This document shows, one piece after another, positions 1-64,000 of a stretch of DNA of 64,000 bases. Position numbers and translations under genes: made by a program. The stretch's first letter is position 1. Every line of letters starts with the position of its first letter. The notes under the pieces are model-generated. The model did not search any database, was not told the origin of the DNA, and saw only the letters and a list, made by a program, of their open reading frames with translations. Source of the stretch: Toxorhynchites rutilus septentrionalis (Eukaryota; Arthropoda; Insecta; Diptera; Culicidae); the NCBI RefSeq assembly GCF_029784135.1, contig NC_073744.1, positions 74,813,935 to 74,877,934 of the forward strand, given 5' to 3'.

Positions 1-1690
1 AGTTAAATTCTTTATTTGCATTTTTACATCACCAAACAAATACTCGATATCATGATACTCTGGACCAACATTGCATAAACTTCCCCCAAAACGAATTCGT
101 TCCTCTCTCTCATGTATCACGTATGCATACATCGATGTTTGAGTTCAACGTGGTTTGACATACGCTACAGGTGAGCTAGATTTTTTTTATTTTATACGAA
201 AATTACTCACACGTATAAAATAGCGTGCAGTGTGTGTGCGCTATCTTGCACGCTATTTACTAATCCTAACGTGAGGACCTTTCTAGCATGCCTAATAACT
301 GTCTAAGTTCGTTAGTTTGAGTTCACGATGGGTAGACAATAAACCGTCCATTGATGGGGTAACTACTTTGTTGCATCAGAAGTCAAGTTTTCGTTCCTCT
401 TTATATGGACGTAAAAATGAGATTGCGTACGCGGGTATCAATTTCATTTCTAGGGGGGTAGAAATGTGGATTGAAGTCAGTTGGATGAAGAGGCAGATTT
501 GTATTCATTAGTCGCGTCAGTTAGAATAACCACTGACTGGACTAGTTCATCAGACATCCTAGCTCTCAACGCTAGTCAATTCATTTTCTAGTCAATTCAC
601 TTTTTGTTGACGACGACTGCCGAAGCAGTTCTAGTCGAAGCGAAGCTACTGGGAGTAGAAGCGGTCTTCATTTATCACCTTCGAAGATTTCGGGCCCTGA
701 TTATAAGTACACTTCTCGCGTAACTTTTGAAAAGGTCCAATGTAACATTTTCGTCAACTCGAGAAAAACGAAGTTGAAGACCCGAACATTATTCCGCGAA
801 TTGTCTTAAAAGTTATCGATCTTTATTGCTCCTCTCGCCACTAGCGATCAAGAATAGCTCTCCAAAACCAATCGTAGCTGTTGTTCCGTGATTTGAGTTT
901 AAAGTTGAAGCCAAGGAGCGAAAAATGTTACATTGGACGTTTTGACTGCCCGCGTTTGCACATTGGACATATTACGTTGCACGATAAGAATTTGAAAATA
1001 ACTACTAAACAACAATCCAAAAATCAGCATTTCGTTCTAAAGACAGATTATTATTGTTATCACCCGTTGAATTGAACTGAAATCGATAACAACTACTGTA
1101 AGAAACAAAAACTCAAAACGACCGAAGTACGACTTCGTGTTGTTTTGACTGCTTTGTTACTTCGGACGTTTCGGGCATCGGAGGAAAGTGGCGTCCGAAG
1201 TAACAGCCGGGTGCTTAAAATCCGAATCTGTACATTGGATATTTTTTGTATCGGCGATAAAAAGATGAAGGAAATAGATACGTGAACGATTGTTTTTGTA
1301 ATGCATTCAATGATTGAAGACTAATAACGTGCATCTATTACCTCGATTTGTTTACATTTGTTACATAGGACATTTTCAAAAGTTACGCGAGACTTCCCCA
1401 TTTATCATAATGAGAACTTCCAAACCCCTCTATCAAAATAACAGAATCAGTCACCTGCAGGACGGTCTTGCTCAATTATCTCATCACCTACCCTATTTAG
1501 ATACGGTATTTCCAGAATCAATGGATTACAATTGCAGTAGAAAAGAAAAAGAGGTAGACATTGTTTTGTAATCTTTGTCATTCACCCGGTTTTATGATGA
1601 ATGTGCACAGGTGGTGTTGTCCACACTGGAGAAAAAGTTTAGTAAAGGCAGCTACCAAATCTTTAGTAGTCAAAATATTGGTAAAATATA
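1..1690. other. Non-coding stretch with imperfect inverted repeats
   Basis: No gene is recognised. Around 712-753 and again, inverted, around 1357-1392 there is a matching block (core CTCGCGTAACTTTTGAAAA) with a few mismatches. A TTACATTGGAC-type motif recurs near 735-745, 925-940, 955-965 and 1230. These look like the decayed arms of a foldback or MITE-type element. The short open frames here have no recognisable domain and are probably chance. Confidence 0.4.
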
Positions 1691-2560
1691 CAAATTTTTG
1701 ACGTAGGACTACGTCTTTCATTTCTATACCGGGGTGTAAAACCAAAGTTTCGAGAACGAAAGCGTTACGCTGGAGACCGAGATTTTGAGCGTTAATAGCT
1801 CTTAAACAACTGAACGAAATGGTATGATAAACACTTCATTTGAAAGATAAAATGTCTACGCGTCATATACTTGTTACTTTTTCATCCAAAAACTTGTTTC
1901 AATAGTCTTAAAATTGTTTTCAAAACAGGCTATTGAAATCAAAAATCGGTATATAAGCGAGCGGCGCTCGTAAACCCACTCAGTTATGATTGAACAGCGA
2001 TTGGAGCATGTTGTCGCTGTTGTTGTGAAACTAATTTCGTTTATCATGAATGCGCTGATGAACGGTGTCACCAAGAGCCTGTTTGTGCACCTAAGGCCAA
2101 AAGGGAATCCATCAGGAGGAGAGTGATGCCACGGTTCCGCTTGAAACATCGGAGCAGCCGCCACACACACACACACACACATACACGCGCGGAATTCTCG
2201 TTGCTATCATCGTTACTGAAAAATAATCTGCCAGTTCCCCTGGGAATTGAAAAATACATTCATGCGAAATAGTTTATTTTAATGTTTTCTATCCATATAA
2301 CACTGCAACCAAATACATTTGGTTTTGTTATTTTTCAATCAATCGCAATTAACAGGAAAGCTTCTGAATATTTTTTTCCCCATCAGTGGAAATTTTCGTA
2401 TCCAATATTGGATGCATAACATGAAAAACGGAAAATGTTTCACATCGCGAAAATCAAGTCATTTTCGAGCGATTATTTGCTTTCTACTCATATAATGCTG
2501 CGAACAAATACATTTCGTTTTGGATTTTTTCAATCAAGTGCGATCAACGTAAGACCACGT
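1690..2560 (+). repeat. Dispersed histone-linked repeat module, copy A
   Basis: This block begins at the 16-bp palindrome GACGTAGGACTACGTC (1700-1715). It continues through a TATA-plus-initiator segment, a GGTGTCACCAAGAGCCTGTT segment and a CA microsatellite (about 2160-2190), and ends in a block containing TCCAATATTGGATGCATAAC near 2400. The same order occurs inverted at about 32,740-33,990. Parts recur at 4255-4530 and 5127-5340. Its neighbours include histone H3 pseudogenes, so I infer it derives from histone-cluster flanking DNA that spread as a repeat. The family is not one I can name. Confidence 0.55.
1951..1985 (+). promoter_or_regulatory. TATA plus arthropod initiator-like core promoter inside repeat module A
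   Basis: TATATAAG is followed about 28 bases later by CTCAGTTAT, which fits the arthropod TCAGT initiator at the normal TATA spacing. A GAGCGGCGCTCG palindrome lies between them. The inverted copy near 33,700 keeps the same elements. No intact coding sequence follows, so this is a relic or a promoter for a non-coding transcript. Confidence 0.35.
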
Positions 2561-3099
2561 CTTTCAGCAATTTATTAGAGGTGCAATGAATCTTTAGGAA
2601 TTCCCGCTCTACGCGCACTGGCAAACAATGTTTACTCAACAATTTCTCAAACTAGAAATGGGTGTTGTGAGAGAGGATTAGCGAACGCGAAAACGACAAA
2701 CGGGAGAAAGATACGTTTGGAGGTTGAAGGAAATTGGCAGAAAACTTCTTCATTCTATCATTCAAATAATGTGATTCATATCACATCGTTTTGCCAGAAA
2801 GAGATTATTAATGCTCAAAGGAGGAATCGAGTCCTCCGAGGAAATTACCCAGCGCAAATTAGAGTCGACTATCGATTGCGGCATTCGTACACAAATAATT
2901 TTATAATGCAGTTTCACCAAAGTGATTTCTTCGGATATATTCACTACATCATGTCATGTATTTCATATTCTTCATAAGGAAATCCATATCCATGGCACCT
3001 ATCGGTAACGAATTATTATCGAAACCACGATTTTCGCTAAATGCTCCTTTCAGTTCGGCCTGTAAAAAACTTTTCTGTACTCTAATCCATCAAATTTGG

Positions 3100-3115
3100 A
3101 GCCCTGAAAAGGGCC
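3100..3115 (-). terminator. Histone mRNA 3' stem-loop (H3 pseudogene, minus)
   Basis: On the minus strand the sequence is GGCCCTTTTCAGGGCT, a six-base-pair stem with the UUUC loop typical of replication-dependent histone mRNAs. It lies just after the H3 relic. Confidence 0.75.
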
Positions 3116-3119
3116 GTTG

Positions 3120-3506
3120 ATTATATGCTAAGCTAATATAGCATATAGCACGCTCTCCTCGGATACGATGGGCCAGCTGGGTGTCCTTGGGCATGATGTG
3201 ACGCGTTTTGCATGGATAGCACACAAATTGGTATCTTCTAATAAGCCTCCTGCAGCGTCATAACCGCGGAACTTTGGAAGCGCAAGTCGGTTTTGAAGTC
3301 CTGAGCAATTCCACGAACCAAATGCTGCAAAGGTAGCTTGCGGATCAGCAATTCGGTCGATATCTGATAGCGACGAATTTCATGCGAAGTTCACGGTCGA
3401 TAGCGATGTGGCTTCTTCACGCTTCCTGCGGCTGATGCGCTTATCCGAGCTGCTTTCGTGGTGCCTTACCACCGAAAGACTGACGAGCTGTCTGCTTAGT
3501 CCCGAT
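3120..3506 (-). pseudogene. Histone H3 pseudogene (minus arm)
   Basis: Read on the minus strand, this matches histone H3 from the TKQTAR region through [28 protein letters not shown] and the [18 protein letters not shown] segments, but in several frames. The start codon is lost, early in-frame stops occur, and residues between the EAS and DTN regions are deleted, as in the plus-strand twin. It retains a histone 3' stem-loop just downstream. It cannot encode H3. Confidence 0.85.
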
Positions 3507-3748
3507 GAAACGAGTCCTCACGGTGCGAGAGTAGAGTAAGAAATGAACGAAAGCAAGGGAAGTGTCATTTTATAAAACATAAAAGAATCGAATGTAAACC
3601 CCACCCTCTTTATTGTATAAGCTTACTGTATACTCACGAATATAATAAGGGTGGGATTTAGATTCTATACTTTTATGGTTTATAAAATGACGCTTCCTTT
3701 GCTTTCGTTCATTTCTTACTCTACTCTCGCACCGTGAGGACTCGTTTC

Positions 3749-4129
3749 ATCGGGACTAAGCAGACAGCTCGTTAGTCTTTCGGTGGTAAGGCACCACGAA
3801 AGCAGCTCGGATAAGCGCATCAGCCGCAGGAAGCGTGAAGAAGCCACATCGCTATCGACCGGGAACTTTGCGTGAAATTCATCGCTTTCGGAAGTCGACC
3901 GAATTGCTAATCCGCAAGCTACCTTTGCAGCTTTTGGATCGTGGAATTGCTCAGGACTTCAAAACCGACTTGCGCTCCCAAAGTTCCGCTGTTATGACGC
4001 TGCAGGAGGCTTATTCGAAGATACCAATTTGTGTGCTATCCACGCAAAACGCGTCACATCATGCCCAAGGACATTCAGCTGGCCCATCGAATCCAAGGAG
4101 AGGGTGCTATATTAGCTTAGCATATAATC
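3749..4129 (+). pseudogene. Histone H3 pseudogene (plus arm)
   Basis: The sequence reads as H3 beginning near TKQTAR, with a stop where K9 would be, then APRKQL and a further stop or frameshift. The open part from 3835 carries [20 protein letters not shown] and IAQDFKTDL. It lacks the VA of GTVALREI and about ten residues around SEAYLVGLFE, after which the C-terminal part is out of frame. It is one half of the inverted repeat and keeps a canonical replication-dependent stem-loop 3' of the coding relic. Confidence 0.9.
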
Positions 4130-4132
4130 AAC

Positions 4133-4148
4133 GGCCCTTTTCAGGGCT
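4133..4148 (+). terminator. Histone mRNA 3' stem-loop (H3 pseudogene, plus)
   Basis: GGCCCTTTTCAGGGCT follows the plus-strand H3 relic by a few bases and matches the SLBP-binding stem-loop consensus. It mirrors the minus-strand copy at 3100-3115. Confidence 0.75.
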
Positions 4149-4254
4149 CCAAATTTGATGGATTAGAGTTTAGAAAAGTTTTTACAGGCCAAACTGAAAC
4201 GAGAATTTTCGTGTGGATGCCATACAGCATCGAGAAAATTTCGGAAAGATCTAA

Positions 4255-4530
4255 TCGTTGCTGAAAAATAATCTGCCAGTTCCCTGGGAATTGAAGAATA
4301 CATCCATGCGAAAGAGTTTATTTTAATGTTTTCTAATTATATGGCGAACACAGCGACCAAATACATTTGATTTCGTAATTTTTCAATCAAGTGTAATTAG
4401 CTGGAAAGCTTCTGAAGATTATTCTTTCCCATCAGTAGGATATTTTCGTATCCAATATTGGATGCATAACATGAAAAACGGAAAATGTTTCGTATCGCGA
4501 AAATTATATAATTTTCAATCGATTATTGCT
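4255..4530 (+). repeat. Partial copy of the histone-linked repeat module
   Basis: This is a diverged direct copy of roughly 2215-2470: AAATAATCTGCCAGTTCCC, a TTTATTTTAATGTTTTCTA stretch and the TCCAATATTGGATGCATAAC block all recur in order. It flanks the H3 inverted repeat on the right as the first copy does on the left. Confidence 0.65.
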
Positions 4531-4680
4531 CAGTCGCCGAAATTTTCATACTCAGAGAGTTCATTCTCCTCTAGTTTGCCTTCCAAATTGCCATCGTAAA
4601 CCACACCTTCTCTCGATTCAATCACGCACGAAAAGCATACTGAAATGATATTGTGGTGGTGAAACCGATTCATTCTTCGT

Positions 4681-4846
4681 GAGGCGTCGTGCACAAATTA
4701 CGTAACGCGATAAGGGGGGAGGGGGTAGATGTTGCGTTACTTTCTGTTTATTAGAGATAGGAAATTGCGTTACGAAAGGGGGGGGCGGGGAGAGGTGGTT
4801 CAAAATTCGGATTTTTAGCGTTACGTAATTTGTGTACGACGCCTGA
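4681..4846. mobile_element. Short MITE with about 28-bp terminal inverted repeats and G-rich interior
   Basis: The ends are inverted copies: GGCGTCGTGCACAAATTACG on the left, and its near-complement with one mismatch ending at about 4844. The interior has two guanine-rich tracts (around 4713-4726 and 4777-4797), each with several runs of three or more G. There is no coding capacity. The superfamily cannot be assigned because I see no clear target-site duplication. Confidence 0.6.
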
Positions 4847-5126
4847 GGACATCGACAAGACAACATCGTTACTGAACGAGCTGAACGGCGAGGGATCGAG
4901 GGATTCATTACCTGGCCTGACCAAACCTGAAATGCAATCAGTTTGTTTTAACTGTGAGGGAGCGCAGAAAAGCCGATGCTGATACTCTCGTGACCAAGAG
5001 AGTATCAGCATCGAAATACGGTTCCTCGGGAAGACATAGAAGCAGCCGCCACACACACACACATACACGTGCGCAACTCTTTTCGTTTGCTGGTTATCGA
5101 GAGGAAACCTGGAAAGAAATGATCGT

Positions 5127-5340
5127 TGCTGAAAAATAATCTGCCAGTTCCCCTTGGAATTGAAAATTACATTCAAGCGAATTTATTTTAATGTTTTCTA
5201 TCCATATAATACTGCGACCACATACATTTGGTTTTGTGATTTGTCAATCATGTGCAGTTAGCAGGAAAGCTTCTGAAGATTATTCTTCAGAACAAGGTTT
5301 TTTGTATCCAATATTGGATGCTTAAAACCTTGATGCTCCA
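5127..5340 (+). repeat. Third direct partial copy of the histone-linked repeat module
   Basis: It again carries AAATAATCTGCCAGTTCCC, TTTATTTTAATGTTTTCTA and CCAATATTGGATGC, diverged from the copies at 2215 and 4255. A CA microsatellite (about 5048-5068) precedes it, as in copy A. Confidence 0.6.
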
Positions 5341-5851
5341 ACGTAACACTCTCGTTTTTGAAGTCACCCAAATATTTATTTATTCATTCATTCAGGATGG
5401 ATTTAGATTCAACTTCAAACAAATGATCTCTAAATCAACGATAGTCCTACGTCACCCTTGCGGTTATACCATAGATATAACCCACTTCCTGTTTTTGTAT
5501 ATATTACCAAAATCTTGTAAAATCAATGTCAGATGTAATGAACATCACTACTACAGCTTCGTACATTTTACTTCATTCCATTAGTATCCTTGTTTTTTGT
5601 CATACCTAGCATCTGTGATGTGCGCACTTTGCAATCGCCATTTCCTTTTTAGAAACGGAGGTAAGTATTTTGCTCTCGTTTTAAGTTTACCTGTAAATAA
5701 TCTCTTTTCTGGTTCTGTTTTAGCTTCTTACCCTACAAAAATCAGCCGAAGTGGCAACGACAACGAATAATGGTACAATAAAAGGCATTACCAATCGGTA
5801 AATATATTTCAAAATATATTATTGCAAGAATAACAATTATTTTCTCCATAG

Positions 5852-5994
5852 ATGTTGTAATTCCAATCAGTTCTGTGGAGAAATTTAACGTTGCTTTCAA
5901 GGCAGGCCAGGAGATCATGGATTTAAAATCGCTGAAAGGAATATACGTGGTTGCGAAAGGTGAAATGGTATATGTCGCTACAGGCGGAAAAAGA
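5852..5994 (+). CDS. Candidate internal exon of an unrecognised gene
   Basis: An open frame of 47 codons lies between an acceptor (TTTTCTCCATAG, ending 5851) and a strong donor (GTAAGT at 5995). The frame reads VVIPISSVEKFNVAFKAGQE and then a Lys/Val-rich stretch ending GGKR. I do not recognise the family. A possible upstream exon (about 5723-5795) has a donor but does not join in the same frame, so the link is unproven. It could be chance or part of a decayed gene or transposon. Confidence 0.25.
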
Positions 5995-6179
5995 GTAAGT
6001 TGTTCTTCTGCAGCGACGAAAGCGTCTCCTGTTGCTGCAACAAGAGGATTCAAGTCTATCTAACTCATGCAAATCAACGTTTACTGTATGTAGAATAAGT
6101 TATAAGTAATATGTACTAATTATGTAGAATAATACCATATATAATAAAATATAATAGAATAAAAATAAAAAAATAAATC

Positions 6180-8037
6180 CATATCCCTGATGTGTCCCAA
6201 ACAAAATTTTTACTGATATTGTACCAACGGGGGGCAAAAAAATCTGGCATTATTGAACCGATTAATCGGATTTTTTGAGTCAATATTGATCCAACATTGG
6301 ACCAACAAACCGTAGTTCAGCGAGACATTTGCGCCTACTATTTTTTTTCGTAGAATGTACCAATGATTAGTAGGGTAGAAAATGACTAGAGAATTGGTAA
6401 CATGTACTAAAAAATTGGTTATATTTACTAAATATTCCTCTCAGTGCAGATCAAACATTATGTTACGATCAAAATTTAATCGAACTAACTTGACGCATGT
6501 GCATCTGAAAACCCTTAACACATCAAATTTTTAGATGTGTGCATGCAGAACCAAGGCGCTTGTATAAATGTATAACAGGTGAAGCAACATCATCACTTTA
6601 AAGAGAAGGGGATTACGGTTTGTGGAGCGGGGGTTGTTTGTTTTGTTATTGCTAGGATACGCCATTTTTGCATTTTCACATGCGAGAGTAGTGGATGAAC
6701 TGGATGGGAAGGAAATTCTACAAAATCATCCCTTCTTTTTCACATAAATTCGCAAAAGCCGAACATAGTAGGCATCGTTCGAATAAGCGTCGTAGCAGTT
6801 TGTAGAGAGCCGCCGGCAGCGTTCTGATGCTGTTTGTAAACAATACCGACAGCAATTCCAATATGGCTGAAAGTGCATTCCATATGATTGTTTCAACTGG
6901 TATATATAGAGGCGCCTTGTGCAGAACGATGCCTCTATTTTGATTTTGAAATTTTCTCTTCAGTTCATTTTGATCACTCATCGATAAAAACCAAACAAAA
7001 TAGTTAAAAGTGATCAAATCAACTGTTACCAACTTAATGAAAGTGTTCGGGTTACGTTTGTCGACAGCCTGCGTCGGGGCTCGTAACGAAAAAAATGGTT
7101 TGGCATGTTATCGGTAGTTGCGGCAAGCAAAACGGAGTTTTTGTGTCGAACCGTAAATTTGGAATCATACAGAACGGGAATTTTAAATAACAGATTTTAC
7201 CCTTCGTCAAGTCCCTCATAGTCCAGCGAACAGAGTGGTCCGAAGGGGAATTTTTTCCCTTTTTCACAAAAATTACTGTTTTCAAAAATTCATGACTTTT
7301 GTACCATTGAACCGATTCAAGTAATCGACCAGGTGTATGACACGATTATCGCTATCTCACTCTACCTACCGTCACCGCCTATCTCACTATCCCTCTGCTG
7401 TAAAAGTTCATCATCGACATCACGATATGTCAGATGGTGGTAAATTGGTAATTCGCGATGACGTCGACGTCTGGTGGCGACTTCAAGCTAGAGTCATAAT
7501 TTGGGTCCCAAAATCGTTAGTGTAATCTCTACCAGATTAGAAGACACGGAGCCGGTTTTCAAATTTTAAAATTTGAATGAAAATTTTCACATTATGTTGT
7601 TTAATTATTAGAAACACGTATTTCTGGCTTTCATTCAACCATATGGTCATACAATTCCAACATTGGTTGCTGATTTTTTTCTTTATAATATAAAATTGTC
7701 TTCATAAACAATTTTCGTATTAGACATTTTCCCCACCTGCAAACAAAAATGTTTTTATTTAAACAGAATACTAATTTGATATGGAAAAGATAATTTTCAT
7801 TCATAATTTTAATTTTGAAAACGTTCATTCCGACTGAAAATCATCTATTCTTTGACGCTACCCTAAACTAGTAAACGAAGTTCACTACCGTCAACGCGGA
7901 TCGCTGTTTTGAAGAAAACAAATACTTCTGACGTTTGAGATGTTGGCACCAAAAACATGGCGGGTGCCATACGGCTGTAATCGACATATCAAATGTCAAA
8001 TGCCAATGAGCTAGTCATCTATGAAAAAAATATTAAG
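6180..8037. other. AT-rich non-coding stretch, nothing recognised
   Basis: Short open frames on both strands lack recognisable domains, splice partners or motifs. I see no gene, RNA or named repeat here. Confidence 0.4.
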
Positions 8038-9045
8038 CGGACCTTACACGGTCAACTTTATTGACAATATAATGACATTTGAGAGCATAATGACAGCTGA
8101 ACATGGCCGACGACGCAGAAATCCGGATTTTCTGATTTTAATTTTACATTTAATTTTTGTTAGTCTTTTTTGCGATTGCAATTAAAATTTATAAACTACT
8201 GAAATTGTAGAAATCATAAATGGAAGCTTTTGGTTTGGAAAACCGATACTTTGAATAGCAAAATACGGTACTTTTCACGATACAAATCAAAACTTCAAAG
8301 TAAACTGACAATGTGATGGTGAGAGAGTGGATGAAACTTAACAACGTTTTAGGAATTTTTTAATGTTGAACTCGGTCATTCTTTGCGCTAGTGAGCTCCG
8401 CTATAAAATTTGGAGAATGAGAAGATCTGGGAAAATCACAGATGAAAAAACATCATGTGTTAATTCAAGCTACAGTAGAATCCCGATTATCCCCGGAATA
8501 GTCGGGCAAACTCACCGCGATTAACGAAAATCGCTTGTATTTTTGAGAAGAAAAACCGAATTCTAAAGTGTAAATTATGAATGAAAATTAACTTTTACGA
8601 ATCAAATTAGTATTCTATGTGAATGCAAATCACTTTTTTTCTGCAAGTGGTGAGAAAATCCCATACAAAAATTATGTCTGAAATTGACGTTACATTATAA
8701 TAATACATTTTAGTAGGAATATCTGAAAATTCAGGGGAAATAGGTTAAGTTAAGGTTAGGACTACGCGCTTCAACTAATTAAATAATACCAAGTAGATAT
8801 ATTCATTCAAATTTTACCAATTGAAAATTGCCTTTTAGCCTTCTAATCTGATAGAGAATAGTTTGGATCCCAAACTCAAATGTCGCCACTAGCCATCGCG
8901 GATATTTTCGTTGTCTCGGGTTGAGGGCGATATTGACCGTGTAAGGTGGAAAAATATTGATTGAGGTTAGATCAGATGTTGAAAGCCTAGCTGTCATGAT
9001 ATTGAAGACACTTACTGTCAATCCGGTTGATCGTGTAAGGTGCCC
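8038..9045. mobile_element. Non-autonomous element with about 27-bp inverted ends
   Basis: The left end CCTTACACGGTCAACTTTAT (from about 8041) is matched by the inverted right end near 9016-9044, which reads CCTTACACGATCAACCGGAT on the other strand. The interior has no transposase frame. No clear target duplication was found, so the superfamily is unknown. Confidence 0.45.
8472..8493 (+). repeat. pogo-like terminal repeat remnant
   Basis: TACAGTAGAATCCCGATTAT followed by CC resembles the TA-flanked end of pogo/Tigger-type elements (CAGT...CTCGATTATCC). The partner end was not located, so it is probably a fragment. Confidence 0.4.
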
Positions 9046-10057
9046 ATTACACTTGCGGAAGAATTGGATTTTTACATTCTAATTTTGATTCCATTTGCTC
9101 TACTAATTCTCGGGTTATGCAAAAATTCGTGTTTTGTTTTCAAAGGAAAGAGATATGTCAAACCATCATAGAAACACTTTTCGTACCCAAAAATCCTCAC
9201 ATGCCAAATTTTGTTCCATTTGCTTGAATAGTTCTCGAGTTACGCAGAAATTGGTTTTTCATTTGTATGACAGCTCCCCCCTAGAGAAGGGGAAGGAGTG
9301 TCGAACCACCATAGAAATATTTCATGCCCCCTGAAACCTCCACATGCCAATTTTGGTTCTATTTGCTTGATTAGTTCTTGATTTATGCAAAAATATGTGA
9401 TTAATTGTGTTTCCAGAGAGGGCAGGGGTCTCGAACTATCGTAAGAACTTTCCCCGTACCCAAAGTAGCGTGCACTAGCTTATGAGTCACATTAACGGAA
9501 AAGTTAGGCAATTTCTCCGAAATAACGATTGATAATTGGTCTGCTTTTTATCAGCTATCATCGAATCATGAACGAAATAGACACATTTGAATCTGTACCA
9601 TTTCTGAATAGAAGATTAGTAGAACCAAATATGTTGTTAATAAAAAACAAAGATGTCATATTCAATAATGAAATATGTAGTTCTTAAAGCATTCAGACAA
9701 ATAGGACCCCTCGTGCGCGCTTTAATTTTAAATTCCCAACCAACCTCCGCCGCACCATGTCAACTTCACACCACAAATGCCGGCAGAGCAGTATGTGTAC
9801 ATCGTTTTGATGCGAGACACGTGCTGTGCGATCTCCGAATGCGTTGCCACCAATCCCGGCTAACATGGACAGCCCCGCGATGCCAAAACGCGGATCGGAT
9901 CGGCGAATCAAATATAGTCGCTGTTTGTAAACATTGTCGGTAAACGCCAGCGCATATGAGGCGCGGCGCACGTTCATACTGTGCAGAGCTCCTATCACCC
10001 AGCTGATCTTCCGATGACTAACGATGAATACCACCCCCTCTGTTTTCTAATTTTTAG

Positions 10058-12039
10058 CCTCAACGCTCTTGGCAGCGATTCCAGGGACGGTTGCCAATTC
10101 GCCGAGACCAGCTAGGAGAGCCAAATGTGTAAATCGAGATCGTATACAGGTGCATATTGTGATCAATCGTTGATTAGTTTTTGTTTGAAGTTCGATAAAC
10201 TACTTGTTGTTCTTTTTTTGAAAAGGTTTACGACGGTCATGATAGCATGCTGCATCAGAGGCTAACGACGCTGCGCAATGAGATGCGTACAAGGCCATCG
10301 ACCCAGAGTGTAGAGGTGGATGCCTACTTGGTGACTCCCTACGATGAGCATATGTCCGATCACCTAATGGAGTCGGATCAGCGGTTACAGTTCATCAGTG
10401 GTTTCACAGGGAAAAATGCGCAAGCTGTCGTTACACTCAAATCAGCTGCACTGTGGGTCGATCCCCGATACTACGATCAGGCAGAATATGAACTTAACTG
10501 CGATTGGAGAATCTTCCGTAACGATGATCGACCGAATCTGGCGGAGTGGATATCGGTTCGCAGATAACTACTAATATGAAAAGTATCCTAACTAATAAAT
10601 GTAACTAATTTAAGGGAGAATTGAAACCAGAGTCTAAGGTGGGTGCCGATCCTCAATTAGTTCCACATTCTTTCTGGATCACCCTGGAACGTCAGCTCAA
10701 CTCGGAGTTCATCAAACTGGTTAAAATAAACAGGAATCTGATCGATTTAGTGTGGGGCCCGAATCGCCCCGCACCAAAGCTCAATTCGCTGAAGGTTCAT
10801 CCGTTACGGTTCGCTGGAGAACGATGGGAGAGCAAAGTGAACAAACTCCGCTCGAACTTCACATCACATCGTTGCGATGCCATGATTGTAACCTCCTTGA
10901 CTGAAATTGCGTACATTCTGAATCTACGTGGTAGCGACATTCCATACACACCGGTGTTTAAAGCATATCTGCTAGTTAGCAATCGAGAAATCATCCTCTA
11001 CACCAACAAAACCCGAATTAGTATGGGTCTGATTAACCATTTGAAGTCCCACAACTGCCATAACGAATATTGTGTTTCGTGAGTGGTTTTGAATGTTTGG
11101 TGGATCTTCAATTTATGGGTATCTTATTCTTTCAGAATCAAAGAGTATGAAGATGTGCGGCGAGACCTTCAAACGCTGTCTCAACACTGGAAACGAATTC
11201 TCGTTCCATCGGCAGTTGTTTTTGACCTGGGAGCGTCGGAAGCAATTCATTCCGCTCTTCCACGGGGCCTTGTTTTGGATAAACCTTCGCCGATTATTTT
11301 CCTCCGTGCCCAGAAGAATGAGATCGAGAAGGAGGGTATGAAGAAGGCACACATCCGCGATGGAGTCGCGATGTGTGAAGTGTTGAGTTTTCTGGAAAGT
11401 CGGGTACAATCCAAGTTTTTCAAATCAATGAACTTCTCCAATAAATATTATCACTATTTCAGTTTCTCGCAGGCGATACCTTCACCGAGCTTTTGCTCGC
11501 TCGTGAAATTGATCGCAGTCGAAAAATCCAAAACCTTTCCGAGGGAACATCCTTCGAGACTATCGTGGCTTTTGGTTCCCATAGCGCAATTCCACACTAC
11601 ACGCCGAGTAATTTAACCGACTTCGAAATAACCGAGCACAACACGCTGCTAATCGATTCCGGTGGTCAATATCAGGATGGAACTACCGACGTGAGCAGGA
11701 CGATTCATTTGGGCGAACCATCACCAGAGCAGATCCGAGCGTACACAAACGTTCTGATTGGGATGATTCGACTCTCGGTGCTGATCTTCCCGGAAAACTT
11801 GCAACCTGCCGAGTTGGATGCCCTGGCTAGGGGACCAGTTTGGGGAGAAATGAATGATTATCCACACGGTACGGGTCACGGAATTGGTTCATATCTTTCC
11901 GTACATGAATGTGAGTTTGACCAACTTCATGTTATCTTGATATTAACTAAGTACTCAATTCATATTTCAGCTCCGATCAATGTTGCGTATACGACGAAGC
12001 AACGTTATGGTTTCAAGGAAGGGTATTTCTTCTCAAATG
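10058..12039 (+). CDS. Xaa-Pro aminopeptidase (M24B), 5' exons
   Basis: Six exons join in frame with GT-AG introns: 10058-10149, 10226-10555, 10615-11078, 11136-11403, 11463-11910 and 11971-12039. The product removes an N-terminal residue that precedes proline. The first visible exon opens with a hydrophobic STLLAAIPGTVA that looks like the end of a signal peptide; the start exon lies upstream and was not found. Exons 2-4 give the creatinase-like N-terminal domains (LITFISGF-type FISGFTGKNAQAVV, LNLRGSDIPY). Exon 5 begins the pita-bread catalytic domain with LIDSGGQYQDGTTD (two metal-binding Asp) and HGTGHGIG (metal-binding His). The last phase-1 exon ends GYFFSN and continues 23.9 kb away at 35944. 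In total about 692 residues are visible, close to the animal membrane-type enzyme (XPNPEP2 class). Confidence 0.9.
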
Positions 12040-12125
12040 GTAAGACATCAGTAACTTATTCACAATAAATTTTCATATTAAATACATAATCTAGAAGCGA
12101 TATATTGATATCTTAGAAAATTTTT

Positions 12126-12141
12126 GACGTAGGATTACGTC
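12126..12141. repeat. GACGTAG palindrome, stand-alone copy
   Basis: GACGTAGGATTACGTC with the usual TTTT before and CTTTC after. It is one of at least six copies of this 16-mer in the window. Confidence 0.6.
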
Positions 12142-12144
12142 TTT

Positions 12145-14425
12145 CATTAAGGACGCCAAATTAGAAAAGAAGTCAAAAGCGTGAAATAAAGTTGACGTTG
12201 ATAACTATTTTTGACCCGAACGGATTTTGACAATTAATATAGTAATATTTCCTAAGTTTGTTAAGCTATATATTACAATCGCCGGGTGTGTAAATGGTTT
12301 AAATTGATGAAAACTAGAAGCATTTCCATTCTCCCTTACATTTGTTATGCTCATTCGTGTGGTTACCTACCCGTGCCGTCAATAACGAGCAACTTATCGA
12401 CGATGGGGAATATTTTCTGGAGTATAAACATTGAAACTCTACTGAGGCAAACATCCAGTCTCGTTCATTACTCGAACAATGAACTTCGCCTGTTTTTTCC
12501 TTGTTTTAAGTCATCATATGTCTTCGTTTCAGCTTGAGCTGTGGACGCGATCAAATTACTCACTCACTGATGACATGAGGGTTCTGAACTACACAATTGT
12601 GTAGGGAAACATCAAGCTAGGCTATCGTCGGCTCACCAAAAAAATTATTGTTCTGAGAATTTGTGTGTGAAACGCATGCCAGTAGTGAACTCTCTCCACC
12701 AAGGATGATTGTTACGTTGATCGAGACCTGCAATATTAAAAGAAAAGGCTTCTGTTAAGAAGAGCAAGAGCAGTTGATGAACATTTTCTTGGTGGTGCAA
12801 ATTATTCCGCCGTAAAATTATAAACAAGGAGGCAAGCTAGCGGAAACGGAATATCGTCATGAAGGAAGTGTGAAATGAGCTTATTTTCATTAAAAGAAGT
12901 GTGAACCGAACTGAACTCGATATACTTAAGTGACGCAGACGGTAAACTAGTGTGAGTAACACCACTATTTGATATACAAGGGATACCACAACTACTTGAA
13001 TCTCATATCATGCGACGCTTTTATTAACATTCATAACCACCGCTGGTCCTCTGTTCCTATTTCGGCGTTCGGACTGCATTGCTCGTGCTTAGCGATGGAT
13101 CTCTGCTCAGGCAAATATTTAGTCGTTTTCTATGTTCGAAAAATTGTAATGGGTTGTATCTAGGACACGACCGCAGTTTTCGACGTAGAACTACGGAATT
13201 ATATTATTCAATTCACTTGTTTATCACTTCGAATATTATTTTAGAATGCATCGAAATTTTTGAAATAACTTTTTAGCTATTTAATTTTTTATTACTTCAG
13301 TAAACTTGAAAGAGTCGAGTAGAGTCGGAAGCTATCAGCACTTATCGTTTATTTGGTTCAACTCGCATCAGACTTTCTCCTTCCCACTCAGATATCGATC
13401 GCAAACTATGAACCCTTTTGCTCCTATATTTCGCTTGAGATGTGATCGAACCCCACCAGTAAGCTTACCCTGCTGGAATTTGAAAGCATACTTTCATGAA
13501 ATATACGTTCATCTAAATAAATGCAGTGTATAACTATATTCCATAATTCTGGATACTCTTCCATATCCGCACTAGCACAAACAATTCTCGTATGCTGCTC
13601 TACTTTGTCGAAGCACACCTCGATACAGAGGACTTGCTCTCCTTGTATCGAGCGGTGTATGTATGTGTGTGAAATCAACATTAGGCATGAATAATATCCG
13701 CTCGTTGTGTTATACTAGCTTACTCGCATCTGTGTTTTCATTCTATTCTATTTTTGGTTTCCGCCTCTAGCCCTGAGAAGGGCCCTTGTGGAAAGAAACT
13801 CTACTTCATATTCTTCCTTCACCTGTCAAGAAAATAATCCTCTACTTCTCGACGCTCTGCGGCAACCATGTTGCTTCGATGCCCACCAAACGAGAGGTGG
13901 TATGGCTCTAGGTAGTGCGGACTGAATCAAAACGGCTGTCAAAAAAGATCCAATTGAAATGACAAAAGAGATCCAACGATCAGGATCTTATGATAATCAA
14001 CACTATAAAAGAGGTATTGTTGTCAAGGACAAAAATAATTAAAATTATCAAATGAACGAGCTACATTTTTCCGTCAATTGTTTAATTAACCATTGCATCT
14101 CTGAAAGAGCATCTCAGCCTTTCACTGAGCAACGCATTTTTAATCTCCCCTCTCTTTGACATAACGTTTTTCCGAACGAAATAAAAACAAACGAAGTCAG
14201 AGTCACGTAAATGTTTACTCCTGCGATTTGAAAATATTCGATAAAAAGTGGAAGGAAGAGATGCCAGATGATTTTTGAAAAAAGTCTGTAAAAACATGTG
14301 AATGTCTGTTAAAAATGTGGAAAAGTCTGTAAAAGTGTGCAGATCTATAGAAATGTCTTTTTCACATATTCATTAATACTTTGTACATCGCGATGCACGT
14401 AAGATTGTATTTTGTATATATATAT
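12145..14425. other. Intronic stretch with no recognised gene
   Basis: There are only short frames without domains. A histone-like stem-loop on the minus strand (GCCCTTCTCAGGGC, about 13773-13789) and a degenerate GACGTAG palindrome near 13183 suggest more histone-cluster debris. No histone coding sequence is readable beside them. Confidence 0.4.
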
Positions 14426-14429
14426 ACAG

Positions 14430-15790
14430 CCATTCCATGCCAAACCAATATAGTGGTTCTCAGATCTTCGCCAAAAGTGGTAATTTTGTTCTTTATCGCA
14501 AAACATTAAACTCGTATTTTTTTTATTTTTTCATTAGGGTGCCCATTTCCATTTTAGGGTGATCCAAAAAATCATTTTTTTCCACTTTTTCACAAAATGA
14601 CTTTTTTCAAAAATTTATAACTTTCGAACCACTTAATCGATTTAGATGATCGACATATCAAATTCAAGCCAATGAGCTTTAATTGAGAAATATTGAACTT
14701 GCAAATAATATGGATCCTATTTTCGCAATTATTGATTGTAGTCGTTTTTTAATGTATTCATGGCTTTGGACTAGGGGGCGCTTTTTTTCTATATTTTTTC
14801 TTGAAAGCTGAGATTTTTTACATAAAATATCTCGATATCAGAGATGCTATTTTTTTCGTTTCAGAGATGCTATTTTTGAAATATGATTTTTCAGAACTAA
14901 TCGATGGTTCGAAAACAATTTTTCCCCATTTTTCCCACTACAAAAAGTCATAACTTTTGAACTATTGGACCAATTCCTATCATCGACATATCAAATTGAA
15001 GCTTACGAGTTATTTTTCTATGAAAAAATTTTACTTTTGCGAAAAAATTTAAATTTTAATTTTTGTAATTATTGATTCAGTTAGTTTTTCATAGTTTTCT
15101 CGGTTAAAGATAGGAGCGCTATATTTTTTTAGATTTTTCATGGAAAGCTGAGGATTATTTACCTAACATATCTCGATATCAGAGATGCTATAATTATCGT
15201 TTTTAAGTTATAACTTTGTATATTTAACATGTTTTAAGTCTTCGATCAATATTCATATGTGACTAAACTAGACCTATGCTACAAGAATCCAAACTTCCCG
15301 CAAGTGTGATATTTTTTCAAATTTTGCTTATTGGCTTCCATTTAATATATCGATCATCTAAATCGGTTCAGTAGTTAAAATGTTATGATTTTTTGCAGAA
15401 TGTTATTTTTGGACAAAGGGGGAAAAATGATCTTTCGAACCACCGGTTAACTTTGAAAAATCATATCTAAAAAACGAAAAAATAGCATCTCTGATATCGA
15501 TATATGTTATTTAAAAAACCTCAGCTTTCAAGAAAAAATTAAAAAAATATAGCGCCCTCTAGTCCAAAGTCATAAAAAAATAAAAATACGACTACAATCA
15601 AAAATTACTAAAATATAATTATTTTTTTCGCAAGTTAAATATTTTTTACTAAAAGGCTAGGTCATTAGTTTCAATTTTATATGTCGATCTTCTAAATCAG
15701 TTCAGTGATTCAAAAGTTATTAATTTTCATTTGTCATTTTTGGGACTAAGTGGAAAAAATTGATTTTTCGGGCCACCTAATAACTTATGT
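14430..15790. repeat. AT-rich foldback element with long diverged inverted arms
   Basis: A block around 14560-14900 (ATTGATTGTAGTCG, GACTAGGGGGCGC, CTTGAAAGCTGAG, ATATCAGAGATGCTAT) recurs reverse-complemented around 15440-15630. A partial extra direct copy sits at about 14940-15200. Phrases such as AACTTTTGAACTATTGGACC also repeat. There is no coding capacity. It looks like an old foldback or MITE cluster. Confidence 0.6.
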
Positions 15791-16034
15791 GTTGTAAGTG
15801 TGTTTAAATGTTTCAATAATCTACACATATATACATACACATACATACGCGTTGTTAATTTTTATAAAAATCAGTATTTCTTCGTTGATATATTGGACAT
15901 CCAATAAGGCTTGCGATCTTGTCGTTCATGAAATTTATAAGAAAATGCAGTGTATATTTTCCATCCGCCATGCAAGGCTATACAACTTTTAAATCACTAC
16001 ACGGCCATGAACCATGTCTGTGGTAACAATATCG

Positions 16035-16764
16035 TTCCTTGTTCCGTGTATGTCGCAGAAATGGGTGCGATATACTATGCTCTAGGGATCATTGAAACAC
16101 TGTCCATCGACCATTATTTTATTTTTTCAGACAGTCTCAGCTCAATAGAGGCAATCCGCTCAATGAAAGTTGATAAACGCTCATCTTATTTCCTAACAAG
16201 AATAAGACATCTATTGAGTGTTTTGGTCGAAAAATTATTCAAGATTACCTTAGCATGGGTTCCCTCTCATTGCTCGATTCCGGGGAATGAGAAAGCGGAC
16301 TCGCTAGCTAAGGTGGGCGCTTCAGAAGGCACACTTTTTGAAAGGCAAATTGCCTATAATGAATTTTTTCACATTCCTCGTCAGGACACACTCGTTAGTT
16401 GGCAGCGCATGTGGAGTGAAGATGAGTTCGGTCGTTGGTTACACACGATTATCCCTAAGGTCTCGACGAGTGCATGGTTCAAGGGATTGAATGTAGGTCG
16501 TGATTTCATTCGCGTGATATCTCGGCTTATGTCCAATCACTACAACCTAAACGCGCATCTCTATCGCATTGGACTCGCAGCAAACAATCTTTGTGATTGT
16601 GGCGATGGCTACCACGACATCGAGCATGTTGTCTGGTCGTGTATCCGGTTCCATGCTGCTCGCTCTCAGCTCTCTAGAGCACTGAGAGCAAAAGGCAGAC
16701 AATCGGATATCCCCGTCCGGGATATCTTAGGTAGCCGGGATCCTGATCTTCTGCTTCATCTATA
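16035..16764 (+). pseudogene. LINE RNase H domain and C-terminal tail, truncated
   Basis: The frame encodes the later part of an RNase H fold: SVYVAEMGAIYYALGIIE, FIFSDSLSSIEAIRS and TLAWVPSHCSIPGNEKADSL contain the Glu, Asp and His/Asp positions of the family. A Cys/His tail follows (CDCGDGYHDIEHVVWSC). The first catalytic Asp (TDGS in the longer copy) is lost by 5' truncation. The frame ends LLLHL. Compared with the 42-44 kb copy it has a few substitutions. It is a dead fragment. Confidence 0.85.
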
Positions 16765-17318
16765 ACTGTTTCTCAGAAACGCCGATGTCAACGTTTAATG
16801 ATGTTTCCTTCGTTGTGTCCCCGTTTCATATTCCTCCTATCCGATCGATAAACTTTTACTTAGTCGCGGCAATACATACACACACTCTTCACAGATGCAC
16901 GGGCCAAAGGTTGTGCAGTCCACTGATCATTCAACAAGAGCCAAAGGTTGTACCGCTCATGACAACTCTACACGAACTGATGATTGCGTCGGCTAGTGAC
17001 CATTCTATCCTGGATTCCTCGAGTCGAGAAAGACGCACCACGCTAGATATGGGGTACAGGCTAGGGAGCGTTGCTGATTAATGGTCAGCTGCATCCCAAT
17101 AGGAAGTAGCCCGTGTCGGGCACACGTATAGAGCATCGAAGACTGCAACATACCAATTATGAGAACACTTGTAATACTAACCTCGAGCCAACCGCGAGTA
17201 ATCGGTTACATATTACTAACATAGTTGTAAGACAAAAAATGTCAAAATATTGGACTCCCGGCCCCGTCAGGCAAACGCCACATGTGCCTTAATAAAAAAA
17301 TATATTTTGGAAAAAAAA
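16035..17318 (+). mobile_element. 5'-truncated I-like LINE (RNase H end plus 3' UTR)
   Basis: The fragment is about 1.28 kb and flanked by the direct repeat AATATCG (16028-16034 and 17319-17325), the expected target-site duplication. It begins inside the RNase H domain, runs through the 3' UTR and ends in an A-rich tail (TATATTTTGG plus A10). The same sequence forms the 3' part of the longer LINE at 41611-44885, inverted there. Confidence 0.85.
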
Positions 17319-17329
17319 AATATCGAACT

Positions 17330-18380
17330 GTAACCCATATTTCGTCATAAGCAGACCCGAGAGCGAATGTAAGTTGTTGAAAATAGAATGAAATTTTTTA
17401 TTCGATGTTGTTTAAATACTTAGAAGACATAGTCCTGACTTAACTTAACTATTTTTCAATAAATCTCCTTGCATTTCAGCAAAACAATCTTATCTAGAAC
17501 AGAAAATAATTATCAGAGACAATTTTCGTTCAAGATTTTTCCTTACATGCATAGAATGCAATTTTTCATTAATTGTGAATAACCGTATCCTCTCTTTCGT
17601 CTGCAATGATGTCATGGCAAAAGTACGAGTTCCAAACTTCATACACACCAGATGGGCTAACCAGAAAGACTGCTGGGCCGCAGGTTGAGTATCGCTGGTC
17701 TAACGTCATGTGTATTGATATAAACTAAATATAATAACTTTTCTGTATTAAAACTATGAAAAAATGTCATATGGTGAGTCGAATATCTTTGATGTGATGA
17801 ATAAAGCCTCTTATTTTTCAAAAACCTGTGAAATATTGTTATATCCAAAAAGTCTACAACAAAAATGAAAAGTGTTTTACAGATATGTCTGTAAATTTAC
17901 AAACATATTTGTAAATCTGGCATCCCTGGTGGTTTGAGATATTATTGCAAGAAATCGCTTGAAAACATGCATGAATTTGCTTGAAAATGAAGTGAGTTGA
18001 GTCCGCACCACTTAGCTATGGCTCACAAAGAATGGTTTGAATGTGTGGCTTCAAATGGCGGATGGCTTATTTAAACCAAATATGTTGAAAACGGGCAGAA
18101 ACGAATGTATCGGTTGCTCGTTATTGATAGCTCTGTTCGGGAATGCACACAAATCGGCAGAACAAATGTATGGGAAAATGAGAATGCTTCCAGTTTTCAT
18201 TAATTTAAACTGTTTAGGCATTAGTGGGTTGTACTGTATAGTATATCAAACAAATCTTAGAGAATTTCCAATTCCATTGGTTTGCAAATTATCAGAATTT
18301 GTTCGCTGTGAAAATAGTTATTCACGTTAACTTTATTTCTCAAAAACGTGACCTGTTTTCTGATTTGGCACCCTTCCTGA
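17330..18380. other. Intronic stretch with possible hAT-type end motifs only
   Basis: GGGCCGCAGGTTGAGTATCG (about 17674) resembles a hAT MITE end, but no inverted partner in the right orientation was found. A second such motif lies near 18540 (CAGCCATACCCAAACTTCGG). The rest is AT-rich with no gene. Confidence 0.3.
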
Positions 18381-18382
18381 AA

Positions 18383-18398
18383 GACGTAGTTCTACGTC
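18383..18398. repeat. GACGTAG palindrome copy
   Basis: GACGTAGTTCTACGTC, here preceded by CTGAAA and followed by AAAAAG, i.e. inverted relative to the copy at 18632. Confidence 0.6.
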
Positions 18399-18631
18399 AA
18401 AAAGTGAAAATCGCTTGTTTTCCGTTATCCTAAGGGCTGCGTTGGTGCCTTCAATATTGATCAATGCATAGAACTGAAACTATGGCGTAGAAGGCGTTAT
18501 AATCGTGCGACACATAATTATTTTGGGAATATCAAGCTAGACCAGCCATACCCAAACTTCGGCTCACGGGCCGCATGTGGGCCGGCGGGCTCTTTTGTTT
18601 GGCATATCTTGCCATTTTAAACAATTTTTTT

Positions 18632-18647
18632 GACGTAGGACTACGTC
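18632..18647. repeat. GACGTAG palindrome upstream of H2A pseudogene
   Basis: GACGTAGGACTACGTC with TTTTTT before it. It lies 518 bases upstream of the H2A pseudogene start, which ties the palindrome to histone 5' flanking DNA. Confidence 0.6.
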
Positions 18648-19149
18648 TAACCGGAATATATAGGGGGTGAAATGGAAATCTAGGCACTGAACAAGTAGGA
18701 AAAAATGCAAGATTTGGAACGCTTATAACTCGAGCATTTCTCAATAGATCGCAAAGGTTTTTGCATCAATTGATGGGAAATATATCTACGCATCTATCAT
18801 AACGAATAACATTTCATTTTTCTTGAGATAAATAATTGAATAATTGTGAAATATCAAGCATTGTCAAAATGCTCTATGTGCCCATTTTTGATTGGTCCAT
18901 TTTGTGCTCCTCAAATCGTACCGATCAAAACGGGCAACCAGATCAGCAGCGAAATAGAATGAAGCACGATTGGAAAGGAAAAAGAAAAAAATGAACGAAA
19001 CATTGGTCGCAGTCTCACACATGCGTAATTCTCGAGCCAGCCAGTCAGCTTAAAAATCCCCGCTCCGCTGCCGTAACGATCATTCTCATTCAAACCGTAC
19101 ACCACATCGGTTCGCATCACAACACATCAACAAACCAACCCAAGCAGCC

Positions 19150-19400
19150 ATGTCTGGACATGGTAAAGGAGGAAAAGTGAAGGGAAAGGCAAAATCCCGC
19201 TCGAACCGTGTTGATCTGGAGTTCCCCGCTAGGCCGAGCGCGTTAGTACCAGTGCACCAGTCCACCTAGCCGGCGTTATATACTTTCGGCCGCCGAAGTG
19301 ATCGAGTTGGCTGGTAAAGCTGCTCGCGACGATAAGAAAACCCGCATTCAGAACAGAACACATTCGGTTCGGTGGACATCAAGACAACAGGCAGTTGCAG
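19150..19400 (+). pseudogene. Histone H2A pseudogene 1
   Basis: It opens with an intact start and MSGHGKGGKVKGKAKSRSNR, nearly canonical H2A. After the EFP codons the sequence loses the GRIHRLLRKGNYAERV segment. The region for AAEVIELAGKAARDDKKTRI is recognisable but frameshifted. The upstream 150 bases resemble a histone 5' flank ending in a CAAACCAACCCAAGCAGCC leader. A degenerate stem-loop follows at 19584. The internal deletion and frameshift rule out a functional histone. Confidence 0.85.
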
Positions 19401-19583
19401 AGAGTGGCGAGTGGCAAACGCAATCGCAAAACGGCATCAGGTAGCAGTAGAAAAAAGTTTGTTCTTTATACAAACTGCTTTGGTGGCAAATCCAGAACAA
19501 GGCGGCATCGAGGGCGTTCGAAATGGTTTTTTTCAAAACCACGAGTACTAAGTTTTCTAAATTGGAACCATTCCATAACACAA

Positions 19584-19599
19584 GGCGCTTTTCAGGGCC
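19584..19599 (+). terminator. Histone 3' stem-loop, degenerate (H2A pseudogene 1)
   Basis: GGCGCTTTTCAGGGCC has the TTTTCA loop context and one mismatched stem pair compared with the consensus. Confidence 0.6.
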
Positions 19600-19895
19600 A
19601 TTAGACCTTCCAAAAAAGAGTTTAGGAAATACAGTTCAATGCTTTCTAAAACATTATCCAAAATAATAATAAAACACAAATTGATTTTTTCATAATTTGT
19701 TTGCCAGGGTCTGATGAGTATGTGAATTTGGCAGTTGTTCTGAGCTTATTGATAGTTGGGGACTTTCCTGATTATTAAATTTTCACCAATTCTTAAATTG
19801 TTTCCAGATTGAAAGTTTAAAGTCGACACTGTACCACTGTCATCGCAAATGTTCAATTACAGGTTAAAATCGCCTCCAATGCGACACTGAGTGGT

Positions 19896-20061
19896 GCTTC
19901 GGCACGTCGCATTGAATGTAATTTACTGTACAACATGTCACAAAGCTGGATGAGACATCTTGTTGGAATTTTCCAACTGTGAAAGCTGTGGCGAGTGGCA
20001 ACAAATCGCTAAACAGGAAGGTTTAGCCGAACAAGATGGGGATATCGAGTGATAACAAAAG
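19896..20061 (+). repeat. Duplicated H2A 3' flank segment (second copy at 20641-20800)
   Basis: GCACGTCGCATTGAATGTAA, ACATGTCACA, AATTTTCCAACTGTGAAAGC and ATCGAGTGATAACAAAA occur in the same order here and after the second H2A pseudogene. A shorter part (GAGTGGCAAACGCAATCGC) lies at about 19405. The two pseudogenes and this flank therefore look like a decayed tandem of a histone unit. Confidence 0.6.
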
Positions 20062-20340
20062 AAACTCTTTTGATTGAAGATAATTTTGTGATCCTGAAAA
20101 GGACCCTTTTTAGCCTGCATGTGAATCCAACGAGCGAACAAATCGTAATGAATGTATTTTTTTGCCATCGCTCCCTTTTAACGCTCATTCGTTCGTCTCG
20201 TTGGACTCGCCCCTCTGGCTGAGTCTGCCGATTTGTCTCTATCCTGTGAGTGTGTACCGCTAGAGTATAAAACACGCGGACCCCAAAAAAATATCTTATT
20301 TTCTTTCAAACCGTAAACTCGTGTGGTTGTACGGCATCGG

Positions 20341-20635
20341 CATCGTGGACGTAACAAAGGAGGACAAGTTAAGGGAAAGGCAAAGTCTCACTCGAACCGT
20401 GCAGGTCTCCAGTTCACTGTTGGTCGCATTCACTGATTGCTTCGCAAGGGTAACTTGGCCGAACGGATTGGTGCCGGAGCACCAGTATACCTAACAGCGG
20501 TTATAGAGTTTCGGCCGTCGGAGTGCTCGAGTTGGCTTGCAAAGCTGCTCATGACAATCAGAAAACCCGCATCAAGAACAGAGCAGCTTCGGTTCGGCGC
20601 TCATCAAGGCAACAATTAGTTTCAGTGAGTGGCAA
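20341..20635 (+). pseudogene. Histone H2A pseudogene 2
   Basis: The start codon is mutated, but [19 protein letters not shown] and, in the same region, [20 protein letters not shown] are readable as H2A. A stop interrupts GRIH, and later parts ([10 protein letters not shown] in place of EVLELAGNA) are frameshifted. A TATA-like GTATAAAAC lies about 80 bases upstream (20264). A perfect histone stem-loop sits at 20813. It is a full-span but broken copy. Confidence 0.85.
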
Positions 20636-20812
20636 AGTGTTTCTCCGGCACGTCGCATTAAATGTAATTTACTGAACAACATGTCACAAGCTGGATGGGA
20701 AGAAATTTTCCAACTGTGAAAGCTGTGGCGAGTGGCAAACGCAATAGCTAAATAGTAAGGTTTAACCGAACAAGATGGGAATATCGAGTGATAACAAAAA
20801 CACAACACCAAA

Positions 20813-20828
20813 GGTTCTTTTCAGAACC
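20813..20828 (+). terminator. Histone 3' stem-loop (H2A pseudogene 2)
   Basis: GGTTCTTTTCAGAACC forms a perfect six-pair stem with a TTTC loop. It lies about 180 bases beyond the H2A relic. Confidence 0.7.
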
Positions 20829-21844
20829 ACAACATGTTTATAAAGAGTAAACAGTAAACTAATCCATTTTTCAGGTAGATAGGTAGGAGAAGAAAATAAA
20901 ACAATATATTTAAAATATATATTTAACAAAAGCTGTCCCCTTTGTATAGTCCTACGTCACTCCGGTTATGTCCCCGACATTACCCACCCGTCTTTTTGGT
21001 AACAATAACAAAAACCTAATAAATCAGTTAGAAATGTATGTAAACAATGTAAGTGACAAATCAGAAAACATGTCACGTTTCTATCAAATAGAAACATCAA
21101 TTGCAGCGATCGTTCTACGGAAAATGAAGATAGAGCAAATATTGAAAGAAGCGTTTGACTAAACTTAACAAACTATTTACCTGATTTATGACAGAGTTGT
21201 AGCGTTCTATGAATGTGTTCTATTTCACATTTTTCTACATTTCGATTTCCAAGATGTATTAAAATATTTGGTATATGATTTTTTCTACTCAATGTTACAG
21301 AATTGTATTTTTTGCGTTCAGTTTTAGTAGTTCATTACATAAGTATAGAATACATGTACGTACAGAATGAATGAAGAGAACTAAGCATTCACAGTATTCA
21401 CGATTCATCAGTCATCCAGCTATCGGCCAGACGGCAGAGAGGTTTCCAAATGGGCTTCCTCAAGGCCGAGAGTTAAGTGAAGTTTTCAGAATTGGCCTTT
21501 TTCAAGGCAAGGCGAACGAACTTTTAAAAAAAGTTCTAACGCCTCTATAATTCAAGCCTTGATCCAACTCCAACTAGCAGACAGCAGTCTTTCTGAATGC
21601 TGATATCAACTACTGCTGATTTGCTCGATACAACGGAAGAATGGAAGATAGATGTCGGACACAGTGGTGCAAATTTGTTCGTTGGAGGCACCGCGTCGAT
21701 TTGCATGCCATCTGGTGGAACATGCAAATCGTTTGTAGTTCAACAATAAAAATCTAGAAATGTTAACCATCACAAAAATCTAAAGTATGCTTGGAAGTCT
21801 ATCGAAGTCAAGATTGCATATACATCACCCTGGCGAATCTCAGT

Positions 21845-21889
21845 TTTCATTTTGCTACCATGTTGAACGAACATGGTAGCAAAATGAAA
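21845..21889. repeat. Perfect 20-bp hairpin with 5-base loop
   Basis: TTTCATTTTGCTACCATGTT (21845-21864) is followed by GAACG and then the exact reverse complement (21870-21889). It sits at the 5' edge of a LINE endonuclease fragment, which suggests an inversion made at the insertion junction. Confidence 0.8.
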
Positions 21890-22095
21890 GCTTGCACTGC
21901 CGGGAAGAATTCAACAGTAATAAGTTATCCAGAGGTGGTGTTCTGATAACTGTCCATCGACATTTTAAAGCACAGCTGATTGTTGAAAACGCATGGTCGA
22001 GTGTCGAACAAGTGTGGGTCTCGATGAAACTAGCAGCGAGAGTACTCTACATTTGCGTGGTGTATCTTCCTTCGAGTATCTTTCCGTCGTACTAG
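21890..22095 (+). pseudogene. Fragment of an APE-type LINE endonuclease
   Basis: The frame contains LSRGGVLITVHRHFKAQLIV and EQVWVSMKLAARVLYICVVY, typical of the middle of the AP-endonuclease domain in R1/Jockey/I-type LINEs. The catalytic start (N, QE) and end (D, SDH) are absent. It begins at a hairpin and breaks off at about 22,100. Confidence 0.65.
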
Positions 22096-22378
22096 CTATG
22101 GATGTAACTCAGCCGTTCAAGACCTACAGCGGCTGTTCAAGTAACTTCGTTTCAAAGTAACGAAGGTTCATTGTAATGATAAGACATTTTCAAATAAACA
22201 AATAAACAAATCTATAAATTGTGACAATCCAGGACTTTTTTTTTTTTTTTTTTTGGCAGACTTATCTCACTTCTTAACTAGGCGAACCTAGCCAGAATTT
22301 TCACCTGCCCCCGGGCTTCTGAATGCCAAAGGGGGACTAGGCTCTGCGGAATGCACGTATCTGCATGCTCGTGCTGTT

Positions 22379-25300
22379 TTAGTCCTGACCGAGGAATTGT
22401 CGGACAATCGCGCAGGTGCTAAGGATGACCGACTTTTGGATGCCGGCCAATTCCTTCTCGATGTTCAACACCTTTAGCGCTTCCAGAAGTGTCTTCGGGA
22501 TAATTCCAGTTCCAGAGAGAACGACTGGAACAATTCTTGGGACCTCCCTTAGCCCCCACAGTTCCTTGAGCTCCACGGCCAATGGTCGGTACTTGCAGAT
22601 TTTGCGACCGTGGGTCTCCTCCAGATTCTGGTTCAGTGGAATAGCGACATCGATGATGGTGACTTTGCGGTCGCTCTTGTCGTAAACCATTATATCTGGG
22701 CGGTTGTGGTGGATCGAGAGGTCGGTCAGAACAGTGCGATCCCAGTACAGCTTGAAACGGTCATTTTCCAGGACAGGTGCAGGCAGGTACCGGTAGTTTG
22801 GTACGTTGTCTTCCAGTAGAGCACATTGGAGCGCCAGTTGTCGATGAACAATACGGGCCACGTTGTTGTGGCGCTCGGTGTAGGCTGCGTTGGCCAAAAC
22901 GGGACAGCCTCCCATAATGTGCTCTATGTTTTCACCTGGTTGATGGCACATCCGGCAAATGTCATCAACGTCTTGATGCCAGACGTACCGCCTGCAGTTT
23001 CTCGTCGGCATTATCCTGTCCTGGATGGCTATCATGTCGGCTTCTACTACTGAAGAGAGTTCACCACGCGTTAGCCACAGATTAGATGCGGCCTTGTCGA
23101 CGTGTGGCCGGTCCAGTTGATGGGGGTGGGCACCATGCACTGCCTTCTGCTTCCAAGCTGCAATCTTCTCCTCCACTGTCTGCAGATTGCAGTTGAGTTG
23201 GTACTCCGCTTGCGCCAAGTGCAGAGCGCTGTATCCTCTGTCGGCGGCGCAGACAGCCCGGTATAGCGCGTTTTGGTTGGCGCGTTCTGCGAAGTACTCG
23301 CGCAGTTGTCGTACCTGGGCAACACACAGTGCAGAAATGTCGACGATTCCAAGTCCCCCTTCTTTGCGTGGTAGTGAAACTCTCTCCAGTGCCGATTGAG
23401 GATGGTGCATTCCGGCCTCTTTGAATGCTTTCCTCATCCTCCTCTCAAGGTCCTCTAGGTTAGTTTTGCTCCATTTGACTACACCAAAACTGAAGGTCAG
23501 CAGGGGAACCGCGAATGTGTTGATCGCGCGTACCTTGTTCCCCGCGTTGAGGAAAGTCCTCAGGACACAGTTCACTCGACTCAAGAACTTGTCTCGCAGC
23601 TCCGTCTTGATGTCGGAGTGGCGAATCCCGGTGAGCTGTCGGAATCCAAGATATTTATAGGATTCGCCACGAACCATGTCTCTTATAAACTCGCCGTCAT
23701 AGACCTCGTAGCCTCCGGATTCGGTAAGTTGTCCTTTCAGCAGGTGGACACAGCGACACTTGTCGAGGCCGAACTCCATACAGATGTCCCTGCTTATGTC
23801 TTCGACAACCCGGATAGCTACACCTAGACGCTGACGTGAATCAGCGTAGACCTTGAGATCGTCCATGTAAAAGGTATGGGTCACTTCTTCGTGGGCGCCG
23901 TCGCCATACCTTATTTTATAGCCATGACCGTTTCTATTGAGCGTCCTACTGAGGGGGTTCAGTGCCAGACAAAACCAAAGCGGGCTGAAAGAGTCGCCTT
24001 GGAATATCCCCCTCTTTATCTGCAGCGTTCTAGACTGCAACACATTTTCCCCATCACTGAGGTGCAGAGACGTACTCCACTGCCTCATCGCATGCTGCAG
24101 GAACCTAACGACGACGGGATCAATTTTGTAGAGCTCCAATACCCGGACGAGAAACGAGTGAGGTATGAAGTCATAAGCCTTCCTGTAATCGATGTAGGCC
24201 ATACTTAGGTTCCGCTGGTTATATACCGCCTGGCCGACTATGGCTGCGTCGATGATGGCCTGGTCTTTGCAGCCATGCGTATTTTTCCTGCATCCTTTCT
24301 GCTCTTCTGCGATGATGTGATGCTGTTCGCAGTGAGCAGAAACTTTGGCGGTAATTATGCTGCTCAGTATTTTGTACAGACTCGATAGGCACGTTATCGG
24401 TCTGTACTTTGATGGGTTCAATGTGTTGCTGTCTTTCGGGAGGAGGAAGGTGACGCCACGGGTGGCGAATTCAGGAAGGTTGTGTGGGTCACGTAGCACC
24501 TTGTTGAAGCACTCAGCTATCTTTGGATGTGCGACGGTCAGCTTCTTGTGCCAAAAGTTCTGGACACCATCGGGGCCCGGTGCTGCCCAGTTCCTCAGGT
24601 ACCGCGAGGCTTCGCGGACATCGTTCTCTCCGACGATGATAGCTGGCATCTCTCCAATTTCACCACAACTCTCCTCCTCCCGTCTTAACCACATTTGCCC
24701 GTCGCGATGTTCTACTGGGGTCTCCCAAATACCAGCCCAGAAGTTCGTCACATCGCTAATATCTGGCAAACCTTCGCGGTAGTCGGGCTTCTCGTCGCTA
24801 ATGTGGTCGTAGAACGCTTTTTCGTTATCTCGTAAAATCCGATTTTGTTCCTGGCGCTTTGCAGAGTCAGAGTAACGTTTCAGCCGTTTAGTTAGGACGC
24901 TCAATTGCTGTACCAGTGTGTCGAGTTTTTCCGTCAGCTGGTGAGCTCCCAGCTGGCGAAGTTCAGTAGGCCGCACGATCACAGCAACTTGGCGACATAA
25001 TTTCGCCGATCTGCTGCCTCTTTTGTACGCCATCAGTCTTCCAATTGCGGCGCGCTTGTTTAGGATCCGTTGCTCCAATCTCCTTCGCCATGGAGGCTCA
25101 CGCCTTTCACGGAGATGTTGGAGCAGTCCGCCTCTTGGCCTAATACGGTATCCTAAACTTTTGGCGGTCGCCACAGCAGCACAGTAAACTTTCAGTTACA
25201 GCTCCTCCATGTTCTCAGCATCAACCAAGTGCAGCGGAAGAACGTGCTCGTTCATGAGCTTTACTGCACTTGTCAGCCTGCGGGAATGCTGCAACTTCGG

Positions 25301-26041
25301 GATCCTGGGGCGCGACAAAGGGTCCGTGTCGCGGAACTGTGAGATCGCCTCGTCGTAATGGAAGACCAGATCGCGTAGTAGTTGTTGATCTGGCTGTGGA
25401 TCTTCCGGCTCAGGGGGTTGTTGTACTGTGGCCTCCACTGGTGCTGATTCGCGTGCCCCACTCGCGAATGAATTGCTCAGCCGTACTGAACTTCGTCTCG
25501 ACACATCGCTTGCTCTGCTTGTTCTGGAGCTTAGTTCTCTCTGCACCTGCTGCTTGATCTCGTCGACTTGCGTTTGGGAGAGCATATTGTTGCGTACAAT
25601 CGCTCTACGCCTCGCGTTCATCGCGTTTTGGTCAAGCCTCCCGACGAACTCTGGATACGCTTCCTCGAACATTGCGAGTATTCGAGGGCGACCGCTCATG
25701 TCCGTCTCCAAAGCAGTGCAGATGTAATAGGCGCGGATCACGAATTCATTCATTTCATGTGTCCACATGATCCGTCGCCTAGTAGTACCCACAAGTGTGG
25801 ACGACTGTCGTCTGACAGTCGCAACACGCCTCGTAGGCGCAGCGTTTCGTTGGTGATGTCGATGGCTGCTGTTTCCGTGTGGCGGTAGCTCTTCGGGTTG
25901 AACCCGGCTGGTGGCCCGCTCTTGCACATCGCCCTCCAGCCGCTGGCCGCTCGCTCTTACGCCCGTTCCAGGACCAGCTCCAGTTCGGGGACCCTCCTCG
26001 GGCGATCGCATTCTGAGTATTCTTCGTGAACGTAGCTCCAT
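22379..26041 (-). pseudogene. RLE-LINE ORF, copy 1 (one nonsense codon)
   Basis: The start MELRSRRILRMRSPEEGP is at 26041. The frame is interrupted once, at codon 282 (25196-25198, CAA in the other copies, TAA here), and then stays open to 22379. Domains are as in the intact copy: a Myb-like basic N-terminal block, RT with FYMDD, the CRMCHQPGENIEHIMGGC zinc motif and an RPD...D nuclease core. Compared with copy 4 it has its own variants in the first half (VDEI, LSSRTS, VEHRDG). The substitution is a C-to-T transition, so this copy died recently. Confidence 0.9.
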
Positions 26042-26147
26042 TTTCTGGGTGTATCTCCTTTGCCCGGGAGACAGCGGGTTGGCAAGGCCTCCATGACCCG
26101 GGAGGCCTTCCCCGGGAGAGATATAGCGCTCTGACTCGCTCGCACCC

Positions 26148-26318
26148 CCTCACTTAGCCACTTTCGACACCCGTTCTCGGAGCCAAGACCAGGTGTGTGT
26201 TTCCAGTTCACGCACGATCTAAAAATGTCGTCATATGATCTTCGTGGAGGCGTGAGATAGGAACATTTGAGACCAACAGGTAGGCTCCTACCCTAGTGTT
26301 GATCCCCATTTGAGAACC
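26148..26318 (-). ncRNA. HDV-like ribozyme fold at 5' end of RLE-LINE copy 1
   Basis: It has the same layout as described for copy 4: G1 at 26318, P1 GGTTCTC, P2 TCTCAC/GTGAGG, P4 and the GGCTAA J4/2. The P3 3' strand reads TGC instead of GGC, so P3 is weakened here and this copy may be inactive. Confidence 0.4.
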
Positions 26319-26330
26319 AATTATTAATTA

Positions 26331-26963
26331 TTTTTTTTGCAGACTTATCTCACTTCTTAACTAGGCGAACCTAGCCAGAATTTTCACCTGCCCCCGGGCT
26401 TCTGAATGCCAAAGGGGGACTAGGCTCTGCGGAATGCACGTATCTGCATGCTCGTGCTGTTTTAGTCCTGACCGAGGAATTGTCGGACAATCGCGCAGGT
26501 GCTAAGGATGACCGACTTTTGGATGCCGGCCAATTCCTTCTCGATGTTCAACACCTTTAGCGCTTCCAGAAGTGTCTTCGGGATAATTCCAGTTCCAGAG
26601 AGAACGACTGGAACAATTCTTGGGACCTCCCTTAGCCCCCACAGTTCCTTGAGCTCCACGGCCAATGGTCGGTACTTGCAGATTTTGCGACCGTGGGTCT
26701 CCTCCAGATTCTGGTTCAGTGGAATAGCGACATCGATGATGGTGACTTTGCGGTCGCTCTTGTCGTAAACCATTATATCTGGGCGGTTGTGGTGGATCGA
26801 GAGGTCGGTCAGAACAGTGCGATCCCAGTACAGCTTGAAACGGTCATTTTCCAGGACAGGTGCAGGCAGGTACCGGTAGTTTGGTACGTTGTCTTCCAGT
26901 AGAGCACATTGGAGCGCCAGTTGTCGATGAACAATACGGGCCACGTTGTTGTGGCGCTCGGTG
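26331..26963 (-). mobile_element. RLE-LINE copy 2, 5'-truncated
   Basis: About 630 bases are present: the last 160 codons (from MARIVHRQLALQCALLED, 26462-26944), the 3' UTR and an A8 tail. The sequence is almost identical to the end of copy 1. Its tail is separated from the 5' G1 of copy 1 only by ATAATTAATAATT-like bases. Its truncated 5' end abuts GATATTGTACAC and the tail of a Tx1-like LINE. Confidence 0.9.
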
Positions 26964-27320
26964 GATATTGTACACTTTTTTTTTTTTTTTGCCTATGAGT
27001 ATTTTTTATTTTTTTTATACCAAGTGTCCAATATAACTATTACATTTTCGTTTTGCTTCCATCAATTTTAATTCAAAATTTGTCTGTGGGACCGTTTAGT
27101 CGTGGCCTACTGGGGGTCAGTTCACGTTCTCGCAAAACATTCACACATTAACCATTCGAACATTTACCATTCACACCTTTACTATTCACACAACCACCCA
27201 CAAATCCTTTACACATTTCTTTATTGGACTGACAATCTTAACCTAACTTAAAATTTAATGGGAGGCCGTTTACCCGCGGCCTACTCGGGATTATACTAAC
27301 TTAACCTATCTTATACTAAA

Positions 27321-30300
27321 TTAACAAACATTCAAGTCATTTTCGAAGTGCTTTCTAAACAATAATTGGCTGTTCCATCTTTTTTCTCTTATGGTTTTGC
27401 GGAAATGGTACATTGAACCAGATTCAAAATATATCAAATTATAAGCAATAGCTTCTGTGCATAGCCATAGAGCTGCCTTTTCGCTAGTTGATTTGCCATT
27501 AATTTTTTTAACAATCATTTCTTCTGGGTCACAAATTCTTATCCTCATTTTTTCATTGATTATATATAATACCCAGTTCCAAATAATTTTGGATATTGTA
27601 CACTTTTTTATGCGATGCATGGATGAATCTACGGTTCCACAGATATCACAAAGTTGAGAGACTGTCCCACGTATAGAATGACGAAACAATTTATTTTTAC
27701 ATGGTACAATGTCATTAAGAACTATAAATAGGGCATTTTTTCCACTTGTGGATAAGAAACTCTGGTGCATATTCTTCCAAATAACCTCCCATTCAAGGCT
27801 TGGCAATTCTAATTCTATCCTCGGAACGATTTTCAGTTCATATATCAAGCTTTTATATATAAGACTACATGTGTTAGATCTTGTATATTTCCTTTTTTCC
27901 TCTGCCAATTTTATCCATTCACGAGTGTTGCGTGTTAGTAGTTGGTTAGATTTTTGTGCCATCATGTACTTGTCAACTTGCTGATCATTTTGCATGAAAA
28001 CTGAACATGAACATGCATGAACAAAGCTTTCATTTTATTTTCCACATCGATCAAGGATAAGCCTCCATTTTCTACATCTAGATATAGTTGCTGCAATTGA
28101 ACCTTGAAAATCATTGTATTGAAAATGAATTTCTGGCAAATTCTTCGAATTTGTGCAATTTGTTTATTATCAGCCGGGAATATTTGAGCAACATACCAAA
28201 TTTTAGATAAAATATAGCAATTAAGAATATGAACTTTTTGAAACAAATTCAAATTTCTTCTAGAGTGAATTTTTATGGCGTATTTCAGTTTATTAATAAT
28301 GTCATCATAATTTTCTGTTATCATAGTTTTGAAGCTCGAAGTGAATGAAACACCTAAAATTTTCATTTTGTTAACTTCGTTTAACTGATGTGGACCAGAA
28401 AAACAGTTGTTAAATCTCAAAAAGTTTGATTTTTGCATGTTCAATTTAATCTTTGAATAAATACTGAAATAGTTGATGAGAGTAAGAACAGTATCAAATT
28501 CCATATCATTGAGAACAAATATATTGATATCGTCAGCAAAAGCAACTATTTTGATGAAATTGTTGTCTATGAAGCATCCATTAATGTTTTCATATATCAT
28601 GCGAATCAAAGGTTCAATATATAGGACAAATAAAATCATGCTCAATGGGCATCCCTGTCGAACGGATGAAGCGACTTTTATAGATCTTGTGAGGAATCCA
28701 TTAAATAGGATTTTTGATGAAGCGGCCCGGTAGAGGTTTTTGATACAATTTATGAATTGTATGGGAAGGTTGTATTTCTCTAGCAGGATCCACAGAAATT
28801 CGTGATTCACCTGATCAAAGGCTTTTTCTAAGTCTATAGAAATTAACATACCTTTTAAACGTTTCGTTTGTTGGGATCGTATTACAATATTACGTAGAAG
28901 CTTCAGATTATGAACACAAGATTTGTTTGGGTCAGCAGCTGCTTGGCCTGGACCAACCAGTTTTCCCATTAACGGCTGTAGACGGTTCGTCAATATTTTA
29001 GTAAATATTTTGTAGTCACAATTCAACATTGAGATTGGACGTCGGTTTGAAATATCGTGTATGTCACCTTTCTTCGGAATAAGTGTAATTATTCCTTCTG
29101 CAAAAGACGCAGGTGGTGTTACACTTTCAACGAGATACATGTTGAATATTTTTACCATGTCATGTTTCAGATGTTCTTTGTAAGTGTTGTAAAACTCGTA
29201 CGTTAGCCCGTCTGGACCAGGGCTTCTTTTTTTTGTCACCTGCCTTAGAGCTATTTCAAACTCGTCGTCTGAAATTGGGGATGATAATCTATTTTGATCA
29301 GCCATATTCAGAGATCTATTAACGTGACTTAAAACTTGTTCAACACCTGTTGCATCAAATTCTTTTCTGTCAAACAGTTCTTGGAAATGATTTTCTAAAA
29401 AAGTTTTCAAGATTGCATTGTTGGTGGTTACTGCACCATTTACTTCCAGTTTTAACAAATTGGATTTGCTATCTCGGTTTATTCTAGATGAAATTTGAAA
29501 AAACCCTAGCTTTTCATCCTCAAGCAGAGTGTTTGGTTGGTATTTTTGACGGTAACTTTGAATGCGTCTGTTTTCTATTTCTATTAGTTTGGATTTCACA
29601 TATATCATTTCATCTGGGTGAGATTGTCCGTTCATCATAGATGCAGAAATTTGTTTTAGGCATGTGTACAAAAACGATTTTTCCATTCGTATTTCTTCAT
29701 TCATTTTAAACGTCTCTGATTTGAAAAAATATTTAGTTTTATTCTTAAAATTCACATTCCACCATACATTGAAATTTTCAGTAAAGCTGTGTTGATGCTT
29801 CAAACTATCATATATTTGAATATATCGGCTAGTGACTTCTGGAATATCCATTATAGTTGAATTAATTTTCCAATATCCCCTTCCGGAAAAAGTCATGCAG
29901 CTTGAATCAGATATTTATATTTCATGATCACTGAATGGTGATCAGAAAATGCTGTTGGTAGAATGTCTATCGATATTACTTGTTCCAAAAATTCTTTCGG
30001 GCAATACATTCTGTCTAGTCTAGACTTCGAATTTGCTCTAAAAAAGGTGTATGATGTTGAATTATTAATTGATTTCTCAATATCTTTCATATCCATTGAC
30101 AATACAAGGTTGTTCAATCCTGCACAGAAATTTTCCACGGCTGAATTAGAATCGTTTGAATCTAGAATACAATTGAAATCTCCTAATAAAATATTTGGAT
30201 GTTCATTAGATAAATGGGGTATTATGTCTTCATTGAACAAAATATCTCTTTGTTTCTTGTGCTGGGAACCTGAGTGCGCGTAAATGTTTATAAAATTCAC

Positions 30301-30579
30301 GTTATCAAAAATAATAGATGATATTCTCCCATTAGGATTAAGAAGAATGTTCCGGGGATCAATATTCTTACGTAGAAGAATGGCTGTGCCTTTGTTTGTC
30401 GAACTAATGTTAACAAAAGCTTGGTGCGTCGAAATGAAACCGAAACATTCAAATGACACTTCCTGGAGAAATATAACATCCAAGTCATTGTCCCATATGA
30501 AATCTTTAAGTAATGATTTTTTAGCTGAGATGCTCATTGCATTGATATTCAATGTAGCAATTCTTCTTATGAAATTCAC
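27321..30579 (-). pseudogene. Tx1-like LINE ORF2: endonuclease, RT, Cys-rich C-terminus in three frames
   Basis: Segment one (30579-29893) is an AP-endonuclease with LNIN, FLQEV, LLGDFN, SRLDRMY and SDHHS, so all catalytic positions are present. It stops in a CATGA overlap with segment two (29896-27962), which starts at that ATG and carries the RT with SPGPDGLTYEF, KAFD, RQGCPLS and FADD. A second break near 27,970-27,995 shifts to segment three (to 27321), which has a CDICG...H...C motif (QLCDICGTVDSSMHRIKKC). Related elements carry one continuous ORF2, so I read both breaks as frameshifts. Confidence 0.8.
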
Positions 30580-30686
30580 TTTGATCGTTTTGTTGTGTTT
30601 ACTGTAACTTTAGCTCCGATTGGTAGTAATTGGCTCTTCGATGCTGATCTTTTTTCCAAAACTGATGTTGGCAGAGCTTCTATAGT

Positions 30687-31709
30687 TTATTTCTTTTTGG
30701 TGTCAGCCTTAATTTTTCTTTGCTGTACTACAGTAAAAGCAGCTTCCTTACCTATGTCGTCGTCGGATGAACTGGTTAGAGCTCGCTTCTGAGCTTTCTT
30801 CTCATCATCGACTTGCATGTCGTCGGTTTGTCCCGGTTCTACCAGTTGAGATGATTCGATTCCTCGTTGATTTGGATTGACTGTGTCTTTATCGGGTGAT
30901 TCTGTTTCGATGCTCGATGACTTCGTTGTCGATTCGAAGGATGATGCTGCTAGTTCATATGTTGCTGCGCTCTTAGTTTGTTGCTCTGAACCAGTAGAAA
31001 TATAGCTTTTTGCGCCTTCTCCCAACGCAGTCACATTGGCGTACGACGAACCACTGCTAGCATTGTGATTACCGCTGCTGCTACCACTGCCACCATTGCG
31101 AGAAACCATTTGCGAACAATCCGCCTTCATGTGTCCCTCGCCATTACAAAGGAAACATCGATTTTTGAGACCATCATAAAATATTCTGGCCCGAAAATGG
31201 CCAATGTATATGTGTGGAGGTATTTCCTTAGCCACTTCCATGTAAACCCCACGGATTCCCGTGTAGATGTTGACGCCATGTGCTGCTGCATACCGTTCTT
31301 TTATGTGCTGTCTTATTGAGCCGAACTGGCCCAAAACATGCGCGATATCTTTGTCTTCGATTTCAGGCGGAAGACTAAAAATTCGAACATACCTGAAAAT
31401 TTTACTAGCCATTTCCAGGTGCACGCGTGTTATGGTACCATCGTCGTAGTGGAACATGTATGTCTCTTCGATATTTCTCATAAAATCCGAAAACTTTATT
31501 TCATCGATAAACTTCATATAAAATCTGTTTTCATTTTCATCCCGGTATATGGAATGAAGGTCTGCTGGGGGAACTTTCAGGTGCTGTAACGTGAACTTCA
31601 GTACTTCCAGATGCGTGGGGGTCTTGCTTCCAGATGAGCACACCAGTTTAACCGTGTTCTTTCGAACTTTGGTTTCCATTTCTATTCTTTTGTTTTCAAA
31701 AGATTTCAC
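30687..31709 (-). CDS. Tx1-like LINE ORF1 (nucleic-acid-binding, CCHC)
   Basis: The 340-residue frame is intact. It has an N-terminal fold with alternating basic and hydrophobic stretches (about 20-180), one zinc knuckle CFLCNGEGHMKADC near residue 190-203, and a Ser/Gly/Thr-rich and acidic tail ending in KKK. This is the usual ORF1 plan for the Tx1 group: a nucleocapsid-like protein that coats LINE RNA. It ends about 110 bases before the ORF2 start. Confidence 0.75.
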   Translation of the reverse strand: MKSFENKRIEMETKVRKNTVKLVCSSGSKTPTHLEVLKFTLQHLKVPPADLHSIYRDENENRFYMKFIDEIKFSDFMRNIEETYMFHYDDGTITRVHLEMASKIFRYVRIFSLPPEIEDKDIAHVLGQFGSIRQHIKERYAAAHGVNIYTGIRGVYMEVAKEIPPHIYIGHFRARIFYDGLKNRCFLCNGEGHMKADCSQMVSRNGGSGSSSGNHNASSGSSYANVTALGEGAKSYISTGSEQQTKSAATYELAASSFESTTKSSSIETESPDKDTVNPNQRGIESSQLVEPGQTDDMQVDDEKKAQKRALTSSSDDDIGKEAAFTVVQQRKIKADTKKK

Positions 31710-31830
31710 TTATTGTTTGTTTAGCACAATAGGTGCCAATGAGACTATTGTCATGCACTATTTTTCTCACAATATTATCTCGATCAGGTCGAGAGATCGT
31801 CTGAGAAATGCACTGAATTACCAACTTTAA

Positions 31831-32740
31831 TTTTCTTCAAAATTCCTTTTTAGAGCTTGACATTTTTTCCGGCAGAAAAAAAACCACGTCAACCATCGGA
31901 CGTGGCTTGCTGCGATTAAGGGGCGATATTTCCAAAAAATCCCGTCTAAAGTCGAATGGTCCGTCTACAAGAAGGTAATCTTTGTTTTCGTGCCAATAAG
32001 CAACCAAATCGGACGCGGAACAGAACATTGTGACCACATCACACAGTCGGAAGTTGTACAGCATGGTTCTATCGCAGTAACAAGAATTCTTGCGTGTGGA
32101 GGACGAATCGTATATCAGGATGTATTTTGGGCAACTTCTCGGCCAAAGTTTTATGTCTCAATGCTCAAACGGCTCGAAAAAATTCAACCCACTCGTTTGC
32201 ACGAAATTTCGTTCAATTAAGCAATTTTGAACTGTGATTGATCAGAACATGTCACATATTTATGAAGTAGTCAATACCAATACCATTTAGAAGCTCATAA
32301 TAACCAAGCATTCGCGTCAATGGAATATTTAATGTACCATTTGTCTCATATTCCGAACACTTAAGCTTTGATGGCTATTACACAGTGTCTCATTACTCAA
32401 AATGGTACTGTTTCGCAAAATTAATTTGGTTTTTGGATACAATAGAGCCTTCTTTTTCATTTGACTACAATAAAATTGATTTACAAACACATATTCATGA
32501 TGAAAAACTAAAAATATGTTTAATCACTTTTGTCTCAAATTCCGAACAGCACAAATGCAATTTAAAAAAAATAACTTTTAAACCACTGGACCGATTCATA
32601 TGATCGATATTAAAGTATTTAATTATATTAAAGATAATTAAAGTCAATATTAAAGATAATTAAAGTCAATAAGCTTGTCTTCTTTGGAAAAATGTTATGC
32701 TCGTAAAAAAACAGGAAGTGGGTTATATCTATGGTATAAC
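31831..32740. other. Intronic stretch, nothing recognised
   Basis: Two short opposed frames (31837-32064 minus, 31990-32220 plus) have no known domain. The segment near 32,570-32,600 resembles the AACCACTGGACCGATTCATA phrases of the foldback at 14.5 kb. Confidence 0.4.
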
Positions 32741-33990
32741 CGCAAGGGTGACGGCAAACTAGAGGGGAATGAACTCTCTGAGCTCGAATCTTTCGGCGAC
32801 TGAGCAATAATCGATTGCGTGCGCATACAATATTGGATACGGAAATTTCCTACTGATGGGGAAGAATAATCTTCAGAAGCTTTCCTGCAAATTACACTTG
32901 GTTGAAAAATTACAAAGTCAAATGAATTTGATCGCTGTGTTACATGGTTAGAAAACATTAAAATAAACTCTTTGACATGAATGTATTTTTAAATTCCCAG
33001 AGGAACTGGCAGATTATTTTCATGAAATGATTAGATCTTTCTGGAACTTTCTCGATGCTGAATGGCATCCAAACGGAAAGAATTCTGCGCATGTATGTGT
33101 GTGTGTAGCGATGTCTTCCCGGGGAACCGTTTGTGGCATCACTCTCCTCCTGATGGATTCCCTTCTGGCCTAAGGTGCACAAACAGGCTCTTGGTGACAC
33201 CGTTCATCCGCGCTTTCATGATAAACGAAGAGCTTCACCACAAAAGCGACAACATGCTCTAATCGCTGTTCAATTAGAACTGAGTGGATTTCTTTTTTTT
33301 CACTTAAATTCTTTTTATTTCTTAATTTGATTTACATTATAATAAAGTACTACATATCAAGTGATCAACCTAGGGTTCTTCATCTTTAAGTTGCAATGTC
33401 AAGTTTTGTAATGATTTGTATTATACACATTATTCGATTGTTTCATATTCCAATTGTAAAATCATGCCTAAACTTTTCTAGTTTTTTGTTACCTTTTTTA
33501 CCTAAATCTAACTTATAACCCTCCCCAAATTATTTACATTATCCCAACTTACACTACTTATCTAACTGGAAATAAATATATCTACCCAAACCCAAAGCCG
33601 TTACCTTGAAAGGTAACGACTATGAAGTCAGGTAGCATACTCATACAGATTTTGTATTATTCTGTGTGTTGAGAGAGCGCAACTCTGTTCAAATTTGAGT
33701 GGATTTCCGAGCGGCGCTCGCATATATACCGATTGGTGATTTCAATAGCCTGTTTCGAGAACAATTTTAAGGCTATTGAAACAAGTTTTTGGATCAAAAA
33801 GTAACAAGTATATAACGCGTAGACATTTTATCTTTCGAATGAAGTGTTTATCATACCAATTCGTTCAGTTGTTCAGGAGCTATTAACGCTCGAAATCTCG
33901 GTCTCCGGCGTAACGCTTTCGGTTTCGAAACATTGATTTTACACCCCGGTATAGAAATGAAGACGTAGTCCTACGTCAAAAAATGGATTT
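32740..33990 (-). repeat. Histone-linked repeat module, copy B (inverted, interrupted)
   Basis: This is the reverse complement of 1690-2560 in the same order: the CAATATTGGATACG block (about 32,829), the CCTGATGGATTCCCTTCTGG segment (33,150), GAGCGGCGCTCG (33,709) and the palindrome GACGTAGTCCTACGTC (33,962-33,977). A 400-base insertion with target duplication splits it at 33,293-33,695. Confidence 0.7.
33293..33695 (-). mobile_element. Retroposon-like insertion with 12-bp target duplication
   Basis: TGAGTGGATTTC occurs at 33281-33292 and again at 33696-33707. Removing the insert restores the sequence found in the uninterrupted copy A. The insert starts with a T-run on the plus strand, so it reads as a minus-strand poly(A)-tailed sequence, probably a 5'-truncated LINE 3' end or a SINE. 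It has no coding capacity. Confidence 0.75.
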
Positions 33991-34011
33991 TGCTTTTGTA
34001 ATTATTGATTG

Positions 34012-34450
34012 TACAGGGAAACTTCGATATAACGTACCCTCGATATAACGTCACTCGATATAACGTACATTTTACCTCGATATAACGTACACATTTCTAA
34101 AGTGTAAAGGAAAAAAAATCAATTTTTTTTCCTGATAGAACAATGAATTATCAGCATTGTGATGCTAAAACAAGTTTTGTACCTTCAATAAATCCCGAAA
34201 TACAGCTGATTTTGTAATTCCGGATTCTAAATGAATCAAGCTTCAATCAATAGTACGAAGGGAAACATCATGAGAAAGGCTGGCTTCGTCTTCTGATTGA
34301 AGTTGTTCATTAACTTTACTAAAACAGCAACACAATAATGTGTTATAGACTACGTTTGTGAGTACTTTATTATGCTTCGATATTACGTGCAATTCGATAC
34401 AACGCACAATTTTGAAAGTGAAATGTACGTTATATCGAAGTTTACCTGTA
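34012..34450. mobile_element. pogo-like MITE with TA duplication
   Basis: The inverted ends are TACAGGGAAACTTCGATATA (left) and its near-complement ending CCTGTA (34450), bounded by TA. Four copies of CGATATAACGT lie just inside the left end. The ends match pogo/Tigger-type terminal repeats. No transposase frame is present. Confidence 0.75.
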
Positions 34451-34489
34451 TTTGTTTCTTATAGTTTACATGGTTTCGGGACCAAGGGC

Positions 34490-35725
34490 GCTATATCAGT
34501 ATCGATTCCTGTAAATGATGTACAAATGAAGTATATAACCCAGAGAATGTCAGGGTTTTGAATATTAAATTATGTATAATATTAAAGTTCAGTAAATTTA
34601 CATTTAAAAATGAAGTGTTCGCAATTTAAATCATGCGTAGAAATTTGATTTATATTCCGAACACTAATTTTAATGTAGATTTCTGCATAAAATATAATTT
34701 TATTTCATCCATTTATTGTAGATTCTTACCATTTCTAGCACTTAACATTAAAACAAACAAAATAGTTGAAAAACTACGAAATCTGAAAAATTAACGATGC
34801 TTTTTTTTACAGAATTTGCTAACGCAAACATTTTATCATCGGTTTTGACTGCCTTTTTTTTTGGCAAATGATTAATATTATAAATTATTGGCTGTATCGA
34901 TACCTGTAAATGATGTTAAAATGCAGGCTATAATCCAAAGAATTTCAGTGTTTTGATTATTCAATTAATTTTTACATTCAAGTTCAGTGAATTCCCATTT
35001 GAAAATTAGGTGTTCGGAATTTGAATCATGCGTAGAAACTTGATTCATATTCCGAACACTACTTCAATATACATTTTAATGAAGATTTCCGCATTATATA
35101 TATTTTTTTCACCCATTCATCGTAGGTTCATACATTCTCTAACATGAAAACAACAAACAAAATAGTTGAAATAAACTACTGACAAGTCCCTGGGGGACTT
35201 GGGGGGTTATGATGTGATACCGTTGTTCTAAGTTGAGAACGCACGTCTTGCTTCCAGCACGGTCGCGATTAGACTTTTTTATTCAAACTCATATTTTACA
35301 TTCATGTGATTATTCTATGCTCGCAGTGGATGGCTACGCGATCCTTTACGCTGCCGTCAGCATAAGCAACAATCGCTCATTCTTCGAGTATCGGATTGCG
35401 CTTTATGCTGATAGCGCGCATACAATGTATCGATCAGGCGGGTATCCACCACACTACAAAAACTGATAAATGAACGATGCTTGTTTTTTACGGAATTTTC
35501 TAACGCAAACATTTTATCCTTGGTTTTGACTGTCACTTTTTTGCAAATATCTAATATTATAAATTATAGGCTGTATCGATACCTGTAAATGATGTCAAAA
35601 TGAAGCCTATACCTCAAAGAATGACTGTGTTTTCATTCTTCAATTAATTATAACATAAAAGTTTAGTAAAATTTTATATGTAAATCTACATATAAAATTG
35701 AAGTGTTCGGAATTTGAGACTGTTC
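34490..35725. repeat. Three tandem units of about 390 bp, one split by a solo LTR
   Basis: Units start near 34,490, 34,890 and 35,570. Each has a CGATACCTGTAAATGATGT-type start and an ATTCCGAACACT segment, and units share AACGCAAACATTTTATC blocks. The second-to-third spacing exceeds 390 because of the insertion at 35,180-35,453. Confidence 0.7.
35180..35453. mobile_element. Solo LTR, 274 bp, with 4-bp target duplication
   Basis: The sequence begins TGACAAGTCC and ends GGTATCCACCACA, i.e. TG...CA, and is flanked on both sides by CTAC (35176-35179 and 35454-35457). A 4-bp duplication is typical of Ty3/gypsy elements. Its ACCACA end resembles that of the LTR at 51,156-51,363, but the bodies differ. 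Confidence 0.7.
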
Positions 35726-35943
35726 GGAATATGGGACAAAACGGTATGAGAAGAACAAACACGTTTCTGAAATAGAAATTATTTTTTTCCGCATCAAATA
35801 AGCAGTTTCATACAAGTGGTGAAACAATATTGATCAAAAACTGTGTCTGACAATAATTATATTTTATTTCACTGTAAATTTTACGAAACTCTTGTAAAAA
35901 TGATTTAATAAAGCTAATAAAAGTTTTGTTATATGTTTTCCAG

Positions 35944-36409
35944 AACCCGGATACTACAAAAAAGGAAACTACGGGATTCGGCTTGAGAATGTTCTGGAAG
36001 TCCAGGACACTGGCAAAGTGCACCCGTCCGGCTTCAAGTTCCTCTCCTTCCAAGATATCACGCTGGTTCCGTTCGAACCCAAAATGATTGATCGCTCTCT
36101 GCTGAGTGGCCCAGAAGTACGTTACTCATTTAAGAAACCAAAATTTCCAATTAAGAAATATTATATTTTAAGATAAAATGGATCAACGACTATAACGCCC
36201 GCATCCGTCAGCTGGTCGGTGACGAGCTCAAGCGGAAGCAAAAAATGGACGCCTTCTACTGGATGATGAACAAAACGAGAAACATTCCCGAGTACAAGTC
36301 CGATGCGGATTACCAAGGTTCTGCCACGCGGACGACTGCATGGACCTGTCGACTGTTGAGTTTTGTATTTACTGCCGTCGTTGCAAATAATTTGTTAATC
36401 TTAGGATAA
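35944..36409 (+). CDS. Xaa-Pro aminopeptidase, 3' exons with hydrophobic C-terminus
   Basis: Exons 35944-36116 and 36173-36409 complete the gene that begins at 10 kb. The first supplies EPGYY and IRLENV, which hold the last two metal-binding Glu residues of the M24 fold. The second supplies the C-terminal subdomain and stops at TAA (36407-36409). The last 22 residues (WTCRLLSFVFTAVVANNLL and on) are hydrophobic after a small-residue GSATRTT stretch, which fits a GPI-anchor signal as in membrane-type XPNPEP2; a transmembrane tail is the alternative. A possible poly(A) signal ATTAAA lies at 36637. Confidence 0.9.
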
Positions 36410-36711
36410 CTTAGACATTGATCCAAAGGACGAAGTCTCTCTGTCTACATTTTTCTCGTGTCTTAACCCCAGATAACTCGAACACAGTCCACCTAATTCA
36501 ACTCTAGATTCAGTAGAATAAGGCTAGCGAATAAGACGGTAGATGTTCATATAACTTATTTATTAATAATTTATGTTGATGTTGATAGTTACCAGAGCGA
36601 AACAAGTGATATTTTAAAAAATGTATTCGTTGGAGATTAAACATATACTAGTCTGAAACCAAAAATTGAAGAGTATTCATCATTTAGAAAACCCTGATTG
36701 TTCCGTGAATG

Positions 36712-37269
36712 TACAGGGTCTTTCAGATTAAACGCTCACGCAACAAATTTTAATAACTTCTACAAAAGTGAACCGACTTTCATTTAAAAAAAACCAAAAT
36801 AAAGTTTATTTTAGGACATTTTCGATGTGACCACCTCTTTTTTCGATCACGCGTTTCAAACGGTGAACAAAATTCTTCATGCACAACTCTAACATTACGA
36901 CTTCGATGCTGTTGAAAATCCGAGTTATTTCGTCTTTAAGTTCCTCCAAATGTTGTGGCTTATTAACATAGCAACGGTCCTTCACGTACCCCCAGAGGAA
37001 GTAATCGACGACGAGAAATGTTGAAATTCATACCATAAGAGGACAAAGGTTCATTAAGGCTTCGGTTGCTCGAGTAATACGATTTCACTAAAAACACACG
37101 TTCTTGTAAATTGTACATCTTGACACTAAAACTATCCGATCAGACTGAACGAGTAGCCAAATATTATCGTCCCGAAGAGTAGTGTTACCATCGACGGAGC
37201 GAGAAAAAAAATTGTATAAGGAGCTATTGGATTTTTTTTGCGTGAGTGTTTAATCTGAAAGACCCTGTA
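36712..37269 (-). mobile_element. mariner-type element, internally deleted, TA-flanked
   Basis: The inverted ends are about 30 bp with one mismatch: CAGGGTCTTTCAGATTAAAC at the left and its complement at the right, each bordered by TA. On the minus strand, 36,815-37,015 reads as a broken transposase C-terminus with DYFLWGYVK-like and PQHLEELKDEI-like phrases typical of the IS630/Tc1/mariner group. In-frame stops show it is dead. Confidence 0.7.
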
Positions 37270-37581
37270 AAACCCATCAAAACAAACATACCATGATGCG
37301 TTAATTAATACCATAATTTGATGAAAAACCCAGAAGATAATCCGCGGAGGGCTGAGCCGTTTAATGTTTTTTGTCATGTTGTTCTGATTTTTGAGTAGGA
37401 TTTTTTAACAGTGCACTTAAAATATTATTTCTCTTAAATTGTTCATTTGATCCTCAAAAATGAGCCGCGGCTCGAACGGTTCATTTACCGTTCACAAAAG
37501 AACCACGGTTCAGAAAAGAGGCGCGTTTCAAAAAAGACTGTTTTTATTACACGTGTTTTGGTTCATCTTCGATGTTTGCCT

Positions 37582-39130
37582 ATGGCAAAAATGGATCAAA
37601 GAATCTGTATCCAATTTTGTGTGAAAAACAAAATGAAGTGCGCGAACTAGAATTGGGCGATCTCGGATCGATTTTCAAAGGATCGATCTTTTTCATTCCG
37701 ATTTCCGATTTTTGGATCGCTTCGGGAAAATCGAGAAAATCGATTTTTTTGCTTTCGATTTTTGCGATCTTTTTGTAGATTTGTTTTTCAGTATACAACG
37801 ATTGAAATCTCACCAAAGACCACCTAGCGTATTTTTTTAACCATAATGTTAACATTTGGATCGCATCTTCTACGATTTACTTCCTTGCAAATGCTGACAG
37901 AAGACAGAACTAGCGGCAGTTACTGAGGGGATGTACTGTAACCAGTGGCTCATAGGATCACTGAACTAGATGTTCCATTCCAGGCGAATTGAAGAAAAGA
38001 CGACACTCCTATAGAATAAGCAGATAGATTGGAAAAAATATTTTCGATTTTTCTAAGATCGATTCGGCAAAGATCGATTCTTTAGTACCGATATAACCAG
38101 TGGATAGATCTCTACGCCGTTCAGAAAATCGATTCGACAAGATCGACCTTTCCATAAAGAACGCCCAATCCTAGCGCGAACAAATTCCGAATGTTGATTG
38201 TGACATCTTATCTTGAAGCGAAACAACGTTTATCGGAGTTCGAAAAAATGTTCTCGGAGGGTCGAAAAGATGTAAACGACGCAAAGCGTGCCGGAAGCCC
38301 GAGCACGTCAACAACTGAAATCGAATATAAGTAATATAAGTTGGTATACAAAAATCGCGATACTTTTAGAACAGCTCTTGTTGATAGAGTGGTCCACTTC
38401 ATTAAGCATTTCCATAGCCATTGCCGATTTTACTTCAGCACTACGAAGGGATTTCTCTAGAGATAGGCAATAGACAAAAATCGAAGATGAACCAAAACAC
38501 GTGTAAGAAAAGCAGTTGTCAAAAATTAACTGAATATTTAAAGCCGTACTTGCCAACATAAGTAAGAGACATGAGTACCAACATAATGTTACAAAAAAAA
38601 ATCGAATATACGTAACCCGTGTAAATTCGAAAGTCGTGACAATTTTGGATGAAGTTTTGAATGAAGTTGCTCCCGAAGTTCGAATGTGCCGTTCTAGATG
38701 ATGAAACGTACGTAAAATCGGGACAGAAGTTTCACGCGGCAACTGAAATGAGGAATGGTGGCAGACATCTTCAATACCATAAAACTATTCAAGTTCCCCA
38801 AAAATATTTGGTTTGGTATGCCACCTCAACCTATGGCTGGAGAAATGATATTTTCATCGCCACCGGGACCATCAACTAGGACAAAGAACGCCTGGGAAAA
38901 CGTCCGCTGCCTTCCCCAACAACGCGTTTTGGCTGTATCTGGCAACCTGCCATTATGGAAACAATGCCATGGAATGATATGCCGAGAATAACATCATCAC
39001 TTTATTCTCGGCATACCCAAGGATCACAACCCTACCAACACCTTAGAGCTTCGCCTCCAAGAGAGATGTTGGGCCAAGCGGAACTTGAAGAAGATGCAAA
39101 AACAGTCGTTTTACATGCAACGTGTTGTTG
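37582..39130 (+). pseudogene. mariner-family transposase pseudogene, interrupted
   Basis: The N-terminus reads MAKMDQRICIQFCVKNKMKC, then continues after a hAT MITE with KFRML and the linker EGRKDVNDAKRAGSPSTSTT, which resembles the mariner EGREDVxDxxRxGRPSTSTT. After a further insertion or rearrangement (about 38,338-38,601) the catalytic part resumes at 38,685 with AVLDDETYVKSG and KYLVWYATSTYGWRNDIFIA. Later parts are frameshifted and fade near 39,130. The catalytic DDE region is only partly preserved. It is an old copy. Confidence 0.7.
37648..38173. mobile_element. hAT-type MITE with 8-bp target duplication
   Basis: The ends are TAGAATTGGGCG and, inverted, TAGGATTGGGCG. The flanks are GCGCGAAC at 37640-37647 and 38174-38181, the 8-bp duplication expected for hAT. 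Removing the MITE and one duplicate rejoins the surrounding mariner transposase frame. The interior is rich in GATCGATTTT. Confidence 0.85.
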
Positions 39131-39399
39131 TTCAATATTTGGTGATAGCAAGCCGTCCAGAGAGACCCGTGAATCGATAAATGACGATCCTTAAACAGGA
39201 GCTACCCATATGTAAGGTTGTGTACACCAGTGGTCAGATAATGTGGAAGCCACGAACAAAACAAAAAAGCAAGGACCTATCAATCACTGATTTCAGGAAG
39301 GCCTATAGAATTGCTATAAAACTCGCTTTCACTGATAATCAAGATTCTGCTGTAAATGCAATAAAAATTGTATCATTACTGTAATAGTATCATTACTGT

Positions 39400-41540
39400 A
39401 ATAGGCTTTTTTGTCGTAAGCGCTAACCAAAATAAATATTTTTTTCGATCCTCTGAAATGATTTTTTTTTTTCAAAATTTGTATCGAGAAAAACCGATGT
39501 ATGTGACATCAGAGAAACTGCTGACTGCTTGCTCGTAGAAGCGAGAATGAATATTAGAAATCGTGAATAGTTTATTTATACCAATTGATTATAAATGGGC
39601 AGGGTTAATTTGCAATACCTTCTCTTTTCACTGTGTCTGTATGAACGAACGCTGCATTTGCAGTTCGGGCGAACGCTTTACGCACGCCTTTTTCGTAGTG
39701 GTATACAAAAATTATACCTCACGACTTCACTCGTTCCTCGGTATAGAAAGCACAGGTAATTCACAGAACAAATGTGTAGAAAATGGGTATGTTTCCATTT
39801 TTTGTTACTGAAAACCAATTCTCAGAGAATTTTCAATTCCATTTGTATGCAAAACAGTGTCTCTTCATACGGCAACATCCGTTGACAGCAAAAATAGTTA
39901 TAAACGATCAACGGGGTACGACGGAAGAGTACATTGAGCGTACTGACAAGAAAAGTTAATAAAAAGAAATCTATTTAGTTCAATCAATGTTCTATTTTCT
40001 ATCATACCAGACTTTGTATCAATCCACCCGAGATCGGGAGCCAACCCTGAGAAAAAAAAACAGGTGAGCTCGCTGAGCTTATCATTTTTTGATTATATTT
40101 TGTGTTTGCATCAGTCGAATGGATTTTCCTACGATGATCAATATTAGGACAACATAAAAATCATGGTATAAATACAATGCCCATGATTGCATAGGAGACG
40201 TAATCGACAACACCATTAGTGTTGGGAAAACGCATTTTTGTTTTTTTAGGCCTACAAGCATAACCATGCAAATTTCCGATGAAATGATCTGTCCAGTTGA
40301 AGGATATTATCGACAAAAAGAGGGCCTAGGTGATTTTGTGGATTATAACATATTGTTACGGTTAGAAAAACCGCAACAAAATATAACCATAAACCATATG
40401 GTAATACGGACCGAAGAGTGAGTGTACCTCCCATAATTACACACCCTACTAATACATGCCCAAATCCCATCATCACCTACCTACCTGTAAGACATTGCAT
40501 GCTGCCACGCGAATTCAAAAAAAAAGAATCTTTATAAAAAAAACTAACAATGTTTAACAATGATTCCTTACAACCTATGAGGAATCTTTAGTCCTAAAGA
40601 ACGAAAAAAAGGAGCAGAAGATTAATAGGAGGAGAGAGAGAAAGGGGATAGAGAGATGGGATAGAAGAGAGAGAGAGAGGTAGAAGAGAGATTCGAGCCG
40701 TAAAGGAAGATTCGAATGGCTCGAATCGGTCTTAACTCACGGACCGTCGAAGAAATTATACCGAAAAATCGTCAAAATTAAAGTTGTACTTTTTGAGTGA
40801 AGTGCGAGTGACAATAAGAGAAGAAGGAGTTGCACGTCCTAGGAACCGCACAAGCCGGGCGACATTCACCCTCCTCGCTGGATTCAAACGACGGAAGAGG
40901 TACCTCGGAGAAAACGCCGGTGGTCAGCGAGCCCCCAACGTTATCGCTGCTCCACACGTATACGGGTGAGTCGGTCGAACGTTTCGGAGGTTGCAGTGCG
41001 GTGAGGTCTGGTCGAGCCTAGCCCCCGCTCATCGTTACTTGGACCGATGAGACCGATCCCCGTGTGCGGGCACCGTGAGTAGAATTAGAAAACCCAGAGA
41101 AACCCTCTCTCTCTATTATCAACCAACATACTTACCTGGATTCAACCTGTTCCTGTTCGGCCGCAACGATTTTCTAACCTACTAACCTGAAAAGAGAGGA
41201 AAAAAATATATAATAAATTTAATAAAATATACTTACCATTCTGTTCTTATTACGATTATATTCTCATCATATCCATCACCAACAGCTTCCGTTGTATTCG
41301 TGAGTCCACCACGTTCCTAGGTAAGAGCCGACCCTGAGGTAATTATACAAACCAGTACCACTGAGGTAGCCGCAACTTACAATATGTTTTCCATTTGGAA
41401 AACGCTTGCGTCTATTTATGCGGACAATCAATCGTTTCAATGAACATTTGTCCGCATAGCTAGACGTAATCACCAGGTTGCTCTGTTTGTAGCGTTAGTA
41501 TTTAAAATTCCGATAATAGTCAAAACATCTCCGTCGGTAG
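39400..41540. other. Non-coding stretch with GA-rich simple sequence
   Basis: No recognised gene. There is a GA-rich run at about 40,615-40,695 (GGAGAGAGAGAAAGG, AGAGAGAGAGAGG). A GC-richer segment at 40,830-41,080 has a short frame without known domains and could be the 5' leader of a retroelement or a non-coding exon. Confidence 0.35.
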
Positions 41541-41541
41541 T

Positions 41542-41610
41542 TTCAGTTGTTATCGGATAAAATCAAAAAGGTTTGGAAGAAATTTAGTGAAATGTCTGGA
41601 AAAGGTGCTC
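41542..41610 (+). promoter_or_regulatory. Possible gene start cut by a LINE: initiator and MSGKG start
   Basis: TTTCAGTTGTTATCGG (around 41,538-41,555) contains an arthropod initiator. About 45 bases later ATGTCTGGAAAAGGTG opens a frame MSGKGA that resembles the first residues of histone H2A. The I-like LINE begins 17 bases after the ATG. No continuation was found beyond the LINE. Confidence 0.25.
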
Positions 41611-44600
41611 TTTTTTTTATCCAAAATATATATTTTTATTAAGGCTCATATGGCGTCAGCCTAACGGGGCCGGGAGTTCAATTTTTCTACAATGTTTGCT
41701 TACAACTATGTTAGTAATATGTAACCGATTACTCGCGGTTGGCTCGAGGTTAGTATTACAAGTGTTCTCATAATTGGTATGTTGCAGTCTTCGATGCTCT
41801 GTACGTGTGCCCGACACGGGATACCTGCTATTGGGATGCAGCTGACCATTAATCAGCAACGCCCCCCTAGTCTGTACCCCATATCTAGCGTGGTGCGTCT
41901 TTCTCGACTCGAGGAATCCAGGATAGAATGGTCACTAGCCGGCGCAATCATCAGCTCGTGTAGAGTTGTCATAAGCGGTACAACCTTTGGCTCTTGTTGA
42001 ATGATCAGTGGACTGCACAACCTTTGGCCCGTGTATCTGTAAAGAGTGTGTGTATGTATTGCCGCGACTAAGTAAAAGTTTATCGTTTGGATAGGAGGGA
42101 TATGAAACGGGGACACAACGAAGTAAACATCATTAAACGTTGACATCGGCGTTTCTGAGGAACAGGTATAGATGAAGCAGAAGATCAGGATCACGGCTAC
42201 CTAAGATATCCCGGACGGGGATATCCGATTGTCTGCCTTGTGCTCTCAGTACTCTAGAGAGCTGAGAGCGAGCAGCATGGAACCGGATACACGACCAGAC
42301 AACATGCTCGATGTCGTGGTAGCCATCGCCACAATCACAAAGATTGTTTGCTGCGAGCCCAATGCGATAGAGATGCGCGTTTAGGTTGTAGTGATTGGAC
42401 ATAAGCCGAGATATCACGCGAATGAAATCACGACCTACATTCAATCCCTTGAACCATGCACTCGTCGAGACCTTAGGGATAATCGTGTGTAACCAACGAT
42501 CGAACTCATCTTCACTCCACATGCGCTGCCAACTTACGAGCGTATTCTGACGAGGAATGTGGAAAAATTCATTATAAGCAATTTGCCTTTCAAAAAGTGT
42601 GCTTTCTGAAGCGCCCACCTTAGCTAGCGAGTCCGCTTTCTCATTCCCCGGTATCGAGCAATGAGAGGGAACCCATGCTAAGGTAATCTTGAATAATTTT
42701 TCGACCAAAACACTCAATAGTTGTCTTATTCTTGTTAGGAAATAAGATGAGCATTTATCAACTTTCATTGAGCGGATTGCCTCTATTGAGCTGAGACTGT
42801 CTGAAAAAATAAAATAGTGGTCGATGGGCAATGTTTCAATGATCCCTAATGCGTAATATATCGCACCCAGTTCAGCGACATACACGGAACAAGGATCTTT
42901 GAGTTTGAAAGAGGCACTGGAATTTTCATTGAAGATGCCGAAGCCAGTGGACCCGTTTATGAATGAACCGTCAGTAAAGAACATTTTATCAGATCTAACT
43001 TTCCCATATTCTGCCGAAAATATCGGCGGAATAGAATCGGAGCGTAGGTGATCTGGTATTCCATGGATTTTTTGTCGCATGGACAGATCAAAAATGACAG
43101 AGGAATTGCAGAAGTATGGGAAGCAAACTTGGTTGGAGATGCCTGGTGAAGGGTGCACGTCGTGGGTAAGGTACTCATGGTATAAAGACATAAAACTTGA
43201 CTGAGGATTCAGTTGGAGTAGATTTTCGAAGTTATCAATCACCAATGGATTCATGATCTTGCAACGGATGAGAAATCTGTAGGATAATTTTGTGAACCGA
43301 AGAGTAAGCGGGGGTACTCCTGCCAAAACTTCGAGACTCGTCGTATGTGTCGAATGCAAACACCCCATGGCTATACGCAAGCAACGATATTGTATTCTCT
43401 CCAGCTTGAGAATATGAATCCTGGCAGCTGATCGGAAGCAAAAACTGCCATATTCTAACACTGATAATATCGTTGTTTTGTACAACTGAATGAGGTCTCC
43501 TGGATGGGCACCCCACCATGTTCCGGTAATTGTTTGGAGAAAATTGATTCTTTGCTGGCATTTCTGTTTCAAATACGCAATGTGTCTCCCCCAGGTACAC
43601 TTAGAATCAAAATATACAACCAGGTATTTGAAAAACATAGAGTGTTGGATCGTTTTGCCGGATAGGTGAAGCTGGAATTGGGCGGGTTCGTGCTTCCTAG
43701 AAAATACGACCATTTCAGTTTTCTCCGTAGAGAATTCGATACCCAGCTTGAGGGCCCACGTGAACAGATTGTTCAGGGTATCTTGCAACGACTTTTGCAG
43801 AACGACGGGATTAGTACCCGTGATGGAAATAACTCCATCGCCTGCAAGTTGTCTCAACGTGCAGTCTCTAGTTAGACAATCATCCATATCATTGACGTAA
43901 AAACTGTACAAGAGGGGGCTTAGGCAGGAGCCTTGTGGTAGGCCCATAAAACTGTAACGAGAAGATTTCGAGCTGCCATGAGAGAAAATCATGTGCTTTT
44001 CTGACAGTAAATTGTACAGGAAATTATTGAGAATTGGTGAAAGTCCACGATTATGAAGCTTCTCTGAGAGAATTTCCATGGAAACTGAATCAAATGCCCC
44101 TTTGATATCGAGAAAAACGGAAGCCATTTGTTCTTTGCGAGCAAATGCGATTTGGATTTCAGAAGATAGCAGCGCGAGACAATCATTTGTCCCTTTACCT
44201 CGGCGGAAGCCAAACTGCGTATTTGACAGCAAATTGTTCGTTTCGACCCACTTGTCCAAACGAAGTAGAATCATTTTCTCTAACAATTTACGAATACAGG
44301 ATAACATTGAAATCGGCCTATACGAGTTGTGATCGCTAGCCGGCTTGTTGGGTTTCCGTATGGCTATCACTCTCACTTGTCTCCAGTCATGCGGGACAAT
44401 ATTCAGCTCCAGAAACTTGTTGAACAAGTTCAGCAAACGCTGTTTTGCCAAGTCGGGAAGATTCTTCAACAAGTTGAATTTAATCTTGTCCGACCCCGGA
44501 GGTGAATTGTTACATGAGAGAAGGGCAATTGAGAATTCCACCATCGAAAAATTCTCATAATCGCTTTGAAGTGGAATGTCGCGTACGACGTTTTGTGCAG

Positions 44601-44885
44601 GAACGGTGTCGGGGCAAACCTTCCTTGCAAAGTTAAAAATCCAACGGTCAGAGTATTCCTCACTTTCGTTTGTATGGTTCCAGCCACGCAATTTCCTAGC
44701 CGTATTCCAAAGAGTGCTCATAGCGGTCTCCCTTGACAAACCATTGACGAACTTCCGCCAATATCCACGCTTTTTTGCTTTAATCAAACCTTTTAGTTTG
44801 GCTTCTAGAGCTTGGTACTTTAGAAACCATTCCACTAATCCAGTTTTCCTGTGGAATGTGGAATAATTCAATGTTGAATCCGAGG
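41611..44885 (-). mobile_element. I-like LINE, 5'-truncated
   Basis: On the minus strand it holds RT, RNase H, a CCHC-like tail, a 3' UTR and an A-rich tail (T8 on the plus strand at 41611). It lacks the endonuclease and ORF1. The 3' 1.1 kb matches the fragment at 16,035-17,318. No convincing target duplication was seen, so the 5' end is approximate. Confidence 0.85.
42133..44871 (-). pseudogene. I-like LINE ORF2 (RT and RNase H), endonuclease missing
   Basis: The 912-codon frame is open. RT motifs are SDHNSYRPISMLSC, ASVFLDIKGAFDSV and LPQGSCLSPLLYSFYVND, and the catalytic box reads RQLAGDGVISI. Relatives have LADD at that site, so the first Asp of the pair is Gly here (codon near residue 344, plus-strand 43840-43842). 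RNase H follows with FFTDGSFINGSTG, AELGAIYYALG, FSDSLSS and NEKADSLAK. The end is a CDCGDGYHDIEHVVWSC motif. The missing endonuclease and the changed RT Asp make it inactive. Confidence 0.85.
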
Positions 44886-45220
44886 AGTTATAATGCTAAG
44901 AACCGATATTATTTTAATGTTACCACTGATCTGATTGTTTCATTATCTACTTGAAGATTCAAATGCAGAAATTTAGATAATTATGACATTAAAAAGCACA
45001 ATTGCTTCTTCATCGTGCACAGAAAATAGTAATTCTATGAGCAGCGTTTCAATGGTTTCTTATATTCATCTATTAGGAAACACTAAGTATTAAGACACTA
45101 TCGTGACAGACATGTTTGGACTCTAAAGTCAATAATCATGAAAGTAATGACGTCATTAAATCGCGACATGGCAAAACAAGCTTGCAGCAGTTTCCGGAAG
45201 CGTCTTACAGCGGTCAGCGA

Positions 45221-45776
45221 CCTTAGGATATACTTCTAGGCGCCTTGGATATAACCAAGACGGGTCTATGGTACTAGGCAAGGCGCCTAGAAGTATATAC
45301 TAAGGTGGGCCAACTTGCTAAAACCACTCTTCAGCCATCTTGGAAGTCTACTGTGTTTTGTTTGTAAACAAAACACAATACGCTATTGCCGAAGCTCGCT
45401 CGTGATCAGTCTGTCTCTTTCACGCTACAAGCAAATAATTCCCCTTCTACTTTCTTCCGTGCTGTTTTCATATACCGCTCCCCTAATCAACTTAGTGACG
45501 AAACGGCCTCACCTAGTACCATAGACCCGTCTTGGGTACTAGGTGAGGCCGTTTCGTCACTAAGTTGGTTAGGGGAGCGGTATATGAAAACAGTACGAAA
45601 GAAAGCAGAAGGGGAATTATTTGCTTGAAGCATGAAAGAGACAGACTGATCACGAGCGAGCTTGGTCACTAGCGTATTGTGTTTTGTTTACAAACAAAAC
45701 ACAGTAGACTTCCAAGATGGCTGAAGAGTGGTTTTAGCAAGTTGGCCCATCTTAGGATATACTTCTAGGCGCCTTG
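45221..45776. repeat. Nested foldback element with 211-bp near-perfect arms
   Basis: The arms at about 45307-45517 and 45531-45749 are inverted copies around a 13-base loop. They begin with GGGCCAACTTGCTAAAACCA outside and meet at GGTACTAGGTGAGGCCG inside. To the left, 45221-45303 is a smaller hairpin with 26-bp arms (CTTAGGATATACTTCTAGGC). Its loop repeats the centre of the large palindrome, and its arm recurs at the right end (45751-45776). Confidence 0.85.
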
Positions 45777-46149
45777 GTCTGGACAAATGGACTAGCTTTG
45801 ATGATAGAGGAAAATAGAGAGTAGTTAGATTTGATTTTTCTTTAAAATTGTATTTTTTCGGTTTATGGGGTTAGTATGGTACCGTAATCGTTGGGGCCCT
45901 ATGCTGTCCTTTGTGGTCACCGTCGTCGCGCTGCGGTTCATCGTTGCTGATGGGAGGAAGAAGGCGTTCTGTCCGGGATGCTCTGGACCGTATAGTAAAA
46001 TGCCGTCGCTTGGAAACGTGGTGGTAGGTGGCCGGAGTTGCTCTGCAGGACGCCCGAGGATGGTGTAGCGTGGTTTAGGGTCCTAATGATGGGACTAGCA
46101 GGAGATCCTCTCGCTCTATCTCTGGCACTGCACTCTACCACTCACTTTT

Positions 46150-46165
46150 GACGTAGGATTACGTC
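46150..46165. repeat. GACGTAG palindrome copy
   Basis: GACGTAGGATTACGTC, preceded by TTTT and followed by TTTCGG. The next 250 bases (to a TGATTGGTCGAAATT segment at 46390) echo the H2A 5' flank at 18,632-18,900, but no histone follows. Confidence 0.55.
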
Positions 46166-46619
46166 TTTCGGGAACATATTGGGGTACAAATTGAAAATCG
46201 AGAATCGAGCACATCGCGAAAATTGTCCAATTTCAAACGCTTATTGCTCAGTCATTTCATGATGGATCGATGAAATTTTTGCGTCAATCGATTTCGGCAG
46301 TCCATTGAATAAAATAATATATATCATTAAACTAACTATCAAACAATTGAAAATTCTCAACCCCTATCCTAACGGAAATACCCACTTCTGATTGGTCGAA
46401 ATTGACGACACATGCGGCGGTTCCCTAACAGAGACATCAAAACCAAGCTGCCTAGGGGAAATCAGCATTGCAAATACATGAAAGTAGGGGGAGCTTTTGC
46501 TCCCGCCGAGATGTGTTCCAAAACAGAGACATCAAAATCAAATGAAAGTCGGGGGCATTTTTATATTGCAAGTAAGAAGAGTGATACGAATAATTCTAGC
46601 AAATAAAATTTAAATTTGG

Positions 46620-48430
46620 AACTTTAATGTTGGTTGCTTCGTGAAATTCTATATCAATGTCCGATCGTGTATTGTGAAAATATAGCACAAGGTTAGGTGT
46701 AAAATTGTATACGATAGCCGTTGTGTTAATCCTTTCCCGTACAACATAGAGTCTCACTACATATAGTACATATAGTATTAGGTGTACATATAGTATTAGG
46801 TATCGTTAGTCCAATCAAAATACGGATTGGGTTGAATAAACAATCAGAAAGTAAAAATTATAAAAAAAAATTACCTTTCCCATTTCAAATATATTTTCGC
46901 TATATTAAAGTAACATGTTTTTACTGATAAGAAAAATTGATAATTGTGTTCGGTATTAATAATGATCTTATATTACATTGGTGATATTTTTTCTTTATTT
47001 CATCAATACATATCACAAGAGGCATCTCGTCTAGGATCATAGAGGGCGGTTCTCATCATATCTCATTCCACTTCGGTATCCTTTATCTGATACGCACCAT
47101 CCAACGACTGTTTATCATCCTTCTGTCATCATCACCCGTTAAACACTGGTGGAATGAACAAACAATACTCAACAACCAAACAAAACGGCCCTATTCAGGT
47201 CCACCTAATCATTATCAAAGAGTTTAACGATGTAATTATCCAAAATCAACAGATAACCTAACGGAATCCTACGTCAATTATGTGGTCGTGTCTCGGACAC
47301 AACCCTCCTGTGACTTTTTTTACTTTTATTTACTATCTATCTTTTCAACTCACTGTCGGTCAATTATCAATAAATTTTTCTTACAACTTTTTAACGTTCT
47401 TGTTGTTCCCTGGTTTCGGACTAAGTGGCCGAGTCAACCCAATCTATTCCTCTAAGCCACCTTCTTCCCTGTCCTCCAGCCCCTTTCCTCCTCCATTTCC
47501 TTTTTCCATTTCCTCCTGGAAAAACATCTGTCAATCCTGACAGATGTCTTTTTCGCCTGATGTCAAACTCGAAAATCCATTGACATTTTCGCTTCAATAA
47601 ACACAACACACAATTTAATGTCGAATTGTGTGGCTAGGAACAATTGCACAACCCGATCAGATTACAGAATGGAACATTATGCTAATGTTTAATCAGATCG
47701 ATCTCCGGCATAGGGATGTATAACTTTGCTTTCACCATTTTCCATTTTCCCATTTGTAATTTGAGGGATTTAATATGACAAAATCTATTATTGTGACTTC
47801 GCAAATACAAATACAATTTTACGAGCCCAAATTATTTTTATTGGGACATGTTAGGAATATTGGCGATCTAACGCACAACGTAAACGATCGGTGAGACATC
47901 TGGATTTTGTTTTTGAACTAATAAAATGATGCAAAGGTAACCTAAAACTCGAAAACAAATCACGTATATTTTACTTCCGGGCTTTCCAAGGTAGTTCTCA
48001 CATGCAGGAATCGTGCATTTTTCTACTTGTGTTTGATTGTGCTCTTGAATTTCCTTCTTTAATTCAACCATTGTCAACATTTTTATAGTTTTCACTACTG
48101 AAAGAGGTAAATAAATAACATGTTATATATAAAATTGCGCAGAATTAAATTTCTTATAAACTCATCGCAATCAAATAATCTTTTATGATTATAACATTGT
48201 AATTTATGGAAAGAACTACAAACCTTCCATAAGCTCACATGGCAAAATTTAAAACCATCATCACTTTCACCGCAGCGCCGCCTAGGTGTAGATTTGTACG
48301 TTAGATCGCCAATACTGTTCGAAATAAGTTGGAACGATGAAATTGCAGTTTCGCTCCAGATTTATATTTCAAAATTTTTTAACGGGTTATCATTTCCCTT
48401 TTACGCTGCTCATTGTGAGCGTACCTTCTA
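46620..48430. other. Intergenic stretch upstream of the pyrophosphatase gene
   Basis: No firm gene is seen. A histone-like stem-loop with a mismatch (GGCCCTATTCAGGTCC, about 47195-47210) lies in an AACAAAACGG context typical of histone 3' ends. A minus-strand frame at 47868-48095 (MKTIKMLTMVELKKEIQEHN...) has no recognised domain and only a weak donor; it could be a small exon but I cannot support it. Confidence 0.35.
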
Positions 48431-48431
48431 C

Positions 48432-48437
48432 TCAGTT
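48432..48437 (+). promoter_or_regulatory. Candidate initiator of the pyrophosphatase gene
   Basis: TCAGTT lies about 105 bases upstream of the long-form ATG (48538). It matches the arthropod initiator; no TATA box is evident. Position is inferred only from motif and spacing. Confidence 0.3.
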
Positions 48438-48537
48438 TACACTTCACCTGTCAAATCGACCCGGCAATCATTCACCCACACAGTGGCACTGAGGCTGCGC
48501 GATGCGCGCGTACTACCACTACCAAACAGTGCAAAAA

Positions 48538-50881
48538 ATGCTCTCGTCGTGTGTTGGCCGTCGGACGGCAGTCCTTTTGACGCGTTGTTTTCATCAACAT
48601 CGGTCTGTTACGGTTGAGCCAGTGGCAGCACGTTTCTCTTGCATCTTTGTCACCGCAGCGCAAGCACCGTGGTTTAGATTCGTACATAACAGTACTGGAA
48701 GCAACCGTAACTACGAACAGTCTAAAACGACGGGACCTACGTGTAGCAGGATGACCGGAGTCAAGAAGTATCAAATTGTCGAGCGCGGCGCACCAAATTC
48801 CACCGATTACCGAGTGTTTTTCAGTGAGTAACACTGTGCCAGCTAATTTAGTCTATGAGGGGGATGGATCTGATTTGGGTAAACTGGGTGAAAGGTTTAT
48901 CCGAGAGTGCCAGTAGATTAGATAAAACCAGTTTACGTGTGTAGAAATAGCAATTTTGTTGGTTGCATAACCTCATTTTATTTTATCACGGGAATGATTG
49001 ATTAGGTATCCTATTTCTCATTTCACTTTCTGACTTTCTGCTTGTTCCAAATAGTTTTCATGTCACATTGATATTGATTATGTTGAACTTCCAAATGACA
49101 CTTTTCACATTTCAGATTATTAGTTGCGTGTTTCTCCGAGCGATAAACATCTAAATTTCTATGAAAAGAGTCCTACACAAGTCTCGTCTTATCAGTTGCG
49201 GCACGAGTCATTTATTTTCCTTTACAAGCACTGTTATCACCTCCGGTTGATCTCCGATCATTGCACGTGAAAGATAACATAGGTCTCATTTTTTGTAATT
49301 GGCGGTTAACTTACATGCCTGGAGAAATTGATGAATGATTGTGATCGATTTCGTCACATTTTTTTCGTCCCTAATAAAATAATGATGAAAAATGATAATT
49401 GATGTCAATAATGCACTTGACAACGAATATTGTGTAATAAATGAGAGCAAGTGTAATTTGTTGAATTTGCTTTACACTGTACCGAAAACAAAATCCATTA
49501 TAATCTATTGAATTTTTCACTTTTCCATAATATTCCGCAGAAACCATTGATGGCCAATCCGTCTCGCCACTCCATGACATTCCACTTTACGCGAACAATG
49601 CGAAGACGGTACTCAACATGGTTGTGGAAGTTCCACGTTGGACCAACGCTAAAATGGAGATAAGCCTCGGCGAAGGACTCAATCCGATCAAGCAGGATGT
49701 TAAGAAGGGAAAGTTACGATTCGTTGCCAACTGTTTCCCCCATCATGGTTACATCTGGAATTATGGTGCATTCCCTCAGACGTGGGAAAATCCGGACCAT
49801 CTGGATCCAAACACCGGTTGCAAGGGTGACAACGATCCAATCGATGTGCTCGAAATCGGTTCTCGCATTGCGAAACGAGGCGATGTTTTGCAGGTAAAGA
49901 TCCTTGGCACCGTCGCGCTGATCGATGAGGGTGAAACCGACTGGAAGATTCTCTCTATTAATGTAAACGATCCATTGGCTAATCAAGTAAATGATGTTAA
50001 CGACGTGGAGAAGGTGTTCCCGGGGCTGTTGAAGGCTACCATTGAATGGTTCAAAATCTACAAAATACCCGATGGAAAGCCGGAGAACCAATTTGCCTTT
50101 AACGGAGAAGCGAAGGACGCCGCGTTCGCGACCAAGGTTGTTGAGGAGACACACAGATTCTGGCAAACGTTGATCAATAAGGAAGTAGACGATACGGGCA
50201 TCGCTTGGTAAGTGGGAGTAATATGAGACGCTTTAGAATTTGATTCATTTACTCTATATGTTGTAGTATCAACACTACGGTTGAGGGATCTCCTTATCTC
50301 GTGGCACCGGATGCTGCTGAAGAGATTCTCGCTAAGAGTTCTAATGGTGGTGAATCGGAACCCCAGAGCGAAGCAAGTGAGTACTTAATCAATATTTCAT
50401 ATTTGCTCTAGGTGTTAGATTCAGTATAGACTTGTTTCAGTTTTCACCATTACGTTATTAGAATCACATTTTAATTTATTAATTTTAACCATCCTCACTT
50501 TAGTTGACAAATGGCACTTCCGTGAAGAGAATTCCTATTCCAAACTGTAGCCAATAGCATACCGTCAACTTCCGCTTCCTGCGATACTGCTCTGAATTCG
50601 TAGTCCAGTAATGACGTTCGAGGGAAATCCAATAACAATTATGTTTTGCGCTATGCAGTAGATTATATTTATTCCTTAACTTTTTGTATAGTAATAGCAT
50701 GTATTCTGGTGTTGAAAGTAAAAAAAAGGCTATGGAATGCTGTTAACCTTTAGGTACACTTTTTCTTTCGTTGCTTCGCTAGCTATCCGAACCTAAATCC
50801 ATCTTCTCACACACATTTTTTTGATGCGTTGATCCACTTCTCTTTCCAGTTGACAAATGGCACTATATTACGTTGAAGTAA
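48538..50881 (+). CDS. Nurf-38: Inorganic pyrophosphatase (family I), with alternative last exons
   Basis: Exons are 48538/48751-48823, 49541-50207, 50267-50376, and either 50504-50550 or 50850-50881; all junctions are GT-AG and in phase. The enzyme hydrolyses pyrophosphate to phosphate. The fly orthologue is also a chromatin-remodelling NURF subunit. Signature residues are [21 protein letters not shown] and the metal-binding GDNDPIDV, followed by DEGETDWK and PDGKPEN. From ATG 48751 the protein is 298 or 293 residues, normal for animals. An in-frame ATG at 48538 adds 71 residues rich in Arg/Ser without acids at first ([18 protein letters not shown]), which resembles a mitochondrial presequence. 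The two last exons encode [15 protein letters not shown] or [10 protein letters not shown]. The symbol is assigned by orthology inference. Confidence 0.92.
50504..50550 (+). CDS. Nurf-38: Pyrophosphatase last exon, version a
   Basis: After acceptor CACTTTAG it reads [15 protein letters not shown] and stops at TAG. No canonical AATAAA was seen in the following 300 bases. Confidence 0.75.
50850..50881 (+). CDS. Nurf-38: Pyrophosphatase last exon, version b
   Basis: After acceptor TCTTTCCAG it reads [10 protein letters not shown] and stops at TAA. It starts with the same 18 bases as exon version a (TTGACAAATGGCACT...), so the pair probably arose by duplication. AATAAA-type signals follow near 50,974-50,985. 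Confidence 0.75.
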
Positions 50882-51155
50882 AGACTATTGTTTCAATGTA
50901 TGATCCAATATCAATCACCTAAATGTTAATGTCTACACAAGCAAGTAATAGAGAAGCCGATTGTGAACAAAAAATAAAAATAAATTTCGGATGAAAATTG
51001 AATCCATGTTTTTTATTAAAATATTTCTTAAATGTAAGGTAGGGGTTTCAAATGTCTTTTAACAGAAAGCCGATTTTTTCAAAAAATAAACTTTACCAAT
51101 ATTGCGCCAGCGTAACCATTTGAGTTGACTAAACGATTAGGACTACTCGCCATGG

Positions 51156-51363
51156 TGTCAACTACACATGAAAGCCTGGAAAACCGGAAATACTCAGGGA
51201 ATTTCATAACTCGATGAATACAGTCTTTACTTTCTGTGCAATCTAATATGAGTAGGCCTTGCTATGTATAATAATAGAGAATCAGAATATACTGGACTAT
51301 CGAACGAACAACACGTGTTTAATCAGTGGTCAGCAAATAGAATCCGAATACCGAGGTACCACA
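51156..51363 (+). repeat. 5' LTR (208 bp, boundaries inferred)
   Basis: It begins TGTCAACTACAC and ends GGTACCACA, i.e. TG...CA, two bases before the primer-binding site. The 3' LTR lies outside the window, so the left boundary rests on the TG motif alone. Confidence 0.55.
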
Positions 51364-51365
51364 TC

Positions 51366-51378
51366 TGGCGACGAGGAT
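51366..51378 (+). promoter_or_regulatory. Primer-binding site, complementary to tRNA-Ser(GCU) 3' end
   Basis: TGGCGACGAGGAT complements the CCA-ended 3' terminus ATCCTCGTCGCCA that I recall for insect tRNA-Ser(GCU). It sits just after the LTR, where minus-strand DNA synthesis is primed. Confidence 0.7.
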
Positions 51379-51443
51379 TAATCGGACTTGATTGAAAAGT
51401 TGGTAAGTCATAAGAAATCGAAAAGATTATCTGATACGATCAG

Positions 51444-51655
51444 GATCCACTGCGTTAAGCAGGACACTCCGCTGCTAAAAGCAGGGAAAGGCGTAAAAGC
51501 CTGAGTTAAAAAAAAAAAAAAAAAGATCCACTGCATCATGCAGGACACTCCGTTGCTAGTAGCAAGGAAAAACGAAAAACAAAATCTGTTGCCAAGAGCA
51601 TGGAAAACCAATGAGTGAAAAAAAAAAAAAAAAAAAAGAAGGCTTGCCTAGATCG

Positions 51656-51690
<35 letters not shown>
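51444..51690 (+). repeat. Leader ladder of short hairpins separated by poly(A) runs
   Basis: Two related units start GATCCACTGC (51444, 51525). They contain the hairpins CTGCgttaaGCAG, CTGCtaaaaGCAG, AGGCgtaaaaGCCT, CTGCAtcaTGCAG and TTGCTagtAGCAA, then AGGCttGCCT. The units end in A17 (51508-51524), A20 (51618-51637) and A35 (51656-51690). The first LINE copy begins three bases after the last A-run. Confidence 0.75.
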
Positions 51691-51693
<3 letters not shown>

Positions 51694-51694
<1 letters not shown>

Positions 51695-51863
51695 GTTCTC
51701 AAATGGGGATCAACATAGGGTAGGAGCCTGCCTGTTGGTCTCAAATGTTCCTATCTCACGCCTCCACGAAGATCATATGACGACATTTTTAGATCGGGCG
51801 TGAACTGGAAACACACACCTGGTCTTGGCTCCGAGAACGGGTGTCGAAAGTGGCTAAGTGAGG
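51694..51863 (+). ncRNA. HDV-like ribozyme fold at 5' end of RLE-LINE copy 3
   Basis: The sequence matches the copy 4 fold over its whole length, offset by 4075 bases. The bases before G1 are AAATTT, so a transcript entering from the LTR would be cut at the LINE 5' end if the fold is active. Confidence 0.5.
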
Positions 51864-51970
51864 GGGTGCGAGCGAGTCAGAGCGCTATATCTCTCCCGGG
51901 GAAGGCCTCCCGGGTCATGGAGGCCTTGCCAACCCGCTGTCTCCCGGGCAAAGGAGATACACCCAATAAA

Positions 51971-54900
51971 ATGGAGCTACGATCACGAAGAATAATTAGA
52001 ATGCGATCACCCGAGGAGGGTCCCCGAACTGGAGCTGGTCCTGGAACGGGCGTAAGAGCGAGCGGCCAGCGGCTGGAGGGCGATGTGCAAGAGCGGGCCA
52101 CCAGCCGGGTTCAACCCGAAGAGCTACCGCCACACGGAAACAGCAGCCATCGACATCACCCAAGAAACGCTGCGCCTACGAGACGTGTTGCGACTGCCAG
52201 ACGACAGTCGTCCACACTTGTGGGTACCACTAGGCGCCGGATCATGTGGACACACGAAATGAATGAATTCGTGATCCGCGCCTATTACATCTGCACTGCT
52301 TTGGAGACGGACATGAGCGGTCGCCCTCGAATACTAACAATGTTCGAGGAAGCGTATCCAGAGTTCGTCGGGAGGCTTGATCAGAACGCGATGAACGCGA
52401 GGCGTAGAGCGATAGTACGCAACAACATGCTCTCCCAAACGCAAATCGACGAGATCAAGCAGCAGGTGCAGAGAGAAATAAGCTCCAGGAACAACAGAGC
52501 AAGCGATGTGTCGAGACGAAGTTCAGTACGGCTGAGCAATTCATTCGCGAGTGGGGCACGCGAATCAGCACCAGTGGAGGCCACAGTACTACAACCCCCT
52601 GAGCCGGAAGACCCACAGCCAGATCAACAACTACTACGCGATCTGGTCTTCCACTACGACGAGGCGATCTCACAGTTCCGCGACACAGACCCATTGTCGC
52701 GCCCCAGGATCCCGAAGTTGCAGCATTCCCGCAGGCTGACAAGTGCAGTAAAGCTCATGAACGAGCACGTTCTTCCGCTGCACTTGGTTGATGCTGAGAA
52801 CATGGAGGAGCTGCAACTGAAAGTTTACTGTGCTGCTGTGGCGACCGCCAAAAGTTTAGGATACCGTATTAGGCCAAGAGGCGGACTGCTCCAACATCTC
52901 CGTGAAAGGCGTGAGCCTCCATGGCGAAGGAGATTGGAGCAACGGATCCTAAACAAGCGCGCCGCAATTGGAAGACTGATGGCGTACAAAAGAGGCAGCA
53001 GATCGGCGAAATTATGTCGCCAAGTTGCTGTGATCGTGCGGCCTACTGAACTTCGCCAGCTGGGAGCTCACCAGCTGACGGAAAAACTCGACACACTGGT
53101 ACAGCAATTGAGCGTCCTAACTAAACGGCTGAAACGTTACTCTGACTCTGCAAAGCGCCAGGAACAAAATCGGATGTTCAGAGATAACGAAAAAGCGTTC
53201 TACGACCACATTAGCGACGAGAAGCCCGACTACCGCGAAGGTTTGCCAGATATTAGCGATGTGACGAACTTCTGGGCTGGTATTTGGGAGACCCCAGTAC
53301 AACATCGCGACGGGCAAATGTGGTTAAGACGGGAGGAGGAGAGTTGTGGTGAAATTGGAGAGATGCCAGCTATCATCGTCGAAGAGAACGATGTCCGCGA
53401 AGCCTCGCGGTACCTGAGGAACTAGGCAGCACCGGGCCCCGATGGTGTTCAGAACTTCTGGCACAAGAAGCTGACCGTCGCACATCAAAAGATAGCTGAG
53501 TGCTTCAACAAGGTGCTACGTGACCCACACAACCTCCCTGAATTCGCCACCCGTGGCGTCACATTCCTCCTCCCGAAAGACAGCAACACATTGAACCCAT
53601 CAAAGTACAGGCCGATAACGTGCCTATCGAGTCTGTACAAGATATTAAGCAGCATCATAACCGCCAAAGTTTCTGCCCACTGCGAACAACACCATATCAT
53701 CGCAGAAGAGCAGAAAGGATGCAGAAAAAATACGCATGGCTGCAAAGACCAGGCCATCATCGACGCAACCATAGTCGGCCAGGCGGTTTATAATCAGCGG
53801 AACCTAAGCATGGCCTATATCGATTACAGGAAGGCTTATGACTCCATACCTCACTCGTTTCTCGTCCGGGTATTGGAGCTCTACAAAATTGATCCCGTCG
53901 TCGTTAGGTTCCTGCAGCATGCGATGAGGCAGTGGAGCACGTCTCTGCACCTTAGTGATGGGGAAAATGTGTTGCAGTCTAGAACGCTGCAGATAAAGAG
54001 GGGGATATTCCAAGGCGACTCTTTCAGCCCGCTTTGGTTTTGTCTGGCACTGAACCCCCTCAGTAGGACGCTCAATAGAAACGGTCATGGCTATAAAATA
54101 AGGTATGGCGACGGCGCCCACGAAGAAGTGACCCATACCTTTTACATGGACGATCTCAAGGTCTACGCTGATTCACGTCAGCGTCTAGGTGTAGCTATCC
54201 GGGTTGTCGAAGACATAAGCAGGGACATCTGTATGGAGTTCGGCCTCGACAAGTGTCGCTGTGTCCACCTGCTGAAAGGACAACTTACCGAATCCGGAGG
54301 CTACGAGGTCTATGACGGCGAGTTTATAAGAGACATGGTTCGTGGCGAATCCTATAAATATCTTGGATTCCGACAGCTCACCGGGATTCGCCACTCCGAC
54401 ATCAAGACGGAGCTGCGAGACAAGTTCTTGAGTCGAGTGAACTGTGTCCTGAGGACTTTCCTCAACGCGGGGAACAAGGTACGCGCGATCAACACATTCG
54501 CGGTTCCCCTGCTGACCTTCAGTTTTGGTGTAGTCAAATGGAGCAAAACTGACCTAGAGGACCTTGAGAGGAGGATGAGGAAAGCATTCAAAGAGGCCGG
54601 AATGCACCATCCTCAATCGGCACTGGAGAGAGTTTCACTACCACGCAAAGAAGGGGGACTTGGAATCGTCGACATTTCTGCACTGTGTGTTGCCCAGGTA
54701 CGACAACTGCGCGAGTACTTCGCAGAACGCGCCAACCAAAACGCGCTATACCGGGCTGTCTGCGCCGCCGACAGAGGATACAGCGCTCTGCACTTGGCGC
54801 AAGCGGAGTACCAACTCAACTGCAATCTGCAGACAGTGGAGGAGAAGATTGCAGCTTGGAAGCAGAAGGCAGTGCATGGTGCCCACCCCCATCAACTGGA

Positions 54901-55633
54901 TCGGCCACACGTCGACAAGGCCGCATCTAATCTGTGGCTAACGCGTGGTGAACTCTCTTCAGTAGTAGAAGCCGACATGATAGCCATCCAGGACAGGATA
55001 ATGCCGACGAGAAACTGCAGGCGGTACGTCTGGCATCAAGACGTTGATGACATTTGCCGGATGTGCCATCAACCAGGTGAAAACATAGAACACATTATGG
55101 GAGGCTGTCCCGTTTTGGCCAACGCAGCCTACACCGAGCGCCACAACAACGTGGCCCGTATTGTTCATCGACAACTGGCGCTCCAATGTGCTCTACTGGA
55201 AGACAACGTACCAAACTACCGGTACCTGCCTGCACCTGTCCTGGAAAATGACCGTTTCAAGCTGTACTGGGATCGCACTGTTCTGACCGACCTCTCGATC
55301 CACCACAACCGGCCAGATATAATGGTTTACGACAAGAGCGACCGCAAAGTCACCATCATCGATGTCGCTATTCCACTGAACCAGAATCTGGAGGAGACCC
55401 ACGGTCGCAAAATCTGCAAGTACCGACCATTGGCCGTGGAGCTCAAGGAACTGTGGGGGCTAAGGGAGGTCCCAAGAATTGTTCCAGTCGTTCTCTCTGG
55501 AACTGGAATTGTCCCGAAGACACTTCTGGAAGCGCTAAAGGTGTTGAATATGGAGAAGGAATTGGCCGGCATCCAAAAGTCGGTCATCCTTAGCACCTGC
55601 GCGATTGTCCGACAATTTCTCGGTCAGGACTGA
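51971..55633 (+). pseudogene. RLE-LINE ORF, copy 3 (one nonsense codon)
   Basis: The frame from ATG 51971 matches the intact copy but has TAG at 53423-53425 in place of Trp485 (the RNWAAPGPDG motif at the start of the RT). The rest is open to TGA at 55633. In this copy a single-base difference before the ATG (CCCAATAAAATGG) also puts an upstream ATG at 51800 in the same frame, adding 57 codons; the other copies have that upstream frame separate. Private changes include T for A in the DATIVG segment and D for N in KTDLEDL. Confidence 0.9.
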
Positions 55634-55768
55634 AACAGCACGAGCATGCAGATACGTGCATTCCGCAGAGCCTAGTCCCCCTTTGGCATTCAGAAGCCCG
55701 GGGGCAGGTGAAAATTCTGGCTAGATTCGCCTAGTTAAGAAGTGAGATAAGTCTGCCAAAAAAAAAAA

Positions 55769-55938
55769 GGTTCTCAAATGGGGATCAACATAGGGTAGGA
55801 GCCTGCCTGTTGGTCTCAAATGTTCCTATCTCACGCCTCCACGAAGATCATATGACGACATTTTTAGATCGGGCGTGAACTGGAAACACACACCTGGTCT
55901 TGGCTCCGAGAACGGGTGTCGAAAGTGGCTAAGTGAGG
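55769..55938 (+). ncRNA. Candidate HDV-like self-cleaving ribozyme at LINE 5' end (copy 4)
   Basis: Pairings in the order of the nested double pseudoknot: P1 GGTTCTC (55769-55775) with GTGAACT (55875-55881), with a G1-U wobble and one U-U mismatch. P2 TCTCAC (55829-55834) pairs with GTGAGG (55933-55938). P3 GCC (55835-55837) pairs with GGC (55872-55874). P1.1 uses CC (55839-55840) and GG (55882-55883). P4 ACACC (55890-55894) pairs with GGTGT (55915-55919). J4/2 is GGCTAA (55927-55932), with the catalytic C at 55929. R2-type LINEs are known to use such ribozymes. Large J1/2 and L3 loops are the weak points. Confidence 0.5.
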
Positions 55939-56044
55939 GGGTGCGAGCGAGTCAGAGCGCTATATCTCTCCCGGGGAAGGCCTCCCGGGTCATGGAGGCC
56001 TTGCCAACCCGCTGTCTCCCGGGCAAAGGAGATACACCCAGAAA

Positions 56045-59000
56045 ATGGAGCTACGTTCACGAAGAGTAATTAGAATGCGATCACCCGAGGAGGGTCCCCG
56101 AACTGGAGCTGGTCCTGGAACGGGCGTAAGAGCGAGCGGCCAGCGGCTGGAGGGCGATGTGCAAGAGCGGGCCACCAGCCGGGTTCAACCCGAAGAGCTA
56201 CCGCCACACGGAAACAGCAGCCATCGACATCACCCAAGAAACGCTGCGCCTACGAGACGTGTTGCGACTGCCAGACGACAGTCGTCCACACTTGTGGGTA
56301 CCACTAGGCGCCGGATCATGTGGACACACGAAATGAATGAATTCGTGATCCGCGCCTATTACATCTGCACTGCTTTGGAGACGGACATGAGCGGTCGCCC
56401 TCGAATACTAACAATGTTCGAGGAAGCGTATCCAGAGTTCGTCGGGAGGCTTGATCAGAACGCGATGAACGCGAGGCGTAGAGCGATAGTACGCAACAAC
56501 ATGCTCTCCCAAACGCAAATCGACGAGATCAAGCAGCAGGTGCAGAGAGAAATAAGCTCCAGGAACAACAGAGCAAGCGATGTGTCGAGACGAAGTTCAG
56601 TACGGCTGAGCAATTCATTCGCGAGTGGGGCACGCGAATCAGCACCAGTGGAGGCCACAGTACTACAACCCCCTGAGCCGGAAGACCCACAGCCAGATCA
56701 ACAACTACTACGCGATCTGGTCTTCCACTACGACGAGGCGATCTCACAGTTCCGCGACACAGACCCATTGTCGCGCCCCAGGATCCCGAAGTTGCAGCAT
56801 TCCCGCAGGCTGACAAGTGCAGTAAAGCTCATGAACGAGCACGTTCTTCCGCTGCACTTGGTTGATGCTGAGAACATGGAGGAGCTGCAACTGAAAGTTT
56901 ACTGTGCTGCTGTGGCGACCGCCAAAAGTTTAGGATACCGTATTAGGCCAAGAGGCGGACTGCTCCAACATCTCCGTGAAAGGCGTGAGCCTCCATGGCG
57001 AAGGAGATTGGAGCAACGGATCCTAAACAAGCGCGCCGCAATTGGAAGACTGATGGCGTACAAAAGAGGCAACAGATCGGCGAAATTATGTCGCCAAGTT
57101 GCTGTGATCGTGCGGCCTACTGAACCTCGCCAGCTGGGAGCTCACCAGCTGACGGAAAAACTCGACACACTGGTACAGCAATTGAGCGTCCTAACTAAAC
57201 GGCTGAAACGTTACTCTGACTCTGCAAAGCGCCAGGAACAAAATCGGATGTTCAGAGATAACGAAAAAGCGTTCTACGACCACATTAGCGACGAGAAGCC
57301 CGACTACCGCGAAGGTTTGCCAGATATTAGCGATGTGACGAACTTCTGGGCTGGTATTTGGGAGACCCCAGTACAACATCGTGACGGGCAAATGTGGTTA
57401 AGACGGGAGGAGGAGAGTTGTGGTGAAATTGGAGAGATGCCAGCTATCATCGTCGAAGAGAACGATGTCCGCGAAGCCTCGCGGTACCTGAGGAACTGGG
57501 CAGCACCGGGCCCCGATGGTGTTCAGCACTTCTGGCACAAGAAGCTGACCGTCGCACATCAAAAGATAGCTGAGTGCTTCAACAAGGTGCTACGTGACCC
57601 ACACAACCTCCCTGAATTCGCCACCCGTGGCGTCACATTCCTCCTCCCGAAAGACAGCAACACATTGAACCCATCAAAGTACAGGCCGATAACGTGCCTA
57701 TCGAGTCTGTACAAGATATTAAGCAGCATCATAACCGCCAAAGTTTCTGCCCACTGCGAACAACACCATATCATCGCAGAAGAGCAGAAAGGATGCAGGA
57801 AAAATACGCATGGCTGCAAAGACCAGGCCATCATCGACGCAGCCATAGTCGGCCAGGCGGTATATAACCAGCGGAACCTAAGTATGGCCTACATCGATTA
57901 CAGGAAGGCTTATGACTCCATACCTCACTCGTTTCTCGTCCGGGTATTGGAGCTATACAAGATTGATCCCGTCGTCGTTAGGTTCCTGCAGCATGCGATG
58001 AGGCAGTGGAGCACGTCTCTGCACCTTAGTGATGGGGAAAATGTGTTGCAGTCTAGAACGCTGCAGATAAAGAGGGGGATATTCCAAGGCGACTCTTTCA
58101 GCCCGCCTTGGTTTTGTCTGGCACTGAACCCCCTCAGTAGGACGCTCAATAGAAACGGTCATGGCTATAAAATAAGGTATGGCGACGGCGCCCACGAAGA
58201 AGTGACCCATACCTTCTACATGGATGATCTCAAGGTCTACGCTGATTCACGTCAGCGTCTAGGTGTAGCTATCCGGGTTGTCGAAGACATAAGCAGGGAC
58301 ATCTGCATGGAGTTCGGCCTCGACAAGTGCCGCTGTGTCCATCTGCTGAAAGGGCAGCTTACCGAATCCGGAGGTTACGAGGTCTATGACGGCGAGTTCA
58401 TAAGAGACATGGTTCGTGGCGAATCCTATAAATATCTTGGATTCCGACAGCTCACCGGGATTCGCCACTCCGACATCAAGACGGAGCTGCGAGACAAGTT
58501 CTTGAGTCGAGTGAACTGTGTCCTGAGGACTTTCCTCAATGCGGGGAACAAGGTACGCGCGATCAACACATTCGCGGTTCCCCTACTGACCTTCAGTTTT
58601 GGTGTAGTCAAATGGAGCAAAACTAACCTAGAGGACCTTGAGAGGAGGATGAGGAAAGCATTCAAAGAGGCCGGAATGCACCATCCTCAATCGGCACTGG
58701 AGAGAGTTTCACTGCCACGCAAAGAAGGGGGACTTGGAATAGTCGACATATCTGCACTGTGTGTTGCCCAGGTACGACAACTGCGCGAGTACTTCGCAGA
58801 ACGCGCCAACCAAAACGCGCTATACCGGGCTGTCTGCGCCGCCGACAGAGGATACAGCGCTCTGCACTTGGCGCAAGCGGAGTACCAACTCAACTGCAAT
58901 CTGCAGACAGTGGAGGAGAAGATTGCAGCTTGGAAGCAGAAGGCAGTGCATGGTGCCCACCCCCATCAACTGGACCGGCCACACGTCGACAAGGCCGCAT

Positions 59001-59707
59001 CTAATCTGTGGCTAACGCGTGGTGAACTCTCTTCAGTAGTAGAAGCCGACATGATAGCCATCCAGGACAGGATAATGCCGACGAGAAACTGCAGGCGGTA
59101 CGTCTGGCATCAAGACGTTGATGACATTTGCCGGATGTGCCATCAACCAGGTGAAAACATAGAGCACATTATGGGAGGCTGTCCCGTTTTGGCCAACGCA
59201 GCCTACACCGAGCGCCACAACAACGTGGCCCGTATTGTTCATCGACAACTGGCGCTCCAATGTGCTCTACTGGAAGACAACGTACCAAACTACCGGTACC
59301 TGCCTGCACCTGTCCTGGAAAATGACCGTTTCAAGCTGTACTGGGATCGCACTGTTCTGACCGACCTCTCGATCCACCACAACCGCCCAGATATAATGGT
59401 TTACGACAAGAGCGACCGCAAAGTCACCATCATCGATGTCGCTATTCCACTGAACCAGAATCTGGAGGAGACCCACGGTCGCAAAATCTGCAAGTACCGA
59501 CCATTGGCCGTGGAGCTCAAGGAACTGTGGGGGCTAAGGGAGGTCCCAAGAATTGTTCCAGTCGTTCTCTCTGGAACTGGAATTATCCCGAAGACACTTC
59601 TGGAAGCGCTAAAGGTGTTGAACATCGAGAAGGAATTGGCCGGCATCCAAAAGTCGGTCATCCTTAGCACCTGCGCGATTGTCCGACAATTCCTCGGTCA
59701 GGACTAA
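56045..59707 (+). CDS. RLE-LINE protein: RT, CCHC, restriction-like endonuclease
   Basis: The intact 1220-residue protein copies the LINE RNA at a nicked target. The N-terminal region is basic, with a Myb-like RRRIMWTHEMNEFVIRAYY block near residue 90. RT starts near residue 484 (AAPGPDG), with KYRPITCLSS, YIDYRKAYDS, QGDSFSP and the FYMDD box near residue 724. A zinc motif CRMCHQPGENIEHIMGGC lies near 1028, and the nuclease core RPDIMVYDKSDRKVTIIDVA near 1112 has the PD...D pattern. Single-ORF plan and RT phrases point to the R4/Dong side of RLE-LINEs. Residue 688 is Pro where both other copies have Leu in the conserved SPL-WF motif, which may harm activity. Confidence 0.92.
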   Translation: MELRSRRVIRMRSPEEGPRTGAGPGTGVRASGQRLEGDVQERATSRVQPEELPPHGNSSHRHHPRNAAPTRRVATARRQSSTLVGTTRRRIMWTHEMNEFVIRAYYICTALETDMSGRPRILTMFEEAYPEFVGRLDQNAMNARRRAIVRNNMLSQTQIDEIKQQVQREISSRNNRASDVSRRSSVRLSNSFASGARESAPVEATVLQPPEPEDPQPDQQLLRDLVFHYDEAISQFRDTDPLSRPRIPKLQHSRRLTSAVKLMNEHVLPLHLVDAENMEELQLKVYCAAVATAKSLGYRIRPRGGLLQHLRERREPPWRRRLEQRILNKRAAIGRLMAYKRGNRSAKLCRQVAVIVRPTEPRQLGAHQLTEKLDTLVQQLSVLTKRLKRYSDSAKRQEQNRMFRDNEKAFYDHISDEKPDYREGLPDISDVTNFWAGIWETPVQHRDGQMWLRREEESCGEIGEMPAIIVEENDVREASRYLRNWAAPGPDGVQHFWHKKLTVAHQKIAECFNKVLRDPHNLPEFATRGVTFLLPKDSNTLNPSKYRPITCLSSLYKILSSIITAKVSAHCEQHHIIAEEQKGCRKNTHGCKDQAIIDAAIVGQAVYNQRNLSMAYIDYRKAYDSIPHSFLVRVLELYKIDPVVVRFLQHAMRQWSTSLHLSDGENVLQSRTLQIKRGIFQGDSFSPPWFCLALNPLSRTLNRNGHGYKIRYGDGAHEEVTHTFYMDDLKVYADSRQRLGVAIRVVEDISRDICMEFGLDKCRCVHLLKGQLTESGGYEVYDGEFIRDMVRGESYKYLGFRQLTGIRHSDIKTELRDKFLSRVNCVLRTFLNAGNKVRAINTFAVPLLTFSFGVVKWSKTNLEDLERRMRKAFKEAGMHHPQSALERVSLPRKEGGLGIVDISALCVAQVRQLREYFAERANQNALYRAVCAADRGYSALHLAQAEYQLNCNLQTVEEKIAAWKQKAVHGAHPHQLDRPHVDKAASNLWLTRGELSSVVEADMIAIQDRIMPTRNCRRYVWHQDVDDICRMCHQPGENIEHIMGGCPVLANAAYTERHNNVARIVHRQLALQCALLEDNVPNYRYLPAPVLENDRFKLYWDRTVLTDLSIHHNRPDIMVYDKSDRKVTIIDVAIPLNQNLEETHGRKICKYRPLAVELKELWGLREVPRIVPVVLSGTGIIPKTLLEALKVLNIEKELAGIQKSVILSTCAIVRQFLGQD

Positions 59708-59931
59708 AACAGCACGAGCATGCAGATACGTGCATTCCGCAGAGCCTAGTCCCCCTTTGGCATTCAGAAGCCCGGGGGCAGGTGAAAATTCTGGCTAGGT
59801 TCGCCTAGTTAAGAAGTGAGATAAGTCTGCCAAAAAAAAAAAAATGTTTTAAATTCAACAGCTTTCATTAGTTACCTTGACAACCACCACTGTTGTGCAT
59901 TATTTTTTTTTCAGAGCGGAAATTATCGGAA

Positions 59932-60462
59932 ATGGAAAATTGGAATATAAATCCTTTCAAATTCAATCATCTTCCCGAAACATTAACCCGGAAAGAATGG
60001 ATAAGGTGGAAAAGGAATTTTGAAGTCATTGTAGCTGCAAGTGAAGAGAGAAACGCATCCAGGCTGAAGAACATATTGCTAGCAAAGGGAGGTTTAGAGT
60101 TACAGGATCTATTCTATTCTATTGATGGAGCGGATGTCGAGGAAGACAAGGAACGAGGAATCGACCCTTACAAAATAGCAATTGAAAAACTCGATCAACA
60201 CTTTTTGCCGAAGCAACACGATTCATTTGAACGGAATGAATTTTGTAAATTAATACCCGCAACTACTCAGGATGGATCTTGCGAAACGTTGTCAAAATTC
60301 TTGATGCGATGTTCGGAACAGGCGAAACGATGTGATTTTGGGAACACGAGTGTAGAGAGTCGGGAATTAAGGATTATTGATAAGGTAATATACTATGCAC
60401 CAACGGAACTGAGAGAAAAGTTGTTACATGAAGAAAAAGTGACGCTTTCACAACTCACATGA
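59932..60462 (+). pseudogene. Ty3/gypsy gag, N-terminal part up to an in-frame TGA
   Basis: The start MENWNINPFKFN follows a likely acceptor at 59914. The capsid-like region has TLTRKEWIRWKRNFEVIVAA and helical stretches to residue 176. TGA at 60460-60462 then interrupts the frame before the zinc knuckles. The same frame continues at once with MVNSFESIKQQ, so one substitution (for example CGA to TGA) explains the stop. Readthrough is the alternative. Confidence 0.75.
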
Positions 60463-61608
60463 ATGGTGAACTCGTTCGAATCGATTAAACAACAAGCGAA
60501 AACAATTGCGGGACCTGGATTTGAAAACGCGCCATTAACTACAACTGATAACGTTGAACGAATCAACAAACTCAACAATTCAATAAAACATAACCGTATT
60601 ACCTGCTATCGTTGTGGACTGCTTAATCACCATGCAACTGACCGTGAATGTCCGGCCCGTGGAAGGAAATGTGAAAAGTGTCACAAGATAGGTCATTATG
60701 CAAAAGTATGTCGATCAGTACAAAATTTCAAACGGCGATACGAAGGACCATCGGCGCATCGTCCAGAGAAGCGAACCAGATATGGAAATGTCCGTGCTAT
60801 CGTGGAAGAAGAAAAACCTCATCTAAATGAATCAGAAAGTTTCATTTTTAACATCGGTGATGGCGACGAATTTTTATGGACTAAGATTGGAGGAGTGTTG
60901 ATCCAGGTGTTAATTGATTCAGGTAGTTCAAAGAATATTATCGACGATGCAACCTGGAAATATATGAAGAAACAAGGATTAAGAAGCTGGATTCCACAAC
61001 AAGTTCCTAATACAATTCTTCGGGGATATGGTCGAGAAGCAAAGCCGTTGAAGATAGTGAATGTGTTTGAAGCAACCATTACAGTAGAATCAGGAAGCAG
61101 TAAATTTGAAACAATCGCAATGTTCTATGTTGTGGAAGGCGGTTTGCAGTCACTACTTGGAAAAGAAACTGCAAAGTGCTTAGGAGTGCTGAAAATTGGA
61201 TTTACGAATCCTGAACAATCAATCAACGCGGTAGTTCCTATAGCGAATCGACCATTTCCTAAGATGAAAAATGTTCGAGTAAGGATTCCTGTTAATCAAG
61301 ACATCACTCCAATAGTTCAAAGAGCTCGTCGTCCTCCTATTGCGTTACTCAGTCGGATCGAAGAGAAATTAAATGAACTGTTGATACGCGACATCATCGA
61401 ACCTGTATCGGGTCCATCGCCTTGGGTATCACCATTGGTAACCATTGTGAAAGATAACGGCGATCTTCGGCTTTGTGTGGATATGCGAAGACCAAATCAA
61501 GCAATTCAGAGAGAATACCATGTGATGCCTACGTTTGAAGATTTTCTGCCTCAATTCAAATCAGCAAGATTCTTTAGTCGATTAGACATCAAAGATGCCT
61601 TTCACCAA
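60463..61608 (+). CDS. Ty3/gypsy gag end, protease and first part of RT
   Basis: In frame with the capsid segment. Two zinc knuckles (CYRCGLLNHHATDREC, CEKCHKIGHYAKVC; about 60603-60711) form the nucleocapsid. The protease has the active-site LIDSGSSKNIID near 60910. The RT begins with RRPPIALLSRIEEKLNELL and runs through GPSPWVSPLVTIVKDNGDLR, CVDMRRPNQAI and SRLDIKDAFHQ, which ends exactly at 61608, before GTAAGA. Without splicing the frame stops at TAA 61627-61629. Confidence 0.85.
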
Positions 61609-61744
61609 GTAAGAACTCTTAAAGAGTAATAATAATAATAGTAGTAAAATAGTCAAACATTTCGGGAATATCTACTATATGAATTGTGCATTTTTATATA
61701 TACTTAGTATGTTCATAAAATTGTATTTTACTTCAATTTCTCAG
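61609..61744 (+). other. Putative 136-bp spliceosomal intron inside the reverse transcriptase
   Basis: The donor is CAA/GTAAGA and the acceptor TTTCTCAG/ATA, phase 0. The segment is AT-rich with stops in all frames. Its removal joins DAFHQ to IELEESSRY exactly as in relatives (DAFHQIEL), with no residue gained or lost. Confidence 0.7.
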
Positions 61745-64000
61745 ATAGAACTGGAAGAATCATCACGATATATAACAACCTTCATTTGTCATAAAGGATT
61801 ATTCAGATATAAACGCCTAATGTTTGGCATTTCCTGTGCTCCAGAAATGTTCCAGAAAATTTTGGAACATATTCTATCGGAATGTGATAATGTTGTAAAT
61901 TATATAGATGACATAATCGTCTCGGGAGACACTGATGCAGAACATGATGCAGCGTTGAAGAAAGTGCTCCATGTTCTGGAAAGCAGGAACATATTGCTAA
62001 ACAAGGACAAATGTATTTTCAAAGTCAAACAAATCGAGTTTCTGGGTCATCTGATTTCATCGGAAGGAATTAAGCCAACTAAAAGTAAAATTGAAGCACT
62101 GCAAAAGTTTCGCGAACCAAGAAACTCTGAAGAAGTTAGAAGCTTCTTGGGTCTAGTAACATACGTGGGAAAATTTATTCCTGATTTAGCTACAATAACG
62201 GAACCTCTAAGGCAGCTTATATGCAAAAATAATAGGTTTACATGGGAAAGAAAACATCAAAGCAGCTTTGACCTTTTGAAAAGCATGATTGCTAATGTAA
62301 AAACGCTTTCATTTTTCAATAATTCTTTGAGAACTCGAGTTATAGCTGATGCTTCTCCAGTGGCTCTAGGTGCAGTGCTTGTTCAGTTTGAAGGAAGAAC
62401 GGATGCTAATCCACAGATTGTAAGCTATGCAAGCAAAAGTCTAACCATAACCGAGAAACGATATTGCCAAACGGAAAAGGAGGCGCTTGCACTGGTATGG
62501 GCAGTCGAAAAATTTTCAGTTTATCTCATCGGTAGAGAATTTGAATTAGAGACCGACCATAAGCCGTTGGAAACCATATTTTCGCCTTCATCCACGCCTT
62601 GTGCTCGAATTGAACGATGGGTGTTGAGGCTTCAATCCTTCAAATACACTGTGAAATATAGGAAAGGTTCTGATAATATTGCTGACTCGCTCTCTAGACT
62701 GGTGATAGCAGAGGATCCTGTTGAATTCGAGAAGGACAATCATTTTTTAGTTCTAGCGGTACAGGAATCAGTAGCGGTGGACGTAGGAGAGATTGAGAAC
62801 GCTACAAGAACAGACCTCGAACTCAAAGCTGTTCGAGATTCACTCGTATCAGGAAACTGGAGCAACGTTTTAGTGAAGTCGTATGAACCGTTCCGGAATG
62901 AATTGGGTTTAATTGAAGACACAATTGTAAGAGGGAATAAACTTGTTGTACCTCGGGAACTTCGTCAACGCATGCTGCAGCTCGCTCATGAAGGCCATCC
63001 TGGGGAATCAATCATGAAAAGACGATTAAGAGATCGCGCCTGGTGGCCAGGCATGGATCGCGAGGCAAAGGATTATGTTTCATGCTGTGAAGGTTGCCAG
63101 TTAGTCGGAATGCCAAATAAACCGCTCCCGATGAGCAGACGAGAATTGCCAACAAAACCCTGGATAGACGTTGCAATCGATTTCATGGGTCCTTTGCCAT
63201 CCGGAGAGTACTTGCTGGTAATAGTCGACTATTTCAGTAGATACAAAGAAGTAGAAGTTATGTCAAGAATAAATTCTCGTGATACTGTTGAAAAGTTAGC
63301 CAAAATATTCACGAGACTAGGATATCCAAGGACAATAACGCTTGACAATGCCAGACAATTCATTGGAAAAGAGTTTGGAGAATTTTGCAAATTAAACGGG
63401 ATTGTACTAAATCATACCGCGCCATATTGGCCTCAAGAAAATGGGTTGGTAGAGAGACAAAACAGGTCACTCTTGAAGCGGCTACAGATCAGTTACGCAT
63501 TGAAACGAGATTGGAAGAAAGACTTGAATGATTATTTACTAATGTACTATACAACTCCTCATTCAACAACCGGTAAAACTCCAACTGAAATGTGTTTCGG
63601 TCGTACGATCAGATCCAAGTTGCCTTCAATCGAGGATATTGAAACTACACCTCCATCATCAGAGTATCGAGATTTGGACAAAATCAATAAAGAAAAAGGG
63701 AAAATAAGGGAGGACAGAAGGCGTCATGCTCAGGTTTCAGACATCCAGAAGGGAGATACTGTGTTAATGGAAAATCGTTTACCATCCAACAAATTAGCCA
63801 CAACGTTCAATACAGCTAAATACACTGTGCTGGATCGCGCTGGTCCGAGAGCTACAATACAGGATCAAGATACAGGAAAAACATTTCAAAGAAATGTCGC
63901 ACATTTGAAAAGATTTATCCCTCCATTTACAGAAGCAGCAACTACATCAATTACCACTGCAGGTTCAGAAGAGGACACAGCACCATCGACATCCAGCAAT
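61745..64000 (+). CDS. Ty3/gypsy RT (rest), RNase H and integrase, open at window end
   Basis: The frame is open for all 752 codons to the window edge, so there are no lesions. RT continues with GLFRYKRLMFGISCAP and YIDD (61901-61912). RNase H has VIADASPVALGAVL, KEALALVWAVEKF and ETDHKPLE. Integrase has the zinc-binding HEGHPG...CCEGC (about 62980-63105). Its catalytic Asp is in VAIDFMGPL, the second in TLDNARQF and the Glu in NGLVERQN. A GPY/F-like basic tail follows (DTVLMENRLPSNKLATTFN). The product makes and integrates element cDNA. Expression needs either removal of the upstream 136 bp or separate translation. Confidence 0.88.
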   Translation, partial: MELEESSRYITTFICHKGLFRYKRLMFGISCAPEMFQKILEHILSECDNVVNYIDDIIVSGDTDAEHDAALKKVLHVLESRNILLNKDKCIFKVKQIEFLGHLISSEGIKPTKSKIEALQKFREPRNSEEVRSFLGLVTYVGKFIPDLATITEPLRQLICKNNRFTWERKHQSSFDLLKSMIANVKTLSFFNNSLRTRVIADASPVALGAVLVQFEGRTDANPQIVSYASKSLTITEKRYCQTEKEALALVWAVEKFSVYLIGREFELETDHKPLETIFSPSSTPCARIERWVLRLQSFKYTVKYRKGSDNIADSLSRLVIAEDPVEFEKDNHFLVLAVQESVAVDVGEIENATRTDLELKAVRDSLVSGNWSNVLVKSYEPFRNELGLIEDTIVRGNKLVVPRELRQRMLQLAHEGHPGESIMKRRLRDRAWWPGMDREAKDYVSCCEGCQLVGMPNKPLPMSRRELPTKPWIDVAIDFMGPLPSGEYLLVIVDYFSRYKEVEVMSRINSRDTVEKLAKIFTRLGYPRTITLDNARQFIGKEFGEFCKLNGIVLNHTAPYWPQENGLVERQNRSLLKRLQISYALKRDWKKDLNDYLLMYYTTPHSTTGKTPTEMCFGRTIRSKLPSIEDIETTPPSSEYRDLDKINKEKGKIREDRRRHAQVSDIQKGDTVLMENRLPSNKLATTFNTAKYTVLDRAGPRATIQDQDTGKTFQRNVAHLKRFIPPFTEAATTSITTAGSEEDTAPSTSSN

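What the first reader, a model, noticed from the sequence alone, without database searches (positions are those of the whole stretch)
61609..61744. A perfect GT-AG intron inside the reverse transcriptase of a Ty3/gypsy element
Seen: the RT frame stops 7 codons after DAFHQ, and resumes 136 bases later with IELEE in another frame. The gap has consensus GTAAGA and TTTCTCAG ends, phase 0, and its loss restores the family alignment exactly. Downstream the frame is open for 752 codons with all catalytic residues, so the copy is not generally decayed. Known: retroelements that copy spliced RNA lose introns. Inference: either the intron was gained after insertion, or unspliced RNA serves as genome while only spliced RNA makes full Pol. 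The latter would be a splicing switch for an LTR element, comparable to the P-element third intron.
Basis: partly seen in the sequence, partly recalled or inferred. Interest (0 to 1): 0.88.

Follow-up and report, generated by a model that had tools for sequence, protein, structure and literature searches.

The report
Splicing intron inside mosquito retrotransposon polymerase
A family of mosquito jumping genes carries what looks like a genuine removable intron in the middle of its copying enzyme, keeps it when it jumps, and probably uses incomplete splicing to balance how much coat protein and how much enzyme it makes.

Summary
In detail: 61609-61744 is a 136-nt GT-AG, phase-0 gap between the two halves of a Ty3/gypsy RT, with seven tandem in-frame stops near the donor. 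It is not private to this copy. ORFs of related elements stop at the same residue: 16 of the 16 best hits with this exon 1, and 110 of 120 listed hits with exon 1 of a distant family of the same genome (mosquitoes and a hoverfly named). Sister families carry introns at two other points within about 20 codons. One sister family has two insertions, 98-99.7% identical, that differ by the exact absence of a 134-nt intron at one: splicing followed by reverse transcription is the simplest cause. An intronless family also nests inside the clade of the window's element. Best reading: unspliced RNA is genome and Gag-PR message, spliced RNA makes Gag-Pol. The intron is well supported; the ratio-switch role is inferred, with no RNA data. 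Closest known: the plant Ogre pol intron. New variant of a known kind.

The parts
51230..51234 (+). 5-bp target duplication, left copy (CTTTC); right copy follows the 3' LTR outside the window
51235..51363 (+). 5' LTR, 129 bp; identical 3' LTR at L019:836-964, beyond the window
51366..51376 (+). Primer-binding-site-like TGGCGACGAGG; the same motif follows the 5' LTR in L031, L037 and L056
   Evidence: assignment as PBS rests on position and recalled knowledge
51403..51408 (+). Donor-like GTAAGT in the leader (possible 5' leader intron)
   Evidence: motif only
51690..59843 (+). Two head-to-tail non-LTR retrotransposons (98.9% alike over about 4.1 kb) inserted in the leader of this copy; ends approximate
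59904..59914 (+). Acceptor-like poly-T CAG just before gag
   Evidence: motif only
59932..60459 (+). gag, first part of exon 1, closed by an in-frame stop that five sister copies lack
60463..61608 (+). Rest of exon 1: nucleocapsid-like CCHC knuckles, protease-like DSG, RT up to DAFHQ
   Evidence: motif names recalled, no Pfam match for this part
61609..61744 (+). The intron: 136 nt, GTAAGA...TTTCTCAG, phase 0
61627..61647 (+). Seven consecutive stop codons in the exon-1 frame inside the intron
61745..64000 (+). Exon 2: rest of RT, RNase H, integrase; open to L019:774

Best explanation
61609-61744 is a spliceosomal intron that belongs to the element family, not to this copy. Unspliced RNA is the replicating genome (shown: every one of the six near-identical insertions carries the intron). 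Read unspliced, the RNA of the sister copies gives a protein of about 565 codons: Gag, protease and the RT fingers, stopping soon after the donor. Splicing joins the RT halves and gives Gag-Pol (inferred from frames and relatives). If splicing is incomplete, the two messages coexist, and splicing efficiency can do what ribosomal frameshifting or stop readthrough does in other elements: keep Gag in excess over Pol (inferred). Spliced RNA is occasionally copied back, which founds intronless insertions (inferred from one near-identical pair in a sister family, and from a tree for one lineage in the window's clade).
For: Six copies with target duplications CTTTC, GATAC, GATTT, CGTTT, AATGT and AACAG and identical LTR pairs; the five others differ from the window copy by 4-6 bases over about 3.5 kb, none in the intron. 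A 94% copy keeps the intron with its GT and AG ends. Exon-1 relatives: 16 of the 16 best hits end DAFHQ, V and 1-8 more residues. With exon 1 of a distant family of the same genome, 110 of 120 listed hits end at this point with V plus at most 10 residues. DNA read in the same genome: three more families interrupted at the same point (L056/L057/L088, L085/L086, L087), and others at two further points (L029, L031-L036, L038, L042; L062, L089, L090). L031 and L037: 134-nt intron present or exactly absent, flanks 98.0 and 99.7% identical, separate target duplications GCATC and GTTGG. Intronless L044/L046/L048 nest inside the intron clade under five starred branches. After clustering at 70% identity 33 of 45, and at 60% 10 of 15, exon-1 ORFs stop within 3 residues, counting the V, against 22-32% expected at assumed stop frequencies of 8-12%.
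Against: No RNA was seen. In the 120 listed hits the five closest relatives of exon 2 (73-76% identity) hold only one that spans the joint, the NCBI gene model P0002. Intronless relatives are common and multiply (1364-codon frames at four loci), so the intron is not required by the wider group. No intronless copy of the window's own family was among the 51 matches (40 of 48 candidates scored), so for this family splicing is inferred from the clade. Composition alone explains an early stop in each of the five introns tested singly, and at 50% clustering only 2 of 4 stop early. In the distant group the second residue after Q suggests many weak donors (R or S in 4 of 95 with a second residue; G in 25).
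Confidence: 0.68

Rival explanations
1. The intron is real and spliced but does nothing for the element: it is tolerated because unspliced RNA is packaged, and it persists by descent.
For: Intronless relatives multiply; an early stop is expected in AT-rich introns; intron states cluster on the tree as simple inheritance would give.
Against: Introns at three DNA-verified points within about 20 codons of one gene; early stops in excess after clustering at 60-80%; easy loss by reverse transcription should erase a useless intron.
Confidence: 0.22
2. P-element-like restraint: splicing happens only in the germline, and elsewhere retained-intron RNA makes a truncated protein that may act as a repressor.
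For: Exact loss in heritable copies suggests splicing in the germline; P element IVS3 and gypsy splicing are under such control in Drosophila (passages of PMC7776569).
Against: No tissue data. The truncated product contains the structural proteins that the element needs (by inference from its frame).
Confidence: 0.08
3. The interruption was gained by this copy after insertion, for instance by a small transposon.
For: None found.
Against: The identical intron is in five other independent insertions, and relatives' ORFs end at the same residue.
Confidence: 0.01
4. No splicing: translation crosses or restarts after the gap, or RT is made as two chains.
For: ORF pairs of this kind would look alike at the protein level.
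Against: Exact genomic absence of a 134-nt segment, leaving one open frame across the joint, in an otherwise near-identical insertion; GT and AG ends with varied lengths and sequences between families.
Confidence: 0.01

Closest known systems
Ogre (plant Ty3/gypsy) pol intron
   Same: An intron inside pol of a Ty3/gypsy element, present in genomic copies ('an intron in the POL', passage of PMC2533021); transcripts partially spliced (by the titles of Neumann 2003 and Steinbauerova 2008, seen in reference lists).
   Different: Plant lineage of giant elements; here small (about 5 kb) insect elements, the cut is in RT right after DAFHQ, several intron points exist in sister families, and a near-identical intron-plus and intron-minus pair is seen.
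copia, BARE1 and EVADE splicing
   Same: Splicing used to shift the Gag to Pol balance (passages of PMC3735527 and PMC12786077).
   Different: There splicing removes pol or frameshifts out of it to make Gag; here splicing would be needed to make Pol, and retention gives Gag.
Cer1 of C. elegans (Ty3/gypsy-related, with a spliced CERV mRNA)
   Same: Unspliced genomic RNA must leave the nucleus although it carries splice sites (passages of PMC10309623).
   Different: There the unspliced RNA encodes GAG and POL and the spliced RNA an accessory protein.
P element third intron (IVS3)
   Same: Retention of one intron gives a truncated protein, splicing the enzyme (passages of PMC7776569).
   Different: A DNA transposon; its intron cannot be lost through an RNA intermediate.
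Intron-bearing Penelope-like elements
   Same: Retroelements that carry introns (recalled; only the phrase of a cited title was matched in a search listing).
   Different: Not LTR elements; different RT group (recalled).

Membership tests
Ty3/gypsy LTR retrotransposons | LTRs with a short target duplication, PBS and polypurine tract | tested here: met
   129-bp LTRs, 5-bp duplications in 6 of 6 copies, TGGCGACGAGG after the 5' LTR, an A-run plus GGAGA before the 3' LTR.
Ty3/gypsy LTR retrotransposons | Pol order RT, RNase H, integrase | tested here: met
   RVT_1, RT_RNaseH, Integrase_H2C2 and rve in that order in P0001.
mag / K02A2.6-like clade | Placement with reference mag or Cer1 sequences on a tree | not tested
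   Only the label 'K02A2.6-like' on relatives; the clade name is recalled.
Spliceosomal (GT-AG) intron | GT and AG ends, and removal would restore the frame of relatives | tested here: met
   exact genomic absence in a sister family.
Spliceosomal (GT-AG) intron | Spliced RNA observed | not testable with these tools
   No RNA-seq on hand; only indirect support by intronless copies.
Ogre elements | Giant plant elements with an extra ORF before gag and an intron in pol | tested here: not met
   One copy of the element is 4960 bp, in an insect; only the pol intron is shared.
P element | DNA transposon with IVS3 | tested here: not met
   This is an LTR element with RT and integrase.

The most novel reading that the evidence does not exclude
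A large, old group of Ty3/gypsy elements of flies and mosquitoes sets its Gag to Gag-Pol ratio by intron retention instead of ribosomal recoding. Stop codons are held right at the splice donor, introns have arisen at several points within about 20 codons of RT, and copying of spliced RNA sporadically founds intronless lineages.
Probability: 0.55. Interest if true: 0.86.

Novelty: new variant of a known kind. Interest (0 to 1): 0.78.

Why it matters
A retroelement that moves through RNA should lose its introns. Here, in one genome, an intron-bearing and an intron-free insertion of nearly the same element exist together, so the fate of both RNA forms can be counted. If the switch reading is right, splicing replaces recoding as the ratio control in a widespread group of insect elements, and it gives host splicing control (for example by piRNAs) a direct handle on reverse transcriptase. 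Gene annotation is affected too: several NCBI mosquito proteins named 'K02A2.6-like' or unnamed look like retained-intron halves that end at this point.

Tried and rejected
Gain after insertion: rejected. Transposon footprint at the intron edges: I saw none at the window's intron; some sister introns have AGGT-like repeats at both ends (by eye), which ordinary AG|GT junctions also give, so it is left open. An early stop as proof of selection in each intron alone: not significant for any of the five introns tested, a sixth was not extracted; only the clustered set shows an excess (52 of 77 at 80%, 33 of 45 at 70%, 10 of 15 at 60%), which is gone at 50% (2 of 4). A further intron point about 8 codons on was seen only as ORF ends; the own-genome search with P0149 gave full-length matches of 52% identity or less and short ones up to 79%, so it is not DNA-verified. 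IMG/VR scan with P0001: no relative. Spliced contigs of the window's clade: only one NCBI gene model in the capped list. Literature: ten searches were answered; in the listings shown I saw no report of an RT intron in insect Ty3/gypsy elements, but I read only passages of six papers, the library is open-access only, and the Ogre splicing paper is not held. An olive-fly LTR element (Achilles, passages) has one uninterrupted frame.

Full report
Observation. The window's last 13 kb hold a Ty3/gypsy element on the + strand: 129-bp LTR at 51235-51363, a PBS-like motif, gag from 59932, protease-like and RT sequence to 61608, a 136-nt gap, then RT, RNase H and integrase. The gap starts GTAAGA, ends TTTCTCAG, is phase 0 and has GC 0.23. 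In the exon-1 frame it gives six codons and then seven stops in a row. The claim that the copy is not generally decayed needs a limit: gag carries an in-frame stop absent from five sister copies, and two head-to-tail non-LTR elements fill its leader.

Source. The window lies in a 902.6-Mb assembly. Two of its contig lengths, 345355930 and 333097027, equal those printed for proteins of Toxorhynchites rutilus septentrionalis, a mosquito. The identification rests on that match.

The intron is a family trait. A 501-base probe found 51 matches in that genome (40 of 48 first-look candidates scored): six at 100% including the intron (one is the window), one at 94% also with it, one partial, the rest shorter matches to fragments or diverged relatives. 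The six insertions have six different 5-bp duplications, CTTTC, GATAC, GATTT, CGTTT, AATGT and AACAG, and identical LTR pairs. The other five differ from the window by 4 to 6 bases over about 3.5 kb, none of them in the intron. Each insertion therefore came from RNA that still held the intron.

The intron point is old. With part of exon 1 as query, the 16 best of 120 listed hits all end DAFHQ, then V and 1 to 8 more residues. By my reading 30 of the 120 belong to this type; two of those run 21 and 36 residues on. Of the rest many continue into RT and some end at other points. With exon 1 of a distant family of the same genome as query, 110 of 120 listed hits end at this point with V plus at most 10 residues, 83 of them within 3 residues counting the V; five span the point, two end 18 and 20 residues on, one ends with IID, and two stop before it. 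Named sources with this end include Ochlerotatus, Armigeres, Uranotaenia, Sabethes, Anopheles funestus, Topomyia, Malaya and the hoverfly Eupeodes corollae. For contigs whose DNA I could not read, an ORF end is not proof of an intron.

DNA in the same genome verifies it and shows variation. At the same point: L056 and L057 with 254 and 257 nt (GTGGGC...TTTTAG), L088 the donor side; L085 and L086 (GTAGGT...TTGTAG); L087 (GTGCAC...TTTTTAG). After 17 more codons, phase 1: L029, L032-L036 and L038, seven near-identical loci, and the other families L031 and L042 (L042 read from its translation only). After 20 more codons, phase 2: L062, L089, L090; in these three the donor itself spells an in-frame stop.

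Splicing is inferred from absent introns. L031 (134-nt intron, duplication GCATC) and L037 (no intron, duplication GTTGG, identical 121-bp LTRs) are 98.0% identical upstream and 99.7% downstream; L037 lacks exactly the intron. Copying of spliced RNA is the simplest cause; that the change is a loss and not a gain rests on other families being interrupted at the same point. On an 85-row protein tree of the exon-1 region, intronless L044, L046 and L048 sit inside the intron clade of the window's element under five starred branches. Of the 24 rows of that clade 20 carry the interruption; the four others are these three and P0002, an NCBI gene model whose splicing cannot be read here. L044, L046, L047 and L048 read straight through DAFHQ|IELAE(E/K)SR; L045 has a stop at the Q codon.

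Counts on the tree. With 147 rows (97 uninterrupted, 31, 8, 6 and 5 of the four types; 12 rows of unclear type dropped), the labels need at least 13 changes against a mean of 46.6 in shuffles. Some 'uninterrupted' rows are gene models in which an intron may be hidden. The same-point type needs 5 changes, at least 3 forced by starred branches, so old origin with losses and repeated gain are both possible.

Is the truncated product wanted? Stops near the donor are expected in AT-rich introns: in shuffles none of five introns tested singly was significant (lowest P 0.072). Of 140 ORFs given to the script, 132 had V at the point and at most 40 residues after Q; two were dropped as coding. One per cluster at 70% identity, 33 of 45 end within 3 residues against 22-32% expected at assumed stop frequencies of 8-12%; at 60% it is 10 of 15, at 50% 2 of 4. 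In 5 of 10 families read on DNA (all four same-point ones, and L090) the first stop is followed at once by another (my grouping; two of these introns look alike in part and are not independent). This supports, but does not prove, selection for ending the unspliced reading frame.

Mechanism. Shown: intron-bearing RNA is reverse transcribed. Strongly implied: sister introns have been removed exactly and the product copied. Inferred: unspliced RNA is translated as Gag-PR, spliced RNA as Gag-Pol, and partial splicing sets the ratio. Not shown: any RNA or protein. Sister elements with open 1364-codon frames at four loci show that the wider group can live without the intron. In the distant group many donors look weak (R or S as second residue in 4 of 95, G in 25), which fits partial splicing but also weakens the case that every one of these ORF ends is a donor.

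Known systems. Ogre elements have an intron in pol (passage of PMC2533021); partial splicing there is known to me from paper titles in reference lists. copia, BARE1 and EVADE splice to make Gag (passages), Cer1 to make CERV (passages), P elements to make transposase (passages). None of these combines an RT intron in an animal Ty3/gypsy element with several intron points and a near-identical present/absent pair; within the open-access library and my ten searches I saw none described.

Noticed in passing
window 51403-59914; L056, L031/L037 leaders: The leader also has a donor-like GTAAGT soon after the PBS and a poly-T CAG just before gag; by eye similar motifs lie in the leaders of two sister families. 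A second, 5' leader intron is possible, and that leader stretch is kept in the copy that lacks the RT intron (L037).
   Followed up: partly
window 51690-59843: Two non-LTR retrotransposons, 98.9% alike over 4.1 kb, inserted head to tail in an A-rich tract of the leader.
   Followed up: partly
L056 and L087: By eye the introns of two same-point families share recognisable stretches at both ends although their stops differ; conserved intron parts might matter for splicing control.
   Followed up: no
L032, L042: Some phase-1 introns seem to end in AAG rather than CAG or TAG.
   Followed up: no
P0145, P0149, P0151, P0154, P0155: ORFs of another subfamily end about 8 codons after DAFHQ (..ESCR), as a further intron point would give; not seen as DNA.
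   Followed up: partly
P0251: An NCBI 'isoform X1' protein of Armigeres subalbatus ends FHQVG; other isoforms of that gene could show splicing but are not held here.
   Followed up: no
window 22379-25195 (-), 42133-44895 (-): Further long RT-bearing ORFs (RVT_1; the second also RNase_H).
   Followed up: no
L008 and L023: A diverged copy of the family lacks the donor and has about 5.8 kb between matched parts.
   Followed up: no
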